Positions 1 to 64,000 of a stretch of 64,000 nt of DNA are shown here, in pieces. The notes under the pieces were generated by a model. The model saw nothing but the letters and a program-made list of their open reading frames with translations, ran no database searches and was not told the DNA's origin. The position numbers and the translations under genes were made by a program. Origin of the DNA: an uncultured Desulfatiglans sp. (GTDB lineage Bacteria; Desulfobacterota; DSM-4660; Desulfatiglandales; Desulfatiglandaceae); the NCBI GenBank assembly GCA_900498135.1, contig LR026961.1, positions 3,704,011 through 3,768,010 on the forward strand. The letters run 5' to 3'. Each line of letters opens with the position of its first letter. Within the stretch, counting starts at the first letter, position 1.

Positions 1-40
1 TGTGGACCATTTCTGAGTTCAGTTGGAGAGGAGAAACAAA

Positions 41-766
41 GTGGATGAAATACCCAGTAAAAGAACCCCGGAAAATAAAAGGCGAGCCGTTCTCAAGGCC
101 CTTGTATTCGCAGCCTTCATCGTCGCGGCTGTTTATGTGTTGAGGTTCACACCGGTAAAAAATTTCCTCACCGCCGAAATACTTGGCCGGTTCCTGGATA
201 GCGCGGGCATATGGGCGCCCATCGCGTACATGGCCGTCTATGCCGTCGGCGTGTGTCTGTTCCTGCCCGGCACCCTTCTCACCGGGTTGGGGGCGGCGAT
301 CTTCGGACCCTACTGGGGCTTTCTGTATGTGTGGGTCGGGGCCATGCTGGGGGCGAGCGCGGCCTTTCTCATCGGCCGAACCCTGGGGAGGGAGTTTGCC
401 GCATCCCTCATCGGAGACCGGTTAAAGAAATACGATGACGCCATTGAGCGGAACGGCTTTGCAACGGTACTCTACCTGCGCCTCGTCTATTTTCCATTCA
501 CCCCCATGAATTTCGGGATGGGACTGACAAAAGTGCGTTTCTGGGACTACATCGTCGGCACGGGCCTGGGCATCATCGTCGGAACCTTTATTTTCACGTT
601 TTTCATCGGCACATTGAAACAGGTATGGGCCTCGGGAAACTGGGGGAAACTCGTCTCCTTCAAGGTGTTCTTCTCAATCGGCCTGTTCATCTTCTCTTTC
701 TTCATTCCGAAGATCATTAAGAAGATCAAAGGTGAAGGAAAGCATGATAAAGGATCTCCAGCATGA
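41..766 (+). CDS. TVP38/TMEM64 (DedA-like) membrane protein
   Basis: Integral membrane protein of the SNARE-associated/VTT family. The reading frame opens at a TTG (23), but a GTG at 41 sits about 8 bases after GAGAGGAG and is the better start, giving 241 residues. An N-terminal basic stretch is followed by a membrane segment (AVLKALVFAAFIVAAVYVL). A conserved VTT core follows, with the glycine-rich run GTLLTGLGAAIFGPYWGF, then GASAAFLIGRTLGRE and YLRLVYFPFTPMNFGMGLTK, and a C-terminal membrane helix with a lysine-rich tail. The family is implicated in lipid or polyprenyl-phosphate handling, but the substrate of this member cannot be read from sequence. In other bacteria such genes sit near the glycosyltransferase pair found here at 7 kb. 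Family assignment is firm, function unknown. Confidence 0.88.
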   Translation: MDEIPSKRTPENKRRAVLKALVFAAFIVAAVYVLRFTPVKNFLTAEILGRFLDSAGIWAPIAYMAVYAVGVCLFLPGTLLTGLGAAIFGPYWGFLYVWVGAMLGASAAFLIGRTLGREFAASLIGDRLKKYDDAIERNGFATVLYLRLVYFPFTPMNFGMGLTKVRFWDYIVGTGLGIIVGTFIFTFFIGTLKQVWASGNWGKLVSFKVFFSIGLFIFSFFIPKIIKKIKGEGKHDKGSPA

Positions 767-813
767 GGCTGACGCTGGGAATCTGAGAAACCCGTAAGGA
801 TCGGTTTGCAAAG

Positions 814-1862
814 ATGACAGAAGAAAAGACAAAGATAGTTCTGGCCGGCGATATCGGGGGAACCAAGGCCAACCTGGCCGTTTTAGCACTGACTCCGGTC
901 TTCGTGCCCCCTTGGCAGAAGCGATCCTCCCAAGCGCAGATTATCCAAGCCTGGAAGTTCTTGTATAGGAATTTCTTTGCTGGTATCGAGTAAAAGTTGA
1001 ACGAGCGAGCTTTGGTGCAGCCGGCCCTGTTGTGAACGGGAAGTCAAAGATCACCCATTTGCCATGGATGATGCATGAAACCCATATCGGGAATGCTCTG
1101 GGCGTTGCTTCCGTGCGCTTGCTCAACGATCTGCTCGCTCTCGCCTATGCGGTTCCGTTTTTGACGAGAGAGGATCTGCACGTGTTGAACAAAAGGCGGA
1201 CGGTATCAGGCGGCCCGATGGCCGTAGTCGCTCCGGCCACCGGTCTTGGCGAAGCGTATCTGAGGTGGGATGGAACGACATATCGAGCCTATGCCTCGGA
1301 GGGCGGACACACTGATTTTGCACCGTCGAATGCCCTGGAGACGGGTTTGCGCCAATATCTCCTGAAGCGGTTCGAACATGTCACCTACGAACGTGTCTGC
1401 TCCGGCAGCGGCCTGGTGAACATCTATGATTGTCTGAAAGACAGCGGTTATGCTGACGAGCCCGACTAGTTGCCCAATCAGATGATTTTGGGATATGATC
1501 GCACGCCCGTTATCGTCCAGGCGGCCTTCGATAAAGAGCGGCCGTGCAGACTCTGCCAGGGCAGCCTCGAGATGTTCATATCCATTCTTGGTGCGGAGGC
1601 GGAGAACATGGCTCTAGAGGTGATAGCATCAGGCGGAGTCTACTTGGGCGGCGGGATTCCGCCTCAGATTCTATGGGCTATTGAGGACGGACCTTTTCTG
1701 GAATCCTTCGGGTGCAAGGGCCGGATGTCGGGCCACAGGGAAGATATGCCGCTCCACGTAATCCTGAATCCTAAAGCGGCACTGATGGGAGCGGCCTGCC
1801 ACGCAATGGCCAAACACCATTTTACTGAAAACAGCGAGTGGGGTCTGAAGAGGAAATTGAAG
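814..1862 (+). pseudogene. glk: Glucokinase (glk) pseudogene, multiply disrupted
   Basis: A glucokinase-like protein can be assembled only by crossing three lesions. The ATG at 814 opens with the phosphate-binding motif GDIGGTKANLAVL. Between about 885 and 912 the frame must change to continue as LAEAILPSADYPSLEVLV. That frame meets a TAG at 966-968, then resumes as FGAAGPVVNGK, RLLNDLLALAYAV, TGLGEAYL and SEGGHTDFAP. A second TAG at 1467-1469 interrupts it before VIASGGVYLGGGIPPQIL and the typical C-terminus. All hallmark ROK/Glk motifs in the right order identify the parent gene; the stops and frameshift make function very unlikely. The last fragment stays open into the next gene, so automatic callers may wrongly fuse the two. 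Confidence 0.87.
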
Positions 1863-2879
1863 ATGGGATGGAAAATATCACCACAGGTCAGCGACATACT
1901 GGATAAGGCCCAAGAATTTGTGGGAATCAGCAGGGAGGATGCAGGGTTACTGTTAAGGCTTGACCTCGAATCCAAAGAGACCTACGCGGTTATGGAAACG
2001 GCCAACCGGCTTTCCAGAAAACAGTTCAGGGGTAAAGCAGAGAGCCATCTTCATATCGGGGTGAATGTAGCGCCCTGTCCCTTCAACTGCAGCTTCTGTT
2101 CCTTGACGGAAAAGGCCGGTATCTTCAAAGAAGATGTGGATTTTTCAGAAGAGACCATTTTGAGGTGGGCCAAAATGGGCGAGGTTCAGTCTGCGGATGC
2201 CCTCAACCTCATGACGACGGGGACGTTTTCCTTCGAGAGGCTGCTGGAGATCGGAAGGCTGCTCAAAAGGGAGGTCTCGGTCCCGCTTGTGGCCAACACC
2301 CGGGACATTAACCACCGAGAGGGAGAGAAACTCCTGGAGGCCGGTTTTGTGGGGGCCTATCATGCAGTCCGCCTGGGAGAAGGCGTGGACACCCCCTTTA
2401 AAAGAGAGAAGCGTATTCAAACCATCCAGGTTCTCAATGACGTGGGGTTGCTGTGGATGAACTGCATCGAACCGGTGGGACCGGAACACTCCCTGGACGA
2501 TATTGTGGACCTCATGTTCCTGGCAAAAAAGCATCGTGCCGTATACAGCGGAGTGATGCGGCGCATTAATTTCCCAAGATCTCCCATGGAAAGGTTCGGC
2601 ATGATCACGGAGCGGGAGATGGCCCGAATGGTGGCGGTCAGCCGGCTGGTGATGGGGGATGTGCCACGCGCCCACTGCACCCACGAACCCCACTCGGCCT
2701 CTCTCATGGCGGGGGCCAACCTCTTTTTCCCGGAGGTAGGTGCCAGTCCCAGGGACGGAATGGCCGACACCGGGAAAGGGAGGGGGAAGAGCCTTGGTGT
2801 TTGTAGAGCGATCTTTAAAGAAATGGAATGGGACCCCGACTTGCCGTCCAACTGTTTTCCAGGCGCGGCTTCCAGCTAA
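1863..2879 (+). CDS. Radical SAM protein, BioB/HydE/HmdB-like
   Basis: Predicted 338-residue radical S-adenosylmethionine enzyme. The signature CPFNCSFC (C-x3-C-x2-C) near residue 75 binds the [4Fe-4S] cluster. The frame around it (HLHIGVNVAP, then LMTTGTFSFERLLEIGRLL, VPLVANTRDINHREGEKLLEAGFVGAYHAVRL split over adjacent strands) matches the TIM-barrel of the biotin synthase/HydE group. Biotin synthase usually has a different core, and the reaction here is not known. The start at ATG 1863 is chosen because GAAGAGGAA lies 7-15 bases upstream and because everything before it in the same open frame is glucokinase remnant. Late residues include PRAHCTHEPHSASLMAGANLFFPEVGASPRD, a region that in BioB-like enzymes closes the barrel. 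The next gene downstream begins an ABC importer after a 212-base gap. Confidence 0.82.
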   Translation: MGWKISPQVSDILDKAQEFVGISREDAGLLLRLDLESKETYAVMETANRLSRKQFRGKAESHLHIGVNVAPCPFNCSFCSLTEKAGIFKEDVDFSEETILRWAKMGEVQSADALNLMTTGTFSFERLLEIGRLLKREVSVPLVANTRDINHREGEKLLEAGFVGAYHAVRLGEGVDTPFKREKRIQTIQVLNDVGLLWMNCIEPVGPEHSLDDIVDLMFLAKKHRAVYSGVMRRINFPRSPMERFGMITEREMARMVAVSRLVMGDVPRAHCTHEPHSASLMAGANLFFPEVGASPRDGMADTGKGRGKSLGVCRAIFKEMEWDPDLPSNCFPGAASS

Positions 2880-3039
2880 ACATTCATGATAACGGCGGTG
2901 GTCATGCCCACACACAAAAAACCTATGAGAGCGGCATGTTGCCGCGGCTGTTGAGGCTTCGAGTCTCTCTCACAGCACTCAACCTGCACGGTATCTTCAC
3001 GGTAAGGATGCTATGTGTCTGTATATCAAGATAGTTGCA

Positions 3040-3052
3040 CAAACACTGTTTG
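3040..3052. promoter_or_regulatory. Operator-like palindrome before ABC importer
   Basis: The 13-base palindrome CAAACACTGTTTG lies about 40 bases before the start of the substrate-binding protein gene. Its size and position suit a dimeric repressor site, but no cognate regulator is adjacent and no -35/-10 pair is convincing. Low confidence. Confidence 0.25.
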
Positions 3053-3091
3053 CAGGACCGGAATTCTACCAGCTTGGTGGAGGAGGAAATT

Positions 3092-4042
3092 ATGTTTTGG
3101 CCAAAAATATATTTCCGAGTAATCCTCGGAATGGCAGCCTGTATACTGATGTCCTTTTCAGGCGCCTCTCGGGCTGAAGACTTCCGTGTGGGGACTTGGA
3201 AGACGCCCCAGACCATACAGCCCTTCTTCTATGAGCGATTTGTTCCCGAAAACCAGAAGGTGACAGTCTATTCCTTCACCAATCCAGCTGATCAAAAGAC
3301 AGCCCTCCTGGCCGGCAGCCTCGATATGTGCGGCACCACCTTGGCCCACGCCATTCATTCGGCCTCACTCGGTCAACCTGTTGTCGTGGTGGCGGTCCTC
3401 TGCAACAAGGGCTCCGCCCTGGTGGTCAAAAGAGGAGTAGCGGTCAAAGAGGTAATGGATCTGAGGAGGAAAAAGATCGGTTATGTCCCTGGAACCATGC
3501 ACGAAATTCTACTCAGGGAAATCCTGACCCGTAACGGTCTTTCTCCTGAGAAAGACGTCATGTTGACGCGGGTGGATTTTTTCGACATGGGCATGGCCCT
3601 GGCAGGGGGCGGCATCGATGCCTTTCTTTCGGGCGAGCCGCTTCCGAGTCTTGCCGTCGCTCAGGGATACGGTGAGATCCTCGCGTATCCTTACTATGAC
3701 GAGTCGATTGGCACCATGAACGCTGGCATGCTGGTGCGGCGGGATAGCATCGAGGGCGAACCGGAGCGGGTTCTCGAACTGGTCACGGCGCATGCGAAGG
3801 CTACGCGATACCTGCAATCCCATCCCGAGGTCTGGCTTCGCAAGGCGTCATCGTTCGGCACAGAAATGGTTGTCCTGAAGGAGGCCGCGGCCAACATCGA
3901 GTTGGCGTGGGACATGGACGCCGATTTCATTCGGAGGGCCAGAGCCTTGGGCGACCGGATGGAGGCCCTGGGGATCATCCGAAAGCAACCTGACTATGAG
4001 CGGCTTTTCGATCTGTCATTCGTGAAACGGGTGGTGAAATGA
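3092..4042 (+). CDS. ABC transporter substrate-binding protein (NitT/TauT, NMT1-like)
   Basis: Periplasmic binding protein of 316 residues for a NitT/TauT-type importer. The start is ATG 3092, placed five bases after a strong AGGAGG (3081-3086); an open frame upstream to 3035 has no such support. An N-terminal signal peptide (MFWPKIYFRVILGMAACILM, ending near SGASRAED) is followed by the family pattern of strands: AGSLDMCGTTLAHAIHSASLGQPVVVVAVL, then KKIGYVPGTMHEILLREIL, then DAFLSGEPLPSLA. Ligands of such proteins include sulfonates, nitrate/bicarbonate, thiamine precursors and aromatic acids; nothing seen here decides among them. It overlaps the permease gene by four bases (ATGA), so the three genes are one transcription unit. 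Confidence 0.87.
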   Translation: MFWPKIYFRVILGMAACILMSFSGASRAEDFRVGTWKTPQTIQPFFYERFVPENQKVTVYSFTNPADQKTALLAGSLDMCGTTLAHAIHSASLGQPVVVVAVLCNKGSALVVKRGVAVKEVMDLRRKKIGYVPGTMHEILLREILTRNGLSPEKDVMLTRVDFFDMGMALAGGGIDAFLSGEPLPSLAVAQGYGEILAYPYYDESIGTMNAGMLVRRDSIEGEPERVLELVTAHAKATRYLQSHPEVWLRKASSFGTEMVVLKEAAANIELAWDMDADFIRRARALGDRMEALGIIRKQPDYERLFDLSFVKRVVK

Positions 4043-4848
4043 TGGGACCCTATGGCAGGAAAGCCGTCAAGGGAAGCGGGTGGTGTCTGCCGTGGGTAGT
4101 CCCTGCGCTCTTCTGTTCTTGTTGGTGGACGGTGAGTGCCACGGGGCTGGTGCCCACCTACCTGTTGCCTCCCCCACGCGATATCGTCGAGGCCGGCTAT
4201 GCATACCTCCTGGGGGCGCCCGAAGGAGGTCCTTATGCCGGGCGGTTTGTCCGCGATGCTGCCGCGAGTCTGTGGCGGGTGTTTTGCGGTTTTTCCCTCG
4301 CTGTGGCCGTCGGTCTTCCACTCGGGATCCTTTCCGGGCGTCTGTGGATCATCGAGCGTCTCACAGGCACGACCGTCAATGCGTTGCGGGCCGTCCCAGG
4401 CATCACCTGGCTTCCACTGGCCCTGGTCTGGTTCGGCATCGGGATGAAAGCCACTCTGTTCCTGGTGGCCCTGGCCGCGTTTTTCCCGGTTTTCTTGAAT
4501 GCGGCCGCGGGGGCGAGGCAGGTGAACCCGTTGCTCCTCCAGGCAGGCGCCATGATGGGCGTCAAGAGGTTGAGGGGCACCTTCGCTATCCTTCTTCCGG
4601 GGGCCATGCCCCACATCATGGCCGGGCTGCGCCTGGGATTGGGCATCTCCTGGGCCTATCTTGTCCTGGGGGAGTTGACCGGGGTCCCGGACGGGCTGGG
4701 GGCTGTGATCATGGATGCCCGGATGCTCGGGCGCATCGATATGATCGTCGTAGGAGTCATCGTGATCGCCGTCATTGGACGGATCACGGATAAACTGCTT
4801 CAGGGCGGGTTGCGGCTGTGCTTCAAGAGCGCGAGGAGGATGCCGTGA
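4039..4848 (+). CDS. ABC transporter permease (SsuC/TauC-like)
   Basis: Inner-membrane permease of 269 residues in the same NitT/TauT importer. It starts at ATG 4039 inside the end of the binding-protein gene. About six hydrophobic helices are visible, and the cytoplasmic EAA-type loop is LLQAGAMMGVKRLRGTFAILLPGAMPHIMAGLRLGLGISW (read in segments), which contacts the ATPase. The loop sequence has the G-x9-LP spacing of the binding-protein-dependent transport family. The segment RAVPGITWLPLALVWFGIG is typical of SsuC/TauC/NrtB proteins. The gene ends in a GTGA overlap with the ATPase gene, which implies translational coupling. Confidence 0.88.
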   Translation: MMGPYGRKAVKGSGWCLPWVVPALFCSCWWTVSATGLVPTYLLPPPRDIVEAGYAYLLGAPEGGPYAGRFVRDAAASLWRVFCGFSLAVAVGLPLGILSGRLWIIERLTGTTVNALRAVPGITWLPLALVWFGIGMKATLFLVALAAFFPVFLNAAAGARQVNPLLLQAGAMMGVKRLRGTFAILLPGAMPHIMAGLRLGLGISWAYLVLGELTGVPDGLGAVIMDARMLGRIDMIVVGVIVIAVIGRITDKLLQGGLRLCFKSARRMP

Positions 4849-5636
4849 GAGCGCGCCTGAAGGCGGTAGCCGGAAACCGGGCGGCATCAAGGGAGGATAC
4901 CCTCAGGTTCGAGGGCCTTTCGAAGGGCTTCCACACGGCCGGCGGGTACCTGCCGGTTCTGGAGGATGTGAGCTTTCGGGCGGAAGGCGGGGAGTTGATT
5001 GCGATTCTCGGCAGGAGCGGGTGCGGCAAGTCTACCCTGCTGAAGATTGCGGCGGGATTCATCCCTCCGAGTTCGGGAAGGGTGCTGTTGAATGGACAAC
5101 CGGTGGAGGGGCCTGGTCCGGATCGCTGTGTCATTTTTCAGGAGGATGCCCTGTTTCCCTGGTTGACGGTGGCAGAGAACATCGCCTTCGGTCTGAAAGG
5201 GCAGAAGAAGTCCAGGAAAGCCAGGGCTGAAGAGATGAATCGTTTTCTGAACCTGGTCGGGTTGAGCGAGTTCAGGGATTATCTCCCCCATGAGATCTCC
5301 GGGGGCATGAAACAACGGGTGGCATTGGCAAGGGTGCTCATCCTGAGGCCCGAAGTGCTGCTCATGGATGAGCCGTTCGCCTCTTTGGACGCCCAAAGCC
5401 GGGAAGAGATGCAGTCCCTCCTTTTAACGCTTTGGCAGGAACTGGGCCACACGATCCTTTTTGTAACGCACGATGTCGGCGAGGCGGTGATGCTGGCGGA
5501 CAGGATCCTTCTCATGAGCAAGAACCCCGGCCGGATCCGCGAAGAGATCCCGGTGAGTCTGCCGCGGCCGCGGGAAAGGGAAAGCGCCGCCTTCGCAGGC
5601 CTTAGTCGAAGGCTGCACGACGCGCTTCGGGATTAA
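4845..5636 (+). CDS. ABC transporter ATP-binding protein (SsuB/TauB-like)
   Basis: Cytoplasmic ATPase subunit (263 residues) that powers the importer. Walker A is GRSGCGKST, the Q-loop region is CVIFQEDALFPWLTVAENIAFGL, the ABC signature is ISGGMKQRVALARVL, Walker B is LLMDEPFASLDA and the H-loop is FVTHD. The open frame extends to a GTG at 4818, but GTG 4845 is preferred: GAGGAGGA lies just before it and it forms a GTGA overlap with the permease stop. The C-terminus carries LMSKNPGRIREEIPVSLPRPRERES, as in NitT/TauT ATPases. It closes the three-gene operon; no terminator hairpin was recognised downstream. Confidence 0.9.
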   Translation: MRARLKAVAGNRAASREDTLRFEGLSKGFHTAGGYLPVLEDVSFRAEGGELIAILGRSGCGKSTLLKIAAGFIPPSSGRVLLNGQPVEGPGPDRCVIFQEDALFPWLTVAENIAFGLKGQKKSRKARAEEMNRFLNLVGLSEFRDYLPHEISGGMKQRVALARVLILRPEVLLMDEPFASLDAQSREEMQSLLLTLWQELGHTILFVTHDVGEAVMLADRILLMSKNPGRIREEIPVSLPRPRERESAAFAGLSRRLHDALRD

Positions 5637-5958
5637 CCGTTTGTCCGAAATCGTTTCTTGACGGGCAAAAAATACCTGGACTTTTCAGTATCGCTGCCGT
5701 CTCGGGAAGTTCATCAGCCAAATCGAACATGTCTCAGAACTCTCCGGCAAAGACTATTCGCTTGTTCCTCATTCGATCTACGATCATCAGAAACAGACGA
5801 TCAGCGAGATTCCAGGTTTTTCCTTTCCCTGAAAGTCAGGGAGCAATAGAAGAAAGAAGCTGTGGGAAGGAGCCGTGGAAGGGGGCTTGTAAATCACCGG
5901 TTGGTATTCTTAAAACGGGAGGGGGAAAGGGAGAGGAATGTTTAGATGTCGCTTTTTA
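5637..5958. other. Intergenic region with a short orphan coding-like stretch
   Basis: About 320 bases between the ABC operon and a repeat. No complete gene is seen. From 5707 to 5832 the plus strand reads 41 codons without a stop (KFISQIEHVSELSGKDYSLV, then PHSIYDHQKQTISEIPGF) whose composition looks protein-like. It has no start or ribosome site and may be a relic, possibly of a transposase, but I could not identify the family. The rest is featureless. Confidence 0.35.
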
Positions 5959-6045
5959 AGGTCAAAAAGGTGCTTATAAGGTTCTAAAAGTGCCTTTTTT
6001 GGGAATCTTTCGTATTCTTTTCAATGGGGTATCTAGGTCCGACCC
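5959..6045. repeat. REP-like element, copy 1 (GGTCCGACCC family)
   Basis: This segment shares order and spacing of motifs with four other segments of the window (near 12.5, 17.0, 17.2 and 17.5 kb): a GTCAAAAAGG-like start, TAAGGTTCTAAAA, a T-rich middle, a short TAT-rich spacer, and the end GGTCCGACCC (6036-6045). It overlaps the 3' end of the sterol-desaturase-like gene on the minus strand and provides that gene's last codons and stop. Similarity was judged by eye. Confidence 0.6.
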
Positions 6046-6891
6046 GAAGTAGGAAGTAGACCCTCGCTTGCCGATGGCGTAAGCCCCGCCTTTTCCGACG
6101 AAGGGCAGGACGAGCATCCAGGGAAGCGTGAGGCGGGACGGGTCGCGGAACTGGTTCAGGCCGATGGTCATCTGCTCGTGGCCTTTCGTGGGCTGGGGTT
6201 TGTAGGTTCCGCACAGGCGGTCCCACCACGGAAGGTTGAAGCCGAAGTTGGCATTGGTTTCATTGGGGAAGACCGAGTGGTGGACGCGGTGCATATCCGG
6301 GGTGACCACCAGGAGCCGAAGCACACGGTCGACCCCGAGCGGGATGAAAAGATTGGCATGGTTGAACATGGCCATCCCGTTGAGGATGATCTCGAAAATG
6401 ATGACCCCCACCGGAGGGGCCCCGAGAATGACGATGGCCCCGGCCTTGATCCCGAGGGAAATGAGGATTTCGATGGGGTGAAAACGGTTGCCGGTGGTCA
6501 GGTCGTAGTCCATGTCCGCGTGGTGCATCATGTGCAGACGCCAAAGGACCGGGACCGCGTGAAACATGACGTGCTGCAGGTAGATGACGAAGTCCAGAAC
6601 GATGATGGTCAGCACCACCTCCAGCCAGAAGGGCCACTGGAGATAATTGAAGATCCCCCAGCCCTGGAGTTCGACCCACATGGAGATTCCGACCGCCCCG
6701 GCGGGGAAAACGACCCTCAACAGGGCGGTGCTGATGAAGACGATGCCGATGTTTCCGATCCAGCGGGATGTCTTGGAGGTGGTCGGGGTGCGCCGGGGTG
6801 CAAGTAGTTCCGCCAGGGCCACAGTCGAAAAGATCCCGGCGAAAAAGGCCATTCGGATGACGGGTTCATGGGCGGTTATGAATTCGGTCAT
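5974..6891 (-). CDS. Sterol desaturase / fatty acid hydroxylase family membrane protein
   Basis: Membrane di-iron oxidase-like protein of 305 residues. The histidine clusters of the superfamily are present: HVMFH, then HMMHH in VLWRLHMMHHADMDYD, and HRVHHS near residue 210. Several hydrophobic helices surround them. Characterised relatives hydroxylate or desaturate sterols, fatty acids or ether lipids using O2, which is odd for an anaerobe; many members in anaerobes have no assigned function. The last roughly 25 residues (from about GSTSYFGSDLDTPLKR) are encoded by an intergenic repeat, so the natural C-terminus has probably been replaced. The gene diverges from the glycosyltransferase fusion 180 bases away. 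Confidence 0.85.
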   Translation of the reverse strand: MTEFITAHEPVIRMAFFAGIFSTVALAELLAPRRTPTTSKTSRWIGNIGIVFISTALLRVVFPAGAVGISMWVELQGWGIFNYLQWPFWLEVVLTIIVLDFVIYLQHVMFHAVPVLWRLHMMHHADMDYDLTTGNRFHPIEILISLGIKAGAIVILGAPPVGVIIFEIILNGMAMFNHANLFIPLGVDRVLRLLVVTPDMHRVHHSVFPNETNANFGFNLPWWDRLCGTYKPQPTKGHEQMTIGLNQFRDPSRLTLPWMLVLPFVGKGGAYAIGKRGSTSYFGSDLDTPLKRIRKIPKKGTFRTL

Positions 6892-7071
6892 TTGTCAGGC
6901 TCCTTGCTGATAACGCGTGCGGGTCAGGGGTCCAAAAAAACCAGCTCTGCAGGCTTTTATATCAAATGAGGTCAACCAGAACGAGTGCATATTCGAGTCG
7001 GCTGCTATGCCGTATCGAAGCGCGGTCCTTTTTCACGAGCCTCAGTTGATCCATTGTAATGGTTATCTGGC

Positions 7072-8400
7072 ATGAAGCAAGGTGCTCCTCATCTTTTGAT
7101 CTTTGCGCGATACCCTGAACCGGGCAGGGTCAAGACCCGCCTGATTCCGGTGCTGACGCCGGAGACGGCCGCTAGGCTTCACCGCCGGATGACCGAGAGC
7201 GCCTTGAAAATGGCGCGGGCGGCGGCCTCCCGCGGGGAAATGCCGGTCACCGTGTGGACCACCGGCGCACGGCGGAGGGATTTCCGGGCCTGGCTGGGAA
7301 CCGATCTCGGTTACGCTGAACAGGCCTCAGGGGACTGCGATCTCGGCGCCCGCATGCTTGGCGCCTTCGAAGCGGCCTTTCAGAGTGGAGCCGGGGCGGT
7401 GATCGGCGTCGGGTCCGATATCCCGAGCCTGAGCTCCGAGATCCTCGAACAGGCTGTCGAGGGTCTGCGATGGAACGATACGGCTGTGGGGCGTGCCGCT
7501 GACGGCGGGTACTACCTTATCGGAATGAAGTCGATACATCCCCCGCTCTTTGAGGGCATCGACTGGGGAACGGGCCGGGTCTATGCCCAAACCAGCGAAA
7601 AGATCCGACGTCTCGGGTTGAGCGTGGCAGAGTTGCCGCCGCTGCAGGATGTGGATCGGCCCGAGGACTTGGATGTGGTTCGACACGATCCTCGCTTCTC
7701 GGATGTCTTTTCGGGGAAATCGCTGGTCTCCGTCGTGATCCCTACCTTGGAGGAATCCGGTACGATCCGGCGCCTCCTAGAATGGCTCGGGCGAGCGGGG
7801 GTGGGGCTCGAACGGATCGTGGTCGACGGCGGAAGCCGCGACCGGACCCGCGAAATAGCCGCGCGGGAGGGGGCCCACGTGTTGACGGTGTCCGGAGGGC
7901 GGGCTTTGCAGTTGAACGCCGGGGCTGCTGTTGCCCGTGGAAGATTCCTGCTCTTTCTCCATGCCGACACCCTCCCGCCTGGCGGGTGCGCCGAGGCGAT
8001 ATGCGCTGCCCTGGATCGTCCGGCGACGGTGGCAGGGGCATTCCGTTTCAAGACCGACGATCCGAGGGCCGTGATGCGCCTGGTTGAACGAGTGACGCAC
8101 ATCCGGTCCGCGCTTTTGCAGATGCCCTACGGCGACCAGGGGATCTTCATGGAGAAGCGGGTCTTCGAGGAGGTTGGGGGGTTCAGGCCCATGCCGATCA
8201 TGGAGGATTACGAACTGGTCCGGCGCCTCCGCAGGCGAGGGAGGATCGTAACGCTCCGTGAGGCGGCTCTCACGTCGGCGCGGCGCTGGAAGACCCTCGG
8301 CGTCCTGCGCACGACCTTCGTCAACCAGCTCATGATCGCGGGCTTTTTGGCCGGTGTGCCAGTCCAGAGACTGCACCACTTCTACAGGGGGTTGCGCTGA
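7072..8400 (+). CDS. Fused glycosyltransferase: DUF2064 (TIGR04282-like) + GT2 (TIGR04283-like)
   Basis: A 442-residue fusion of two enzymes usually encoded side by side. Residues 1 to about 205 match the DUF2064 transferase: LLIFARYPEPGRVKTRLIPVL, GVGSDIPSLSSEIL, and AADGGYYLIGMKSIHPPLF, a nucleotidyl/glycosyltransferase A fold. Residues about 218-440 are a family 2 glycosyltransferase: SVVIPTLEESGTIRRLLEWL, RIVVDGGSRDRT, FLLFLHADTLPP, and the acceptor-side MPYGDQGIFMEKRVFEEVGGF and PIMEDYELVRRLRRRGR. These families have been linked to 'rSAM/selenodomain' clusters and arsenosugar-type pathways. None of the partner genes is adjacent, so the product is unknown. The ATG start has no strong ribosome site. 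Confidence 0.88.
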   Translation: MKQGAPHLLIFARYPEPGRVKTRLIPVLTPETAARLHRRMTESALKMARAAASRGEMPVTVWTTGARRRDFRAWLGTDLGYAEQASGDCDLGARMLGAFEAAFQSGAGAVIGVGSDIPSLSSEILEQAVEGLRWNDTAVGRAADGGYYLIGMKSIHPPLFEGIDWGTGRVYAQTSEKIRRLGLSVAELPPLQDVDRPEDLDVVRHDPRFSDVFSGKSLVSVVIPTLEESGTIRRLLEWLGRAGVGLERIVVDGGSRDRTREIAAREGAHVLTVSGGRALQLNAGAAVARGRFLLFLHADTLPPGGCAEAICAALDRPATVAGAFRFKTDDPRAVMRLVERVTHIRSALLQMPYGDQGIFMEKRVFEEVGGFRPMPIMEDYELVRRLRRRGRIVTLREAALTSARRWKTLGVLRTTFVNQLMIAGFLAGVPVQRLHHFYRGLR

Positions 8401-8526
8401 GAAGGAATCCGCCGGCCTCGAACGCGACGAGAAGAGGCAGAGGAACCGCACCGCTTCTACAACTCGAGCTCGCACCATTGAGCCTGAAACCCATGGGTGG
8501 TCGGGGGCTTATAGCCGCATCCCGAA

Positions 8527-9099
8527 TCAGGGTTTGAGTGGGGCGATCACATGCCAGCTCCGCCAGCCCTCTGCCACCCTCTGCTTGATTTCTTCGACGA
8601 AAGCCGCGTAGCCGATTTCGCGGCACCTGGCCAGGTTCTCGACATTCGTGCCGCGGTATCTTTTGCAGATGAATTTCGAAGCCCTGTGGCGGGAGCCCAT
8701 AGGGGTCTCGGAAGCGTCGCTGTGAGGACAGGCGAGGGAGGGGTCTCCAGTGAACTCGCCGCACTCTGCGCAGGTCCAGTAGCCCTTGGATTGGACGCAC
8801 TGCAAGATGCTGCAGGTTTCGAAGGGGCTGCTTCCCAGGAAGCAGCCGGGACAGGGCCCGGCCTCCGTTCTGACCTGGATGAACCGCTTCATGGTGCGGA
8901 GCGCGTCTCGAACCTCTCGGGAATCCATGTCGAAGGCCTTCGCAACACCAGCGAGGTCGAAGCCTTCCCAGATTTGGACGACCTCCTTGATGGCCTCGAG
9001 GCTCTCGCCCAGCTGCATGTCGCATCCCGAGCAGATGATGCCGCATGGCGACATCAGACCTCTGTCTTCCTTCCGAATGTCACTCAATGATAATTGCAT
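8527..9099 (-). CDS. DUF3795-type cysteine-rich protein
   Basis: Protein of 190 residues rich in cysteines. The N-terminal motif MSPCGIICSGCDMQLGES begins the DUF3795 pattern. Later cysteines occur in GPCPGCFLGSS, TCSILQCVQSKGYWTCAECGEF, and ACPHSD, and the spacing suggests metal (zinc or Fe-S) binding. Function of the family is unknown. The first ATG (9099) is used; an ATG 15 codons later at the conserved MSPCG is an alternative. The gene lies downstream of the metal-export cluster in the same direction with a 66-base gap, so it may be co-transcribed. Confidence 0.72.
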   Translation of the reverse strand: MQLSLSDIRKEDRGLMSPCGIICSGCDMQLGESLEAIKEVVQIWEGFDLAGVAKAFDMDSREVRDALRTMKRFIQVRTEAGPCPGCFLGSSPFETCSILQCVQSKGYWTCAECGEFTGDPSLACPHSDASETPMGSRHRASKFICKRYRGTNVENLARCREIGYAAFVEEIKQRVAEGWRSWHVIAPLKP

Positions 9100-9165
9100 G
9101 GACAGCCCTTTCGAATAAAAAAGGTTATGAGGTTGACTGGCTTTGAAGAAAGCGGACAGATTCGC

Positions 9166-9420
9166 TCATCCTTTTCGGTCCTTGACATATCTCCGGTATT
9201 CCTTCAGCAGGGCGTAGGCGTACTCCCTTCGCGCGCGTTCGGCGGTGGGGATGTAGTTCTTTTCCTTTTCGAGCCTTTCCATGATCTGTTCGGCGACCTG
9301 CTCGCCGGGCTCGAGTCCTTGCGCGAGGAGGTCGGCCATGATGGCGTCCAGGCCCACGACGCCGACCTGGGTGTCATCGGGGAACTTGAGGATGCGCCGG
9401 CCAACTGCCGGTTGGGGCAC
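9166..9420 (-). CDS. Small conserved protein of unknown function in export cluster
   Basis: An 84-residue acidic/basic protein (core VGRRILKFPDDTQVGVVGLD, then an amphipathic helix-rich C-terminus ending LLKEYRRYVKDRKG). The start is uncertain. A GTG at 9420 opens this frame directly after a stop. A different frame just upstream reads MMNMAEGTGESCPNRQ and would run smoothly into VGRRILKFP after a one-base shift near 9405. That suggests either a frameshift mutation or sequencing error, or a GTG start. It sits between the mini-thioredoxin and DUF3795 genes. I cannot assign a family. Confidence 0.55.
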   Translation of the reverse strand: MPQPAVGRRILKFPDDTQVGVVGLDAIMADLLAQGLEPGEQVAEQIMERLEKEKNYIPTAERARREYAYALLKEYRRYVKDRKG

Positions 9421-9544
9421 GACTCACCCGTCCCCTCAGCCATGTTCATCATGACGTGAGGCAGGCGTCGTATTCTGCGGCGCCAGGACATCCTTGTCCT
9501 GCGAAAAATCATCTTGTCGGGCCATGTTCAAAGCTCTTTCCGAT

Positions 9545-9778
9545 TCATTTCTTGATCCAGGACTTGACGTCCTCTTTGCTGGGGATTTTGCCGACCGACT
9601 TGACTTCACCGTCCACAACGACAGCCGGCGTGACAAAGACGCCGTAGCGGGCGATCTTCATGGCGTCGGTGACCTTTTCGATCTGAGCGGGGACGCCTGC
9701 TTCCTCTATCGCCTGTTGGACGATTTCTTCCGTCTGGCGGCATTTCGGGCAGCCGGGGCCCAGGACTTTGATTTCCAT
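9545..9778 (-). CDS. Mini-thioredoxin (MTH895/TM0996-like redox protein)
   Basis: A 77-residue small thioredoxin-fold protein with a CPKC redox motif (LGPGCPKCRQTEEIV), a cis-proline strand (GVFVTPAVVVDGEVKSVG) and a C-terminal helix (PSKEDVKSWIKK). Such proteins are commonly encoded next to ArsR-regulated permeases and may supply electrons or bind the exported metal or metalloid; this is inference. It follows the DUF2703 gene by 25 bases on the minus strand, with a GGAGG ribosome site just before the ATG. Confidence 0.88.
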   Translation of the reverse strand: MEIKVLGPGCPKCRQTEEIVQQAIEEAGVPAQIEKVTDAMKIARYGVFVTPAVVVDGEVKSVGKIPSKEDVKSWIKK

Positions 9779-9803
9779 CTGGGAATCCTCCTTTTCTTCA
9801 ATT

Positions 9804-10190
9804 TCAAAGGGCCTGTTGAACGATTCGATGCGCCGCTTCGATGATCAGGCTTCCGGGGATCGCTTCGTACATCCGGCCGCCGTGCACGATGGTCCTGCAC
9901 ATGGCGGGCATCCCCAGCAGGTCGCCGCAGGATGCGCAGCAGTTCGAGGCGCTGTGTGCGCCCGGCAGCAGCAGTTCGAGCGGCTGGCCGTTCAGAAGGA
10001 TGGTGTTGGACTCGGCGATGTCCTCCTCCGTCAGGGGGGTTTTGCGCAGTGTCACGCACCATCCCCTGGGCTCCAGTTCAGCGGCGAGCGCACGGTAGGC
10101 GGCGTGGACCGCCTCCCCGGTGTCGGAGCAGCGCTCGCACGTCCTGCCGCCTTTCAGGAGATGGCGCCACTCGATGTCGAGGCGTTTCAT
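9804..10190 (-). CDS. DUF2703 protein
   Basis: A 128-residue protein matching DUF2703: MKRLDIEWRHLLKGGRTCERCSDTG at the start (read in two parts), LTEEDIAESNTILLNGQPLE in the middle, and a cysteine cluster NCCASCGDLLG followed by CRTIVHGGRMYEAIP. The conserved cysteines suggest binding of a soft metal or a redox role. Location between an ArsP-type permease and a mini-thioredoxin supports a role in metal or metalloid resistance, but the biochemistry is unknown. It is separated from the permease by 25 bases. Confidence 0.8.
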   Translation of the reverse strand: MKRLDIEWRHLLKGGRTCERCSDTGEAVHAAYRALAAELEPRGWCVTLRKTPLTEEDIAESNTILLNGQPLELLLPGAHSASNCCASCGDLLGMPAMCRTIVHGGRMYEAIPGSLIIEAAHRIVQQAL

Positions 10191-10215
10191 GGCAGGGTCC
10201 TCCTATCCAAAGGGG

Positions 10216-11388
10216 TCATCCGGCCAGCGTGCCGAAGAGCAGGCCGGCGATGGTCGACATGACAACAATGATAAGGCAAAAGACGGCCGTTTTTCGCACG
10301 CCCATCACGCTGCCGATGACCAGCATGTTGGGAAGGGAGAGCGCCGGTCCGGCCAGGAGCAGCGCCAGGGCGGGGCCTTTGCCCATCCCGGCCCCGAGGA
10401 GTCCTTGGAGGATCGGCACCTCCGTGAGGGTTGCAAAATACATGAGGGCCCCTGCGACCGAGGCGATGAGATTGGCCGAGATCGAGTTCCCGCCGAGGAG
10501 CGTCTGGATCCACTGTTCAGGGATGAGTGCGGGGTGGCCGGGCCGTCCCAGCATAAAGCCCGCGACGAGGACTCCGCCGGCGAGCAGGGGGAAGATCTGC
10601 TTCATGAAGCCCCAGGTGGCTTCCACCCAGTTCCTGCACTCGGCGCGCGTGAACCAGAACTTCAGCATGAGGCCGAGGACGACGAGCAGCCCGATCGTGA
10701 TGGTCCATTTGGCGGCGAAGAGGGCGGGCCAAAGCCCTGTCGATCCGGGGGCTGGCCTGGCGAAGGCCGCGAAGACGAGGATCAGCACCATGGTCCCGAT
10801 GTAGAGAGAATCCTGAAGCAGGGTCCGTTCCTTCGCTTCGGGGTCAGGGAGGAAGATCTGCCCGGTGGCGCGGGCGGCATCTTCTTTCCGGAAGATGAGG
10901 GCCATCAGCAGCCCGGTGATTACCGCGAAGAGCACGGCGCCTATGGCCCGGGCCAGCCCGAGCTGCCAGCCTAGGATCTTTGCGGTCAGCGTAATGGCGA
11001 GGACGTTGATGGCGGGCCCGGAATAGAGAAAGGCGGTGGCCGGGCCGATGCCTGCGCCCCGCGTGTAGATACCGGCGAAAAGCGGCAGGACCGTGCAGGA
11101 GCACACGGCCAGGATAGTCCCCGACACGGAGGCTACGGAGTAGGAGAGGATCTTGCTGGCCTGCGCGCCGAAGTACTTGAGTACGGAGGCCTGAGAGACG
11201 AAGACCGCGATGGCCCCCGCAATGAAGAAGGCTGGAATGAGACAGGTGAGGACATGCTCCCGGGCATACTCCTGGAGCATCATGAAGGCCTCGAGCCCGG
11301 ATTGCCGGACGATGGGATGCCCCCAGGGCACGTAATAGGCGGCCAGGAAGGTGCTGATGATCAACAGGAGTTTGGTACGTTCCTTCAT
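10216..11388 (-). CDS. Permease of the DUF318/ArsP-like (SO_0444) family
   Basis: Polytopic inner-membrane protein of 390 residues with about eight to ten hydrophobic helices. The key conserved element is AVCSCTVLPLFAGIYTRGAG (SCT-P motif) near residue 105, repeated in pseudo-symmetry by ATLTEVPILQGLLGAGMGKG near residue 325. PATAFLYSGPAINVLAI and ALLLAGPALSLPNMLVI are the paired substrate-cavity segments. Related proteins export organoarsenicals or copper/zinc; the substrate here is not established. It is the transport component of a minus-strand cluster controlled presumably by the ArsR-type repressor encoded 115 bases upstream. Confidence 0.87.
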   Translation of the reverse strand: MKERTKLLLIISTFLAAYYVPWGHPIVRQSGLEAFMMLQEYAREHVLTCLIPAFFIAGAIAVFVSQASVLKYFGAQASKILSYSVASVSGTILAVCSCTVLPLFAGIYTRGAGIGPATAFLYSGPAINVLAITLTAKILGWQLGLARAIGAVLFAVITGLLMALIFRKEDAARATGQIFLPDPEAKERTLLQDSLYIGTMVLILVFAAFARPAPGSTGLWPALFAAKWTITIGLLVVLGLMLKFWFTRAECRNWVEATWGFMKQIFPLLAGGVLVAGFMLGRPGHPALIPEQWIQTLLGGNSISANLIASVAGALMYFATLTEVPILQGLLGAGMGKGPALALLLAGPALSLPNMLVIGSVMGVRKTAVFCLIIVVMSTIAGLLFGTLAG

Positions 11389-11503
11389 CGGTCAAAATCC
11401 TCGATGCTCTTGTGATGGCGTCTGCCGGCGGATTCGTGGTTTTCCAGTGCGCATAGCTTTATCGCTGGTTCGCCATCTAACGATGTGGAAAGTTCAAAAA
11501 AAA

Positions 11504-11848
11504 TCACACGCCGCAGATGTTTTCCCTGCGGATCTCCGGCAGCCGCGTAATCAACGCCGTGATTTCAGGGTCTTCTTCCAGCCACTGTTCGAGATTCCGG
11601 AGCATGCGGCCTGCAAACGGGTTCGGTGTTTCATCGAGCAGACGGTAATTGACCCACAGCCCGTCCTTGCTCCATGTGACCAGATCCGCCTCCTCCAGGA
11701 TCCGCAGGTGTTTGCTGACAGTCGACTGGGCCAGGTTCAAAGCGACCCGAAGTTCACATACGCACATGACCCGGTGCTGCAACAGCTTGACGATCTTGAC
11801 CCGGTTCGGGTCGGATAGGGCTTTCATCACCTTGATCAATGTCTTCAT
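11504..11848 (-). CDS. ArsR/SmtB-family metal-responsive repressor
   Basis: Winged-helix regulator of 114 residues. The metalloid-sensing CVC motif is present in MCVCELRVALNLAQSTVSKH, where the recognition helix STVSKHLRILEEADLV follows, then the wing LVTWSKDGLWVNYRL. A further cysteine near the C-terminus (RRENICGV) could also be a ligand. CVC-type ArsR proteins respond to As(III), Sb(III) or soft divalent metals. It is encoded first in the direction of the permease/DUF2703/thioredoxin genes, which fits auto-repression of the cluster; no operator was positively identified. Confidence 0.9.
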   Translation of the reverse strand: MKTLIKVMKALSDPNRVKIVKLLQHRVMCVCELRVALNLAQSTVSKHLRILEEADLVTWSKDGLWVNYRLLDETPNPFAGRMLRNLEQWLEEDPEITALITRLPEIRRENICGV

Positions 11849-12063
11849 AAGATCTCCATATCGTCAATTTAGAATATAGTCTCCGGGGAGGAGTGTGTCA
11901 AACAAAAAATTTGCATCCTTCCGCACCGGCGGCCGGATTTCGAGTTCTGGCAAAACGGTCTTCGCAGTTCGGCAGGGCGAGAAGGGATGGGGTTTTGACA
12001 GGAGCCACGTGATGAGCCGATCTGCCTTTTCCATCCAAAAGGGACGACAGCAGCGATCTAGGT

Positions 12064-12342
12064 GGTGTCCATCCGGAAATGATTTCCCGGTAGAAACCGG
12101 TTTCCAATCAGGGAATGAGTATTTTTCTTCATACGCTGCGTGTGCTCAATCCCGCCCCTGCGGGGCGGATCCCGCTTTCTTCACACCCTTCGGGTGTTCA
12201 GTCCCACCGCTTCGCGCCGGGTTCCAGTTTGGCCAATATCAAGGAAATCAAGGGTTTTTGCCGAGGCGACCTGCAGGTTGGCGCATAAGCGAACGTACAG
12301 ATTAATGCCGAGATTGTGCAAAAAGATCGTTTCTGGATGAAA
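12064..12342 (+). repeat. MITE-like intergenic element, copy A (with internal insert)
   Basis: Starts with GTCCATCCGGAAATGATTTC and ends with CGTTTCTGGATGAAA, imperfect inverted ends. Shared internal blocks with copies at 23.7 and 49.5 kb are ATATCAAGGAAATCAAGGG, AGGCGACCTGCAGGTTGGCG, AAGCGAACGTACAGATTAA and CGAGATTG. It carries about 110 extra bases (about 12120-12225) with two small hairpins (CCCCTGCGGGG and CACCCTTCGGGTG) absent from the other copies. Confidence 0.7.
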
Positions 12343-12490
12343 GCGAGGTGGCTCGATACAAGTGATCCCTGGCGCTGTGCAGGAGGAAGGGCAGGATTGC
12401 GCGCTCGCAGGGACGCAATTTTCGGTTGTCATTTCGAAGAAGGGAGGAGCTGTCTTCGTTTAAAGCATGGTTTTGGCCCCTCAAAACGTT

Positions 12491-12571
12491 GATCTAAAGG
12501 TTAAAATCCCACATCGTAGATGTATTTGTTTATTGGTTGCAGGGACATAGCTCGGTCCGACCCTGAAATGC
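12491..12571 (+). repeat. REP-like element, copy 2 (GGTCCGACCC family)
   Basis: Reads CTAAAGGTTAAAATCCCAC, a TTTGTTTATTGGTTGCAGG spacer and then GGTCCGACCC, in the same order as the copies at 6.0 and 17 kb. It leads directly into the short tandem repeat. Identified by eye; moderately diverged. Confidence 0.5.
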
Positions 12572-12621
12572 AAGCGGTCCGACCCTGAAATGCAAGTGCT
12601 TGGTCCAACCTCGGAATGGAC
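12553..12621 (+). repeat. 22-bp tandem repeat (two exact units, one degenerate)
   Basis: A 22-base unit beginning CGGTCCGACCCTGAAATGC occurs exactly at 12553-12574 and 12575-12596. A third, diverged unit (TGGTCCAACCTCGGAATGG) follows from 12601. It lies 84-150 bases upstream of the molybdenum hydroxylase start, so it could be regulatory or a REP-derived expansion. Confidence 0.6.
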
Positions 12622-12649
12622 ATGCTTATATCGAATTTGATATAAGCAT
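12622..12649. promoter_or_regulatory. Perfect 11-base-arm palindrome upstream of Mo hydroxylase
   Basis: ATGCTTATATC and GATATAAGCAT are perfect inverted arms around GAATTT, AT-rich in a GC-rich setting, 56 bases before the ATG of the downstream gene. It could be an operator or a small cruciform/terminator; there is no T-run after it, which favours a protein-binding site. The binding factor is unknown. Confidence 0.4.
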
Positions 12650-12704
12650 ATGATAAGTGGATGTTAGCGAGGGCAGGGGTGAAAGAGCTGACGGGAGAGA
12701 GGCG

Positions 12705-15374
12705 ATGCGAATGAAAAAGATTTCAGTGAAAGTGAATGGAAGGCGGTATCAGTTCGTCGTCGATGCGCAGAGGGTGCTTCTGGACCTCTTGCGCGAGGAC
12801 CTTCACCTGATCGGCGCGAAGCAGGGCTGTGATCGCAGGGGGCAGTGCGGGGCATGCACGGTTCTGGTCAACGGCAAAGCGACGCGCTCCTGCTTGAGCA
12901 GGGTGACGGAATTGGACGGAGCTGAGGTAGTGACGGTGGAGGGGCTCGGTACGCCGGAAAATCCTCACCCGATCCAGGAGGCTTTTGTTCTTTCGGGCGC
13001 TGTGCAGTGCGGATTTTGCACCCCGGGGATGGTCATGTCGACGAAAGGGCTTCTCGATCGGAATCTTGATCCAGGAAGCGAGGAGATCAAGAAGGCCTTT
13101 GCCAGGAACTTATGCCGCTGCACGGGATATGCGAAGATCGTCGATGCCGTTCAATTGGCTGCCCGGTTTTTACGCGATGAAACCTCGCCCGATGAGGTCA
13201 GGCCACCGATCGACGGACCTGTGCTGGGGGTTTCTCATCCGCGGCCTTCGGCCATGATGAAGGCGTGCGGAGTGGCCGAGTTCGCGGCGGATATCAGGGT
13301 GCAGGGGGCTGCCGAGCTGGCTGTTGTCCGGAGTACGGAGTATCACGCGAAGATTCTGTCGATCGACGCTTCTGAGGCGGAAAGGATGCCCGGAGTGATC
13401 GGGGTCATGACCGCGCGGGATATTCAGGGCACCAACCGAATTCAATTCATCGTCGATGATCAGCCCGTTCTGTGTGATGAAAAGGTCCGGTGTCTGGGGG
13501 ATCCCGTCGCCGTGGTGGCGGCTGCGACGTTGGCCGAGGCGCAGGCCGCGGCTGCCGAGGTAAAGGTTCGCTATGAACCCCTGCCGGTTATGTTGGCGCC
13601 GCAGGAGGCCCTTGCGGAGGGGGCTATGCGGGTCCATGACGCCTATCCCAATCTCTGCTATGAACAGCCTCAGATCAAAGGAGATGCGAAGCGGGCTTTG
13701 GGGGAGGCGGCGGTGGTGGTCGAGGCGGAGTTCCAGACGCAGATCAACCACCAGGCCCCGCTCGAACCGGAGGCCTGCGTCGCCTACCTTGAAGGAGACG
13801 GGGAAAGTTCCGTGCTCGTAGTGATCGGGCGGAGCATCATGATCCACTCGCACAAGGCGATGCTGCAGAGGGCGCTCGGATGGGAAGCTGTCCGATATGA
13901 GGAGGCTTACAGCGGGGGGCAGTTCGGGATCAAGATCGCGATCACCTCCGAAGGGATCGCCGGGGCAGCGGCGCTGCATTTCAGGCGGGCTGTACGATAT
14001 GTCCCCAGTCTCCAGGAATCCATGTTGATGACGACCAAGCGCCATTCGTTTACCATGAAGGTAAAGCTGGCGGCCGGGGCAGACGGCAGGCTGACAGCCT
14101 ATGCCAATGATTTCACGGTGGACAACGGGGCCTATATGATCATCGGCAGCACGGTGATCAGGCGAGCGTTGAGCATGCTGTCCGGCGCCTATGACATCCC
14201 CAATGTTGACGTCATGGCACGGCTCGTCTACACGAACAATCCGGCGGGTGGTGCCGCCCGGGGCGCCGGGCCTCCCCAGGTCAATTTCGCCCTGGAATCG
14301 GCTGTGGACATGCTGGCGGAAAAGCTCGGAATCGATCCACTCGAGTTTCGGTTGAAGAACTCACTTTTGCCCGGCGAGAGCGTGTCCACCGGGGCCACGG
14401 TGGAACAATGGACGTTTCCGGAGATCTGCAAACTCATCCAACCTCATTATGAGCGCGCCAGAAAGGATGCCGCCGCGTCCAGGGGCGGCTCCATCAAGCG
14501 GGGGGTCGGTCTGGCCGCTCACTCGTATGGTATTGGCGCGCCGGGGGATGCAGCGGAGGTCGCCGTGGAACTGGATCCGGACGGCGGAGTAACGATATTT
14601 GCGGCGGCGGCGGATCCGGGCGAAGGGAACGACTCGATGCTGACCCAGATCGCCGCACACCTGCTGGAACTGCCTCTGGAAAAGGTCCGGCTGGTTTCCA
14701 GGGATACGGATCGAACCACGCAGACGGGACCGGCATCAGGCAGCAGAATGACATACATGGTCGGGGGCGCCTTGGTCGCGGCCGTAGAACAGCTGAGGCA
14801 GGGCATGCGGGAGGCAGGTGCCGCTACCTCCCAAGATCTGCAACGAAAAGGCAAAGCGACCCGCTACACAGGAAGAAAAAGCGTCCCGTCCGGAGCGCTC
14901 GACCCCCGGACAGGTCAGGGGCCGACCTTCGATTCGCAGGTTCACAATATCCAGATGGCTGAAGTGGAAGTCAACATGGAGACGGGGGACGTGCGGGTCT
15001 TGAAAATGACCACGGCTGTAGATCCCGGGCCAGTGATCAATCCGAAGAACCTGGAGGGGCAGCTCGAAGGCGGAATGGATCAAGGGGTGGGGTTTGCCTT
15101 GAGAGAGGAATACATCGCCGGAAAAACCCGGGATTGGGTCACCTTCAAGTTCCCGACGATAAAGACCGCTTTTGATGTGGAAGTCATTACGCCCCTCGAG
15201 ACGCCGCGAAAAAGGGGTGCGCTCGGTTCAACCGGCATCGGGGAGATGACCATGGTGTCAACCGCCCCGGCGGTGGTCAACGCCATCAGGGATGCCTGCG
15301 GCGTCAGGATTTTCAAGCTCCCGGCTACGCCGGAAAATATCCGGGCGGCGTTGAGTCGAGGCCGGAGGAATTGA
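12705..15374 (+). CDS. Molybdenum hydroxylase (Mop-type aldehyde oxidoreductase / xanthine dehydrogenase family)
   Basis: Large cofactor-rich oxidoreductase of 889 residues. The N-terminal 160 residues hold two [2Fe-2S] domains: CDRRGQCGAC with a following SC (plant-ferredoxin type), and CGFCTPGM with NLCRCTGYAKIV. The remainder is the two-part molybdopterin cytosine dinucleotide domain (GVAEFAADI, then ARGAGPPQVNFALESAVDML, ending with GSTGIGEMTMVSTAPAVVNA, whose GIGE holds the probable catalytic glutamate). No FAD domain is present, as in Desulfovibrio-type aldehyde oxidoreductase (about 907 residues). Likely substrates are aldehydes or N-heterocycles. ATG 12705 follows GGGAGAGAGG and precedes the conserved start; an upstream GTG at 12657 is unlikely. 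The gene stands alone. Confidence 0.87.
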   Translation: MRMKKISVKVNGRRYQFVVDAQRVLLDLLREDLHLIGAKQGCDRRGQCGACTVLVNGKATRSCLSRVTELDGAEVVTVEGLGTPENPHPIQEAFVLSGAVQCGFCTPGMVMSTKGLLDRNLDPGSEEIKKAFARNLCRCTGYAKIVDAVQLAARFLRDETSPDEVRPPIDGPVLGVSHPRPSAMMKACGVAEFAADIRVQGAAELAVVRSTEYHAKILSIDASEAERMPGVIGVMTARDIQGTNRIQFIVDDQPVLCDEKVRCLGDPVAVVAAATLAEAQAAAAEVKVRYEPLPVMLAPQEALAEGAMRVHDAYPNLCYEQPQIKGDAKRALGEAAVVVEAEFQTQINHQAPLEPEACVAYLEGDGESSVLVVIGRSIMIHSHKAMLQRALGWEAVRYEEAYSGGQFGIKIAITSEGIAGAAALHFRRAVRYVPSLQESMLMTTKRHSFTMKVKLAAGADGRLTAYANDFTVDNGAYMIIGSTVIRRALSMLSGAYDIPNVDVMARLVYTNNPAGGAARGAGPPQVNFALESAVDMLAEKLGIDPLEFRLKNSLLPGESVSTGATVEQWTFPEICKLIQPHYERARKDAAASRGGSIKRGVGLAAHSYGIGAPGDAAEVAVELDPDGGVTIFAAAADPGEGNDSMLTQIAAHLLELPLEKVRLVSRDTDRTTQTGPASGSRMTYMVGGALVAAVEQLRQGMREAGAATSQDLQRKGKATRYTGRKSVPSGALDPRTGQGPTFDSQVHNIQMAEVEVNMETGDVRVLKMTTAVDPGPVINPKNLEGQLEGGMDQGVGFALREEYIAGKTRDWVTFKFPTIKTAFDVEVITPLETPRKRGALGSTGIGEMTMVSTAPAVVNAIRDACGVRIFKLPATPENIRAALSRGRRN

Positions 15375-15847
15375 TGGAAGGGGTGACTTGGTGAATGGAG
15401 AGTCGCTGCACCTCGCAAATGAAAGACAGAGGATGCAAATTGCTTCTCGACTCCAGTGCTTTCGGGGTTGGTTTTTTTGGAGGGTGCATCTATTTGTTTG
15501 GCAATTTGAAGGCTTATTGTTTATAGATACCAAAATGGGAAATTCGATTATACCGCTTTAAGCGTCTGCATGCAGGCAAACACCGGGATGACGCCGCAAA
15601 TGCTTAAGCGCTTTTTTTCGGCAAGGTAACCGTCCGCTGAGGGTTCTTTGCCTGAATGATTGCCCATCTTCCAGGAACACGCATGCTGGTCTTAACCCTC
15701 GCCGGGTGCGGATCTTCTGCAGGATCGGCACGGACGTCCTGTTCTTGACGAGGGGAGGCCGAACCGGAACAGAAAGGACCGAGCCTTTGCACTTTCTGGA
15801 ATCCGACTGCAGCTTCGTGTCGCAAGAGAGAGGAAACGAGGTTTTTA
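15375..15847. other. Intergenic region without recognised features
   Basis: About 470 bases between the molybdenum hydroxylase and the flavin oxidoreductase. Short runs of T (15468-15478 and 15610-15617) and a GCTTAAGC palindrome just before the second run are visible, but no convincing terminator, promoter, RNA or repeat was found. Confidence 0.4.
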
Positions 15848-16804
15848 GTGGACATGTTGAAGACGAGAGTGAGTGATGTCTTAGGAATTCGCTATCCCAT
15901 CCTGCAGGGGGGGATGGCGTGGATTACGGGTTGGGAAATGGCTGTGGCTGTTTCGAAGGCCGGCGGATTGGGGACGATCGCCGCTGCCACCATGGAGCCC
16001 GAGGAACTGGTCGATCACATACGGAAGATCAGAGAGGCCACTGTACTCCCCTTCGCAGTGAACATTCCGTTGAGGCTTCCGTCTTCCAAGAAGGCGGTCG
16101 AAATTGCGATTGGAGAGCAGGTCCCGGTCGTCGTCTCTTCGGCCGGGGATCCTGTCCAGTACACGGAGCGTTTCAAGGCTGCCGGAATCAGGATATTCCA
16201 GGTCGCGTTCACCCTCGAGATGATCAAACGGTGCAACGAGGCCGGGGTGGACGGCATCATCGCCATGGGCATGGAAGGGGGCGGAAACATCAGCCCTTCC
16301 GAGATCTCCACGTTGGTGCTGGTCCGCGAAGCGGCCCAGACAACCGACTTGCCCCTGGTCGCGGCGGGGGGGATCGCCGACGGGAGGGGACTGGTTGCAG
16401 CGCTGGCCCTCGGGGCCGAAGGGATACAGATGGGAACCCGGTTTCTGGCGACCCGGGAGGCCACCCTCCACGAGAACTACAAGCAGGCCGTGTGCCAGGC
16501 TGTCGATTCGGATACGGCGGTCACGGGCAGGACCACGGGGCTCCAGTTCCGGGTCCTCAAGAACCAGTTGGTGCAAAGGGTCCTTCAGATGGAGATGGAG
16601 GGGAAGGACAAGCACGAGATCGACGGCTTCACCATAGGGTCCCTCCGGAAGGCCGCGGTTTCGGGCGACATGGAGTGGGGATCGGTGATGATGGGGCAGG
16701 TCGCCGGACTGGTCAAGGGTGTACGCCCCATTGCGGATCTGCTCGATGAGATCATGGCGGAGGCCGAAGACGAGATCAGGCGCCTTTCAAGATTCGTGTC
16801 CTGA
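15848..16804 (+). CDS. FMN-dependent NAD(P)H oxidoreductase (nitronate monooxygenase / FabK-like)
   Basis: TIM-barrel flavoprotein of 318 residues from a GTG start (an ATG lies two codons in). Motifs: YPILQGGMAWITGWEMAVAV and SKAGGLGTIAAAT at the N-terminus, VVSSAGDP, IIAMGMEGGGNIS (FMN phosphate region) and LVAAGGIADGRGLVAALALG plus GIQMGTRFLATREA. These are shared by nitronate monooxygenases and the enoyl-ACP reductase FabK, and sequence by eye does not separate them. The lack of neighbouring fatty-acid synthesis genes argues mildly against FabK. A clear intrinsic terminator follows 68 bases after the stop. Confidence 0.82.
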   Translation: MDMLKTRVSDVLGIRYPILQGGMAWITGWEMAVAVSKAGGLGTIAAATMEPEELVDHIRKIREATVLPFAVNIPLRLPSSKKAVEIAIGEQVPVVVSSAGDPVQYTERFKAAGIRIFQVAFTLEMIKRCNEAGVDGIIAMGMEGGGNISPSEISTLVLVREAAQTTDLPLVAAGGIADGRGLVAALALGAEGIQMGTRFLATREATLHENYKQAVCQAVDSDTAVTGRTTGLQFRVLKNQLVQRVLQMEMEGKDKHEIDGFTIGSLRKAAVSGDMEWGSVMMGQVAGLVKGVRPIADLLDEIMAEAEDEIRRLSRFVS

Positions 16805-16871
16805 GAGGTTCGCTGAAGATCGGAATAAATTCCTCATTCGCTATGTTTGCAAGGAGTCTGCACGGCTACGA

Positions 16872-16905
16872 AGCGCCGGATGCCTCAGGCACCCGGCGCT
16901 TTTTG
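16872..16905 (+). terminator. Rho-independent terminator
   Basis: AGCGCCGG and CCGGCGCT form an 8-base perfect stem, extended inward by GCC/GGC around a TCA loop after a small internal mismatch, and followed by TTTT. It lies 68 bases past the stop of the flavin oxidoreductase gene and is the best terminator in the window. Confidence 0.85.
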
Positions 16906-16960
16906 CTCTTCAAATAATGCTTTGTGTATGAAAAAATCCCAATTTTTTTCCCCGCTTTCC

Positions 16961-17048
16961 CCAAAATGCTGGTTCTAAGGCTTGAAAAAGCCTGATTTTG
17001 ACGGTCTTTATCTTTATATTATAAATACTTATCCCGGTTCGACCCGAC
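16961..17048 (+). repeat. REP-like element, copy 3
   Basis: CCCCAAAATGCTGGTTCTAAG, GAAAAAGCCTGATTTTGACG, a TATCTTTATATTATAAATAC spacer and an end GGTTCGACCC (one change from GGTCCGACCC). Same motif order as the other copies. Confidence 0.6.
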
Positions 17049-17148
17049 CGCCACAGGCTGCGCTGACTGGCATGTGGGGCGGTGACCTTGCGCATGACGC
17101 CTTGCATGGAACTTCAGAACCCGCTGGCTCTGATTGTATTTTCCATTT
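17049..17148 (+). repeat. Direct repeat block, unit 1
   Basis: A block containing TGACTGGCATGTGGG, GCGCATGACGCCTTGCAT, CAGAACCCGCTGG and CTGATTGTATTTTCCATTT. It recurs about 255 bases downstream (17300-17405) with roughly 80 to 90 percent identity by eye. Together with the flanking REP-like copies this makes a tandem composite duplication. Confidence 0.65.
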
Positions 17149-17238
17149 TGACCCTAAAAAGATGCATTTAAGCTGTAGAAGAGCGGATTTTTATGGGGCT
17201 TATCTATTGCTTTCAGCTGCTTGGCTTGGTCCGACCCC
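17149..17238 (+). repeat. REP-like element, copy 4
   Basis: GACCCTAAAAAGATGCATTT, AAGCTGTAGAAGAGCGGATT, GGGGCTTATCTATTGC, then TTGGTCCGACCCC. It joins duplicate block 1 to a unique spacer before block 2. Confidence 0.6.
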
Positions 17239-17299
17239 AATTTCAACAACAAACACGGGCGCACCCGATGATTGCTTCCGGATGGATAACGGCTAATCG

Positions 17300-17405
17300 A
17301 TGGCCGCACCGCACTGACTGGCATGTGGGCTGATGACGATGCGCATGACGCCTTGCATAAAGCCTCAGAACCGGCTGGGTCTGATTGCCTTTTCCATTTC
17401 GACCC
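17300..17405 (+). repeat. Direct repeat block, unit 2
   Basis: Second copy of the block at 17049-17148: TGACTGGCATGTGGG, GCGCATGACGCCTTGCAT, CAGAACCGGCTGG and CTGATTGCCTTTTCCATTT are conserved, with small changes between them. Confidence 0.65.
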
Positions 17406-17425
17406 TTATCAAACACTACCACTGA

Positions 17426-17519
17426 TTTTGACCCCAAAAAGGGGGTTTTAAGGCCTAAAACGGCCCAATTTTAGCGGCTTTATCTTTTAATTGCAGATAC
17501 TTATCTTGGTCCGACCCCA
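17426..17519 (+). repeat. REP-like element, copy 5, overlapping a gene end
   Basis: GACCCCAAAAAGGGGGTTTT, AAGGCCTAAAACGGCCC (itself a small inverted repeat AAGGCC/GGCC), a TTATCTTTTAATTGCAG spacer and the end GGTCCGACCCC. The last 19 bases lie inside the outer-membrane efflux gene on the minus strand and encode its final residues and stop. Confidence 0.65.
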
Positions 17520-18889
17520 CCGCCTAGGGATTTGTAGAGGGTGATGTAGGAGGTGAGGAGCAGGGTGCGGGTTTGGGCGACGTTAAGTTCGGCGGGGAAG
17601 AGCTGGGATTCGGCGTCGAGGACGGTGAGATAGGGGGTGTAGCCGCCGTCGTACTGCATGCGGGCGAGACGGGCGTATTCGCGGAGGGCGGCGGTGAGGG
17701 ACTCGCGGGCCCCGAGTTCGTTGGAGAGCTTGCGGCGTGAGACGAGGGCGTTTTCGGTGTCCTTGAAGGCGTTCAGGATGGTGTTGCGGTAGGTCTCGAG
17801 CGAGGCGAGACGGGCCGCTTCGGCCTGTTTGACCTGGCCTTTGATGGCGCCGGCGGTGAAGATCGGGCCGGTGACGGAGCCCGAGTAGCTCCAGGTCTTG
17901 GATGAACCCTGAAAGAGGTCCGAAAGCTCCGAGCTTTCGAAGCCGAAGGCGCCGGTGAGCGAGATGGTCGGGAAATACAGGGCCTTGGCGGCGCCGATGC
18001 GGGCGTTGGCGGCGATCAGGTTCTGTTCGGCCTGGGCCAGGTCCGGACGGCGTTCCAGGAGTTCGGAGGGGAGTCCGGCGGGAACGGCGGGGAGGGCCAT
18101 TTCCAGGATGGAGCGCCCCCGGTCGATGCCCCCGGGGTTCCGTCCGAGGAGGATCGACAGGGCGTTTTCCGTCTGTGCGATCTGCGATTCGATCTGGGGG
18201 ATGGCGGCCGCGGCCGTCTGGTACTGCGAGCGGGCCTGTTCGACGATCAGCCTGGAGACCTGTCCGTGGCGGTGCTGCAGTTCGAAGAGCTTGACGGATT
18301 CCCCGTAGGCCTCGAGGGTGCGGCGGGCGATGGCGAGCTGCTCGTCGAGGCCTCGGAGCTGGATGTAGCTTTCGGCGACGGCCGACACGAGCGAGAGGAT
18401 GACGCCGCGATAGGCTTCTTTCGACGCGAACAAATCGGCCCGCGCGGCCTCCGACAGGCGGCGGATGCGTCCCCAGAGGTCGATCTCCCAGGAGGCGCCG
18501 GCGAAGACCTGGAACGAATCGCTGGGGTTTTCGATGAGGGAGGAGAGGGGGCCCGTGCCTAAGCCGCTCGTCCGTGCGCGACCGGCGGCCGCGCCGTAGT
18601 CGGCCTGCGGGAAGAGCGGGGAGCGGACCTGCATGAGCACCGCGGCCGCCTGTTCGATGTTGGCCGCCGCGGCCTTGAGGGTGTGGTTGTTCGTGAGGGC
18701 CTCGCCGATCAGGGCTGTCAGAACCGGGTCCTCGAAGCTCTTCCACCATTCTGTGTCGGCGGTCTGCTTTGTATCGGCCTCTGCGTACCGGAAGGACGGC
18801 GGGACGTCCATTTCGGGGCGATGGTAATCGGGGCCGGTCATGCAGCCGGAAAGGAGCAGCAGAAAAGAGAGAAGGGCGAGGCGGCGCAT
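17501..18889 (-). CDS. RND efflux outer-membrane lipoprotein (NodT/OprM family)
   Basis: Outer-membrane channel of a tripartite efflux pump, 462 residues. A lipoprotein signal (MRRLALLSFLLLLSGCMTGP) gives a lipidated cysteine at residue 16. Two tandem outer-membrane efflux repeats follow: WWKSFEDPVLTALIGEALTN and NHTLKAAAANIEQA, later LLERRPDLAQAEQNLIAANA and RIGAAKALYFPTISLTGAFG. The protein ends in YKSLGGGVGPR, whereas relatives typically end near LGGGW; the final GVGPR and the stop are read from a REP-like repeat. It is the last gene of the pump operon, one base after the transporter stop. Confidence 0.92.
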   Translation of the reverse strand: MRRLALLSFLLLLSGCMTGPDYHRPEMDVPPSFRYAEADTKQTADTEWWKSFEDPVLTALIGEALTNNHTLKAAAANIEQAAAVLMQVRSPLFPQADYGAAAGRARTSGLGTGPLSSLIENPSDSFQVFAGASWEIDLWGRIRRLSEAARADLFASKEAYRGVILSLVSAVAESYIQLRGLDEQLAIARRTLEAYGESVKLFELQHRHGQVSRLIVEQARSQYQTAAAAIPQIESQIAQTENALSILLGRNPGGIDRGRSILEMALPAVPAGLPSELLERRPDLAQAEQNLIAANARIGAAKALYFPTISLTGAFGFESSELSDLFQGSSKTWSYSGSVTGPIFTAGAIKGQVKQAEAARLASLETYRNTILNAFKDTENALVSRRKLSNELGARESLTAALREYARLARMQYDGGYTPYLTVLDAESQLFPAELNVAQTRTLLLTSYITLYKSLGGGVGPR

Positions 18890-18890
18890 G

Positions 18891-21800
18891 TCAGTTCACC
18901 TCCGGGTGCCGGTCCTCGGGCGCAGCGGGCACGGCCGGGGGCGGCGGGGGGGCGTGTTTTCCTTTGGAGCGTTCGCTCCAGCGATCGAACAGGTAGAAGA
19001 AGAGAGGGACATAGAGCATCGCCAGGGTGGCCTCTCCGATCATGCCGCCCATGATCCCGGTGCCGATCGAGTGCCGGGCGTTGGCCCCGGCGCCCGTGGC
19101 GACCGCCAGGGGGAGCACCCCGAAGATGAAGGCGAGCGAGGTCATGATGATCGGCCGCAGCCGCTCCTCGCCCGCCTTGATGGTGGCCTCCATGACCGAC
19201 AGCCCCTGCCTGCGCAGCTCCACGGCGAAGGTGACCCGCAGGACCGCGTTCTTCGCACCCAGTCCGATGAGTACCAGCAGCCCGATCTGAAAATAGACGT
19301 TGTTCTCGAGCCCGCGCATCCAGTTGAACACGAGCGCCCCGAGGACGCCGAAGGGGACGGCCGTCATGACCGAACCGGGGAGGGTCCAGGACTCGAACTG
19401 GGCGGCGAGGACCAGAAAGACGATGATCAGGCCGAAGACGAACGCGGCCGTCGACGTCCCGCCGGATTGCTTCTCCTCGTAAGCCATCCCCGACCAGGCG
19501 TAGTTGTACCCCTCCGGCAGGACCTCCGCCGCGACCTGCTCCATGGCGGCGATCGCGTCCCCGGAGCTGAATCCGGGCGCCGCCGACCCCGTGACCTGGG
19601 CGGCCGGGAAGCCGTTGAAATGAGGCACCATGTCAGGCCCGCTCACGTAGCGGGCCGTCACGACGGCCGAGAGCGGGATCATCTCGCCGTTGTGGGAGCG
19701 CGTGTAGATCCGGGTGATGTCCGCGGGCTCGCGCCGGAAAGGGGCGTCGGATTGGAGCACGACGTTCCAGACCCGGCTGTACTGGTTGAACTGGCTGACG
19801 GTGATGGAGCCGAACTGGGCCTGGAGGGCGCTGTACACATCCTCCACCGGCAGACCGAGCAGCATCGACTTCTCCCGGTCGACCTCGGCCTTCAACTGCT
19901 GGGAGGCGGCGCGGAAGGTGGTGTTCAGCCCGGAGAGCTCCGGCCGCTGGCGCGCCTTGGCCAGGAAGTCCTGGGTGATCTGGTAGAGCCGGGCCGGATC
20001 GCCCGACCCCTTGTCCTGTACCCAGAACTCGAACCCGCCCGTGGTGCCGATGCCGGGGATGGCCGGCGGCGGGATGGGGATGAACCGGCCGGTGTCGATT
20101 GCCTGCGCCTGGGCGTAGGCGGATTGGAGGACCGCGCGGGCGTTCTCCTTGCGCGCGCGGTCGATCGACGAGTACCGCTCCTCGAAGTCCTCCAGGGACA
20201 CGAAAAAGGTGGCCGCATTGGGCTTGTACTGGCCGTCGATCAGGCTGTAGCCGTTGATAGCGCTGCGGACGGCGACGGCCGGGTCCTTGCTGAAGATCGC
20301 ATCGATCCGGCTGGAGGTCTCGACGGTCCGCTCGAGGCTGGCGGCATCGGGCATCATCACCAGGCCCATCAGGTAGCCCTGGTCCTCGTTGGGGACGAAG
20401 CTCGTTGGCGTAGTTCGGAAGAGGTGCACGAGCACGCCCATGAACACGGCGAGGAGGATGAAGGCGACGGCCATGCGTTTGATCATGAGGACCACCGCGT
20501 CGCCGAAGGCCAGGGTGAACCGGTCGAAGAGGCGGTTGAACCAGGCGAAGGGGCCGCGGCGGGGCGGCGACGAGTGCTTGAGCATGAGCCCGCACATCGC
20601 CGGCGTGAGCGTGAGGGCGACGAACCCGGAGAGGGCCACCGAGATCACGATGGTGATGGCGAACTGCTTGTAGAGCTGCCCGGTGGTGCCGGGCAGGAAC
20701 GCGGCCGGGATGAAGACGGAGGCCATCACCAGCACCACGGCGATGAGGGAGGTGCCGATCTCTTCCATGGCCCGGATGGTCGCCTCCTTGGGCGCCAGGT
20801 TGTTCTTGGTCATATTCCGCTCGACGTTTTCGACGACGACGATGGCGTCGTCGACGACCATCCCGATGGCGAGGACGATGCCGAAGAGCGTCAGGAGATT
20901 GATCGAAAAACCCAGGGCGAGCATCCCGGGAAAGGTGCCGATGAGCGCCACGAAGATCGCCACGGTGCAGATGATCGTGGCGCGGAAGCTCTGGAGGAAG
21001 AGGTAGACGACCAGGACGACCAGGAAAATCGCCTCGAAGAGGGTGTGGATGACCTCCTTGATGGACAGGCGCACGAAATCGGTCGTGTCGAGCGCGATCA
21101 GGTAGTCGATGCCCTCGGGGAGCGTGCGCTTCATGTCCTGGAGCGTCTTGCGGACGGCCTTGGAGACCTCGAGTCCGTTGGCTCCCGGCTGTTGGTAGAC
21201 GGCGATGAAGGTCGCGGGCTTCCCGTTCAAGCGGTTGTCATCGATATAGAGTCTGCGCCCGACCTCCGCACGGGCGACGTCCTTGAGGCGCACGATCGCG
21301 CTGCCCTCCTGCCCCGCGCGCAGGATGATGTTCTCGTATTCGGCAGGGGTCACGAAGGGGGCCTCGGTCACCACCGGGAAGGTCAACTGCACCGGTCCGT
21401 CGGTGGGCTGCTGGCCTACCTGGCCCGCCCCGAAAAGGGCGTTTTGTTTGGCCACCGCGTTCTGGATGTCGGTGGTGGTGATCCCGAGGGAGGCCATCCG
21501 GTCCGGGTTCATCCAGATGCGCATGGCCTGGTCCGGGACGCCGAAGATCTGGGCCTGCCCGGCGCCGTTGACCCGCTTGATGGCATCGAGGATGTAGACG
21601 TTGGCGTAGTTGGTGACATACTCCGGGCTGTAGCGGCCCTCGTCGTCGGTGACCGCGACGATCATCAGCATGCTGGAGGATTTCTTCTGCACCGATACGC
21701 CGTACTGCACGACGGCCTCGGGCAGCTGGGGCATGGCGAGGTTCACCCGGTTCTGGACCTGCACTTCGGCCATGTCCGGGTCGGTGTCGAGGGTGAAATA

Positions 21801-22079
21801 GACGGTGATGGTCATCTGGCCCGTGCTGGAGCTGGTCGATGTCATGTAGAGCATGTTGTCTACACCGTTGATCTGGGCCTCGATGGGGGCCGCCACCGAG
21901 TCGCCGACCGTTTTGCTGTCGGCACCGGGGTAGGTGGTGGTCACCTGGATCTGGACCGGGGTGATGCTCGGATACTGGGAGACCGGCAGGGCGCTCATGG
22001 CCACCAGCCCGGCGATCACGATGATGAGGGAGACGACGGTCGCGAAGATGGGTCTTTCGATGAAGAATCTAGAGAACAT
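18891..22079 (-). CDS. RND multidrug efflux transporter (HAE1/AcrB-like)
   Basis: Inner-membrane proton-driven pump subunit of 1,062 residues, the usual size for AcrB homologues. It begins MFSRFFIERPIFATVVSLII; this ATG at 22079 follows GGAGAGGGG and is preferred to an in-frame start at 22130 that would overlap the adaptor gene. The periplasmic porter domain contains LPVSQYPSITPVQIQV. The proton-relay helix 4 has GMVVDDAIVVVENVERNM with the paired aspartates, and the second half holds FVPNEDQGYLMGLVMMPDAA and GGMIGEATLAMLYVPLFFYL. HAE1 pumps export lipophilic drugs, bile salts and solvents. It sits between adaptor and channel genes, a standard complete operon without an adjacent regulator. 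Confidence 0.94.
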   Translation of the reverse strand: MFSRFFIERPIFATVVSLIIVIAGLVAMSALPVSQYPSITPVQIQVTTTYPGADSKTVGDSVAAPIEAQINGVDNMLYMTSTSSSTGQMTITVYFTLDTDPDMAEVQVQNRVNLAMPQLPEAVVQYGVSVQKKSSSMLMIVAVTDDEGRYSPEYVTNYANVYILDAIKRVNGAGQAQIFGVPDQAMRIWMNPDRMASLGITTTDIQNAVAKQNALFGAGQVGQQPTDGPVQLTFPVVTEAPFVTPAEYENIILRAGQEGSAIVRLKDVARAEVGRRLYIDDNRLNGKPATFIAVYQQPGANGLEVSKAVRKTLQDMKRTLPEGIDYLIALDTTDFVRLSIKEVIHTLFEAIFLVVLVVYLFLQSFRATIICTVAIFVALIGTFPGMLALGFSINLLTLFGIVLAIGMVVDDAIVVVENVERNMTKNNLAPKEATIRAMEEIGTSLIAVVLVMASVFIPAAFLPGTTGQLYKQFAITIVISVALSGFVALTLTPAMCGLMLKHSSPPRRGPFAWFNRLFDRFTLAFGDAVVLMIKRMAVAFILLAVFMGVLVHLFRTTPTSFVPNEDQGYLMGLVMMPDAASLERTVETSSRIDAIFSKDPAVAVRSAINGYSLIDGQYKPNAATFFVSLEDFEERYSSIDRARKENARAVLQSAYAQAQAIDTGRFIPIPPPAIPGIGTTGGFEFWVQDKGSGDPARLYQITQDFLAKARQRPELSGLNTTFRAASQQLKAEVDREKSMLLGLPVEDVYSALQAQFGSITVSQFNQYSRVWNVVLQSDAPFRREPADITRIYTRSHNGEMIPLSAVVTARYVSGPDMVPHFNGFPAAQVTGSAAPGFSSGDAIAAMEQVAAEVLPEGYNYAWSGMAYEEKQSGGTSTAAFVFGLIIVFLVLAAQFESWTLPGSVMTAVPFGVLGALVFNWMRGLENNVYFQIGLLVLIGLGAKNAVLRVTFAVELRRQGLSVMEATIKAGEERLRPIIMTSLAFIFGVLPLAVATGAGANARHSIGTGIMGGMIGEATLAMLYVPLFFYLFDRWSERSKGKHAPPPPPAVPAAPEDRHPEVN

Positions 22080-22095
22080 GGGCGCCCCTCTCCGC

Positions 22096-23343
22096 TCAGC
22101 GGCCGCTTTCCGGTGGGTCGTTGTGGTCAACGGCCGGTTTTTCTGTGCCCTCCTGATCGATCGGGTGGTTGACCTTCAACAGGGCGCCCGGCCTGAGGGC
22201 GAGCATCCCGTCCACGATGACCCGGTCTCCAGGGTGCAGTCCTTCGGAGATGACCCACTGATCACCGTGCCACTCACCGACGAGGACGGGGCGTGTCTCG
22301 GCCCTGTCATCCTTGCCTTGAATCCACACGAAGTGCCCCTTGGATGACTGTTGAACCGCGCGCTGGGGGACGAGGACCGCATTGGGCCGGATGGCCCCTT
22401 TCAGGCGGATGCGGACGTACTGGTTCGGGTGGAGCTGGCCGTCGGGGTTGTCGAAGGTGGCGCGGATCAGGAAGGTCCCCGTCTCGGGGTTGAAGGAAGG
22501 ATCGGCGAAGGTCAGCCTGCCGGTATGCGGATAGAGCGAGCCGTCGGCCAGGATGATCTCCGCGGTGTAGGCTTCGCCTTCGGGCTGGATGAGCCTCCCC
22601 TTGGCGATCTGGTCGCGCGAGCGCAGCCAGTCATTTTCGGAGACGCTGAAGTTCACATAGATCGGCGAGAGCACGGTGACCGTGGTCAGTTGACTGTTGT
22701 TGAAGCTGAGATAGGTGCCCTCGGCCTGGTCGGCTGAACCGGTGATGCCGGTGACCGGCGAGGTGATAACGGTGTAGGAAAGGTCGAGCCGGGCCTGCTC
22801 GACGGTGGCCTTGGCCTGTTCGACGGCTGCGGCCGTAGACTGGTATTGGCCCGTCGCGTCATCCAGGTCCTTCTGAGAAAGGGCGTCGGCCGCGGCGAGC
22901 GGCTTGACGCGCGCGAGATTCCGGCGCGCCACCTCGTAGGCGGCCTGCTGGCGGGCGAGGGCGGCCTCGGCCTGCACGAGCTGCGCCTTGAAGGGCTTCT
23001 GATCCATCAGAAAGAGGGTTTCCCCCTCCTGGACGACGGCCCCTTCGGTGTAGACCCGCTTCTCCAGAAAGCCGCTCACCCGCGCCTGGATGTTCACCTC
23101 GCGGGAGCTTTCCACCTGGGCGATGAACTCGAAGACGATGGGGACATCCTGCGTCTTCACCGTCGTCACCACGACGTTCACCGGTTGTTCGGCGGTCTGG
23201 GCGCCTCCAGGCTCAGGTTTGTTGCAGCCCCATAGCATCGATAGGACCAGGAGCGGGAGCAAAGCGGAACAAAAAAGCGGTGTCCTCCCTTTCCTGCAGA
23301 AAACGGGGGAAACTTCGAAGCGGGATGCATTTTCCACCATCAT
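22096..23343 (-). CDS. RND periplasmic adaptor (membrane fusion protein, AcrA-like)
   Basis: Adaptor of 415 residues linking transporter and channel. A lipoprotein signal (LPLLVLSMLWGCNKPEPGG) anchors it to the inner membrane. The first barrel/lipoyl half is VNIQARVSGFLEKRVYTEGA and VVQEGETLFLMDQKPFKAQL. A helical hairpin follows (AEAALARQQAAYEVARRNLA), then the second lipoyl half LSYTVITSPVTGITGSADQA and the beta-barrel with NQYVRIRLKGAIRPNAVLVP. Several starts (ATG 23343, ATG 23340, GTG 23337) lie after CGGAGG; the exact one is uncertain. First gene of the pump operon, 16 bases before the transporter start. Confidence 0.92.
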   Translation of the reverse strand: MMVENASRFEVSPVFCRKGRTPLFCSALLPLLVLSMLWGCNKPEPGGAQTAEQPVNVVVTTVKTQDVPIVFEFIAQVESSREVNIQARVSGFLEKRVYTEGAVVQEGETLFLMDQKPFKAQLVQAEAALARQQAAYEVARRNLARVKPLAAADALSQKDLDDATGQYQSTAAAVEQAKATVEQARLDLSYTVITSPVTGITGSADQAEGTYLSFNNSQLTTVTVLSPIYVNFSVSENDWLRSRDQIAKGRLIQPEGEAYTAEIILADGSLYPHTGRLTFADPSFNPETGTFLIRATFDNPDGQLHPNQYVRIRLKGAIRPNAVLVPQRAVQQSSKGHFVWIQGKDDRAETRPVLVGEWHGDQWVISEGLHPGDRVIVDGMLALRPGALLKVNHPIDQEGTEKPAVDHNDPPESGR

Positions 23344-23681
23344 CCTCCGTTGTGGGGGACCCGTTGCAATGTCTTCGGGAAGGCAGGCGGTCTAATAAGA
23401 AAAGCTTTGGATAACCACGTAGATTTTCATCGCTCCGATTTAGGAATGAAAACGGTCCAAAGGTCAAGAAAAAATTGCGCGGCGGGAATGAAATATCCCC
23501 TTTGCGAACGCTAGAAACCCGCGCAACGCTAAGGAATTCGGTTTTCGCAACCCTCCGGTCTTGTCCAATTCTGTCACATGGGACTAAACCCGCGCTTCCT
23601 GTCTAGAATAACCTTGCCATTCCGAGTGTTTTTCTGTAAATCTGGGGCCGGTGCATCCAACGCGGCGCCCCCGGCTAAGTT
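23344..23681. other. Intergenic region upstream of RND operon
   Basis: About 340 bases that should hold the minus-strand promoter of the efflux operon. No regulator site, RNA or repeat was recognised here. Confidence 0.35.
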
Positions 23682-23820
23682 GTTTCCATCCGGAAATGAG
23701 GTTTTTGGTCAATATCAAGCAAATCAAGCATTTGTGCAGGGACGGCTTGCAGACCGCCGAACAAGCGAACGTGTAAATCCGAGCCGAGATTGGCCAAAAA
23801 GACCATTTCCGTATGGAAGG
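23682..23820 (+). repeat. MITE-like intergenic element, copy B
   Basis: Compact 139-base copy with inverted ends GTTTCCATCCGGAAATG and CATTTCCGTATGGAAG. Interior blocks: GGTTTTTGGTCAATATCAAG, CAAATCAAGCATTTGTGCAG, GACCGCCGAACAAGCGAACG and CGAGATTGGCCAAAAAGACC. It lacks the duplicated left end present in copies A and C, so it may be closest to the basic unit. Confidence 0.75.
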
Positions 23821-23880
23821 TAAGTTGCCTGCTCCGGGTGAGGGCCGCAAAACTCTAAGAACAAGAGGTTGAGGGATTAC

Positions 23881-24066
23881 ATGGGCAAGGTGAAGCGCAT
23901 TCTCGAGGTTGCTGCCGTATTGCTGATCTGCGCGTTTTTTTGGGCTTGTGTGATCGGTTGCGGAACCACGGACCGCAGCCGTACGTACGACGATTCGCGT
24001 TGGTGGGTGCCCGCCAAACCCATGCCCGACCGCTCCGATTGGCGTTCTCCGTTCGACATCCTCTAA
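23881..24066 (+). CDS. Small lipoprotein of unknown function
   Basis: A 61-residue predicted lipoprotein: MGKVKRILEVAAVLLICAFF then WACVIGC (lipobox VIGC, lipidated cysteine near residue 27) and a short polar mature part GTTDRSRTYDDSRWWVPAKP ending in DIL. The ATG at 23881 is preceded by GAGGTTGAGGG; a TTG at 23869 is possible. The mature part is only about 35 residues, as in entericidin-like or pump-associated small lipoproteins, but I do not recognise the family. Confidence 0.55.
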   Translation: MGKVKRILEVAAVLLICAFFWACVIGCGTTDRSRTYDDSRWWVPAKPMPDRSDWRSPFDIL

Positions 24067-24308
24067 GGCCGGCCTTCGCTCGGAGGCTGGTCAGCGCCCG
24101 CTTCGGCCGGCCGGTGGCTCCGCCGCGTTGATCGGCTTGTCCGGCTGGCGTAAAATCTGTTATCGGAAGCATTGCCAAGTCATCAGCAATCTGCAATGAT
24201 ACCCAGATTCCGTTCCAGTCCGAAAGACGGCGCATGCCGGCGCGCATTTCGGCCGGCGGCGGGGTGCGCGCGCTCGTTGACGCGATCGAATGGGAGGTAC
24301 ACTCTGCA

Positions 24309-25088
24309 TTGCGCGTTATGACGTTCAACCTGCGCTTCGAAAACCACAGGGACGGCCTGAATGCCTGGGAGAACCGGCGTTCGGAGGTGGCGGCGCTGAT
24401 CGAACGGCATCGCCCCGATCTGGTCGGCACGCAGGAGGGGCTGCCCTCGCAGCTGCGATACCTGGAAGAGACTCTCTCGGGATACCGGCTGCACGCCCCC
24501 GGCCGTTTCTGGGATGACACCTGCCAGTATCCCTCGCTGTTCTACCGGCTGGATGCCTTCGATCTCCTCGCCGGCGGGGAATTCTGGCTCTCGAAGACGC
24601 CGGCGGTGCATCGGAGCAAGGACTGGGACAGCGCTTTCCCCCGGATGATGAGCTGGGCGAGGCTCGGGGTGCGCGGAGGCGGCCGTTCACTGACGGCAGC
24701 GGTGACCCATTTGGACCACATCGGCACCGAGGCGCGCATCCGGCAGGCCTGCATCCTCGCCGAGTGGGTCGCTGGACAGACGCCGCCCGTGCTGCTCCTG
24801 GGGGATTTCAACGACGCCCCCGGCTCGGATGTGCACCGGATCCTGACCGCCCCCGCCACCGGGCTCAGCGACAGCTGGGAGGATCTCGGCATGGACGGGG
24901 GCGAAAACAGCTTCACGCACCATGGCTTCACGGGCGTTCCGCAGGTTGGAAGAATCGATTGGATCCTGGTGGAGAAGCCGCTTCTCGCTTCGCATGCCCG
25001 CATCGTGAGGGACCGGTCCGGCAACGGGTCTTATCCATCGGATCATTTCCCCTATTGTGTCGAGCTGGATTGGGAAGAAGCGGTGTAA
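24309..25088 (+). CDS. Endonuclease/exonuclease/phosphatase family hydrolase
   Basis: Metal-dependent hydrolase of the DNase I-like fold, about 259 residues from TTG 24309. Motifs in order: LRVMTFNLRFEN, HRPDLVGTQEGLPSQL (metal-binding glutamate), THLDHIGTEARIRQA (catalytic histidine region), LLLGDFNDAPGSD (active-site Asp/Asn), FTHHGF, GRIDWILV and YPSDHFPYCVEL (catalytic Asp-His pair). The start is uncertain: the frame opens at ATG 24234, TTG 24309 is 11 bases after GGGAGG, and ATG 24318 is at the first conserved residues. Substrates in this family range from nucleic acids to sphingomyelin and inositol phosphates; absence of a signal peptide suggests a cytoplasmic enzyme. Confidence 0.85.
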   Translation: MRVMTFNLRFENHRDGLNAWENRRSEVAALIERHRPDLVGTQEGLPSQLRYLEETLSGYRLHAPGRFWDDTCQYPSLFYRLDAFDLLAGGEFWLSKTPAVHRSKDWDSAFPRMMSWARLGVRGGGRSLTAAVTHLDHIGTEARIRQACILAEWVAGQTPPVLLLGDFNDAPGSDVHRILTAPATGLSDSWEDLGMDGGENSFTHHGFTGVPQVGRIDWILVEKPLLASHARIVRDRSGNGSYPSDHFPYCVELDWEEAV

Positions 25089-25232
25089 CGGGTCCTCGTC
25101 GGCGGGCGGCGCCGTCCGGCGGGTCCGGGACGGGGAGGGCCCGGCAATCTATGACGGATGAAGGGGCGCGACCTCCCGGCGGGATGAACCGGTGCCATGG
25201 TTTTGTTCAGGGGAGCCCCAGAGGAATGAATC

Positions 25233-26537
25233 ATGTTGGATCTTAAATTTGTACGGGCCAATTTCGACGCCGTTCGGGAGATGCTTCAGAACAGGCACTA
25301 CGACCTCGATCTGGATATGTTCGAACGGCTGGATCAGGAGCGCCGGGAGGGCCTCACCCTGCTCGAAGACCTGCGCTGCCGGCGCAACCAGGTGAGCGAA
25401 GAGATCGCGGGGATGAAGAAGCGGCGCGAGGACGCCACCGAGCGGATCGAGCAGATGCGGGAGGTCTCTACCCGGATCAAGGAGAAGGAGAAGGGGCTCG
25501 CCTCGATCATGGAGGATCTGGATCGCCTCTTGATGGTCATCCCCAACATGCCGCTGCCGAACGTACCGGTCGGACGCGACGAGCGCGACAACCCCGTTGT
25601 GAGGACGTGGGGCGAGGTCGGGGGGATGTCCTTCGAGCCCCAGGCGCACTGGGATATCGGGGAGGCCCTGGGCATTTTGGACTTCGGGTGCGCGGCCAAG
25701 CTATCGGGCGCGCGCTTCACCTTGTACCGGGGCGCGGGCGCCCGGCTTGAGCGGGCGCTCATCAACTTCATGCTCGACGTTCACACGCAGGAGCACGGAT
25801 ACACGGAGATCCTGCCGCCGTTCCTCGTGAACAGCGCCTCAATGACGGGGACGGGGCAGCTCCCGAAGTTCGCGGAGGATCTGTTCCGGATCCAGGGTTG
25901 GGACCTGTACCTGATCCCCACCGCCGAGGTGCCGGTGACCAATATCCATCGGGACGAGATCCTGGATGCGGAGGACCTGCCGCGGCACTACGTCGCCTAC
26001 ACGCCGTGTTTCCGTTCGGAGGCGGGTTCCTACGGCAAGGACACCCGTGGGCTGATCCGGCAGCACCAGTTCAACAAGGTGGAGCTCGTCAAGTTCACCC
26101 GTCCCGAGGAATCGGAGGAGGAGCTCGAGCGGTTGACCCGGGATGCCGAAGACATCCTGCAGCGTCTGGAGCTTCCTTACCGGGTGGTGACGCTGTGCAC
26201 GGGCGATCTCGGGTTCTCCGCGGCCAAGACCTACGATATCGAGGTCTGGCTGCCCGGTCAGGGCCTCTACCGGGAGATCTCTTCCTGCAGCACGTTTACG
26301 GAATTTCAGGCCCGCCGGGCCAATATCCGTTTCAAGACCAGGGGGCAGAAGGGGACGACCCTGGTGCACACCCTCAACGGGTCCGGCCTTGCCGTGGGGA
26401 GGACCTTCGTCGCCATCCTGGAAAACTATCAGCAGGCTGACGGGACGGTGCGGATCCCCGATGTCTTGAAACCTTACATGGGAGGACGCAGCCATCTCTC
26501 AGTCGATGAAGGCCATGTCGAATCGACTCAAAGGTGA
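25233..26537 (+). CDS. serS: Seryl-tRNA synthetase
   Basis: Charges tRNA-Ser (and tRNA-Sec) with serine in the cytoplasm; 434 residues, normal length. The N-terminal long coiled-coil arm that grips the tRNA covers roughly residues 28-100 (many K/E/R, for example [20 protein letters not shown]). Class II motif 2 is [20 protein letters not shown] followed by [11 protein letters not shown], and motif 3 is [20 protein letters not shown] with [25 protein letters not shown] and [12 protein letters not shown] form the active-site approach. It overlaps the next gene, a transpeptidase, by about 30 bases. Because serine-charged tRNA-Sec is the precursor of selenocysteine, it also serves the two selenoproteins inferred at 36 and 40 kb. 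Confidence 0.97.
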
Positions 26538-27855
26538 ATGGTGGCGGGATTACCAGCGCGGCCTGCGCAGAGAAAAATGGCGGGTCCTGGTCCCGGACCG
26601 TCTGTCGATTCTTTTCGTCTGCGCGGGCGGGGTGTTTGCTCTGCTGGCGGTCGCACTGCTTGTCGGGTCGATGATTTCGGAATGGCGCTCGGAGCCGAAA
26701 GAGGCCGATCAGAAGCGGGCACCCGCTCCGAAGCCGTCCAGGACGGCCTGGGAAGGGATTATCCGGACGCGGGAGGATCTGTGGCCCATCCTGAAGGACT
26801 TCGACCCCCTGCTCTACGCGGGTGAAAGCGGCCGCATCGTTCATTACGCGGGGAAGCCCCTGACTGTGAAGACCGGGATCGACGCGACGATTCAGTCGGC
26901 CGTTGCGGGGCTCCTCCAACGATCTCAGACCATCCGGTCGGCGGCGGTGGTCATGGATCCGTTCAGCGGGCGCATCCTCGCCCTCGCGGGGTACGACCAG
27001 AATGGCAAAGGGAACGAAGTCTGCCTGCAGGCGGACTTTCCGGCTGCGAGCCTGTTCAAGATCGTTGCCGCCGCCGCCGCGCTCGAAGCGGCGGGCCTGT
27101 CGCCCGACAGTCCTCTCTATTACAACGGCGGACGCTACACCCTCTACAAAAGCCAGCTGAACGACAAGCGGACCCGGTACACGCACCAGGTGCCGCTGAA
27201 GGAGGCCTTCGGACTGTCGATCAACCCGGTCTTCGGAAAGCTCGGGAGCTTCACCCTGGGGCAGGACCTGCTGCAGGAATTCGCCGCACGCTTCATGTTC
27301 AACCATCCCATCCCGTTCGATCTGCCGCTGGAGGAGAGCCGGATCGAGGTGCCGCAGACGACGTTCGGCCTGGCGGAGATCGCATCAGGATTCAACAAGC
27401 GGACGCTGATATCACCGCTTCACGGAGCCCTCTTTTCCTCGGCCGTCGCCAACGGCGGGGTCATGATGGTGCCTTGGCTGGTGGAGGAGGTGGAGGACGA
27501 CTCCGGCCGCACCCTCTACAAGGCCGAGCCCGCCGTGATGGCCAGGCCGATAGAGGCCGCGACTGCGCGAAAACTGCGGGTCATGATGCAGGAAACGGTC
27601 AAAGGCGGGACCTGCCGGAGGACGCTCAAACGCCTCACACGGAAGAAGCCTTTCGATACGATGGAGATCGGGGCCAAAACCGGGACCATCAACGACCCGA
27701 CGAACACCCACAAAATCGACTGGCTGAGCGCCTATGTCATCGACCCGGACCGGAAAGAAGGGGTCTGCGTCGCGGTGATGGGGATGCACGGGGAGAAGCT
27801 CGGCATCCGCGCCCCCGAGTTGGGCCGGTTGATCCTGGATGACTGTGTTTTTTGA
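26506..27855 (+). CDS. Penicillin-binding transpeptidase-domain protein
   Basis: Membrane-anchored cell-wall enzyme of 449 residues. One N-terminal membrane helix ([20 protein letters not shown]) follows a basic cytoplasmic tail. The transpeptidase catalytic triad of motifs is complete: SLFK (in [18 protein letters not shown]) with the acylated serine, SIN in [14 protein letters not shown], and KTGT in [16 protein letters not shown]. No glycosyltransferase or dimerisation domain precedes it, so it is shorter than typical PBP2/FtsI proteins and closer to stand-alone peptidoglycan transpeptidases of Desulfobacterota. The start at ATG 26506 overlaps serS; ATG 26518 is an alternative. Confidence 0.88.
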
Positions 27856-28147
27856 GCGCAGGGTGGAGGGTTTGGCTGGAATGGTTCGGCGAAGTTTTCG
27901 GAGGATCTGGATGACGCCGCCGGGATCCGTCCCGGATCATGAAAGGTTTGGGTGAAGGCGGTGATGCTGAGCTCTCGGATTCGATGCGCCGAGGGTTGAG
28001 CTCTTCGCTTCAATAGGCTGAATCCCATCTGGTTTCAGTCCCTGAAACAGGGCGGCTCCCTTGTGCGTGCGACCGTGTGCAAACCGCGGCGGTGAACGTC
28101 GAGGCCTGAAGCTTGAGGTATAAAACGTTGAATTCAATAGAGGAACT

Positions 28148-29974
28148 ATGTGTGGAATCGTCTGTTATGTCGGGCCGCGGGATACGAAGTCGGTCCTGAT
28201 CGAGGGGCTGAAGCAGCTGGAGTACCGCGGGTACGACTCGGCCGGGATTGCGGTGCAGCACGGCAACCAGATCGCCTGCCACCGGGCGGTGGGGAAGATC
28301 GTGGAGTTGGAGAAGAAGCTCGCCGGGCTCGACGTCACCGGTGAGAGCGGCATCGCGCACACGCGCTGGGCCACCCACGGGGCGCCGACGGAAGAAAACG
28401 CCCATCCGCACCGGGACGAGAAGGGGAATGTCTTCGTCATCCACAACGGGATCATCGAGAACTATCACACCCTGCGCAAGAGGCTTCAGCAGGAGGGTGT
28501 GCATTTCCGGTCAGAGACCGACACCGAGGTGCTCGCGCACCTGATTGCGCATTATTACGATGGCAGCCTGAGCGAGGCGGTCCGCAAGACGATGGGGCAG
28601 GTGGAGGGGACCTTCGGGATCGCGGTAATCCACCGCAACGAGCCGGGGAGAATCGTCGTCGCGAGGCGCGGGAGCCCGCTGATCATCGGCCTCAGCGACG
28701 GGAGTCGTTTCGCGGCCTCCGACGTCTCCGCCATGGTGCGGTACACCAACCAGGTCATCCACCTGCAGGACAACGAACTGGCGGTCCTCACCAAGGACGA
28801 TGTGTCGATCTCCACGGCGCAGGCGGTCAGCGTCAAAAGGGATGTCGAGACGGTGGAGTGGCGGGGTGAAGACGTCGAGCTGAACGGCTTTCCGCACTTC
28901 ATGCTGAAGGAGATCTACGAACAGCCCAACACCATCGAAAACGCCATGCGCGGAAGGCTCGAGCCGGCCGAAGGGGTGCCCAAGCTGGGCGGCATCATGC
29001 CTGTGTGGGACCATCTGAAGGACTGTCGGCATCTGGTGATCGTGGCCTGCGGCACCTCGTTTTATGCCGCCTGCGTCGGACGCTATGTCTTCGAGAAGCT
29101 CACGGAGATCGACGTGCAGGTGGAACTCGCCTCCGAGTTCCGCTACCGCAAGCTGAACTTCCCGCACAATACCTTCATCCTGGCCTTGAGCCAGTCCGGC
29201 GAAACAGCCGACACCCTGGCCGCCATCAAGGAGGCCAAGCGCAAGGGCGCCTCGCTCCTCGGGATCGTCAACGTCGTGGGGAGTTCCATCGCCCGCGAGA
29301 CCGACGCCGGCGTCTACAACCATGCCGGCCCGGAGATCGGGGTGGCGTCGACGAAGATCTTCACTTCGCAGTTGACGATTCTGACCCTCCTGGCGCTGCT
29401 GCTGGGGCGTCATCAGAATCTTTCGCTCACCGACGGGGTGGAGGCGATTCGAGCGCTCAAGCAGATACCGGATCAGATAAAGGCGATCTTCGCCCAGGCG
29501 AACCATATCGAGGCCATCGCCGAAAACTACTATCATTGTTCGAACTGGCTTTTCCTCGGCCGGAAGTACAACTACCCGATAGCGATGGAGGGGGCGCTCA
29601 AGCTGAAGGAGATCTCCTACATCCATGCCGAGGGGTATCCGGCAGGAGAGATGAAGCACGGGCCGATCGCCCTGGTGAACCCCGAGATGCCGACGGTGGC
29701 GATCGTTCCCCAGGACGACATGTACGAGAAGATGATCAGCAACATCCAGGAGGTGAAGAGCCGCAGGGGCCCCGTGATCGCCATCGCGACGCAGGGCGAT
29801 TCGAAGATCCGGGAACTGGTCGACGAGGTGATCGAGGTCCCGCCGACGCTCTCCTTCCTGAACCCCCTCCTGACGGTCATCCCCTGTCAACTGCTCGCCT
29901 ATTACTGCGCGAAGTTCCTGAACCGGGACATCGATCAGCCGCGGAACCTGGCCAAGAGCGTGACGGTTGAATGA
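28148..29974 (+). CDS. glmS: Glutamine-fructose-6-phosphate aminotransferase
   Basis: Makes glucosamine-6-phosphate for peptidoglycan and lipopolysaccharide; 608 residues, standard length. The N-terminal glutaminase begins MCGIVCYVGPRD with Cys2 as the nucleophile, and contains GIAHTRWATHGAPTEENAHP and IHNGIIENY. Two SIS sugar-isomerase domains follow: ACGTSFYAACVGRYVFEKL, ALSQSGETADTLAAIKEAKR, and GRKYNYPIAMEGALKLKEIS. It ends FLNRDIDQPRNLAKSVTVE as in other GlmS. The 292-base upstream spacer contains a hairpin (CTGGTTTCAG/CTGAAACAG, 28029-28050) but no glmS ribozyme core was recognised. It overlaps the acyltransferase gene downstream. Confidence 0.97.
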   Translation: MCGIVCYVGPRDTKSVLIEGLKQLEYRGYDSAGIAVQHGNQIACHRAVGKIVELEKKLAGLDVTGESGIAHTRWATHGAPTEENAHPHRDEKGNVFVIHNGIIENYHTLRKRLQQEGVHFRSETDTEVLAHLIAHYYDGSLSEAVRKTMGQVEGTFGIAVIHRNEPGRIVVARRGSPLIIGLSDGSRFAASDVSAMVRYTNQVIHLQDNELAVLTKDDVSISTAQAVSVKRDVETVEWRGEDVELNGFPHFMLKEIYEQPNTIENAMRGRLEPAEGVPKLGGIMPVWDHLKDCRHLVIVACGTSFYAACVGRYVFEKLTEIDVQVELASEFRYRKLNFPHNTFILALSQSGETADTLAAIKEAKRKGASLLGIVNVVGSSIARETDAGVYNHAGPEIGVASTKIFTSQLTILTLLALLLGRHQNLSLTDGVEAIRALKQIPDQIKAIFAQANHIEAIAENYYHCSNWLFLGRKYNYPIAMEGALKLKEISYIHAEGYPAGEMKHGPIALVNPEMPTVAIVPQDDMYEKMISNIQEVKSRRGPVIAIATQGDSKIRELVDEVIEVPPTLSFLNPLLTVIPCQLLAYYCAKFLNRDIDQPRNLAKSVTVE

Positions 29975-30680
29975 GCGGCGCAAGAGCCTTGTGGGGCGTG
30001 GGAGCGACCGCTCCGCGCCGGTGGGGTGCGGCGATGCCATCGAGCTTCGCCGCAAAGCCGAGAGAGAGCCCCTCTGCCGTCGGCGGGAGGGGTTTTGCCG
30101 GTTTGCCCGCACACTTGCCGCGCTGAGCCTTCGTCCGTTTTTCGACCTCGAGGTGGAGGGGGCTCACCATGTGCCGGGGGAGGGGCCGTTTCTGCTCCTC
30201 GCCAAGCACCAGCGCTGGGAGGACATCCCGCTGCTCGGGCTCAGCACGCCCAAGGGGCTCTATTATGTCGCCAAGGTCGAGCTATTCGCGCACCCCGTCG
30301 GGAACTGGGTGCTGCGTTCCCTCGGCGGGGTGCCGCTCAACCGGCAGCGCCCGCTGGAGAGCCGCCGCTATATGAAGCGCCTGCTTGGTTTTCTTCGAAG
30401 CGGAGAGGGGGTGGTGGTTTTTCCGGAAGGGACCTACTATCCGCAGTGCATGGGGCCGGGCTTGAGCGGCATCGTGCGCCTCGTGCTGGGACGGCTCGAG
30501 GTGCCCCTCGTGCCGGCCGGCTTCGAGTACACCCCGAAGGGGCGGCGAACCAGCGTGGTGGTTCGTTTCGGACCTCCGCTGCAGCCGCCTTTCCCCGCCA
30601 TCGATTCCCTCATGCAGGAGATCATGCATCGAATCGCGCTGCTCTCGGGCCTCGACGCCCCGCCTGCGCCCCATCCCTGA
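29967..30680 (+). CDS. 1-acyl-glycerol-3-phosphate acyltransferase-like (PlsC family)
   Basis: Membrane-associated acyltransferase of about 237 residues. The catalytic HX4D motif is in LLAKHQRWEDIPLLG, the acceptor-binding block is GGVPLNRQRPLESRRYMKR, and the FPEGT motif is in GVVVFPEGTYYPQCMGPGLS. These are diagnostic for LPLAT enzymes that add a second acyl chain to lysophosphatidic acid or related lipids. The start is unclear: the frame opens with TTG 29967 inside glmS, and TTG/GTG codons at 29988, 29991 and 30021 are alternatives; the first 45 residues look poorly conserved. The distal part of the same strand leads into an M20 peptidase after 26 bases. Confidence 0.85.
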   Translation: MNERRKSLVGRGSDRSAPVGCGDAIELRRKAEREPLCRRREGFCRFARTLAALSLRPFFDLEVEGAHHVPGEGPFLLLAKHQRWEDIPLLGLSTPKGLYYVAKVELFAHPVGNWVLRSLGGVPLNRQRPLESRRYMKRLLGFLRSGEGVVVFPEGTYYPQCMGPGLSGIVRLVLGRLEVPLVPAGFEYTPKGRRTSVVVRFGPPLQPPFPAIDSLMQEIMHRIALLSGLDAPPAPHP

Positions 30681-30706
30681 ATTGCAAGGAGGAGGAAAGA
30701 GAAAGA

Positions 30707-31942
30707 ATGATGAACCATTTGGACCAGATCTTTGCCCGCATCGATGCCTGTACCATGGACGTCATCCAGCTCCAGACCGAGCTGACGGCCCGGGTGGCGC
30801 TCGGACCCGAAAACGGCGGCACAGGCGAGCACGAAAAGATCGCGTACGTGAAGACCCTGCTGGAGGAGTTGCATCCGACGGTGATCGAGGAGTTCCATGC
30901 CATCGACTCCCGGGTGCCGGCGGGGTACCGCCCCAATCTCGTCGCCCGCTGGGGCGAGGCCTCGGAGGCGCCTGCCGTCTGGATCCTCAGCCACGCGGAC
31001 ATCGTTCCCCCGGGGGATTTGAACCTGTGGCACAGCGACCCGTACAAGGTGGTGATCGAGGAAGACCGGGTGGTCGGGCGGGGGGTCGAAGACAACCAGC
31101 ATGGGATCGTCAGCTCCTATCTAGCCCTGAAGGCCGTGCTCGATGCGGGTGCGCCCCTCGCGCGGCCGGTGGGGCTGGCCATCGTGGCGGACGAAGAGAC
31201 CGGAAGCGAGTATGGGCTCGTTCCGCTCCTGGCCCAACGTTCGGATCTGTTCAAGAAATCGGACTGGATCGTCGTACCGGATGCCGGCAACGAGACCGGG
31301 ACCATGATCGAGGTCGCCGAGAAGAGCATGCTCTGGCTGAAGCTGACGGTGACGGGCAGGCAGACGCACGCGAGCACCCCGCATCGGGGCAACAACTGCC
31401 TGTATGGCGCTGCGCGTCTGATCACGACGTTCGACAAGATCAAATCCCGTTTCAGCAAGAAGGACCAGCTCTTCAGCCCCCCCGTATCCACCTTCGAATG
31501 CACCAAGATCGAGGCCAACGTCCCCAACGTCAATACCGTTCCTGGAAGACAGGTCTTCTACATGGACTGCCGTATCCTGCCCGTGTACGAGGTCGAAACG
31601 GTGATCGGGGCGATCGGGGACGTCGCGGCGAAGGTGGCGCAGGAATTGGATCTGAAGGTGGACATCCAGGTTGTTCAGCGTCAGGACGCGACTGAGGCCA
31701 CCCCCGCCGACGCGCCGGTGGTCAAGGCCCTCGAACGGGCCGTCCTGCGGGTTACGGGGCGCGAGGCGAGGCCAATGGGGATCGGAGGGGGGACCTTCGC
31801 CGCCTTCTTCCGGCGGGCGGGCTACCCGGCCGCGGTCTGGTCCACAGCGCCGCACACCGCGCATCAGCCGAACGAATCCTGCCCGATCCCGGACATCCTT
31901 TCGGATGCGAAGGTCTTCGCCTGCCTGTTTGTCGAGGGATAG
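30707..31942 (+). CDS. M20-family metallopeptidase (ArgE/DapE-like)
   Basis: Zinc-dependent amidohydrolase of about 411 residues. ATG 30707 (or the next codon, 30710) follows AAGGAGGAGG; the much longer open frame upstream is the shadow of the acyltransferase gene. Metal-ligand blocks: WILSHADIVPPGD (His, Asp), VEDNQHGIVSSYLAL (bridging Asp), VADEETGSEYG (catalytic Glu-Glu), VVPDAGNETGTMIEVAEKSM and GIGGGTFAAFFRRAGYPAAV. A lid/dimerisation domain contains GRQTHASTPHRGNN. The unusual ASTPHRG lid and the long N-terminal segment resemble M20 peptidases annotated as diaminopimelate- or acetylornithine-like enzymes of archaea and Desulfobacterota; the substrate is not clear. Confidence 0.87.
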   Translation: MMNHLDQIFARIDACTMDVIQLQTELTARVALGPENGGTGEHEKIAYVKTLLEELHPTVIEEFHAIDSRVPAGYRPNLVARWGEASEAPAVWILSHADIVPPGDLNLWHSDPYKVVIEEDRVVGRGVEDNQHGIVSSYLALKAVLDAGAPLARPVGLAIVADEETGSEYGLVPLLAQRSDLFKKSDWIVVPDAGNETGTMIEVAEKSMLWLKLTVTGRQTHASTPHRGNNCLYGAARLITTFDKIKSRFSKKDQLFSPPVSTFECTKIEANVPNVNTVPGRQVFYMDCRILPVYEVETVIGAIGDVAAKVAQELDLKVDIQVVQRQDATEATPADAPVVKALERAVLRVTGREARPMGIGGGTFAAFFRRAGYPAAVWSTAPHTAHQPNESCPIPDILSDAKVFACLFVEG

Positions 31943-31976
31943 TCCGGCAAAAAGAAATAAAAGATTTTATTCGGAC
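31942..31976. terminator. Possible bidirectional terminator
   Basis: GTCCG and CGGAC flank AATAAAA/TTTTATT arms between two convergent genes (M20 peptidase on plus, ACT protein on minus). The symmetric A/T arms give U-runs in both directions. The fold is AT-heavy, so confidence is moderate. Confidence 0.45.
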
Positions 31977-31979
31977 GCA

Positions 31980-33011
31980 TCAGGCGGGGAGTTTGATAAC
32001 CGCGGGGACCTCGAAGCATTGAGTGATGGCGGCGACGGCCTGGTCGGACTCTTCGGGGGCAATGAGGCCCGTGATGGAGGCGACCGAACAGTTGAGGGCA
32101 ATCAGGTGGACGCCGGCCTCCTCGAACCCCTGAAGCAGGATGGAGGTAATCCCGTAGCGGTCCCCGAAGTGCGGGCCGTTCATGGTGAACAGGGCGGCGG
32201 GGCGGCTGCTCGCCGAAAACCCCTCCTGGTCCGCCCCGCGGCCGATCGCCGCGGACCACGCGAACCGGGCGTCCTCCGGGACGGCGATGAGGAGCCGGGT
32301 CCGGGAGACCGGGTCTGACAGGCTCGACATGAGAAAATGCAGCGGCCCGCCGGTGGCGGCGAGGGCTTCGAGGATTCTGCCGGCGAGCGGCATGGTCGCC
32401 TTTTCGAGGTCCAGGATGAAAAGGCGCAGGTTGTCGGACCAGCGCAGGCCGTAGACCTTGGGTCTCTTTTCGCTGAAGGAGGCGACGACCTCCTTGAAGA
32501 GGGCCTCCTTCCCCTGCTGGGCGAGGCGCCAGTCCACCGGCGTGTGGAAGGTTCCGAAGCAGAAGGGGCCGAAGATGGCCTCAGTCGCCTGTGCAACGGC
32601 CGCTGACGGGACGACCACGGAGAGCGCCGAGGGGGAGTAGGCCAGCACATAGGGCCAGATGCCGGCGCGGGCGAAGGCCTGGATGAGCCTTCCGGCGACG
32701 ATCGGGTCGTTGCGGTGCGGAAAGAGCGAGAGGACGGCCCCCGGCATGGGGGCGCCCTCTTCGCAGAGGATGTGATCGGGGAAGATCGCGCCGGCGTGGG
32801 GGGCGTCCTGGGACCCGAAGACGATGTTCCAGCAGGTCTGAGGACCGGAGCGCTCCAGGGTGAGGAAGGGGAGGTTGACCTCACGGGTCGAGAGCAGGCT
32901 GCAGAACTCCCTCCCCGGAGATCCATCCAGGCCGGTCTCGGCCAGAGGGGTCCACAGGACCTGGTCGAGAATCTTGAAACCGCCCAGAGATAGGGGGGCG
33001 CAGGTCCCCAT
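31980..33011 (-). CDS. ACT-domain repeat protein resembling aspartokinase regulatory region
   Basis: A 343-residue protein that I read as tandem ACT-like units without a catalytic domain. GGFKILDQVLWTPLAETGLD and SLLSTREVNLPFLTLERSG resemble an ACT beta-alpha-beta start. MPGAVLSLFPHRNDPIVAGR and LIQAFARAGIWPYVLAYSPS, and later GPHFGDRYGITSILLQGFEE with AGVHLIALNCSVASITGLIA, show the strand-helix-strand pattern of ligand-binding ACT domains, including a GxxV/I-like turn. ACT modules usually sense amino acids. It lies 30 bases downstream of a stand-alone response regulator gene on the same strand, so the two are probably co-transcribed. Assignment is by pattern, not by a database match. Confidence 0.6.
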   Translation of the reverse strand: MGTCAPLSLGGFKILDQVLWTPLAETGLDGSPGREFCSLLSTREVNLPFLTLERSGPQTCWNIVFGSQDAPHAGAIFPDHILCEEGAPMPGAVLSLFPHRNDPIVAGRLIQAFARAGIWPYVLAYSPSALSVVVPSAAVAQATEAIFGPFCFGTFHTPVDWRLAQQGKEALFKEVVASFSEKRPKVYGLRWSDNLRLFILDLEKATMPLAGRILEALAATGGPLHFLMSSLSDPVSRTRLLIAVPEDARFAWSAAIGRGADQEGFSASSRPAALFTMNGPHFGDRYGITSILLQGFEEAGVHLIALNCSVASITGLIAPEESDQAVAAITQCFEVPAVIKLPA

Positions 33012-33041
33012 GCCATTCCCCGCCGCCGGTGTTGAAGATCG

Positions 33042-33422
33042 CTATAGAAGGCCGCTGACCACTTTCCAGAGCCCTTCGGTGTCGATGGGTTTCGGAATGT
33101 AGTCGTCCGCCTCCGTGGACATGCCGTCCCGGTGGGTGTAGGTCGTCGTCGGGACGGCCTCGCCCACGGCGGTCAGGAGCACCACCGGGATGTCCTTCGT
33201 CTCGTCCTTCGATTTGAGTTCGGCGCACAGGACGTAGCCGTCCTTCCTCGGCATCATGACATCCAGGATGACGAGGTCGGGGCGGCGCTGCTCGATGGAC
33301 TCCTCGCCTTCCACGCCGTCATAGGCACGACCCACTTCGCATCCCTTGCTCTCCAGCATCATCGCGACGGTCTCCACCAGATCGGGATCATCGTCAACCA
33401 CCAGAATGTAATGTTTTGCCAT
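33042..33422 (-). CDS. Stand-alone response regulator receiver protein
   Basis: A 126-residue CheY-like domain with no output domain. Conserved residues: acidic pocket VVDDDPDLV, phospho-acceptor Asp in LVILDVMMPRKDGYVL, Thr in VVLLTAVGEAV, and Lys in DDYIPKPIDTEGL. A slightly long beta4-alpha4 insertion (PTTTYTHRDGMSTEA) distinguishes it from classical CheY. It follows the metF gene by 192 bases on the same strand and may be at the end of the Hdr/Met operon or in its own unit. The sensor kinase is unknown; kinases at 44-47 kb are candidates. Confidence 0.9.
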   Translation of the reverse strand: MAKHYILVVDDDPDLVETVAMMLESKGCEVGRAYDGVEGEESIEQRRPDLVILDVMMPRKDGYVLCAELKSKDETKDIPVVLLTAVGEAVPTTTYTHRDGMSTEADDYIPKPIDTEGLWKVVSGLL

Positions 33423-33530
33423 ATCGATTCCTCCTGAATTGTGAGTTCCCTATTTCGAAATGCTCCACGCGAGTCGAGACAAAAAATGGTCTTGAACACA
33501 TTCAATCATATGAAGCGGGGTTCTGCCGGG

Positions 33531-33553
33531 ATGTCACTTCCGGATGGACACCA
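33531..33553 (-). repeat. Fragment of the MITE-like element (end only)
   Basis: TCACTTCCGGATGGACACCA is, on the opposite strand, a close match to the left end of copy A (TGGTGTCCATCCGGAAATG). The rest of the element is not recognisable, so this is a solo end or decayed copy between the response regulator and metF. Confidence 0.35.
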
Positions 33554-33614
33554 ATGAACGAGAACGAACCGGGTGCCCATCCAGGCGCTATCCGCCGCGA
33601 ATCGGTTTCCAGTT

Positions 33615-34559
33615 CTAATCTACCTGCGGTCTGGGATAGAGTCCACCCCTTTCGACCAGTTCCGGAACCTTGTCTTCCCATTCGATGGCCATAATGTGGA
33701 ATCCGTGCACGCCCTCCACTTCCTTGAGGCGCTGGATGGCCTCGACGCAGATGTCGAGCCCTTCCTGGGGCTGCTTCTCCTTCGGGACGCCGCTCATGCG
33801 CTTGATGATCTCGTCGGGCACATCCATGCCCGGCACCCGGTTCTTCATGTACTTGGCCATGCCGGCCGATTTCATGGGGGTGAGGCCCGCCAGGATGTGG
33901 ACCTTTTCGTGAAGGCCCCGGTCCCGGACACCCTGCATCCATTTCTCGAACTTGTCGAGGTTGTAGATGCACTGCGTCTGGATGAACTCGGCGCCGGCGG
34001 CGACCTTCTTGGCCAAGCGCGGGACACGGATCTCGAAGGGGTCGGCGAAAGGGTTCGCCGCGGCCCCCACGAACATGCGGGGCGGACGCTTGATCTCGTC
34101 GCCGCCGAGGAACTTGCCTTCGTCGCGCATCCGGCGCACGGTCTGGATGAGCTGCATCGAGTCGATGTCGAAGACGTTCTGGCCCGTCGAGCAGTCCCCG
34201 AAGGTCTGGTGGTCGCCCGACAGGCAGAGCATATTGAAGATGTCGAAGGAGGCGGCCCCCAGGATGTCGCTCTGGAGGGCGATCCGGTTGCGGTCCCGCA
34301 CGACCATCTGCAGGATGGGCTCGAGGCCCATGAGCTTGATGTGGATGCAGGATGCCAGGCTGCACAGCCGCGTGACCGATGTCTGGTTGTCGGTGATGTT
34401 GATGGCGTCGACATGATCCTTGATCATCTCGGCCTTCCGGGTGATCGCCTCGGGATCGCTCCCGCGCGGGGGGCCGCATTCGGATGTGACGGCGAGATGC
34501 CCGGCTGCCAGGATCTTTTCCAACTTGCTGGGTGTCTTCAGGGTAGCCATTCCGCTCAT
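33615..34559 (-). CDS. metF: Methylenetetrahydrofolate reductase, MetF-type catalytic subunit
   Basis: Flavoprotein of 314 residues interconverting 5,10-methylene- and 5-methyl-tetrahydrofolate in the methyl branch of the reductive acetyl-CoA pathway. TIM-barrel landmarks: AVTSECGPPRGSDPEAITRK, DAINITDNQTSVTRLCSLAS, DRNRIALQSDILGAASFDIF, LCLSGDHQTFGDC, RMFVGAAANPFADP, AEFIQTQCIYNLDKFEKWM and HILAGLTPMKSAGMAKYM. The start ATG 34559 forms an ATGA overlap with the metV stop; a far longer open frame to 35294 is the shadow of metV. Like acetogen-type enzymes it lacks its own NAD(P)H-binding C-domain and probably receives electrons through MetV, MvhD and the long HdrA encoded upstream. Confidence 0.93.
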   Translation of the reverse strand: MSGMATLKTPSKLEKILAAGHLAVTSECGPPRGSDPEAITRKAEMIKDHVDAINITDNQTSVTRLCSLASCIHIKLMGLEPILQMVVRDRNRIALQSDILGAASFDIFNMLCLSGDHQTFGDCSTGQNVFDIDSMQLIQTVRRMRDEGKFLGGDEIKRPPRMFVGAAANPFADPFEIRVPRLAKKVAAGAEFIQTQCIYNLDKFEKWMQGVRDRGLHEKVHILAGLTPMKSAGMAKYMKNRVPGMDVPDEIIKRMSGVPKEKQPQEGLDICVEAIQRLKEVEGVHGFHIMAIEWEDKVPELVERGGLYPRPQVD

Positions 34560-35224
34560 AGTCTCACATCCTCCCTCACGACGGTTCTGGGGCCGCCGGC
34601 CCGGTCGGTCGACCAATCCTTGATGGGCGCAAGGATCTCGTAGTCGTCGAGGCGTCCGAGCTCCTTCAGGCGGTCGATGATCAGCTGCCAGGCGCAGGGG
34701 ACGTCCTTGCTGATCTCGCACTTCCCCTTGGACGACCCTCCGCAGGGGCCGTTCAGGAGCCGCTTGGCGCAGCGCGAGATGGGGCAGATCCCGGCGGTGC
34801 GGCCCAGGATGCACTGTCCGCAACCCTGGCAGCGTTCGCTCCAGACGCCGCGCTCCTCCGTGACGCCCATGAAGCAGGTGTTGACGCCCGGGTAGACCGG
34901 GGTCGAGAAGTACTTCTCCGCCATGAACTGAACGCCGACACCGCAGGCGATGGAGACGACGGCATCGTATTTGTCGATCACGTTCCGGATCTCCTCGAGG
35001 TACTCGTGGTCGCACTGGCGCTCGAGCGTGACCTCGTCGATCGTGACGTCCTTGCCCTGGTTCATGAAGTACATGCGCAGCGCGGAGGCGAGGACCCCGA
35101 CCTCCTTCTTCCCGCCCGCCTCGCAGACGGTGACGCACTCGTTGCAGCCCGCTACGAGAATGGATTGTTTGTCCTTCACGTAGTCGATGATCTCTTCGAT
35201 CGGTTTTCTTTCGGCGACAATCAT
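34556..35224 (-). CDS. metV: MetV-like partner of MetF (MTHFR C-terminal / zinc-Fe-S protein)
   Basis: A 222-residue partner subunit found with MetF in acetogens and sulfate reducers. N-terminal half: QSILVAGCNECVTVCEAGGK, then EVTLERQCDHEYLEEIRNV, and IACGVGVQFMAEKYFSTPVY. The C-terminal half is cysteine-rich: NTCFMGV, ERCQGCGQCILGRTAGICPI, SRCAKRLLNGPCGGSSKGKC, with EISKDVPCAW. The cysteines suit zinc and/or iron-sulfur sites that pass electrons to MetF. The four-base overlap with metF and equal strand indicate stoichiometric production. Known in the family as the second subunit of the MetFV complex; the mechanism of electron entry here is inferred. Confidence 0.9.
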   Translation of the reverse strand: MIVAERKPIEEIIDYVKDKQSILVAGCNECVTVCEAGGKKEVGVLASALRMYFMNQGKDVTIDEVTLERQCDHEYLEEIRNVIDKYDAVVSIACGVGVQFMAEKYFSTPVYPGVNTCFMGVTEERGVWSERCQGCGQCILGRTAGICPISRCAKRLLNGPCGGSSKGKCEISKDVPCAWQLIIDRLKELGRLDDYEILAPIKDWSTDRAGGPRTVVREDVRL

Positions 35225-35280
35225 GTCTTGCTCCCTCTTTGTCCATCACGCAGGGTTGGTCGGCTTCCCCTCTCGGCGAG

Positions 35281-35315
35281 GGGAAACGTGCCACGCTCTC
35301 CGGGAGGCGTTTCCC
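35281..35315. other. Perfect 8-base inverted repeat between mvhD and metV
   Basis: GGGAAACG (35281-35288) and CGTTTCCC (35308-35315) can pair around a 19-base loop in the 256-base spacer between mvhD and metV. There is no T-run, so it may be an mRNA-processing or attenuation hairpin rather than a terminator. Confidence 0.4.
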
Positions 35316-35480
35316 GGCGGCGTGCGGCGTGCCATGGAAGGCCCCGGAACGGGCACTGGTTCGTCAAAACGCTTGATGCTTTCATAGTGGCATTTCAAAA
35401 TTTATGCAATCCAAAACAGCACAAACGATCGGGTGCCGTCGACTGGATTCGAGCATTCGGGATTCAGCCCCGGCGCTCCG

Positions 35481-35906
35481 TCAGGCGGCCTTCCTGGCGA
35501 GCTTGATCGGATTGGGGCCGAGGGCCTTGATCTTCTCCGTCATCTCGGTGGCGATCTCCGCGAAGCGGGGCCCCTCGCCGGAAGACAGGTTGTACATCTG
35601 CAGCCGCTCTCCGCCGATGCCGACGGCGTCGAGGATCTTCTGCGCCGCCTCCACCCGCCGGCGCGCCCGGAGGTTCCCGCGGATGAACCGGCAGTCCCCC
35701 TCCATGCAGCCGACGATGTAGACGCCGTCGGCGCCCTTCTCGAAGGCGTGCAGCAGGTGGATGATGTCCACCTTGCCGGTGCAGGGGACGCGGATGATGC
35801 GGATCGTCCCGGGGTACTGAAGCCTCATCGAACCTGCCAGGTCCGCGGCGGTGTACCCTCAGAAGTTGCAGGCAAATGCGACGATGATCGGTTCGAACTG
35901 TTCCAT
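35481..35906 (-). CDS. mvhD: MvhD-like hydrogenase/heterodisulfide reductase iron-sulfur subunit, probable selenoprotein
   Basis: Small [2Fe-2S] electron-transfer protein of 141 residues that couples HdrA to partner oxidoreductases. Reading starts at ATG 35906 (MEQFEPIIVAFACNF) and meets UGA at 35859-35861, then continues in the same frame as GYTAADLAGSMRLQYPGTIR, IIRVPCTGKVDIIHLLHAFE, GADGVYIVGCMEGDCRFIRG and NLRARRRVEAAQKIL. In MvhD the position after CN(W/F) is a conserved cluster cysteine, so the UGA is read as selenocysteine 16. A hairpin 15 bases after the UGA supports recoding. An ordinary gene caller would start at ATG 35828 and lose the N-terminus. It lies 207 bases after the HdrA gene and 257 bases before metV. 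Confidence 0.88.
35830..35861 (-). promoter_or_regulatory. Candidate bacterial SECIS element in mvhD
   Basis: Fourteen bases after the UGA (35859-35861) the mRNA can form GGACCT-GGC-AGGTTC (six pairs including one G-U, three-base loop) at 35830-35844. Position and size are those of SelB-recognised hairpins. Loop sequence is short, so the exact fold needs computing. Confidence 0.5.
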
Positions 35907-36112
35907 GGTGATGTCCCCTCTGCGGCAAAGTCTGTGCCTTGCCGAACTGTTTGGTTGAGACGGCCCCCTGGGCTGCGGGGCATCCGGCTTTGTGTTGTGC
36001 GGAGCCGCCCGGTGCTGCCCGGAGGGTGGAGTTCCCCGCGGCCTGTGGTCAGCCGAACCGCAGGCCGGGGACCCCTTTTCCAGGGAGCATCCCGGCCTTG
36101 GCGGCGCACCGG

Positions 36113-39100
36113 CTAAAGCACCCCCTCCAGCAGGGCGTCCACCTTGCTGATGAGCTGTTCGTCCTCGTACCAGTTGAGCTCGATCGCCTTGGCCGGGCAC
36201 TCGGCCGCGCAGATGCCGCAGCCGTGGCAGAGGGCCTCGTCGATCTCGCTCGCCCCGAGCTCGTTGATGCGCGGCACGCCGTACGGGCAGGAGCGCACGC
36301 AGATGAGGCAGGAGGCGCACTTGTCCTGGTCCACCCGGGCCGTGACCGCCGAGAGGGTGATCTCGGTCTGGGAGAGGAACGTGGTGGCGCGCGAAGCGGC
36401 CGCCAGCGCCTGGGCGATGGTCTCGGAGACGAGCTTCGGGCTGTGTGCGGTGCCGCAGACGAAGACCCCGTCGCTCGCCATCTCGACCGGGCGGAGCTTG
36501 ACGTGCGCTTCCAGGAAGTACCCTTCGGCGTTCCGCGGCACCTTCATGATCGTCGCGAGTTCCTCGGTGTCCTGGGCGCGCATGCCGGCGCTGAGGGCCA
36601 CGAGGTCGGCGGCGACCTGGATGTCGCGCTGCAGGACGTGGTCGGTGAAGGTGACCGTGAGCCCGCCGTCCGAGCTTTCCACCCGGGGCGGGTTTTCCGG
36701 CTCGAAGCGGGCGAAGATCACGCCCATCTCGCGGGCCTGGCGGTAGTAGTCTTCGAGGAGCCCGTACATCCGCATGTCGCGGTAGAGGATGAAGACATCG
36801 GTGGCCGGGTTCATCTCCTTGATGTGGATGGCGTTCTTCACGGCGCTCTGGCAGCAGATCCTGGAGCAGTTGGGGTTCTCCTCGTTGCGGGATCCGACGC
36901 ACTGGATCATGACCACGCGCTCGACGCCGTCGAGGCCCGTTTCCTCGAGCCGCCGGCCGAGCTCGATCTGCGTGAGCACGCCCTCGTTCTCCCCGTAGAG
37001 GAATTCCTTCGGCACGTACTCCGTCGCGCCCGTGGCGAGGATCACCACGCCGTGGTCGATCTTCCGCTCGTACATACCGGGGCCGACCAGGACCTCCGTC
37101 GTGAAGTTCCCCTTGAAGCCGCTGAAGTCGACCACCAGGCTGTTGGTCAGGACCTGGATCTTCTCGTTCTGGTCCACCCGCTCGATCAGCTTGTCGATGT
37201 AGGCGCGGATGTCGGCGCCTTCGATGGTGGTGGTGAGCTGCCGTGAGAGGCCGCCAAGCTGCGGCTCCTTTTCGACGATCACCGTCTCGAACCCCTGGTC
37301 GGCCAGGCCGAGGGCCGCGTTCATGCCGGCCACGCCGCCGCCGACGATGAGGGCGCGCTTGTTGACCGGGATCCGCTTCTCGTGGAGCGGGTGCAGGAAG
37401 CCGGCCCGGGCGACCGCCATGCGGACGAGGTCCTTGGCCTTGACCGTCGCGGCCTCGTGGTCGCCCGCGTGCACCCAGGAGTCCTGGTCGCGGATGTTGG
37501 CCATCTCGAAAAGATACTTGTTCAGGCCGCAGGCCTGGAGGGTCTCCTGGAAGAGCGGCTCGTGGGTCCTCGGCGAACAGGAGGCGACCACGACGCGGTT
37601 CAGGTTGTGCTCCTTGATGACTTCCTTGATCTTGTCCTGGGTGTCCTGGGAACAGGTGAAGAGGTTGTTGTCGGCAAAGGCCACGTGGGGCAGCCCCGCC
37701 GCGTACTCGGTCACCGCCGGGACGTCCACCACGCCGGCGATGTTGATCCCGCAGTTGCAGACGAAGACGCCGATGCGCGGCTCCTGCCCGGCTACGTCGA
37801 TCTCGTCCGGGATTTCCAGGACCTTCGTCTCGAGCCAGCGCGCCGCGTCGAGCTTGGAACCGGCCGCGCAGGCCGCCGCGCTCGCCTCGACGACCGAGGT
37901 GGGGATGTCCTTCGGGCCCTGGAAGATGCCGCAGGCATAGACCCCCGGCCGCGAGGTGCTGACGGGCCTGAAGGGGTCGGTGGCGGCGAAGTGGTAGTGG
38001 TCGAGGTCGACCCCGACCCGCTCGGCGAGCCGGATCGTTTCGGTGTTGATCTGGAGGCCGACCGAAAGGACCACGATATCGAAGGCCTCGCCGTGGATGA
38101 CGCCGTTTTCATCCGAGTACTCAATCTGCAGGTCATCGGTCTCGGGGATCGGTGTGATACTGTGGACCCGTGAGCGCACGAACCGGACGCCGTGCTCGCG
38201 CTCCGCCCGGTTGTAGTACTTCTCGTAGTCCTTCCCGTAGGTGCGCATGTCCATGAAGAAGATCGCCGTGTCGAGTGGTTCCTTGCTGTGGTCCTTGGCG
38301 ATCACGGCCTCCTTGATGGCGTACATGCAGCAGACGGCCGAGCAGTAGCCGTTCCCGCACGTGTGCGGGTCGCGCGAGCCCACGCACTGGAGCCAGGCGA
38401 TCTTCCGCGGCTCCTTCTGGTCCGACGGCCGCTGGAGGTGCCCCATCGTGGGGCCGGAGGCGCTCAGGATCCGCTCGAACTCGCCGCTCGTGAGGATGTT
38501 CGGGTGCGACTTGTAGTGGTAGAGTTCCTCGTAAGGGGAGGGGTCGAACATGTCGTTGCCGGGGCAGAGGATGACGGACCCCACGGTGATCTCCCGCTCG
38601 AGGGCCATCTGTTCATGGTCGATCGCCTGGGCGAGGCAGGCCTTCACACACTGGTAGCACTCGCTGCAGATCCCGCACTTGAGGCAGCGCTGGGCCTCCT
38701 CCCGGACCTCCTCCTCGCTGAAGCCGAGGTTGATCTCCCCGAAGTTCCCGCGCCGCTCTTGGACGGGCAGGTGGCGCATCTCGACCCGCGGGCGGAAGGG
38801 CTCCCCCTTGGCGTCGGGCTTCTCGTAGGACCAGTCCTTTTCGCGCCCCTCGCGGAGGTCGACGTTGTTCAGATACCGGTCGATGCTCTCGGCCGCGGTC
38901 TTGCCACATTCGACCGCCTCCACGACCGATTTCGGGCCGTAGAAGACGTCGCCGCCCGCAAAGACCCACGGGGTCGGTGTCTGGAGCGTCACCGGGTCGG
39001 CCGTGAGGCCCCCGCGCGCGCCGACCGTGAGCCCTTCCTTCTCGGCGTAGGAGAGATCCGCCGCCTGGCCGATGGCCACGATGACCGTGTCGGCCTCGAG

Positions 39101-40552
39101 GGTGGTCAGATCCGCCTCGTCGTACTGCGGGCGGAAGGCGCCCTTTTCGTCGAAGACGGCGGTGCAGCGCTTGAACTCGAGCCCGGCGAGCCGCCCGTCC
39201 TTCTCGATGAAGGCGCGCGGGCCGAGGCTGTTGACGATCTTGACCCCCTCCTCGAGCGCCTCTTCGATCTCGTAGTCCCAGGCCGGCATCTCCTCGCGCT
39301 TCTCGAGGCAGGCGAGGGTGACGTCCTTTCCGCCTTTGCGCAGAGCAGTCAGGGCTACGTCCACGGCCACATTGCCGCCCCCCACCACGATGACGCGCTC
39401 GCCCACCGCGACCGGCCGTTCGAGCGCCGCGTCACGCAGAAAGTCGACGCCCTTCAGCACCCCGGGGAGGTCCTCGCCCGGCACGTTGAGCCCGCGGCTC
39501 AGGTGAAGGCCCGTGCCGATGAAGACGGCCTTGTACCCGTCAGCCTCGAGCCCTTCGAGCGTGACGTCCACGCCGAAGGCGACCCCGGTCCGGATCTCGA
39601 CCCCCATGGCCTCGACGATGCCGATCTCGCGGGCCAGGATGTCGCGGGGCAGCCGGTAGGCCGGGATGCCGACGGCCATCATGCCGCCCGCCACCGGGAG
39701 CTTTTCGAAGACCGTGACGGTGTATCCCTTCAGCGCCAGGAAATAGGCCGCCGCCAGGCCGGCCGGACCGGCGCCGATGACCGCCACCTTTTCGTCCCGC
39801 TTCTCCTCCGGGAGCGACGGCACATAGGGCTCATCACCGCTCCGGTCGACGTCGGCCAGGAACCGGTGAAGGTACTGGATCGAGATCGGTTCGTCCACGT
39901 CCCCCCGCGTGCAGATCCCCTCGCACGGGTGGTGGCAAACGCGCCCGCAGACCGCGGGGAAGGGGTGCGCCTCCATGAAGAGCTCGAGCGCCTCACGGTA
40001 TTTCCCCTGGTTGATGAGGGCGATGTAGCCCTGGATGCTGACGTGCGCGGGGCAGGTGGCCTTGCAGGGGGCGGTCCCGCGTTTGCTGATGGCGTAGCCG
40101 CCCGGGATGGCCTGGGGGTATTTCTTGTAGGTGGCTTTGCGTTTGCTGAGCCCGAGGTTGTACTCGTCGTCCACTTCGATCGGGCAGACCTTGGTGCACT
40201 CCCCGCAGCTCGTGCACTTCGAGAGGTCCACGTAGCGGGGCTCCAGCCTCACGCGGGCCTGGAACAGCCCCTCGTCCCCTTCGAGGTCCATCAGTTCCGC
40301 GTTGGTCAACAACTCGATGTTCAGGTGCCGGCCGACCTCGACCAGCTTGGGTGAGATAATTCACATCGCGCAGTCATTGGTGGGAAATGTCTTGTCCAAC
40401 TGGGACATGAGCCCGCCGATGGCGGACGATTTTTCCACCAGATAGACATAGTACCCCGAGTTGGCGAGGTCGAGGGCGGACTGCATCCCGGCGATGCCGC
40501 CCCCCACCACCATGACCGATCCCGATACCTTCTTTGCCTGATTCTCCGTCAT
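36113..40552 (-). CDS. hdrA: Long HdrA (HdrL-like): HdrA with inserted GltD/NfnB module plus second HdrA; probable selenoprotein
   Basis: Flavin/Fe-S protein of about 1,479 residues. It starts at ATG 40552 ([20 protein letters not shown]). UGA at 40361-40363 (residue 64) stands in the HdrA motif [19 protein letters not shown], where relatives have Cys, so it is read as selenocysteine. Order of modules: HdrA FAD part (1-110); ferredoxin [12 protein letters not shown] (about 113); GltD/NfnB-like NAD(P)H module (about 155-600) with [23 protein letters not shown] and [13 protein letters not shown]; ferredoxin-like [13 protein letters not shown] (about 622) and the rest of the first HdrA; then a second HdrA from [13 protein letters not shown] (about 927) with FAD motif [13 protein letters not shown] (about 1070) and two C-terminal [4Fe-4S] motifs. 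I infer flavin-based electron bifurcation or confurcation between NAD(P)H, ferredoxin and MetFV/MvhD. Confidence 0.92.
40327..40363 (-). promoter_or_regulatory. Candidate bacterial SECIS element in hdrA
   Basis: Starting 15 bases after the UGA (40361-40363), GCTGG (40342-40346) pairs with CCGGC (40327-40331) around the loop TCGAGGTCGG. The loop includes GGTC, similar to the GGUC apical loop recognised by SelB in formate dehydrogenase mRNAs. Confidence 0.55.
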
Positions 40553-40569
40553 GACGCTGGTTTCCTTTC

Positions 40570-41454
40570 TTAGAGCCTGGCGATGTCCAGGACCTGGGGG
40601 AGCTTGTCCTCCCACCCGATGGTTGAAATCAAGGTTCCGGCAAGGCCCATCTCCCTGAAGGCGGCTACGAGTTCGCCGGCGATCTTCGTGCACTGGTAGG
40701 CCTTGTCGCCGGCCTTCTGGATCGACTGGATGGTGTCGGGCGGAATGGAGATGTGGCGGATGTTGCGGTCGATGTAGCGCGCCATGCCGGCGGATTTGAG
40801 CAGCAGGACGGTCGGGATGACGGCCACGCGCGAGGTGTCGATGCGCTTCAGGACGGCCTTCAGCCGGTCGGGCTCGAAGATCGGGGTGGTGACGATGTAG
40901 CGCACGCCGAGGTCGATCTTCTTCTGGAGCTCGGCCAGCTCCACCTCGAGGGCGCCGCCCGCCGCCCCGGCGTTGAAGGTGGTGCCCACGATGAAGGCCG
41001 GGGGAGGGCCCTGCAGTTCGATGCCGGCCATGTCCTTGCCTCCCCCCAGGGTCTGGAGCATGCCGAGGAGTTCGAGCAGGTCGAGGTCGTTGACCGCCCG
41101 GGCCTGGTGGTGGTCGCCGAAGGTGATGTCCTCCCCCTGCACCGCCATGACGGATTGGATCCCGAGAGCGCCCGCCCCGAGCATGTCGGCCTGGAGCGCC
41201 AGGCGGTTCCGGTCGCGGCAGCAGGCCTGCAGGACCGTGTCGAACCCGTGCCCCTGCAGGAAGGCGCAGCCCGCGAGCGAACTCGCCTTCATGACGGCGT
41301 TGGCCATCTCGGGGACCACGAGGGCGTCCACGCGGCCTTTGACCAGACCGGCGTTCTTCAGCAGCATCGAAAAATCCGACCCCTTCGGCGGCTCCAGTTC
41401 GCCCAGAACGATAAACTCACCGGCTTTGATCTTTGCCTCCAGTTTCATGCTCAT
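40570..41454 (-). CDS. MetF-family protein, second homologue in the Hdr operon
   Basis: A 294-residue TIM-barrel protein related to methylenetetrahydrofolate reductase: [114 protein letters not shown] and [19 protein letters not shown]. It differs clearly from the MetF encoded at 34 kb and lacks some of its folate-pocket motifs (for example GDHQTFGD becomes [10 protein letters not shown]). It may act on another one-carbon carrier, or be a regulatory or folate-binding subunit. A GGAGGAATC ribosome site precedes the ATG. Its stop lies only 17 bases before the HdrA start, so the two are strongly co-expressed. Confidence 0.85.
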
Positions 41455-41469
41455 GATTCCTCCCAGGAA

Positions 41470-41847
41470 TTAATGTGGCGGCCTGTTCATGGCGTTAGCG
41501 ATCGCCATTTCGAGGTCCTGAATGCCAAACGACTTGATGTGGTAAAAAAAGATCCGCTGTTGGCGCACCTTGCTCTCGAACTCCGGCGTGTTGGTCTCGG
41601 CGCAGATGATGATCGGGAGGTTCTCTGCCATGCCCTTGATGATCGAGATGAAGGCGCAGTCTTCCTCCAGCAGGGATGCGTCGAGGACCAGCGCGTCCAC
41701 GCGCTGGCTCTGGATGGTCAGGAGCGTCTCCTTGAGGGTGCCGGCATGCACCCCCTCGAGTCCGTTGTCATCCATGAAAGGCCTCAGCTCCGGGGCCATG
41801 ACGCTTTGCGGTTCGGCGATGAGAACGGTCTTGCGCGATGCATCCAT
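41470..41847 (-). CDS. Pseudo-receiver / atypical response-regulator protein
   Basis: A 125-residue CheY-like domain at the head of the Hdr/Met operon. The phospho-acceptor Asp region is VDALVLDASLLEEDC and the Lys is in FYHIKSFGIQD. The usual N-terminal acidic pair is reduced to IAEPQS (only one acidic residue), so metal-assisted phosphorylation may be weak or lost. Start ATG 41847 (MDASRKTVLIAEPQ) is chosen because TAAGGT lies 9 bases before it; the frame extends to 41910 without support. It is followed after 15 bases by the second MetF homologue. A sigma-54 promoter-like sequence lies about 120 bases upstream. Confidence 0.72.
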   Translation of the reverse strand: MDASRKTVLIAEPQSVMAPELRPFMDDNGLEGVHAGTLKETLLTIQSQRVDALVLDASLLEEDCAFISIIKGMAENLPIIICAETNTPEFESKVRQQRIFFYHIKSFGIQDLEMAIANAMNRPPH

Positions 41848-42204
41848 AAGCTGTGACCTTATCGGGTTGTCTTGCTGTCCACCGTTCAGCCCTTCTCTCC
41901 GGGGCCGCATCTCTGAAACGGGATTCAGCGAACCAAGCGCCGGATCCCCGGATGCGCCTGAGTAAGAAGCAACAATGATGCCAGAATGGCTTAGTGATGG
42001 ATATTACGAGATAAAGAGCCGTTCACGCGAGGCACGGGAAGGGGATAGGGCGGGCCGGATGGGGCAATTTGTAGCACTGCGCGGGGCGATGATTTCTAAC
42101 ATATTGACATAACAAGGCTTATAAAAATGCGGCATAATGCCCCGTCTGTTACCTTGTGCCCCAATCGTTTTGATGAGATGCCTCGCTGTGATTGAGGGCC
42201 TCCT
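41848..42204. other. Control region between NtrC-type activator and Hdr/Met operon
   Basis: About 357 bases. It holds the minus-strand sigma-54 promoter candidate (41968-41983). The distal part (42000-42150) is where activator-binding sites would be expected; no clear palindromic enhancer was recognised. A TTGACA at 42113 on the plus strand lacks a matching -10. Confidence 0.45.
41968..41983 (-). promoter_or_regulatory. Sigma-54 promoter-like sequence for the Hdr/Met operon
   Basis: On the minus strand the sequence is TGGCATCATTGTTGCT, matching the -24/-12 consensus TGGCACRNNNNTTGCW at 10 of 12 specified positions, with GG and GC correctly spaced. The predicted start lies about 110 bases before the pseudo-receiver gene, with an NtrC-family activator gene immediately upstream. 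Confidence 0.6.
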
Positions 42205-43569
42205 CTATTCGAGCCCGTATTTCTTGATCTTGAGGCCGAGCGTCTTGCGGTTGATGCCGAGGATCTCGGCGGCCTTGATCTTTTTTCCGCGGGTGAGGCG
42301 CAGGACGAAGGCGATGTACTTCTTTTCGAGCTCCTCGAGGGTGAAGGGCTCCTCCGAGAACATCTGGAATTCGCCCTGGCGCTGGGAGATGAAGGCGGGG
42401 AGGTCGCGCGCGCGAATGACCGGGGTGTCTTCCAGGATCAGGACCCGCTCGATGGTGTGCTCGAGCTCCCGGACGTTGCCGGGCCAGGCGTACTCCTGGA
42501 GGATCTCCATCGCCTCGGCGGAGACCTCGGGGAGGGCGCGCTTCAGCTTGCGGCAGTATTTTTCGAGAAAGTGGTGGATGAGGAGCGGGATGTCGTCGGT
42601 GCGCTCCCTGAGCGGCGGGAGCCTGAGCGGCACGACGCTCAGGCGGTAGAAGAGGTCCTCCCGGAAGGTCCCGGCGGCGACGCTTTCGGCCAGGTTCCGG
42701 TTGCTGGCCGAGAGGATCCGGATGTCGAGGCGCGTCTTCTTCTGGTCCCCGACCTTCATGAACTCGCGCTCCTGGATGACGCGGAGGAGCTTAGCCTGGA
42801 TCTTCAGGCTCAGGTTGGAGACCTCGTCGAAGAAGAAGGTCCCGTGGTTGGCGAGTTCGAAGAGCCCGTGCTTGGTCTGGATGGCGCCGGTGAAGGACCC
42901 CTTGACGTGCCCGAAGAGCTCGCTTTCGAGCAGCGTCTCCACGAGCGACGAGCAGTCGACGGCCACGAACTCACGGTCTTTCCTGAGGCTCTTGGCGTGG
43001 ATTGCCCGCGCGACGAGCTCCTTGCCGGTACCGCTCTCGCCGGTGATGAGGACCGTGCTGTCGGTCGGCGCCACGCGCAGGATCTTCTCGAAGATCTTCT
43101 TCATCGGGCGGCTTCGGCCGATGATGAGGCTGTCCTCCGAGTCGATCTGGAGGCCCTTTTCCCCGAGCGCCCCGGCCTGTCCCGCCTCGGCCTCCGGAGG
43201 CCAGACGATCTTCTTGAGCGCGGCGTCGAGGTCGTCCAGGCGGAAGGGCTTGACGAGATAGTCGAGCGCCCCGAGCTTCATCGCGTGGACGGCGGTGTCG
43301 ATCGTCGGGTAGCCGGTGATCATGATGACGGGGAGCTCCGGGTGGGCGGTGCGGATGCGTTTGAGGAGTTCGACCCCGTCCATGTCCGGTATCCGGATGT
43401 CGAGGAGCGCCAGGTCGAAGTGCGTCCGGGCGAGCATCTGCAGGGCCTCTTCCGCCGCTGCGACGGCGACGGCCTCGAGCCCGCGGCTCTGCAAAGCCCG
43501 CTTGATGCCGCTCCGGACGACCGCCTCGTCGTCGACGACCAGGACGCGGCGGATGGAATCATAGGTCAT
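42205..43569 (-). CDS. NtrC-family sigma-54-dependent response regulator
   Basis: Transcription activator of 454 residues. Receiver domain (residues 5-120) has VLVVDDEAVV, phospho-acceptor in ALLDIRIPDMDGVEL and Lys in DYLVKPFRLDD. The AAA+ domain has Walker A GESGTGKE, the sigma-54 contact loop ESELFGHVKGSFTGA (GSFTGA in place of the usual GAFTGA), Walker B GTFFFDEVSNLSL and the arginine-finger region. A Fis-type HTH closes the protein ([20 protein letters not shown]). Start ATG 43569 matches the receiver start; an ORF 11 codons longer is unsupported. It is encoded downstream of two histidine kinases on the same strand and faces the sigma-54 promoter of the Hdr/Met operon, its likely target. 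Confidence 0.94.
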   Translation of the reverse strand: MTYDSIRRVLVVDDEAVVRSGIKRALQSRGLEAVAVAAAEEALQMLARTHFDLALLDIRIPDMDGVELLKRIRTAHPELPVIMITGYPTIDTAVHAMKLGALDYLVKPFRLDDLDAALKKIVWPPEAEAGQAGALGEKGLQIDSEDSLIIGRSRPMKKIFEKILRVAPTDSTVLITGESGTGKELVARAIHAKSLRKDREFVAVDCSSLVETLLESELFGHVKGSFTGAIQTKHGLFELANHGTFFFDEVSNLSLKIQAKLLRVIQEREFMKVGDQKKTRLDIRILSASNRNLAESVAAGTFREDLFYRLSVVPLRLPPLRERTDDIPLLIHHFLEKYCRKLKRALPEVSAEAMEILQEYAWPGNVRELEHTIERVLILEDTPVIRARDLPAFISQRQGEFQMFSEEPFTLEELEKKYIAFVLRLTRGKKIKAAEILGINRKTLGLKIKKYGLE

Positions 43570-43650
43570 CGGGGCTCCTCTTCGCTTCGGCTCGGGAAAC
43601 ACGCGTTCCCATTCAGGACTGAAAAAACTCGAGGTCCGGGCGGGCTGCGC

Positions 43651-45126
43651 TCAGGGCGCGATGGCGGGCAGGAGGATCCGGAAGGTGGTCCCGCCGTCCG
43701 GGACGCTTTCGACATCGATGCTCCCGTGGTGCGCCTCGATCACCCCCTTCACGATGGCCAGCCCCAGCCCGGTGCCCATGACCTGCCTCGTCTTGGGGTT
43801 CTTGACCCGGTAGAACTTGTCGAAGATCTTGGGCAGCTCCTCCGGCGCGATGCCGATGCCCCGGTCCTGAACCTTGATTTCCACGTACTCCCCTTGACCC
43901 TCGGCGGTGATGGTCACCTCGCCCCCGTCGGGCGAGTAGTTGATCGCGTTGCTGATGAGGTTCGTCATGACCTCGTCCATGTGCTTCGGATCGGCCGAGA
44001 TGGGCGCGAGGTTCCGGGCGGTGAAGCGGACCGTCACGCCTTGTTCGCCGGCACGCGGCTCCATGAGCGCGACCGTCTCCTCGATGATCTTCTGGAGGTC
44101 GGTCGGGACGCGGGTCTGCACGGTGTGGGCGGACTCGATCTTGGCGATGTCCAGGAGGTCGTTGATCAGGTCCAGCAGGCCGTCGATCTTCTTCATCCCC
44201 CGCGCGATGAAGTCCTTCTGCTTCGGGTCGAGCGGGCCGGCAAGCCCCTCCAGCATGACGCTCTGCTGCTGCCGGATCGAGACGAGCGGACTGCGCAGCT
44301 CGTGGGCGACCATGTGCACGAAATCCGTCTTCATTGCATCGAGCTGCTTGAAGGGCGTGATGTCTTCGAGCACCGTCACGGTCCCCACGACCCCGTCTTC
44401 GGGGCCGAGGGCCGGTGCGGAGATGGCCCGCAGAAACCGCCGCCCGGCCTGGATCTCCCGGGCGACCGTGGCATCCGGGGCGGACTCGCCCGACTGGATC
44501 TTCTTGAGTGTCCCGATCAGGTCCTCGTCCTGCAGGAAGGCCTTGACGGAGGCGGGGAAGGCCGTGTCGGGTCCGAGTTCCAGGAGCCGCATCAGCGCCG
44601 GGTTGTGGAGTACCACCTCGAGGTTCCGATTGGTCACCATGATGCCGTTCGCCAGGCAGTTGATGATCGTCCGCAGCCGGCTCTTCTCGAGGCTCAGGTC
44701 GTAGAGGTTGCGGCTGTTCTCCTCCTGGAAGCGCTTCGCCTGCTGCTCGAGGCGCCGCTTTTCCGCGGCCCGGGCGATGGTCAGGAGGAAGGGGTCGATC
44801 TGGAACGGCTTCGTGATGAAGTCGTAGGCGCCCTTCTTCATGCAGTTCACGGCCGTGTCGACCGTGCCGTGGCCCGTGATGATGATGACCGGGATGTCGG
44901 CGTAGTGCTCTTTCAGGATCTCGAGCAGCGTCTCCCCGTCCATGACAGGCATCTTCAGGTCGAGCAGGATCACGTCGACGGGCTGTTTCTGCAGGATGTC
45001 GAGGGCGACCTGGCCGTTCTCCGCCCCGGTGACCGTGTAGCCGCGGGTTGAAAGCACGCGGTTGCAGCCGTCCCGGATGGTCTTCTCGTCGTCTACCACC
45101 AGAATGTCGGGTTTGTCATCCGTCAT
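43651..45126 (-). CDS. Hybrid protein: N-terminal receiver + PAS + histidine kinase
   Basis: A 491-residue signalling protein with the receiver in front of the kinase. Residues 1-125: receiver with VVDDEKTIRDG, phospho-acceptor in VILLDLKMPVMDGETL and Lys in FITKPFQID. A coiled-coil linker and PAS-like segment (LRTIINCLANGIMVTNRNLE) follow. The HisKA box is FVHMVAHELRSPLVSIRQQQ and the HATPase boxes are NLISNAINYSPDGG, VQDRGIGIAPEEL and GTGLGLAIVKGVIEAHHG. No membrane segment is visible, so it is cytoplasmic. It overlaps the upstream kinase gene by 11 bases, and lies 81 bases before the NtrC-type activator gene, so the three genes form one signalling unit. Confidence 0.92.
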   Translation of the reverse strand: MTDDKPDILVVDDEKTIRDGCNRVLSTRGYTVTGAENGQVALDILQKQPVDVILLDLKMPVMDGETLLEILKEHYADIPVIIITGHGTVDTAVNCMKKGAYDFITKPFQIDPFLLTIARAAEKRRLEQQAKRFQEENSRNLYDLSLEKSRLRTIINCLANGIMVTNRNLEVVLHNPALMRLLELGPDTAFPASVKAFLQDEDLIGTLKKIQSGESAPDATVAREIQAGRRFLRAISAPALGPEDGVVGTVTVLEDITPFKQLDAMKTDFVHMVAHELRSPLVSIRQQQSVMLEGLAGPLDPKQKDFIARGMKKIDGLLDLINDLLDIAKIESAHTVQTRVPTDLQKIIEETVALMEPRAGEQGVTVRFTARNLAPISADPKHMDEVMTNLISNAINYSPDGGEVTITAEGQGEYVEIKVQDRGIGIAPEELPKIFDKFYRVKNPKTRQVMGTGLGLAIVKGVIEAHHGSIDVESVPDGGTTFRILLPAIAP

Positions 45127-47182
45127 CGTCCAGTCCAATGAATACGGGTTTTTCCTCTTCCCTGCACGAGTAGTCGAGCGGGAGTTCGATCCTGAAGGTC
45201 GTGCCGCCTCCCGGCGGGCAGTCGAAGGAGATCTGGCCGCCGTGGAGCTTGATGATGTTCTGGGAGATGCTCAGGCCCAGGCCCGTGCCTTTTCCCACGG
45301 GTTTCGTGCTGAAGAAGATGTCGAAGACCTTGTCGCGCAGCTCCTTCGGGATGCCCGGCCCGGTGTCGGAGACCTCGATGATGAACCGGCAAGCGCCCTC
45401 TTCGTAGCGCGCCTTGATCCCCAGGTGGCCCTTGTATTCCATGGCGTCGGCGGCGTTGATGAAGAGGTTGGTGAAGACCTGCTGGAGCTGCCCCATGTCC
45501 CCCAGCATATCGGGCATCTCGGGTTCGATCTCCTTCGAGACGCGGATGTTCTGGAAGGTCGCCTGGTGGATCAGGAGGTTCAGGGTCTTGCTGATGAGCT
45601 GATCGAGGCTGAACGAGGCGACCTTGCCGACGGACTGCCGGCTGAACTCCAGGAGCTCCGCCACGATGTGCTTGCAGCGCAAGGTCTGGTCGATGATCTC
45701 CTGGATGTCCTTCAGGTGCTCCTCGTGGTCCTGGAGCGCTTCCTTCAGCAGTTCGGCGTAGATGAGGATCCCGGAGAGCGGGTTGTTGATCTCGTGGGCG
45801 ACCCCGGCCGCCATCCGGCCGACCGAGGCGATACGCTCGGACTGGACGAGGTGGACATGGGCCTCCTCGAGATCGCGGCGCATCTGGAGCACCTCGCGCA
45901 TGTCGGTAAAGACGCCGACGCTGCCGATGTCCTTCCCGTCGATCGTAATGAGCGAGGCGGTGAGGGTGATCGGGATCTTCTCCCCGTCCTTCGCCGTGAT
46001 CTGCATGCTCGTCGGGTTGAGCTTTCCGGGCGGTCCGTAGAGGCCGCTGCGCATCTTCTTCATGTTCGCCCGCGCGATGTCCATGTCGTAGAAATTGCTG
46101 AGATGGCCGTGGTTCATGATCTCCTCGGCCGAAAAGCCGGTCAGGCGCTCCATCCCCTCGTTGAAGATGAGGACGTTCCCCTTCGTGTCGACCACCACGA
46201 TGCCATCGACGGTGCTCTGGATGACGTTCTGCAGAAAGATGTTGCTCTTTTCGACCTCCTTCTCGAGCCGGATGCGGTCCGTGACGTCCCGCGACGCCTC
46301 CAGAAGCTGTACGGTCTCGCCCTTTTCGTTCAGGATGGGGGAGACGGTCACCACCTCGTAGCGCGTCTCCCCGGTTTCGTCCTCGAACTCGTGGATCGTG
46401 CTGATGGTCTCCCCGGTCTTCTGCACCTCCTCGAGGTAGCACGCCCGCCCGCATTCCTTGCAGGGCTGGGTGAGCCCGTAACGCAGCTCGTAGCAGTGCT
46501 TGCCCAGGATGTCCTGGTAGTCGAGGCGGTTCTCGCGCAGGAAGGTCTTGTTGACCGTGTGGATCGTCATGTCGGTGTTGACGACCATGATGCGGTAGGG
46601 GAGGGAGTCGAGGATGGTCTGGGTGTCTTGCACGGTGCCCGGCGTGCAGATATCACGGGGCTCCGCCGCGTGCTCCCGGATGAGCGGCTGGATCAGGAGG
46701 CTGCAGATCTTGCGGTCGATCAGCTGTACCCCGGCGGGCTTGCAGGCCTCAACGGCGGCCTCGGCCTCCGGCCGGTCTCCTGTCACCAGCAGCGCGTCCA
46801 GCCCCGGCCGTTCGCACAGGTCCTCGTAGCGCTCCGTGGTGTAAATCCCCATCGACCGGGCAAGCTTCATGCCCGCCGCCTTCGGGTCGGGGTCGGCCAC
46901 GCCGATCACCTTGACCGCCAGCCGCTGCCTCGGCCCCTCGTAAAGGCCTGTCAGGATCTCGCAGCTGCGCTCTCCGCCGCCCGCAAGCCCCACACGGAGC
47001 ATCTCCGACGAAGGCCCTCGGCCGCCACCGGGCTTGGCCGGCGGCATCACGCGCTTGTGGGGATCGGGTCTCAAGGCATCGGGGTCTTTCTCCAGCACGT
47101 GGCAGGTCTCGTCCCCGGCGGCGCACCTCCGCTCGATGTAGAGGATTCTTCTCTGGAAGGGCATCTCAGGCAAGGCGGTCAC
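45116..47182 (-). CDS. PAS histidine kinase with N-terminal Rossmann-like domain
   Basis: A soluble 688-residue kinase. Residues about 60-170 look like a nucleotide-binding Rossmann fold: EMLRVGLAGGGERSCEILTG, VKVIGVADPDPKAAGMKLAR, MGIYTTERYEDLCERPGLDA and LLVTGDRPEAEAAVEACKPA, the pattern of Gfo/Idh-type oxidoreductases. Two PAS domains follow (ILDSLPYRIMVVNTDMTIHT with cysteines CKECGRACYLEEV; and VIQSTVDGIVVVDTKGNVLI), then HisKA GVAHEINNPLSGILIYAELL and HATPase TNLFINAADAMEYKGH, VSDTGPGIP and GTGLGLSISQNIIKLHGG. The first PAS has four clustered cysteines, as in redox/Fe-S sensing PAS domains. It probably senses redox or NAD(P)H state for the downstream activator. Confidence 0.9.
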   Translation of the reverse strand: MTALPEMPFQRRILYIERRCAAGDETCHVLEKDPDALRPDPHKRVMPPAKPGGGRGPSSEMLRVGLAGGGERSCEILTGLYEGPRQRLAVKVIGVADPDPKAAGMKLARSMGIYTTERYEDLCERPGLDALLVTGDRPEAEAAVEACKPAGVQLIDRKICSLLIQPLIREHAAEPRDICTPGTVQDTQTILDSLPYRIMVVNTDMTIHTVNKTFLRENRLDYQDILGKHCYELRYGLTQPCKECGRACYLEEVQKTGETISTIHEFEDETGETRYEVVTVSPILNEKGETVQLLEASRDVTDRIRLEKEVEKSNIFLQNVIQSTVDGIVVVDTKGNVLIFNEGMERLTGFSAEEIMNHGHLSNFYDMDIARANMKKMRSGLYGPPGKLNPTSMQITAKDGEKIPITLTASLITIDGKDIGSVGVFTDMREVLQMRRDLEEAHVHLVQSERIASVGRMAAGVAHEINNPLSGILIYAELLKEALQDHEEHLKDIQEIIDQTLRCKHIVAELLEFSRQSVGKVASFSLDQLISKTLNLLIHQATFQNIRVSKEIEPEMPDMLGDMGQLQQVFTNLFINAADAMEYKGHLGIKARYEEGACRFIIEVSDTGPGIPKELRDKVFDIFFSTKPVGKGTGLGLSISQNIIKLHGGQISFDCPPGGGTTFRIELPLDYSCREEEKPVFIGLDDDG

Positions 47183-47411
47183 GGACCTTCCGTTCGAGAT
47201 CGCGGATGATCGCCTTCATTGCCGCTCCGGCCTGGACGGGCCCGGACTGGTTCCAACCCTTTTCCATGGCCTCCCGCTTCTTGTCCTGAAACTGCTCGAG
47301 GCTGGTCGAGAGGGCCTCCCAGGCGAATAATTTTTGAAGAATGTGCCGCTCCGGCGCCGAGAGGTCCCTGTCGGTGTCGAAGCTCTGGCCGCTCTGCGTG
47401 GTGAAGATCAT
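47166..47411 (-). CDS. Small hypothetical protein heading the kinase operon
   Basis: An 81-residue protein, MIFTTQSGQSFDTDRDLSAP then ERHILQKLFAWEALSTSLEQ, FQDKKREAMEKGWNQSGPVQ and a basic helical end. It overlaps the kinase start by 17 bases, which suggests a real coupled gene. No domain is recognised; the mostly helical composition could form a small sensor-associated or chaperone-like protein. Confidence 0.6.
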   Translation of the reverse strand: MIFTTQSGQSFDTDRDLSAPERHILQKLFAWEALSTSLEQFQDKKREAMEKGWNQSGPVQAGAAMKAIIRDLERKVRDRLA

Positions 47412-47612
47412 GGGGTGCGCGTTTCCGGAAGAAAGTTCAGATCGAGAATGCTCTGGTTATTATCGGGAATATCGATCGGAATTCAAGGAAAAAAGGTTTG
47501 CAGGCCTTTTGGGGAGCGGACGCTTTGCCCATTGCATGCTGAACCGGGTTGGGGTAAGAATGATGCTCATCGACGGAAACAGGTTCATTCTGATATCATA
47601 TGGAAAGATTGC

Positions 47613-49238
47613 ATGATGGTTGCAGACAACCCGCAGAAAGGTAACCCGCTGCCGAATCATGCGCCCGGACGGACGCCGCCGTTGGATTCGTTTCCGATGC
47701 TCGGCCTCTACCTCCGCAACCTCGGAGCCAACCTGCTCGGCTTCGGGATCGTTCTGGGGCTCAATCTCCTGACGCCGCTCGGGTATTTTCGGGATCAGAC
47801 GAGGCTCTTCCTGATCGAGGGCGGCTGGATGAGGCTCCTTCTCTGGGAGACCGGGATCATGCTCTTCGGGGCGGGCCTTCAGGTCCTGCTTCAGCGACCG
47901 ATCTCATCTTACGCCACCTGCCTCCGAAAGGGCGCCACCCCGGCTCCGCGCATGCGCGAGCGCGCGGAAAGGCGCGCCATCAACCTGCCGTTCGTCATCG
48001 CCCTGGCCAATTTCGGGATGTGGGTGGCGGTCCCGGCGATCCTGGTGACCGGCATGTGGCTCTGGTTCGACACCCGCACCGAGTCGGCGGTCTTCGGCTA
48101 CTTCCGTTCGGTGATGGTGGGGATGATTACGGCTACGGCCTCCTTCTTCCTGCTTGAAGACTACCTCCGCCGCGGGGTCCTTCCGGCCTTGTTCCCGGAA
48201 GGGAGGCTCGCGGCCGTCCCGGGCACCATCAAGCTTCCGATCCTTCGGCGCATTCGTTTTCTCTACACCGCCGGCACCCTCATCCCCATGATCATGCTGG
48301 TGGGGACCCTTTACCTGAGCCTGAAAGGAGCCGGCCAACTCGCCCCCGGCGCACGCGAGGTGGCGGAGGAGATCCTGCTCTTCTGCTTCTTTCTTTGCTC
48401 TGTCTTCGTCCTCTTCGCCCTCCGCCTCAATTTCCTGGTCGGGCGCTCGATCTCGAGCCCTCTGACCGGGATGATGCGGGTGATTCGAAGCGTGCGGCAG
48501 GGGGATTTCACCAAGCGCATCCGCGTCGTCTCGAACGATGAGATCGGGATCCTCGGGGATGCCGGAAACGCCATGATCGCTGGCCTCGCGGAGCGGGAGC
48601 AGATCCGCGAGACCTTCGGCCTCTACGTCAGCCCCGAGATTCGTGACGAGATCCTCTCCGGCCGAATCCCCCTCGAGGGCGAGCGCCGGATCGGGACGCT
48701 CCTTTTCAGCGACCTGCGCGACTTCACCGCGTATGTGGAGCGCCATTCCCCCGAGGAGGTGATCCGGAGCCTCCGCGCCTACTTCACCGAGATGGGGGCG
48801 GCCGTCCGCGCCCACAACGGCCTTGTTCTGCAATACGTCGGGGACGAGCAGGAGGCGGTCTTCGGCGTCCCCGTCTATTGCGAAGACCACGCCGACAGGG
48901 CGATCCTCGCCGCGCTCGAGATGCGCCGCCGCCTGGCCGCCCTGAACGAAGAGCGCGTCCGCTCCGGCCTCGTTCCCTTCCGCCACGGCATCGGCATCCA
49001 CACCGGCGAGGTCCTGACCGGCAACACCGGCAGCGAATCCCGCCGCTCCTACGCCCTGATCGGCGACACCGTCAACATCGCCTCCCGCGTCCAGGACCTC
49101 ACCAAGACCCTCAAATGCGACATCCTCGTCAGTGAAGATACCGTCTCGTGCCTGCGGAGCACATTTCCCCTCACCGCCGAACCGCCGCAGACCCTGAAGG
49201 GCCACACCCGCATGCTGGCGGTTTACCGGCTGGATTGA
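47613..49238 (+). CDS. Membrane class III adenylate/guanylate cyclase with HAMP domain
   Basis: Nucleotide cyclase of 541 residues making cAMP (or cGMP). Six or so N-terminal membrane helices (LGANLLGFGIVLGLNLL, LLLWETGIMLFGAGLQVLL, LPFVIALANFGMWVAVPAIL, TLIPMIMLVGTLYLSL, ILLFCFFLCSVFVLFALRLN) precede a HAMP linker (SISSPLTGMMRVIRSVRQGD). The catalytic domain has metal ligands in LLFSDLRDFTAY, QYVGDEQEAVFGVP (aspartate of GD; the usual GDxxMAxFG has QEA here), and ALIGDTVNIASRVQDL with the transition-state Asn and Arg. Start ATG 47613 (or 47616) follows GGAAAG; the longer frame from 47334 is unsupported. It is divergent from the kinase operon across a 200-base spacer. Confidence 0.9.
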   Translation: MMVADNPQKGNPLPNHAPGRTPPLDSFPMLGLYLRNLGANLLGFGIVLGLNLLTPLGYFRDQTRLFLIEGGWMRLLLWETGIMLFGAGLQVLLQRPISSYATCLRKGATPAPRMRERAERRAINLPFVIALANFGMWVAVPAILVTGMWLWFDTRTESAVFGYFRSVMVGMITATASFFLLEDYLRRGVLPALFPEGRLAAVPGTIKLPILRRIRFLYTAGTLIPMIMLVGTLYLSLKGAGQLAPGAREVAEEILLFCFFLCSVFVLFALRLNFLVGRSISSPLTGMMRVIRSVRQGDFTKRIRVVSNDEIGILGDAGNAMIAGLAEREQIRETFGLYVSPEIRDEILSGRIPLEGERRIGTLLFSDLRDFTAYVERHSPEEVIRSLRAYFTEMGAAVRAHNGLVLQYVGDEQEAVFGVPVYCEDHADRAILAALEMRRRLAALNEERVRSGLVPFRHGIGIHTGEVLTGNTGSESRRSYALIGDTVNIASRVQDLTKTLKCDILVSEDTVSCLRSTFPLTAEPPQTLKGHTRMLAVYRLD

Positions 49239-49417
49239 GGCGGTCTACATCCCGATCCGATGCCGGGAGTCCTGTTCAGGACATGCGCTGAAGGGATGCC
49301 TCGATCCGGAAACATCTGCAGCGCAGTTCCCTTGCTCCCGCCGATTTCCGCTTTTCAGCGTGGCAACGGCTGTCAGCCGGTCTGAATCCCTCTGCTTCCT
49401 CTGTGTCCGAATAATTC

Positions 49418-49591
49418 GTTTCCACCCGGAAATGATTTCCCCGTAGAACCCGGTTTCCAATCCGGAAAGGAGGGTTTTTGGCTAAAATCAAGGAAATCAA
49501 GAGTTTGTGCGGAGGCGACCTGGTGGTCGCCGCACAAGCAAACGTGCAGATTGACGTCGAGATTGGCCGAAAAGACCCCTTCCGGATGGAA
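49418..49591 (+). repeat. MITE-like intergenic element, copy C
   Basis: Ends GTTTCCACCCGGAAATG and CCTTCCGGATGGAA. The central hairpin is strong here: GGCGACC-TGGT-GGTCGCC inside GTGC/GCAC. Internal blocks AAATCAAGGAAATCAAGAG, AAGCAAACGTGCAGATTGA and CGAGATTGGCCGAAAAGACC match copies A and B. The left end is partly duplicated (second GTTTCCAATCCGGAAAG at about 49451). Confidence 0.75.
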
Positions 49592-49913
49592 CTATTTTGA
49601 AAGCGGCATGGGGCGGTAACCTTTAAAGGGCATGGCGCGTGCAGAGTGTTTTCCCATCAGAGGAGGGAATCTATATGCTCCAATCGGTAAACAGTCCCCA
49701 ATCGGTATGTCCTCCCGTCGGGTGAGGGGTTCTCTCTGCCATCACTTCAAAGATGAGCGATGACCTAATTTTGTGGATGCTGATCAGAATTTACCTTTCT
49801 GTCTTGTGCCCGCATCACGGAGAACCAATCAAAGTAGTTGCATTTCAATGCAATAGGTTTAAAATTATGAAGAGTAGTCAATAGGCGGTTTTTCGCAACA
49901 TCTTTCCATCCTT

Positions 49914-49929
49914 CGGCACAGCAATTGCT
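49914..49929 (+). promoter_or_regulatory. Sigma-54 promoter-like sequence for minor-pilin operon
   Basis: CGGCACAGCAATTGCT matches TGGCACRNNNNTTGCW at 11 of 12 specified positions on the plus strand. The predicted start is near 49940, about 245 bases before the first minor-pilin gene, and an inverted MITE-like copy occupies most of that leader. Confidence 0.6.
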
Positions 49930-49946
49930 TTTGATCCATACGCATT

Positions 49947-50088
49947 GGTTTCCATCCGGAAATCGTCTTTTTTGGGAACCTGGGCGGTAATCTGCGCGTT
50001 TGCCTGTGTGGTGACCTGCAGGTTTCTCCCGCGCAAAAGCTTGGTTTCCTGGATATGGGCTAAACATTTTCATTTTCGGACTGGAAGT
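49947..50088 (-). repeat. MITE-like intergenic element, copy D (inverted orientation)
   Basis: Read on the minus strand it follows the order of copies A-C; on the plus strand it begins GGTTTCCATCCGGAAATCG and ends TTTTCGGACTGGAAG. Matching blocks on the plus strand are GTAATCTGCGCGTTTGCCTG, GACCTGCAGG and GCAAAAGCTTGGTTTCCTGG. It is the most diverged full copy. Confidence 0.65.
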
Positions 50089-50185
50089 TGGATCGTACCG
50101 CGATAGCATTTCCGGATGCACACGCGCGTTGGTTGACCCGGGTTTTTTCTGTTGGAGGCGGGGTGGCCATCGCTCAAGAGACAGT

Positions 50186-50740
50186 ATGAAGAAATCCATC
50201 GTTCGTCGGCTGCGGACAGTCTCGGCTTTCCCGACTGGATCAGGCGCTGAAGCAGGGCATCGACCTCTGATCCGCGCGCATGCGGCCGGCGGGTTTACCA
50301 TCGTGGAGATGATAGCGGTGCTGGTCATCCTGGGGGTGCTGGCATCGGTCGCGGCGGCCCGCATGATGACGGATGACGGGGCGGAGGTCCGCAGGGCCGC
50401 CGAAACCCTCAAGATGCACCTGCGCCAGGCCCAGTTCCGGGCCATGTATTCTGACACGAGCTGGGGCGTCCGATCGAACGGCGGCAGCTACTGGCTATTC
50501 GAGGGTCCCAACACCTCCAATCGAGTCATGTTTCTTGGGGAGGGTTCCGATACGGTTACGCTTCCCTCCGGAGTGAGCTGCGGTTCGTTTACGGTCTCCT
50601 TCGACGACTGGGGCGTCCCCTACAACGGGGCGGGCCCCCAAACCGGAAACGAACTGTCTTCAGCCAAGACGATCCAGATGTCGTGCTGCTCCAAGACCAT
50701 ATCCATCACGATCACCCCCAACACCGGATTCATCGAATGA
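50186..50740 (+). CDS. Type IV pilin-like / GspH-type minor pseudopilin
   Basis: A 184-residue prepilin. The processing site is AAGGFTIVEMIAVLVILGVL near residue 36, with cleavage after Gly and the conserved Glu at +5, followed by the hydrophobic helix. The leader (about 36 residues) is unusually long for a class III prepilin signal; ATG 50186 is the only good start. The globular part has GSYWLFEGPNTSNRVMFLGE and a GspH-like end FDDWGVPYNGAGP and SCCSKTISITITPNTGFIE. It overlaps the next pilin gene by four bases (ATGA), forming a four-gene plus-strand operon with the genes below. Confidence 0.82.
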   Translation: MKKSIVRRLRTVSAFPTGSGAEAGHRPLIRAHAAGGFTIVEMIAVLVILGVLASVAAARMMTDDGAEVRRAAETLKMHLRQAQFRAMYSDTSWGVRSNGGSYWLFEGPNTSNRVMFLGEGSDTVTLPSGVSCGSFTVSFDDWGVPYNGAGPQTGNELSSAKTIQMSCCSKTISITITPNTGFIE

Positions 50741-51099
50741 AAAGCGGAGTCCGTTCGTCCGGCTTCACCCTGGTGGAAGTGATTGCGACCTTGGTCATCA
50801 TGGCCTTGGGAGGGGTCGCGGTGTTCACTTTTCTCCACGGCGCGGTTACGCGCAGCTCCGAGCCCGTCGCAATGGCGCAGGACCTTGCCTCCGCGATGGA
50901 CACGATGGAGGAGATCACCGCCCTGTATCACGATTACAGGAAGGGGGACCTCTCGTGGTTGGCTTTTAAAACGGATCTGGGCGATTACCCTGTGACCACA
51001 GCGGATAAGCAAGATGCCATGGGAAATCCGGGTTTCGAAATTGTAATGGTGACGGTGAATACCGGCCGCCAATCCTTGTCCACTTTTTTTTCGGAATGA
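50737..51099 (+). CDS. Type IV pilin-like minor pseudopilin (GspI/MshB-like)
   Basis: A 120-residue prepilin with a short basic leader MKSGVRSSG and the cleavage/helix motif FTLVEVIATLVIMALGGVAV. The remaining 80 residues are helical (ALYHDYRKGDLSWLAFKTDL) with a short beta tail FEIVMVTVNTGRQSLSTFFS. No clear family-level identity (GspI, PilV or MshB) can be given. Its start overlaps the stop of the preceding gene, and the next gene follows after 6 bases. Confidence 0.8.
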   Translation: MKSGVRSSGFTLVEVIATLVIMALGGVAVFTFLHGAVTRSSEPVAMAQDLASAMDTMEEITALYHDYRKGDLSWLAFKTDLGDYPVTTADKQDAMGNPGFEIVMVTVNTGRQSLSTFFSE

Positions 51100-51105
51100 T
51101 GCCTG

Positions 51106-51576
51106 ATGAAACGAGACCCTGAACGACATCCCCATAGCAAGGGCGGCTTCACTTTGGTGGAAGTGATTGCGGTGCTTCTGATTGTGGGGATTCTCGTCGG
51201 TACCGGGGGCTGGGCCGTGGTCCAGGGTGTGCAGGGTTTTCTGATGGCGCGCGACAGCGCGGTGTTGACGCAAAAGGCGCAGTTGGCCCTCACGAGACTT
51301 ACCAACGAGTTTCGAATTTGTTACGACTGCTTTGGGAATGCCGGCGGCATCTCCATGCCTTTCACCTTCAATACCAGCCGGGGTGGACGGACGCTCGATC
51401 TTTCGGGTGGCCGCCTCACGATCGATGGGGATGACCTGATTGACGAAGTTAGTTCCTTCGCCTTGGCCTATGACAACATGGGACGGATTCACATCCAAAT
51501 GAGTTTGACCCACCAGCAAGGGGGTCTTTCGATCCCCTTTGAGACGTGGGTCTTCCCGCGCAATATCTATAATTGA
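51106..51576 (+). CDS. Type IV pilin-like minor pseudopilin (GspJ/PilW-like)
   Basis: A 156-residue prepilin: leader MKRDPERHPHSKGG, then FTLVEVIAVLLIVGILVGTG. Downstream it carries MARDSAVLTQKAQLALTRLT and NEFRICYDCFGNAGGISMPF with a cysteine pair (CYDC), then a beta-rich end FALAYDNMGRIHIQMSLTHQ. The order helix then LALTRLTNEFR is typical of GspJ/PilW minor pilins that form the pilus tip with the large next protein. It ends 14 bases before the start of that gene. Confidence 0.82.
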   Translation: MKRDPERHPHSKGGFTLVEVIAVLLIVGILVGTGGWAVVQGVQGFLMARDSAVLTQKAQLALTRLTNEFRICYDCFGNAGGISMPFTFNTSRGGRTLDLSGGRLTIDGDDLIDEVSSFALAYDNMGRIHIQMSLTHQQGGLSIPFETWVFPRNIYN

Positions 51577-51590
51577 GAGAGAGAGGGCTC

Positions 51591-53345
51591 ATGAGAACTC
51601 CCCTGAGACCTGCACGCGACGCATTCGTTGTTCGGCATATCCTTGATTCTCACGGTGGTGTCATGATAGCCGCTGTAGCGGCTATCCTCCTGATTGGCGT
51701 GCTGGGTGCCGGGGTTGTGTCCATGGTCGGCACCTCGAGCCAGGAAGAGGTCCGCGCAAACCACGGGGAGCGCGCCTTTCTTCTGGCGGAATCAGGATTC
51801 AGATTCGCGGAATCAGCTTACAAGGTGGTTTTGGATGATCCCGTTCAGGGCAGGGAGGCTGCAAAGGCAGCGTTGCTCGCTCTGGATGATTTCACCCAAG
51901 CCGCCCCGGGTGGAGGAGCCTTCACCCTGCATGTTTCTCTGCCGGAAGATCCCTACGACACCGAAGCGATTGTTGCAGGCAATCAGTCGGTGCAAAAGGG
52001 CGGGAATTTGACACTGCAGGCAGGCGCTAACCTGGTGCCACGGAATGGTGTTTTCCGCCACGAGGGCGCTTACTACCGCTATCGAGAATTTGTGAACGAT
52101 ACCTTGGTTGATATCATCGGAGTAGAGGAGGGGCAGGCCTTCCCTTTGAATTTCTCAGAAAACCAGGTGCTTACGGATTATTTCTATTCCGAGGTGGTGG
52201 AGGTGGTGTCGACGGGAGAATATCCCGGATCGGGAAATTTGAATGTCTCTCGTGACTTGACCTATTGGTGGCCATTGCCCGGCGGCGGCGCAGCGGGAGG
52301 ACCTGGGGAGAATGAGTTTAGTGGAGAGCCCGACGTATGGGAAGATTTTGAAGATCCTTCTCATCTAGATGATTGGGAGGGTCATGAACAAACATTAGGC
52401 GAACCTCGGATAGTAGATGGAGCTTTAAATATTAGGGATGTTCATCACAACCATGCTGCGTTTCTTATAGTATATCCAACCTCAACGGACATGATTTCCG
52501 ATTACGAGTTGCAGGTTAAAATAAAATGTGACTTGGCTACCTTCGAAGATGAGCAACGCAAAAAGACGCCGAAGTATATGGCAGGACTTACATTCAGGAA
52601 ACAGGATACGCAGATAAACCAAGGGCATCGGAAAAGTTTTGGGGTATCTTTCATCAAAGGCGTTGGCGATGGTATCCCCAGCTTTGGCGAATCGCCAGGT
52701 TCGGGAAATAAGAAAAAAGATGAGAATCCTCTAGATCCCGACGATTTATATATTATTTTGTGGACCGCCCCTCATAGTGCAGTTCCATCCAAAAAAGAAG
52801 AACTTATCGCTTATAAAAAATTAACTGTTCCGGATAAAGTTATTTTAAACAATGAATTGGCGAATTGGTCGACGCTTCTTGTAAGAATAAGGGAACTAGA
52901 GGGTAATAATAGAATCAGTGTCTATTATACTGATGCCAGCAGAAGTGCAAACGGAGATTCCATTCCCGTAAATTTGAGCAGAAAATGCAGCCCGAGGGAT
53001 GGCTTGACGGATAACAACGGGACAAGGTATTTGCCATGGCCTCCGAACGATACTGAAAACTGGAGTGCTAATATAGATTATTTTACCCTGGTTGTCTGGG
53101 ATTGGGTTAATGAAGAAAAACTAAGTGATGGTGACGTGCGGGTGCTGCCTGATGGAGATTACGGACAAGTTATTATCGAAACCGATGAAATGACCTTTAA
53201 GGCGCCTACCCGCGAGATAGGGCTGCATGCGTTTGGCGAAGAAGACTATATAACATATGTTTACTTCGATGATTTTGCTTTCAGAACTGCAAAACCGGGC
53301 AACAACGGACCTGATGTTTATATCCCTCCAATTGTTGTACAATAA
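51591..53345 (+). CDS. PilX/GspK-like protein with large AT-rich C-terminal lectin-like domain
   Basis: A 584-residue protein from ATG 51591 (GAGAGGG just upstream; TTG 51573 is a weaker start). After a short leader, the hydrophobic segment GGVMIAAVAAILLIGVLGAG and VVSMVGTSSQEEVRANHGER, then AFLLAESGFRFAESAYKVVL, resemble PilX/GspK minor pilins. From about residue 245 (DVWEDFEDPSHLDDWEGHEQ) there is a beta-sandwich-like region similar in feel to LamG/concanavalin-type domains: DYELQVKIKCDLATFEDEQR, MAGLTFRKQDTQINQGHRKS, and YFDDFAF near the end. DNA from about 52320 to 53345 is clearly more AT-rich than its surroundings, suggesting the adhesin-like domain was acquired separately. A tip adhesin role is inferred. 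Confidence 0.72.
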   Translation: MRTPLRPARDAFVVRHILDSHGGVMIAAVAAILLIGVLGAGVVSMVGTSSQEEVRANHGERAFLLAESGFRFAESAYKVVLDDPVQGREAAKAALLALDDFTQAAPGGGAFTLHVSLPEDPYDTEAIVAGNQSVQKGGNLTLQAGANLVPRNGVFRHEGAYYRYREFVNDTLVDIIGVEEGQAFPLNFSENQVLTDYFYSEVVEVVSTGEYPGSGNLNVSRDLTYWWPLPGGGAAGGPGENEFSGEPDVWEDFEDPSHLDDWEGHEQTLGEPRIVDGALNIRDVHHNHAAFLIVYPTSTDMISDYELQVKIKCDLATFEDEQRKKTPKYMAGLTFRKQDTQINQGHRKSFGVSFIKGVGDGIPSFGESPGSGNKKKDENPLDPDDLYIILWTAPHSAVPSKKEELIAYKKLTVPDKVILNNELANWSTLLVRIRELEGNNRISVYYTDASRSANGDSIPVNLSRKCSPRDGLTDNNGTRYLPWPPNDTENWSANIDYFTLVVWDWVNEEKLSDGDVRVLPDGDYGQVIIETDEMTFKAPTREIGLHAFGEEDYITYVYFDDFAFRTAKPGNNGPDVYIPPIVVQ

Positions 53346-53397
53346 GCATGCAGTCCTAAGATATAATCGGACATGAACATGATTTGAGGGCGATGGC

Positions 53398-53429
53398 CGG
53401 GTGGCGCGCCGGTTATTGGCGCTCACCCG
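53398..53429. terminator. Hairpin between convergent pilin genes
   Basis: CGGGTG-GCGC and GCGC-T-CACCCG pair across an 11-base loop between the plus-strand minor-pilin operon and the minus-strand pilin gene. No U-run follows on either side, so termination is possible but not assured. Confidence 0.45.
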
Positions 53430-53470
53430 ACCCGATAAATGCCAGCATGGAAGAGTAATAAACTTTAATC

Positions 53471-53869
53471 CTATGGTTCGGGTGCGGTTTCACAAATTGT
53501 AAAGGTTCTCGTTTTATCTGTAAGTTCAGTTACCCAATCTGGTCCAGTTTTAATCGTTACAGATGATGCTTTGTCTCCGCAAGCTCCTGTAAGATCTGCA
53601 GTAAAATCGCCAAGAACTACGTCGGTACCTGTGTAATCCCAGCTATTGGCTGTAGCATCTCCCTCAAGGAGATCAGTGGCATATTGCATAGCTAACTGGG
53701 ATCCGCCGGCAGCAAATGCGCCTTCAATAGCCTTTTTCCTTGCTTCTTCTTGAAGATCCATGAATTTTGGTACAGCGACAGCAGCCAGAATACCTAATAT
53801 AACAAGTACTGCAATAACCTCGATTAACGTAAAACCTTCACTCTTTTTTACTCTCCTGCATTTTATCAT
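53471..53869 (-). CDS. Major type IV pilin (PilA/MshA-like)
   Basis: A 132-residue prepilin: leader MIKCRRVKKSEG, cleavage then FTLIEVIAVLVILGILAAVA, followed by VPKFMDLQEEARKKAIEGAF. This is the classical N-methyl-phenylalanine pilin helix, here MshA-like because of the VPKFxDLQ run. The globular domain is short (about 80 residues) with a cysteine pair at GACGDKAS and TICETAPEP, which can close the D-region loop. ATG 53869 follows AAAGGAGGAT, one of the strongest ribosome sites in the window, consistent with an abundant protein. A sigma-54 promoter-like site lies upstream. The coding region is AT-richer than its neighbours. Confidence 0.9.
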   Translation of the reverse strand: MIKCRRVKKSEGFTLIEVIAVLVILGILAAVAVPKFMDLQEEARKKAIEGAFAAGGSQLAMQYATDLLEGDATANSWDYTGTDVVLGDFTADLTGACGDKASSVTIKTGPDWVTELTDKTRTFTICETAPEP

Positions 53870-54034
53870 TTACAAATCCTCCTTTAAGATAGATGGAAAA
53901 GTGTTCCAACAAACGATGAATAAAAACAACTTTATATCTAGCGCAAAGAACACCTCCTTTCCTAAGAAATTACAAGATGAAAATTTGCTGTCTGGAAAAG
54001 ACGGCGCGTAGCGATGGTCTTCAGCTGTGAAATT

Positions 54035-54050
54035 GCAACAGCCATGCCAC
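54035..54050 (-). promoter_or_regulatory. Sigma-54 promoter-like sequence for the major pilin
   Basis: Minus-strand TGGCATGGCTGTTGCA matches TGGCACRNNNNTTGCW at 11 of 12 specified positions. It gives a leader of about 155 bases before the pilin ATG. Pilin genes in many proteobacteria are sigma-54 dependent, and a sigma-54 activator is encoded next door. Confidence 0.65.
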
Positions 54051-54171
54051 CATGAGCGTTGAAGACGCCTTTAAAGATGGCAAAACTCAAAATCTTTTGC
54101 ATCCTACCCAGTTGGCAGTCCCTCCGTACTATGTTCCGGATTGGCTAATGAAAGATTGCGCTTCGTCATGC

Positions 54172-54207
54172 TCCAATTTTTGAAGATTTTCCAGCAAAAA
54201 TTGGAGG
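54172..54207. other. Perfect 11-base inverted repeat
   Basis: CTCCAATTTTT and AAAAATTGGAG pair around a 14-base loop, downstream of the sigma-54 activator gene and upstream of the pilin promoter. It may end transcription of the activator gene or be an activator-binding palindrome about 120-170 bases above the promoter. Confidence 0.5.
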
Positions 54208-54267
54208 TTCGGCTCCTTGTTTTGTTTAATCTGGGTGAAGGATGCACACGTTTTGATTTTTGGAAGT

Positions 54268-55569
54268 CTATGTCTCTTTAAGAGATTGAACATCGATCTG
54301 ATACTTCTTCACCCTGTGCCACAGGCTCCTTTGGTTGATGCCGAGGATTTCCGCTGCCCTTGCCTGGACGCCTCCAGTGGAGTAAAGGGCGTCGATGATC
54401 AGGTTTCGCTCGATCTCGGCGAGCTTTTGGTCGAGCGTGGCATCCGGCGGCAGGTGGTCGAGCGGGCCGCCGGCCTGCTGGATCAATTCCGGCGGGAGGT
54501 GCTGCGGTTCGATCGGAGCACCCGCTGCCAGAAGGGCGGCACGCTCGAGGACATTCTGGAGTTCGCGGATGTTGCCCGGCCAGTGGTGGGCTGTCAGGGC
54601 GCGAAGGGCTGCGGGGGTCAGGGCGTTTGCGGGCGGCGTCAGGTAGTTCAGAAAATGCTCGGCCAGGAGGCGGATATCTTCCTTCCGGTGCCTTAAGGGC
54701 GGCAGGTTGAGATCGAAGACGTGGATGCGGTGATAGAGGTCTTCGCGGAATGCGCCCTCCTGCACCATTTTGGAGAGATCCTTGTTGGTGGCGGCCAGGA
54801 TGCGGACATCGACCTGAACGGTCTGGTTGCCGCCGACCCGCTCGAAGGTCCGCTCCTGGAGGACGCGCAGGATCTTGGCCTGGGTGGCGGGGGGCATGTC
54901 GCCGATCTCGTCCAGAAAGAGGACGCCGCCTTGGGCGGCCTCGAACTTGCCGGGTTTGCGGCTTGTGGCGCCGGTGAAGGCGCCTTTTTCATGCCCGAAG
55001 AGCTCGCTCTCGAGGAGCCCTTCGGGGATGGCTGCACAGTTCACCGTGACGAAAGGGCCTTTGGAGCGGGGGCTCAGGCGGTGGATGGCCGAGGCCACCA
55101 GCTCCTTTCCCGTGCCGCTTTCGCCATGGATCAGAACGGTGGTGTCCGCCGGGGCCACGAGCGCGGCCTGTCGGAGGGCGGTGCGCAAGGCGCGGCTCGA
55201 GCCGATGATCTCGGGGAAAAGGCGGGCGGCTTCTTCGGTGTCGAGCGCGCCGGTCATCTGCTGGATGGCCTCTTCGAAGCAGTCGAGTTCATCCTTTTCG
55301 GAGATCACCTCCAGTTTTGGCTTAGGGTCAGGAGCGGGCGGGGTCGCTTCCCGGAGGGCGCGTTTGATGGGTTTCAGAAAGAGACGCACGATCATGACCC
55401 CCGCAAAGGCAGCGAACCCGACACTCGAGAGGAGGGCCGCGAAAAGGGCCGAGAGGGAATAAGGGTGCTGCTTCTGGCCAACATGAAACCCGACGAGGAA
55501 GGCCAGGAAGGCCATGCCTCCGACGATAAACGGGATGAGGACCTGAAGGCTGAATCGGTATTGCTTCAT
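54268..55569 (-). CDS. Membrane-anchored sigma-54-dependent activator
   Basis: A 433-residue AAA+ activator without receiver domain. Two N-terminal membrane helices ([20 protein letters not shown] and [20 protein letters not shown]) are followed by a HAMP-like linker [17 protein letters not shown]+ motifs: Walker [15 protein letters not shown] intact in [20 protein letters not shown], Walker [15 protein letters not shown], and [21 protein letters not shown] Fis-type HTH ends it ([20 protein letters not shown]). The membrane domain could sense the envelope or pilus assembly state directly. It lies between PilC/GspF and the major pilin gene, whose sigma-54 promoter is its obvious target; this is inference. 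Confidence 0.92.
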
Positions 55570-55722
55570 AGGGGTCGACAGGATCGGTCCGGGTCTTGAG
55601 AACCGGCCCTCCTCACTCTCCTCATCCGTCCTGGGGCTTCAAGGCCCGGATGGAGGCGTACGAGCACGTTTCACAAACATAAAAGTGAGCGAAAACCCCG
55701 CAGGGCTCCAATGGGTGCCGCT

Positions 55723-56949
55723 CTAAAATTTCGCCTGGACCTTGACCATGTCCCACATGGGCAGGAAGATCGACAGGGCGAAGAACAGGACCACCGCCGC
55801 GAGACCCACTGTCAGGATGGGGCCGATGGCGTCGGTCAGGCGCTTCATGGCGAAATCCACCTCGTCGTCGTAATGGACCGAGACCTCGCGAAGCATCTCG
55901 TCCAGTCGTCCGCTTTCCTCGCCCACCGCCACCATGTTAATCACCATGGGGGTGAAGTAGCGGGCCTGCTTCAAGGGCTCCGCGATCCCTTTCCCCTGTT
56001 CCATGCTCTCCTGGATGCGCCGGAACTCGCGGGAGATCACGGCGTTGCCGATCGTGCCGGCCAGGATGCGCATGGATTCGAGCACACGGATGCCGCTTGC
56101 CTGCAGGATCGCGAAGATGCTCGCGAAGCGGGACATGGCGCTCTTGATGAAGAGGGGCCCGACGAGCACCATGTTGATCAGAATGAGGTCTCGGATGTAC
56201 CGGCCTGCCTCGGTGCGGAGGGCCAGAGCCAGGAAGACGACCAGGGCCGCCAAACCCCCGAGGAGATACGGCCAATAGGTGGAGATTACATCGTAAAGGA
56301 GCATGCAGATCCGGGTGGGGAGCGGGATCTCCACCCCCGCGTTGATGAACATGTCGATGAACTTCGGCACCACGAAGGTCAGGAGGACGAAGAAGGCGAT
56401 GAAGAGGAAGGTCATGACGATGATCGGGTACTGGAGGGCGGCCCGGATGTCGGACTTGACCTTGTGCTCGTGCTCCACGATATAGATCAGCCGGTTGAAG
56501 ACCTCCGGCAGGTCGCCGCTCGACTCTCCGGCGCGCACCATGGCGACATAAAGGGGGGAGAAGATCCGAGGATGGGCTTGAAAGGCCTCGAAGAGGCTTT
56601 TCCCCCGTTCGATGTCGGCGGCAAGGGCGTTGATGACCCCCTTCAGGCGCTTGTTCTCGGTCTGGCTTTCCAGGATTTGAAGGGTCCGGACGACGGGGAC
56701 GCCGGCCCGGAGGAGGGTTCGAAACTGCTTGGTAAAGAGGATCAGATCGAGGGTCTTGACCGATCGGAGCCGATCGAAGAGGCCGATGCCGTTTGTCACC
56801 GGGGCCGCACCCGGCAGCTCGCGGATCCGGTCGGGTATCAGGTCGCGGTCGAGGAGCATGGTGGCGGCCTGCTCCCGGTGTTCGGCCTCGAGGCGGCCCG
56901 AGCGCTTGTGGCCGCTGACGTCGATCGCTGTGTATCGGAAGGTCGGCAT
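55723..56949 (-). CDS. Type IV pilus / type II secretion platform protein (PilC/GspF/MshG)
   Basis: Polytopic inner-membrane platform of 408 residues around which the pilus base rotates. Two GspF domains are seen: LILFTKQFRTLLRAGVPVVR with ARIFSPLYVAMVRAGESSG (first), and SAMSRFASIFAILQASGIRV with VINMVAVGEESGRLDEMLRE (second), each followed by membrane helices such as YPIIVMTFLFIAFFVLLTFV and PILTVGLAAVVLFFALSIF. The N-terminus FRYTAIDVSGHKRSGRLEAE is diagnostic. It follows the ATPase gene after 6 bases, as in gspE-gspF and mshE-mshG pairs. Confidence 0.93.
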   Translation of the reverse strand: MPTFRYTAIDVSGHKRSGRLEAEHREQAATMLLDRDLIPDRIRELPGAAPVTNGIGLFDRLRSVKTLDLILFTKQFRTLLRAGVPVVRTLQILESQTENKRLKGVINALAADIERGKSLFEAFQAHPRIFSPLYVAMVRAGESSGDLPEVFNRLIYIVEHEHKVKSDIRAALQYPIIVMTFLFIAFFVLLTFVVPKFIDMFINAGVEIPLPTRICMLLYDVISTYWPYLLGGLAALVVFLALALRTEAGRYIRDLILINMVLVGPLFIKSAMSRFASIFAILQASGIRVLESMRILAGTIGNAVISREFRRIQESMEQGKGIAEPLKQARYFTPMVINMVAVGEESGRLDEMLREVSVHYDDEVDFAMKRLTDAIGPILTVGLAAVVLFFALSIFLPMWDMVKVQAKF

Positions 56950-56955
56950 ACGTCC

Positions 56956-58674
56956 TTAAACCATGACGGCCGAGGCCGCCTCCTCCAGGGTGGTGATTCC
57001 GCGGACGACCTTGTCCATGGCATCCTCTTTGAGGGTGCGCAGCACGCCCGCCTCCCGCGCAGCGCGGGTGATCTCCTGGGCGGAGCGCCGCTGAAGGATC
57101 ATGCCCTGGACCATCTCGTCGTTTACGAGGACCTCGAAGACCCCTGTACGGCCTCGATACCCTGTGTACATGCAGCTCAGGCAGCCGCGCCCGCGCTGGA
57201 AGTCTGCGTCTTTCACATCGGTCAGGCCCCACTGTGCGAGGGCCTCCGGCGGGGGCTGGTAGGATTCCCTGCAGTCGGGGCAGACCTTGCGCACCAGGCG
57301 CTGGGCGAAGGAAACGAGCATCACCGAGGCGGTCAGGAAGGGTTCGATCCCCATGTCCAGGAAGCGCGTCACGGCGCCTGCGGCGTCGTTTGTATGGACC
57401 GTGCTGAGGACCCTGTGTCCGGTCAAGGCCGCCTGGACGGCGATGGTGGCGGTTTCCGAGTCGCGAATCTCGCCGACCATGATGACATCCGGGTCCTGAC
57501 GGAGGACGGCGCGCAGACCGCTCGCGAAGGTCATGCCCGCCTGGCGGTTCAACTGGGTCTGGCGGACCTTCTCCAACCGGTATTCGACCGGGTCTTCCAG
57601 GGTGATGATGTTGATGTCGGGCTGGTTAAGTTCTTTCAGGATGGCGTAAAGGCTGGTGGTCTTCCCGCTGCCGGTCGGGCCGGTGCTGAGGATCATGCCG
57701 TAAGGTTTGCGGATCATGGCCGCGATCTTCTCCTGGTCGAAGGGGGCCATGCCGAGCGCCTTCAGGGAATAGACCCCGGTGGACATGTCGAGGAGCCTCA
57801 GCACCACGTTTTCGCCGTAGATGGTCGGGATGACGGAGGCACGGATATTGACCTCCCGGTCGTGCATCCGCACGGTGAAGCGGCCGTCCTGGGGGATGCG
57901 GGAGACCGCGATGTCCATGCCCGCAAGGATCTTGATGCGTGAGGCCAGAGGCAGAAACAGCGACTTGGGAGGGGCGGGGACCTCGTGCAGCTTTCCGTCC
58001 AGGCGGAAGCGGATCTGGATGTACTCCTTCTCCGGGCTGATGTGCACGTCGCTCGCCCGTTCGCGGATGGCCTGGGAGAGGATCGAGTTGACCAGGCGGA
58101 CGACGGGCGCCTCCTCCGCCATGTCCTGCAGGGAGCTCAACTGAAGATCCTGCATGCTGCGCGGGGGAGAGGCCTCGAGAGATTCTTCAGCCTCTTCGGG
58201 TTTGTTCCGTTCGATGCTCTCGAGGATTCCGCCGATGTCAGAAAAGGCCCCGTACAGGTTGTTGAAGATCTGATTGAACTCCTGCTCGCTGCAGAGTACG
58301 GGCTCGACCTCGAGGTTGGTGTAGACCTCTATGGCGTCCTGGGCGACGACGTCCAGGGGGTCCGTGACGGCGCAGTAGAGGATCCGCCCGCTCCGCTGGA
58401 GGGGAAGGACCTGGTGGCGGGAGGCCGTTTCCTTCGGAAGGATGCGGGAAAGGTTCGGATCGATCGGGAACCGCGTCGGCGTGTATTTCTCCAGCCGCAG
58501 CTGCCGGGCGAGAAGCTCGATCAGCACGGGCTCGGAGACCAGGCCCTCGCGGACGAGGTACTGGCCGAGCTTGAGGCTGCCGCGTTTCCTGTCCGCCAGG
58601 GCCTTGTCGACCAGTTCCTCGGTCAGGATCCCGGCCTCGACCAGCATTTCCCCCAGACGCTTGCGTTCCCTCAC
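56956..58674 (-). CDS. Type IV pilus / type II secretion assembly ATPase (GspE/PilB/MshE)
   Basis: Cytoplasmic hexameric motor of 572 residues. The start GTG 58674 overlaps the secretin stop (GTGA). N-terminal GspE-N module: RKRLGEMLVEAGILTEELVD, then LIELLARQLRLEKYTPTRFP. Catalytic part: Walker A STGPTGSGKTTSLYAILKEL, Asp box ITLEDPVEYRLEKVRQTQLN, Walker B QDPDVIMVGEIRDSETATIA and His box VLSTVHTNDAAGAVTRFLDM. The zinc site is VCPDCRESYQ with RGCLSCMYTGYRG. It is an extension-type ATPase, and no PilT retraction gene is in the window. The N-module resembles c-di-GMP-binding MshEN, but key residues were not verified. Confidence 0.93.
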   Translation of the reverse strand: MRERKRLGEMLVEAGILTEELVDKALADRKRGSLKLGQYLVREGLVSEPVLIELLARQLRLEKYTPTRFPIDPNLSRILPKETASRHQVLPLQRSGRILYCAVTDPLDVVAQDAIEVYTNLEVEPVLCSEQEFNQIFNNLYGAFSDIGGILESIERNKPEEAEESLEASPPRSMQDLQLSSLQDMAEEAPVVRLVNSILSQAIRERASDVHISPEKEYIQIRFRLDGKLHEVPAPPKSLFLPLASRIKILAGMDIAVSRIPQDGRFTVRMHDREVNIRASVIPTIYGENVVLRLLDMSTGVYSLKALGMAPFDQEKIAAMIRKPYGMILSTGPTGSGKTTSLYAILKELNQPDINIITLEDPVEYRLEKVRQTQLNRQAGMTFASGLRAVLRQDPDVIMVGEIRDSETATIAVQAALTGHRVLSTVHTNDAAGAVTRFLDMGIEPFLTASVMLVSFAQRLVRKVCPDCRESYQPPPEALAQWGLTDVKDADFQRGRGCLSCMYTGYRGRTGVFEVLVNDEMVQGMILQRRSAQEITRAAREAGVLRTLKEDAMDKVVRGITTLEEAASAVMV

Positions 58675-60383
58675 TTGGACCTCGCTTGGGCTTCCCCGGA
58701 TCGGACGCTCCCGGCCGGCGAAGCGGCCGCCGCGCTGAGAGGCGGCCGTGCAGGGAGGATGCGAGGGGTGATGAAGATCAGGACATCCTCCATCTTGTTT
58801 TGTTTTCCCGTGTGGCCGAACAGCCAGGTCAACCCCTTGATGTTTTGCAGGTAGGGGATTCCGTCGCTGGTGTCCTGGTCGGTCTGCTTCGAGAGTCCAC
58901 CAATGACGGTCGTTTGACCGCTCTCGAGGATGAGGTTGGTTTCGGCCCGCTTGGTGAGGATGGTGGGGTTCCCGAGGACCGTCCGGGTGAAGTCGAGCTC
59001 GTCCTTGGTGGTGACGATATTCAGGCGGATCGTGTCCCCCTCGATGACGCGCGGTGTGACCAGGAGGCGCAGGGCGGCGGTTTTCCACTCGATCGAGATG
59101 TCTTTGTCGAGTCCGGTGCCGGTGATGGACTGATAGGGCACCTCGGCCCCGCTCTCGATGACCGCGGGCTGGTTGTCCATCGTGGTGATGGAGGGGCGCG
59201 AGAGGATGTTGAGCTTCCCGTCGGTCTCCAGGGCGGAGAGCTCCACGTCGAGGACGTACTTTCCGAACTTCTCGTACAGGTAACCGAGCGTGAAGCCCGA
59301 AGGAAAATCGTCAGGCCCGAAATCCGCCGGGAAGTTGTTGGATATGCCGGTGGTGGGGTCCACCCCCTCGGAAAGGGTTTTGTCGAAGACCCCGCTGGTG
59401 TTGGATCCGGGGGTGATCCAGTAGTTTCCGGCCCGATAGAGCCCGCCCCACTGGATGCCCAGTTCGCGGGCGACCTCCCGGGTGGTCTCGACGATGTGGG
59501 CCTCGATCAGGATCTGGGGGGGAGGGCTGTCGAGCTCGCGGATCAGCGCGAGGATCTTTTCCGCATCGTGAGCGAGGGCGTGGACCAGCACGGAGTTGGT
59601 CTGCTCGTCGAAGAGGATGTTCCCGATGGGTTCTCCCTCCTGATTCCTGCTCAGGAGGGCCTCGAGGTTTTCTTTGAAGGTCTTGTCGATGTCCGGCTCC
59701 CGCTCCTCCTCGATGGTGCGTTTTTTGGAGTCGCCGCTCGTGTCCTGGTCGGTGATCTTGCGGCGGGTGAAGCTGTAATAGCGGAGCGGCACGATGCGGG
59801 TCACCATCGGCTCGAGGGTCTGGAGATCCCGGCGGGCGGCCTGCATCTTGAGGTCCGTCTCGAGCTGCCGGAGCTCGTTTTCCTTGTCCTGGGCCGATAC
59901 GACGCGGATGATGTCGTTTTCCCACTTCCAGCCCAACCCATGCGTGGCAAGGATCCCGGTGAAGACCTGGCTCCAGGGGGTGTTCTCGACATTGATGCTG
60001 ATTTCACCCTTGACGCTTTCACTCAGCATGATGTTTTGCCCGGCGGCGCGGGCGAGGGCTCGCAGCACGGCCGGCACGGAGGCGTTGTGCATCCGGAGGC
60101 TGACCTTCTGGGTCGGAAACGGCTTTTGGCAGATTCGGGCTTTGGGCTGCGGCTGAATCGGGGGAAGGGTGTCCGGCTTGGATGCCGCGGGGGCGGGCAG
60201 GGCCTGGGAGCGGGCCTGATTCGTCTCGGCCATCTCCTTCCACTTTCGGTATTCAGAGTCGAGCGGGGAGGGCGGGGTCACCGCCTTCTCGCCGCATCCG
60301 GCGGCAAACAGAATCAGGATCAATCCAGCGGTGAGGCGGGCCCAGGGGCGGATCAACCGCAACGATTCGCGTAGGTTCGACAT
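58671..60383 (-). CDS. Outer-membrane secretin (PilQ/MshL/GspD)
   Basis: Lipoprotein secretin of 570 residues forming the pilus pore. Start ATG 60383 (MSNLRESLRLIRPWARL) sits 9 bases after AGGAGAGG; ATG 60392 is too close to it. The signal ends in LILILFAAGCGEK, lipidated at Cys. An STN domain (SVPAVLRALARAAGQNIMLS) is followed by secretin N1-type repeats (SVLVHALAHDAEKILALIRE) and the C-domain VVETTREVARELGIQWGGLY, LNILSRPSITTMDNQPAVIE, SGAEVPYQSITGTG, LLVTPRVIEGDTIRLNIVTT and GQTTVIGGLSKQTDQDTSDG. The STN-plus-secretin layout and gene order suit MshL. It overlaps the ATPase gene. Confidence 0.92.
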   Translation of the reverse strand: MSNLRESLRLIRPWARLTAGLILILFAAGCGEKAVTPPSPLDSEYRKWKEMAETNQARSQALPAPAASKPDTLPPIQPQPKARICQKPFPTQKVSLRMHNASVPAVLRALARAAGQNIMLSESVKGEISINVENTPWSQVFTGILATHGLGWKWENDIIRVVSAQDKENELRQLETDLKMQAARRDLQTLEPMVTRIVPLRYYSFTRRKITDQDTSGDSKKRTIEEEREPDIDKTFKENLEALLSRNQEGEPIGNILFDEQTNSVLVHALAHDAEKILALIRELDSPPPQILIEAHIVETTREVARELGIQWGGLYRAGNYWITPGSNTSGVFDKTLSEGVDPTTGISNNFPADFGPDDFPSGFTLGYLYEKFGKYVLDVELSALETDGKLNILSRPSITTMDNQPAVIESGAEVPYQSITGTGLDKDISIEWKTAALRLLVTPRVIEGDTIRLNIVTTKDELDFTRTVLGNPTILTKRAETNLILESGQTTVIGGLSKQTDQDTSDGIPYLQNIKGLTWLFGHTGKQNKMEDVLIFITPRILPARPPLSAAAASPAGSVRSGEAQARSK

Positions 60384-60450
60384 GTGTTTCATCCTCTCCT
60401 GATCGATGCCGGGAACGAACCTCGAAGGTGGCCGGAACGCCGGGCTGTTG

Positions 60451-60963
60451 TTACTCTTCCAGCTGAAGCACGAAGCGCTGGCCGTCTGTCTTCCGAACCA
60501 GAACGACGCTGGTTCGATGGATTTCCTCGAGCCTGTAGTCACCCGGATCGATCCACTCACCCTTCTGGTATTCGAAGTCATCGATGATCGCCAGGCGCGT
60601 GTCCCCGAGTTCCACAAAGCCCGAATACATGAGCCCCAAGTCCTCCGCACTCTCCGAACCCGCTGCTTCCTCCTTGTGGAGGAAGGTCTGCAGGGCATAG
60701 TCCTGGTCCCAGAATGGGTCCGGGGCCCATTCGAGGGTGGCGGTCTTGGCGATCTGTTGGACCTTTTCCTGTTCGGGGCTCTTGCGAAGGTTTTTGGCCA
60801 TATCTGTGACGAACGCGTTCAGGTCGACGTTCGCCTCAGCGGGGGGCGCACCCCTCGGTGAGGCTGCCTTGCCGCCGGAGAAAAAAATCTCATAGGCACC
60901 GTAGGCAAGCACGAGCGCCATGATGATCACGAGGGTTATCTCCCGTTTGGCCAATTGAATCAC
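60451..60963 (-). CDS. Pilus assembly accessory protein (PilP/MshK-like)
   Basis: A 170-residue bitopic protein: one N-terminal membrane helix (REITLVIIMALVLAYGAYEI), a linker rich in Pro/Ala, a helical segment ending WAPDPFWDQD and a small beta domain (GLMYSGFVELGDTRLAIIDD, EWIDPGDYRLEEIHRTSVVL) like the HR/PilP domain that contacts the secretin. Position between PilO and the secretin gene supports this role. It overlaps the PilO gene by four bases. Confidence 0.7.
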   Translation of the reverse strand: MIQLAKREITLVIIMALVLAYGAYEIFFSGGKAASPRGAPPAEANVDLNAFVTDMAKNLRKSPEQEKVQQIAKTATLEWAPDPFWDQDYALQTFLHKEEAAGSESAEDLGLMYSGFVELGDTRLAIIDDFEYQKGEWIDPGDYRLEEIHRTSVVLVRKTDGQRFVLQLEE

Positions 60964-61511
60964 CCCTCCACTTTCTGGGTCTTCGTCAGGATGACCAGGG
61001 TCAGGTTGAAGAGCTTCTCCTTGCCGGCCGAAAGAATTTGCAGCTGTTCGATCTTTTCGACGCAGCCCAGGGCATAAATCTGGATCAGAAAATCCCGCAG
61101 ATTCGACCAGCCGCCCAGGAACCTAAGGCTCAGAGGCATCCGCTCACCTGTGCCGGGGCTGCCCGGTTCGGGGCGGATGGTCTGCATCTCCATTCCGTGT
61201 CCGCGGGCGATGGCATCGATCTGCACCATGAGGCCCTCCAACTCCTCCAATGCGAGCGGAGAAGGTTCCGGGAGAGGGAAAGGCGGGTCGCCGATTTCCC
61301 GCAGTTCCTTCAGCAGGTTTTGAAAGAGGGGGCCGAGCGTGTCTTGTTCGGCGATTTCCGCTTCCAGTCCGGCAATGTGCGCTTCCGCTTTGCGCAACGC
61401 CTCATGAGAAGGGTAGACGGCCAGGAGAAACAGCAGGGCCACCCCCGCACCGCACAGGATGAGATAGCGGATGCTCTGTCCGGGTATTAGGTCAAAGGCT
61501 TTTCGGTCCAT
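60960..61511 (-). CDS. Pilus alignment protein (PilO/MshJ-like)
   Basis: A 183-residue inner-membrane protein: short cytoplasmic start, a membrane helix (IRYLILCGAGVALLFLLAVY), a coiled coil (ALRKAEAHIAGLEAEIAEQD) and the alpha/beta PilO core with LEELEGLMVQIDAIARGHGM, LSLRFLGGWSNLRDFLIQIY and a final strand FNLTLVILTKTQ. PilO pairs with PilN in the periplasm to align the machine. It starts inside the end of the PilM-PilN gene (20-base overlap) and ends within the PilP-like gene, so production is tightly coupled. Confidence 0.82.
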   Translation of the reverse strand: MDRKAFDLIPGQSIRYLILCGAGVALLFLLAVYPSHEALRKAEAHIAGLEAEIAEQDTLGPLFQNLLKELREIGDPPFPLPEPSPLALEELEGLMVQIDAIARGHGMEMQTIRPEPGSPGTGERMPLSLRFLGGWSNLRDFLIQIYALGCVEKIEQLQILSAGKEKLFNLTLVILTKTQKVEG

Positions 61512-63477
61512 AGACGGTCATCCGCAGCACAAAATGGGTTTGCTCCGCCCCGCTGTCCACGAAACGGCGGGTCTGTTTTTCGACAACAGGGTTTCCGAAG
61601 AGGGGCGATGTTTCCAGCGCCGCCAGGTAGGCGCTCAGACGGATATCGAGGCTACGTTCCTCCCCGGACAGGATGCCCTCGATGACGGCGATCTTGACCA
61701 CCGGAGAAGGATCCTGGGCCGGACCCTTCTTGGCATCGGGGGGCGCGGCCTGGTCCGGGGGGGTCTCGTCCGAGTAGGCGAACCGGACCAGTTGGATGTG
61801 CCCGGGGGTCTTGGCTGCGAGTTCGTTCAGGATGGATAGGAGGGCATAGCGTTCCGAAAAATCGAGGAGTTGTTTGCGCTCTGCCTGGACCTTTTGCGCC
61901 AGATCGAGCAGGATGGCCCGGTTCACCCTCGGAGTGCGGCGGTTCAGCTCGGCCTCGAGGCGGGCGATCTCTGAGTGCCGCTGTTCGATCACATGCTCCT
62001 GCCAGAACAGGAGGCCAAGCCCCAAGGCGACGGCAGCCAGAAAGACGGCGAAAATGGCCCGGTTAAGTAGGCTGATCCGGGCGGTTTTTTCTCTGTCGAG
62101 ATGCGTTTCGAAGAGATTCGGGGTTTTCTGGGTCGGCATGGCGGCAGCGAGAACGGAGCTCGAACGACCGAATGCCCCGGGGTCGGCTGGGGGGGGCGTG
62201 CGCCATGTCAGCGCGCCTTGGAGGCGTTCCGGGTCGATAGGCTCGACCGGGATTCCAAGGTGCTCCTGAATGGTTCTCAGGAGGGGTTCGTAATGGGTAA
62301 TCTCTCCGACGGTAAAAACCTTTTCCACCCGGTGGGTGCCGGTGCTCTGCGCAAAATGGCTGAAGCTCAGTTCGGCCTGGCGCACCAGGCGCTCGATAGG
62401 AGGGGTGACAATCCTCAGGATGTCCCCCGCCGCGAAGGGTGCCTCCGCGGGCCCTGATTCATGAGCATAGGGGGATGGGGTCAGCAGGGAAAGCATTCTC
62501 CGGCCGTGAGTCCTGCCGAACTCCAAGGCCTCCTCTCCCAGGGTGAGGCTGTCCTTGTCCCGCTCGAGGGAGAGGCGCGGGGCCGCAGTCCCCTCCTGGA
62601 TGCCGCTTGCCATCAAGGCTTCGAAGAAGCTTTGCATGCCGGTCCGGACCGAGCGGGTGAAGACCAGTCGTTGGCTGGAAAAGATGCTGATGCAGGAGCC
62701 TGCCTCCCCGACATGCAGCAGGCCGAGGAGACCGCCGGCCTCTTCGGCCGGCATGATCTGGATCATGTTCTGGAGGGCGAAGGGAGGCAGGGTCACCCCG
62801 TCCAGAGGGAACCCGGCCCGCGAAAAGCGGGCCTTGAGGCTGTTGACTTCGCTCCGGGGCAGCGTGTAGGCGAGGACCTCGGTCTTCGGAATGCCTCCTT
62901 CCGCTGTTTGGCCGAGGATCTCGTAATCGAAAAGGGTCTCGCGGTCATCGAAGCTCACGACCTTCCGCAGGCCCCAATAAACGGCCTGGGTCAGGCGTCT
63001 GCGGGTCAGACGCGGCACCTGCAGACGGCGGATGTCGCAGGTGCTGGGTTCAAGAAGGGCCCAAATGGACACCCGCCGCTCGCTGCCGCAGAAGGCGTTC
63101 AAAGTCTCCCGCAGCCGGCGCTGGGCGGCGGCGCCTGTCGGGTCTTTCGCCCCGGTTTCGAGCGCTGTCTCGAGATAGTCGAGGACCTCCCACGAGCCTG
63201 GGATGCCGCTCTTGAGCTTTCGGAGCTTAAAGAGCCGGAGGTGGGTGTGCGTCATCTCGACGCCGACGAAGAGCCGCTTTTTGGCGGGCAGAAGGCCCTT
63301 GAAGAAGGAGGAAGGGCGGGGGCGCCCAGACGACGGCCTGCCCTCATAAGAGGGAGCCTGGCTGATATCCGTTTCCGTGCGGGCAGAGGTTGACTCTGCC
63401 TGGGGGGACAACGGGGTGTCTTTGCCTCCCAAAAGGACCTCCGGATGGTTTCGTTTGTAAGTATGAGATTTGAACAT
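61492..63477 (-). CDS. PilM-PilN fusion (MshI-like)
   Basis: A 661-residue protein joining two alignment-complex subunits usually encoded separately. After an 65-residue Ser/Pro-rich tail, residues about 68-430 resemble the actin-like PilM (KRLFVGVEMTHTHLRLFKLR, VSIWALLEPSTCDIRRLQVP, GLLGLLHVGEAGSCISIFSS, KVFTVGEITHYEPLLRTIQE). A membrane helix (NRAIFAVFLAAVALGLGLLF) follows at about residue 480, with a coiled coil and PilN-like periplasmic domain ending FVLRMTVYGPKSL. The fused layout is known in MshI-type systems. No good ribosome site precedes ATG 63477, so the start may be further inside. Confidence 0.8.
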   Translation of the reverse strand: MFKSHTYKRNHPEVLLGGKDTPLSPQAESTSARTETDISQAPSYEGRPSSGRPRPSSFFKGLLPAKKRLFVGVEMTHTHLRLFKLRKLKSGIPGSWEVLDYLETALETGAKDPTGAAAQRRLRETLNAFCGSERRVSIWALLEPSTCDIRRLQVPRLTRRRLTQAVYWGLRKVVSFDDRETLFDYEILGQTAEGGIPKTEVLAYTLPRSEVNSLKARFSRAGFPLDGVTLPPFALQNMIQIMPAEEAGGLLGLLHVGEAGSCISIFSSQRLVFTRSVRTGMQSFFEALMASGIQEGTAAPRLSLERDKDSLTLGEEALEFGRTHGRRMLSLLTPSPYAHESGPAEAPFAAGDILRIVTPPIERLVRQAELSFSHFAQSTGTHRVEKVFTVGEITHYEPLLRTIQEHLGIPVEPIDPERLQGALTWRTPPPADPGAFGRSSSVLAAAMPTQKTPNLFETHLDREKTARISLLNRAIFAVFLAAVALGLGLLFWQEHVIEQRHSEIARLEAELNRRTPRVNRAILLDLAQKVQAERKQLLDFSERYALLSILNELAAKTPGHIQLVRFAYSDETPPDQAAPPDAKKGPAQDPSPVVKIAVIEGILSGEERSLDIRLSAYLAALETSPLFGNPVVEKQTRRFVDSGAEQTHFVLRMTVYGPKSL

Positions 63478-63692
63478 GAAGACAAGAGCGAAGCTATACT
63501 AGAGAAAACTGCGGATTATGTAAAGTGAAAAACCCCGTTGATGCGCCTTTCTGCGAAAAAAAGCGGTATTCTGTCCTACACCGGTCGATATGTTCAAGAT
63601 TCTTGTTAATGGGTTTTTCAGTTTGGTGCAGATAAATCGATGAAAGGGGGTGGGATTTTCGAGATGAACTCTAAACATTTTGAAGGGAAAAG

Positions 63693-64000
63693 TCATTTCT
63701 CGATATTTGAACGAGATTCATAATCATTCGTTTGCCTTAGGTTCAGGCCGGCGCGCGCCTTGGCAAGATTTTCGCTCGCCGTGACATAGAATGTTGGGCT
63801 TGTCTCGATGGCTTGTTCGAAGGCATGCATGGCCTTTTCATAATCACCCTTTTCAAGGTGGACGCAGCCGAGATTATTCCAGGCCTGGGCTTCGCCACCG
63901 GCCTTTTTGAAGGCCTGGAGGGCCTCCTCCTCGTTTCCCGCCCTTGCCAATGCCACGCCGAGGTTGTTGTAAACCCGGTCATGGGCATACCCGTTTTCTA
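63693..64000 (-). CDS. TPR-repeat protein, C-terminal part (runs off the window)
   Basis: At least 102 residues of tetratricopeptide repeats: HDRVYNNLGVALARAGNEEE, ALQAFKKAGGEAQAWNNLGC, VHLEKGDYEKAMHAFEQAIE, then SPTFYVTASENLAKARAGLN. Two clear TPR units of about 34 residues are present and the frame is open at the window edge. TPR proteins (PilF/MshN/TadD type) commonly precede pilus assembly operons, and this one lies 215 bases upstream of the PilM-PilN gene, so it is probably part of the cluster. Confidence 0.75.
   Translation of the reverse strand, partial: ENGYAHDRVYNNLGVALARAGNEEEALQAFKKAGGEAQAWNNLGCVHLEKGDYEKAMHAFEQAIETSPTFYVTASENLAKARAGLNLRQTNDYESRSNIEK

Follow-up and report, generated by a model that had tools for sequence, protein, structure and literature searches.

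Selenocysteine at an in-frame UGA of mvhD in an hdrA–mvhD–metV–metF operon of an uncultured Desulfatiglans

Analysis of a 64,000-nucleotide stretch of DNA from an uncultured Desulfatiglans sp. (hereafter the window) confirmed that its mvhD gene carries selenocysteine (Sec) at an in-frame UGA. Comparative evidence was decisive for this reading, namely a TGA conserved among relatives and a downstream hairpin whose codons are frozen. In the explanation that we propose, and in which we have high confidence, the genome's own bacterial Sec system would decode the UGA, with the hairpin 14 nt further on as its signal. Full-length Sec-MvhD would result, a small [2Fe-2S] electron carrier joining HdrA to a partner enzyme, which in this operon would be MetVF. 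Given MetVF as the partner and the GltD-type NAD(P)H module that HdrA would bring to the complex, the assembly would most likely be an electron-bifurcating or -confurcating methylene-THF reductase of the Wood–Ljungdahl methyl branch. Comparison confirmed a central electron-transfer subunit of this branch as a selenoprotein in almost every Desulfobacterota relative sampled.

Reading frame and gene neighbourhood

The mvhD gene (FlpD family) occupies positions 35481–35906 of the minus strand and encodes 141 residues, from ATG 35906 to a normal stop at 35483–35481, with a Shine–Dalgarno-like AGAGGGG at 35915–35921. The N-terminus reads MEQFEPIIVAFACNF-U16-GYTAADLAG, and the Sec codon (35859–35861, minus strand) replaces the second cysteine of a CxxC motif at residue 16. 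The PF02662 profile (FlpD/MvhD) was matched over its whole length (profile positions 1–123) with 167.8 bits, compared with a curated cut-off of 22.3. The conserved cysteines of the family, C13, C42, C67 and C72, are all there, and the fifth position is Sec16. Against the NCBIfam VhuD model NF045873, the window MvhD scored 181.4 bits and did not reach the cut-off of 215; on this profile evidence, we regard it as a relative of VhuD and do not class it as VhuD. The name MvhD is used here to denote the subunit type.

Upstream of mvhD, an hdrA-like fusion of the 'HdrL' type (36113–40552, minus strand) comprises an HdrA N part, a GltD/NfnB-like NAD(P)H module and a second HdrA. A preliminary description of the locus had placed a second Sec in this adjacent subunit, and the first UGA of the operon was indeed found in frame at 40361–40363 (minus strand), with Sec at NDCAMU. 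Ordinary open-reading-frame analysis halts at UGA, so that both mvhD and hdrA are truncated by it. Among relatives whose HdrA could be seen, nearly all share the hdrA UGA. On its 3' side, an 18-nt frozen block, CTGGTCGAGGTCGGCCGG (40328–40345, minus strand), is a putative SECIS element, which is the same in nearly all Sec-HdrA relatives and altered in five Cys-HdrA versions (L057, L060, L096, L097 and L106).

Directly downstream of mvhD lies metV (34556–35224, minus strand; PF12225, the methylene-THF reductase C-terminal family), followed by metF (33615–34559, minus strand; PF02219, the MTHFR family), which overlaps the metV stop. The resulting order is hdrA(Sec)–mvhD(Sec)–metV–metF. A second MetF-like gene (40570–41454, minus strand; PF02219, 61 bits) is located upstream of hdrA, as it is in many relatives, and neither hdrB nor hdrC was found adjoining in the stretch of the window read at this locus. 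Since metV–metF are kept beside mvhD in all 69 loci with enough downstream sequence, the partner of MvhD here is likely a methylene-THF reductase (MetVF)/HdrA complex and not a hydrogenase.

The presence of two Sec residues in neighbouring subunits had been taken in the preliminary description to suggest a redox interface tuned by selenium. Co-occurrence stood, in that most relatives whose HdrA could be seen have both UGAs, but obligate coupling did not, as L057, L060 and L096 combine Sec-MvhD with Cys-HdrA. On these gene combinations, the HdrA and MvhD residues are judged to be separable in evolution and not obligately paired, and we consider it unlikely that they form a functional pair tuning one redox interface.

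The UGA and its hairpin among relatives

The genome was searched as the single 4.8-Mb contig that carries the window. The Sec genes, whose absence would have refuted the preliminary description by its own terms, were all found: tRNA-Sec (selC; 71.7 bits, anticodon tca, i.e. UCA), SelA (624.9 bits), SelB (386.8 bits) and SelD (369.4 bits), the set by which a bacterial selenoprotein system is recognised. The reading frame of SelD itself holds a TGA.

The 80 closest relatives among named genomes were retrieved with a query from which the UGA had been omitted and in which the second Sec position had been masked. Most were metagenome-assembled genomes or isolates under the label Desulfobacterales, Desulfobacteraceae or Deltaproteobacteria. 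The codon at residue 16 was TGA in 78 and TGC in two (L097 and L106), which bears out the earlier claim of an MvhD selenoprotein with UGA at the second cysteine of CxxC; across all 81 genes, the count was 79 TGA and two TGC, with no TAA or TAG. The same-genus genome G006 has the identical TGA, and when 60 genomes of the class were searched, each of the 43 best matches contained a single in-frame TGA. The two relatives with Cys at residue 16 are a counterpoint to the Sec explanation, and methanogen MvhD structures likewise have Cys at this position. The search for further Sec-containing MvhD, proposed in the preliminary description, yielded, in addition to these 78 of 80 relatives, four FlpD genes of the same genome besides the window mvhD, each with one in-frame TGA.

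The six-pair hairpin that had been described 14 bases downstream was located at 35844–35830 (minus strand) as a bacterial-type GGACCU-GGC-AGGUUC. With the U of UGA numbered 1, its pairs are G18–C32, G19–U31, A20–U30, C21–G29, C22–G28 and U23–A27, closed by the loop GGC. The operon is GC-rich, and 13.7% of 2,234 in-frame positions in it match or exceed the folding of this hairpin, so its folding energy does not stand out; a hairpin in a single sequence is therefore not evidence by itself, and folding energy was dropped as uninformative. An Rfam scan of the window returned nothing at the gathering threshold, which neither backs nor counters the hairpin.

Codon usage was far more telling. In Sec genes, codons +5 to +9 past the UGA (A-D-L-A-G) were identical in 97–100% of pairs with the same residue, whereas the other codons of the examined stretch were mostly 20–65% identical, with the exception of an invariant Met codon and one Phe codon (86%). 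A single 15-mer encodes ADLAG in 97 of 106 Sec16 genes, compared with 20 different 15-mers in 25 Cys16 genes; 91 of the 106 Sec genes, and no Cys gene, preserve all six hairpin pairs. Because these codons are synonymously frozen in Sec genes only, while matched Cys genes vary, the hairpin is identified, on the strength of this sequence comparison, as the SECIS element. The matching of Sec and Cys genes delimits the element tightly and is a useful addition.

According to one alternative, translation would start at the internal ATG 35828 (Met27) and produce a 115-residue MvhD that lacks the N-terminal CxxC, and the sequence ahead of it would be a leader or remnant. This ATG lies 11 codons past the UGA, is invariant in near relatives and is preceded by a weak AGG. 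However, the 12 codons 5' of the UGA show pairwise differences of 0.198, 0.082 and 0.533 at codon positions 1, 2 and 3, respectively, a pattern of purifying selection that marks them as translated coding sequence and argues against initiation at this site. Moreover, C13 is invariant (128/128), the TGC relatives have an unbroken full-length frame, and the Sec relatives L146 and L148 lack Met27 yet retain the hairpin. Initiation only at this ATG, which the preliminary description had named as refuting its own reading, is thus disfavoured and considered highly improbable. The UGA might instead be an error of sequencing, or a nonsense mutation, in what is otherwise a plain Cys gene, as could be imagined from the Cys versions in L097 and L106; this has a negligible probability, since it was already refuted by the TGA shared by 78 of 80 independent records and by G006, and since the codon is never TAA or TAG and the SECIS element is under constraint.

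Relation to known systems

Sec-containing FrhD (MvhD) and HdrA were reported in Deltaproteobacteria in 2006, in some cases within one operon (PMC1794560), and Sec-HdrA/HdrL and Sec-MvhD of Desulfobacterium autotrophicum followed in 2009 (PMC2702500). In a 2026 review, FrhD/MvhD/VhuD is among the selenoprotein families verified by experiment, its motif being given as CxxU and its number of Sec as at most two (PMC13188914). Given that Sec-MvhD beside Sec-HdrA has been on record in Deltaproteobacteria since 2006–2009, the present finding is real and already known in kind: Sec-MvhD is well conserved in sulfate reducers and bacteria related to them.

The Sec-FrhD/MvhD proteins of Syntrophobacter fumaroxidans and Syntrophus (PMC1794560, PMC13188914) share with the window the CxxU motif, a neighbouring Sec-HdrA and a bacterial Sec system. 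However, the five-gene operon published for Deltaproteobacteria (PMC1794560, PMC13188914) contains the hydrogenase genes frhG–frhA plus glpC, where metV–metF are the neighbours here. D. autotrophicum HRM2 (PMC2702500) likewise has a large Sec-containing HdrA/GltD fusion and Sec-MvhD genes adjoining hdrA/hdrL, but the loci described there go with genes for hydrogenase or formate dehydrogenase or with dsr genes, unlike the present one. The gene order hdrA–mvhD–metV–metF is instead of the Moorella type: the HdrABC-MvhD-MetVF system of Moorella thermoacetica (PMC5736913, PMC6085437) also associates mvhD with hdrA and metV–metF, the differences being that HdrA is here a fusion of the HdrL type and that no hdrBC gene was found beside hdrA.

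The best-scoring solved MvhD was that of PDB 9sfi/9t1s, by name a hydrogenase-type complex. Chain K of 9sfi and its HdrA chain have X, a non-standard residue, at the positions aligned to the MvhD and HdrA Sec sites, and the MvhD has a further X at residue 67, where the window MvhD has Cys. We read these X residues as Sec.

Residue 16, residue 67 and the cluster ligands

The [2Fe-2S] cluster of MvhD has been published (PMC6019823). An alignment of 128 MvhD proteins revealed five conserved Cys positions (13, 16, 42, 67 and 72), with Cys invariant at 13, 42 and 72. Sec was found only at residue 16 (94 proteins), at residue 67 (25) or at both (1), proportions that do not represent frequencies because the distant part of the set was picked largely for having stops. 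Residue 12 (35871–35873) is Ala in the window MvhD and Cys in 96 of the 128 aligned relatives (CCNFU).

The preliminary description had held that the replaced Cys binds a cluster. Its placement at the second Cys position was correct, but the role of obligate ligand was not sustained, as eight distant FlpD proteins (L193, L195, L197, L199 and L204–L207) have G, S, D or V at residue 16 and keep the other four Cys. As the cluster needs four ligands and residue 16 is dispensable in these proteins, C13, C42, C67 and C72 are the best ligand candidates, and Sec16 is probably a neighbour of the cluster ligand C13 and not itself an obligate ligand. This argument is a useful addition to what was known of Sec-MvhD. 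From the same dispensability of residue 16, compared with the other four Cys, it may tentatively be proposed that Sec16 is a second-sphere selenol beside the [2Fe-2S] cluster that gates electron transfer and that Sec67 is a true selenolate ligand, although we would put this somewhat below an even chance. In the same tentative picture, the family would have passed between these Sec states along its tree, each site having a frozen SECIS element of its own and both elements having the core ACCUGG in common. Sec16, Sec67 and Cys variants constitute natural test cases for selenium as an Fe–S ligand versus a neighbour of one.

For residue 67, a hairpin pattern ATTACC[A/T]G..GGTAAT, which was written after some of the sequences had been viewed, was present in 25/25 Sec genes and 0/10 Cys genes. 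At least 13 changes of Sec state were counted on a tree of 79 proteins built from a short, poorly resolved alignment.

Two MvhD genes (L156 and L194) have an in-frame UGA at residue 16 and another at residue 67, like the X pattern of PDB 9sfi chain K. Within the Desulfatiglans genome itself, two MvhD paralogues (L003:1501–1911 and L004:1501–1896, at genome positions 2373470 and 3317868) have a UGA at residue 67 (SGUHxG[DE]CHY) together with a hairpin, the L003 hairpin core ACCUGG being similar to the core of the residue-16 SECIS element. Two further MvhD genes (L005 and L006, at 999350 and 2605448) are identical in protein and local sequence and apparently arose by recent duplication.

Follow-up and report, generated by a model that had tools for sequence, protein, structure and literature searches.

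The in-frame UGA codon at positions 40363 to 40361 of the window (the whole 64,000-nt stretch of DNA analyzed here) is very probably decoded as selenocysteine (Sec), a reading that draws on sequence comparisons and would yield a full-length, 1479-residue HdrA-GltD-HdrA fusion. Sec-HdrA and Sec-FrhD/MvhD proteins with CxxU motifs have been catalogued (PMC1794560, PMC13188914, as excerpted); Sec at the CxxU site of HdrA is already published, and the gene described here, hdrL, is a further case rather than the first.

The hdrL gene and its neighborhood

With the UGA counted as a residue, the hdrL frame is open from the ATG at 40552 to the TAG at 36113 (1479 aa), and codon 64 is its sole internal TGA. 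This confirmed the claim of a preliminary description that a UGA at 40361-40363 interrupts an otherwise single HdrA frame, which lies on the minus strand and is open on both sides of the codon. The features of the locus are as follows.

33615-34559, minus strand: metF-like methylene-THF reductase gene (PF02219)
34556-35224, minus strand: metV-like gene (PF12225, methylene-THF reductase C-terminal domain)
35481-35906, minus strand: mvhD/FlpD gene, 141 aa, with UGA as predicted Sec at codon 16 and UGA also as stop (PF02662, E 1.5e-49)
35830-35846, minus strand: SECIS-like hairpin after the mvhD UGA, conserved GCGGACCTGGCAGGTTC (conservation, folding)
35859-35861, minus strand: in-frame Sec-type UGA of mvhD, codon 16, in CNFUGY (CxxU) (translation, tblastn across loci)
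36113-40552, minus strand: hdrL, a fusion of HdrA (module 1), a GltD-like insert and HdrA (module 2) (ATG start, TAG stop, profile matches)
40327-40346, minus strand: SECIS-like hairpin of 8 bp with loop AGGU (folding), overlapping the 20-nt core CTGGTCGAGGTCGGCCGGCA but shifted by one base
40361-40363, minus strand: in-frame UGA, codon 64, predicted Sec in the motif C61-x-x-U64 (aligns with the Cys at 5odc_A position 197)
40570-41454, minus strand: second, shorter MTHFR-like gene, 294 aa, directly upstream of hdrL (PF02219)
41470-41910, minus strand: upstream gene of 146 aa with a weak likeness to response-regulator receivers (27.9 bits, under the 30.2 set by Pfam as cut-off)

The hdrL product matched NF040770 (HdrA2) in five stretches (E 1.3e-286; 952.8 bits, below the whole-protein cut-off of 1100) and the solved HdrA chain 5odc_A over residues 1-150 (E 4.6e-51) and 920-1479 (E 1.5e-126), and it also matched GltD-type models (residues ~156-660), Pyr_redox_2, and 4Fe-4S domains. 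Module 1 (residues about 1-155) is an HdrA piece without the N-terminal domain, and the FAD motif VVGGGIAG occupies its residues 15-22. A GltD-like NAD(P)H/FAD insert follows (residues about 156-660), then further HdrA; the second HdrA module starts, around residue 926, with an N-terminal domain. The preliminary description spoke of a long HdrA; the protein is an HdrA-GltD-HdrA fusion and not a plain HdrA. Its expectation that annotators would truncate the protein and lose the first FAD half-site was borne out by a mechanical ORF list made with translation table 11, in which a 1399-aa ORF starts at the TTG at 40312 and so lacks VVGGGIAG. Gene prediction with UGA as a stop would break hdrL at codon 64 and drop this N-terminal FAD motif, and the adjoining mvhD would likewise lose its CxxU motif.

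The order of genes around hdrL recurred in relatives. Downstream mvhD, metV, and metF were present in 17 of 18 relatives of one set and in 37 of 53 named loci, and the GltD insert was present in all 18 relatives of the same set and in 49 of 53 named loci (counting, in both sets, loci with 6300 nt or more downstream). The short MTHFR-like gene lay upstream in 17 of 18 relatives of one set and in 25 of 72 named loci (all with at least 1000 nt upstream). None of the hdrL-cluster ORFs that were tested matched HdrB or HdrC. Just upstream of the cluster, an NtrC-like sigma-54 regulator gene and two histidine-kinase genes occupy 42205-47182 on the minus strand; their products are candidate regulators of the hdrL cluster.

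Codon 64 and the conserved-cysteine column

Residue 64 fell on position 197 of 5odc_A in a gapless alignment running 11 to 144. The solved HdrA chains 5odc, 8rvu/8rvv, and 7bkb all have Cys in this column, and 9sfi_A has an X at its position 197, which we infer to be Sec. Among 78 distinct sites with the motif, 56 had TGA and 22 had TGC or TGT, in a chosen set whose ratio is not a prevalence: it combines the loci kept by our searches with 20 Cys and 20 UGA places picked among the matches listed, and 7 of the 56 UGA sites, the window's among them, belong to the genome that contains the window. From named genomes, we took the best 80 of 535 loci, labeled mostly Desulfobacteraceae, Desulfobacterales, or Deltaproteobacteria, which gave 81 sites, 79 with TGA and 2 with Cys codons; this set overlaps that of the other relatives, with at least four pairs being the same contigs by length. 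It includes two cultured relatives, Desulfocicer vacuolatum (L158) and Desulfatibacillum alkenivorans (L189), that share the gene and its UGA. The UGA thus stands, as had been proposed from the window alone, at a conserved-cysteine position, the column being Cys in the solved chains and Cys or UGA in relatives.

These counts bear on the possibility that the UGA truly terminates translation or marks a pseudogene, in which case either the downstream ORF would be translated from a start inside the gene or the gene would be dead. While the 1399-aa ORF from TTG 40312 fits this reading, the same UGA recurs at the 56 distinct sites and at 79 of the 81 sites in the named-genome set above, protein conservation runs on either side of it, and codons +6 to +11 are frozen in UGA genes only (see below). 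We therefore consider a stop or lesion highly improbable. A sequencing or assembly error for TGC or TGT would agree with the Cys codons that relatives carry at this site (22 of the 78 distinct sites in the chosen set), but the TGA and a linked downstream element are common to independent genomes, and TGA is found at 8 of 24 HdrA-like places in a single genome, the window's included, which makes such an error more improbable still.

A conserved element downstream of the UGA codon

The exact 20-nt sequence CTGGTCGAGGTCGGCCGGCA, separated from the UGA by 15 intervening nt, was present at 55 of 56 distinct UGA sites and at none of the 22 Cys-codon sites, even though every one of the six whole codons within it has synonyms. 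The best 80 of 535 named-genome loci gave a similar picture, with exact matches at 73 of 79 TGA sites and at neither of the 2 Cys sites; the six variants comprised one U-G to C-G change (L191), four elements ending in GGCCGT rather than GGCCGG, and one with an altered loop (L203). Cys sites that encode LVEVGRH still lacked the exact element, with 18 of 20 matching bases at L099 and 15 of 20 at L112.

Two UGA genes used the same codon for the same amino acid with a probability of 0.987 at codons +6 to +11 (a range picked after the alignment was seen) and 0.468 elsewhere. In Cys genes, the same synonymous identity was 0.371 at codons +6 to +11 and 0.432 elsewhere. For these values, rows 95% alike were merged, leaving 51 UGA and 19 Cys rows, and "elsewhere" excludes codons 0 to +12 and columns in which fewer than half of the rows share the residue. 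Recent common descent does not account for the codon identity of the UGA genes, given that codons to either side of the element have diverged in these genes. The near-invariance of CTGGTCGAGGTCGGCCGGCA also means that covariation can hardly prove the pairs of the hairpin.

In bacterial SECIS elements, the hairpin lies shortly 3′ of the UGA and its apical loop contains G or GU, as in E. coli fdhF, whose loop is AGGUCU. The hdrL hairpin has these features, lying shortly 3′ of the UGA with the loop AGGU, and we regard it as a putative bacterial SECIS element. Its first paired base is the 15th nt past the UGA; the hairpin described earlier, given there as 5 bp with a GGTC-containing loop, is longer than that, with a stem of 8 bp and an AGGU tetraloop. 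Over 36 nt, the core stem was the minimum-energy fold at 46 of 56 UGA sites versus 1 of 22 Cys sites; the other 10 UGA sites, including the distant paralogue L029, had another minimum-energy fold. Rfam gave no match over the window at the gathering threshold or around the hairpin by E-value.

The stability of the hairpin is ordinary, with 153 of 1468 36-nt windows and 411 of 1466 42-nt windows of the gene being as stable, and it was dropped as evidence because equally stable folds are too common in the gene. Compared with 200 shuffles, the hairpin had a z of −2.8 at 36 nt (1 as stable), −1.85 at 42 nt (9 as stable), and −1.11 at 57 nt (32 as stable). The values were −0.26 at 91 nt (83 as stable) and +0.34 at 51 nt (122 as stable), two lengths at which the hairpin is absent from the predicted fold, the 51-nt stretch clipping it. 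The shuffle result depends on window length; what exceeds chance is the nucleotide conservation in UGA genes only. Folding for a SelB-type SECIS, as suggested beforehand, yielded a SECIS-like hairpin with nucleotide-level constraint in UGA genes and none in Cys genes.

Separately, we observed that the HdrA gene at L099 (relative G015), which has the Cys codon TGT, is the one noted above with 18 of the 20 bases of the UGA-gene element; this near-element is possibly a relic of a Sec-to-Cys change.

Selenocysteine machinery and HdrA paralogues in the genome

The genome is a single contig of 4,801,105 bp and contains tRNA-Sec with anticodon UCA (71.7 bits), selB (386.8 bits), selA (624.9 bits), and selD (369.4 bits), the last with an in-frame UGA of its own.

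3059355-3060272 of the own genome, minus strand: selD (L018) with a UGA codon in GSGUASK (profile match)

The machinery on which the earlier Sec claim depended is accordingly complete for selA, selB, selD, and tRNA-Sec. In bacteria, SelA and SelD charge tRNA-Sec, and SelB binds the hairpin after the UGA and delivers the tRNA. By this route, SelA and SelD would charge the tRNA-Sec of this organism, and SelB would bind the hairpin just past the hdrL UGA and bring in the charged tRNA. The Cys/UGA column, the hairpin constraint specific to UGA genes, and the presence of tRNA-Sec, selA, selB, and selD together support reading the UGA as Sec.

UGA is also an ordinary stop here, with both mvhD and metV ending in it, and the one tRNA-Trp seen in the three loci scanned has the anticodon CCA, with UCA belonging to tRNA-Sec. 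Both observations argue against a genome-wide reassignment of UGA, e.g., to Trp or Gly, for which we found no support and whose probability we regard as negligible.

The pattern UGA-N15-CTGGTCGAGGTCGGCCGGCA occurred seven times in the 4.8-Mb genome, each time within an HdrA match containing a single TGA, and its reversed control did not occur; an identical pair accounts for two of the seven. Given that the 20-nt element is nearly invariant, a plain pattern search easily finds the Sec-HdrA genes of these bacteria. Altogether, 8 of the 24 HdrA-like places in the genome, the window's included, carry an in-frame TGA, and the selenoproteome of this bacterium may therefore be large. L029 (4417898-4418314), a distant HdrA paralogue, has a UGA at the same column followed by a different, 7-bp hairpin with the loop GGTC. 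It is also the exception among the nine strongest HdrA matches in the genome: each of the other eight is accompanied by a weaker one on its own strand, no more than about 3.3 kb away.

The mvhD gene and its UGA codon

We compared MvhD codon 16 by tblastn across 100 HdrA-type loci (L074-L093 and L134-L213, of which L093 is the window's own locus and a few are shorter HdrAs without GltD). The codon was TGA in 71 loci and Cys in 10, and 19 had no MvhD match; 18 of these 19 have less than 4.6 kb downstream, and L146 has 5.0 kb. The sequence GCGGACCTGGCAGG was held by 70 of the 71 UGA-mvhD copies versus none of the 10 Cys copies. Apart from L197, the loci with Cys in MvhD keep UGA at the HdrA site; therefore, the Sec residues of HdrA and MvhD are not strictly coupled.

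The window's own genome contains 12 MvhD-like places, 3 of which have UGA at codon 16 (L214, the window's own copy, and L218 and L219, which are identical there). The latter two belong to two oppositely oriented UGA-HdrA plus UGA-MvhD copies (L027/L028 and L218/L219, at ~1.00 Mb on the minus strand and ~2.60 Mb on the plus strand) that are identical over the site stretch; each HdrA copy also contains a single N, in the same spot close to the UGA.

Proposed role of residue 64

Conservation within the fusion was assessed in 77 rows, which include the window's own copy and 72 distinct others, with 23 of the 100 loci left out as incomplete or as shorter HdrAs. In the N-terminal domain of module 2, Cys 932, 934, 967, and 992 were present in all 77 rows, and residues 1105-1129, the module-2 site region, had no Cys in 76 of 77 rows (the exception being L212). 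In the hdrL product, module 1 carries the putative ligand residue but lacks an N-terminal domain, while in module 2 the N-terminal domain is present and Cys is missing from the site that matches residue 64.

Residue 64 could be Sec and yet act in a redox-active selenol/thiol pair (C61-x-x-U64) instead of as an Fe-S ligand; in favor of this are the CxxU arrangement, well known from redox-active proteins as a classical motif, and the presence of Cys at position 61 in all 77 rows. Against this stand the conserved N-terminal-domain cysteines of module 2 and the excerpted account of a crystallized archaeal complex (M. wolfeii is named), in which Cys197 from one HdrA is a ligand to the N-terminal Fe-S cluster of its partner HdrA (PMC9012536). 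We consider the redox pair rather unlikely. By its number and family, we infer that this Cys197 is position 197 of 5odc_A, the residue with which Sec64 aligns. The same excerpts state that tandem or fused HdrAs have Cys197 and the N-terminal domain in complementary fashion and that the HdrA of the Moorella MetFV complex is such a complementary fusion (PMC9012536).

Given that the two hdrL modules are complementary in the Cys197 site and the N-terminal domain, Sec64 probably ligates the module-2 cluster. It would complete a selenolate-ligated [4Fe-4S] cluster of module 2, either within one chain or across a dimer. By analogy, our best guess for the hdrL complex is an Hdr-type methylene-THF reductase; the Sec64-ligated cluster would sit in the electron path of this probably bifurcating or confurcating enzyme, and NAD(P)H would feed it at the GltD insert. 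Extending the proposal to Desulfobacterota HdrA-GltD-HdrA fusions in general, with somewhat less than even confidence, we suggest from the sequences that the module-1 Sec may be the selenolate ligand completing the module-2 [4Fe-4S] cluster, forming an internal Fe-Se bond between modules that may tune one bifurcation branch, with MvhD adding a second Sec to the complex. The open-licence literature searched, as excerpted, yielded no statement of a Sec ligand to an HdrA cluster, which is weak evidence of absence. If Sec does bridge the two HdrA modules as a cluster ligand, its effect on flavin-based bifurcation would be testable by Sec-to-Cys exchange.

Comparison with described systems

The Sec-HdrAs of bacteria and Methanococcales share with hdrL the family, the CxxU motif, and a Sec FrhD/MvhD neighbor in the excerpts available (PMC1794560, PMC13188914, PMC11097638). 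Methanogen HdrA is described as usually about 650 aa (PMC9012536), whereas hdrL encodes a long HdrA-GltD-HdrA fusion beside metV and metF. According to the excerpted text of PMC1794560, the selenoprotein genes of archaea yielded no SECIS of the bacterial type. The excerpt of a 2025 paper notes that Methanocaldococcus hdrA looks partial because its Sec codon is read as a stop in gene prediction (PMC12054007).

Among sulfate reducers, HdrL1 and HdrL3 of Desulfobacterium autotrophicum HRM2 are described as Hdr/glutamate-synthase fusion selenoproteins followed by mvhD, a likeness by description, and hdrL fits the HdrL naming that those authors apply to such fusions; in HRM2, dsrABC follow HdrL1 and mvhD, whereas metV and metF follow mvhD here (PMC2702500, in the part consulted). 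Desulfococcus multivorans, a sulfate reducer of the Desulfobacteraceae, is likewise similar by description, with Sec-HdrA and Sec-MvhD that both have a UGA plus SECIS (PMC5109826, in excerpt).

For Moorella thermoacetica, the excerpts of PMC9430772 describe an Hdr-type methylene-THF reductase whose HdrA (162.8 kDa in Moorella), like the hdrL product, has extra TrxR-like and Fd domains, with a GltD insert ahead of the C-terminal part of HdrA. The paper itself contains no word beginning with "selen." For Moorella, a table published in 2006 gives a single Sec-HdrA and a single Sec-FrhD (PMC1794560, as excerpted). The mvhD-metV-metF neighbors are common to hdrL and to the Moorella and Thermacetogenium phaeum clusters (PMC9430772, PMC6895022, in the parts available), and the hdrL cluster resembles the T. 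phaeum hdrA-mvhD-metVF cluster, which is described as being without hdrBC (PMC6895022). The window has the Moorella-type arrangement, an HdrA with a GltD insert beside mvhD, metV, and metF.
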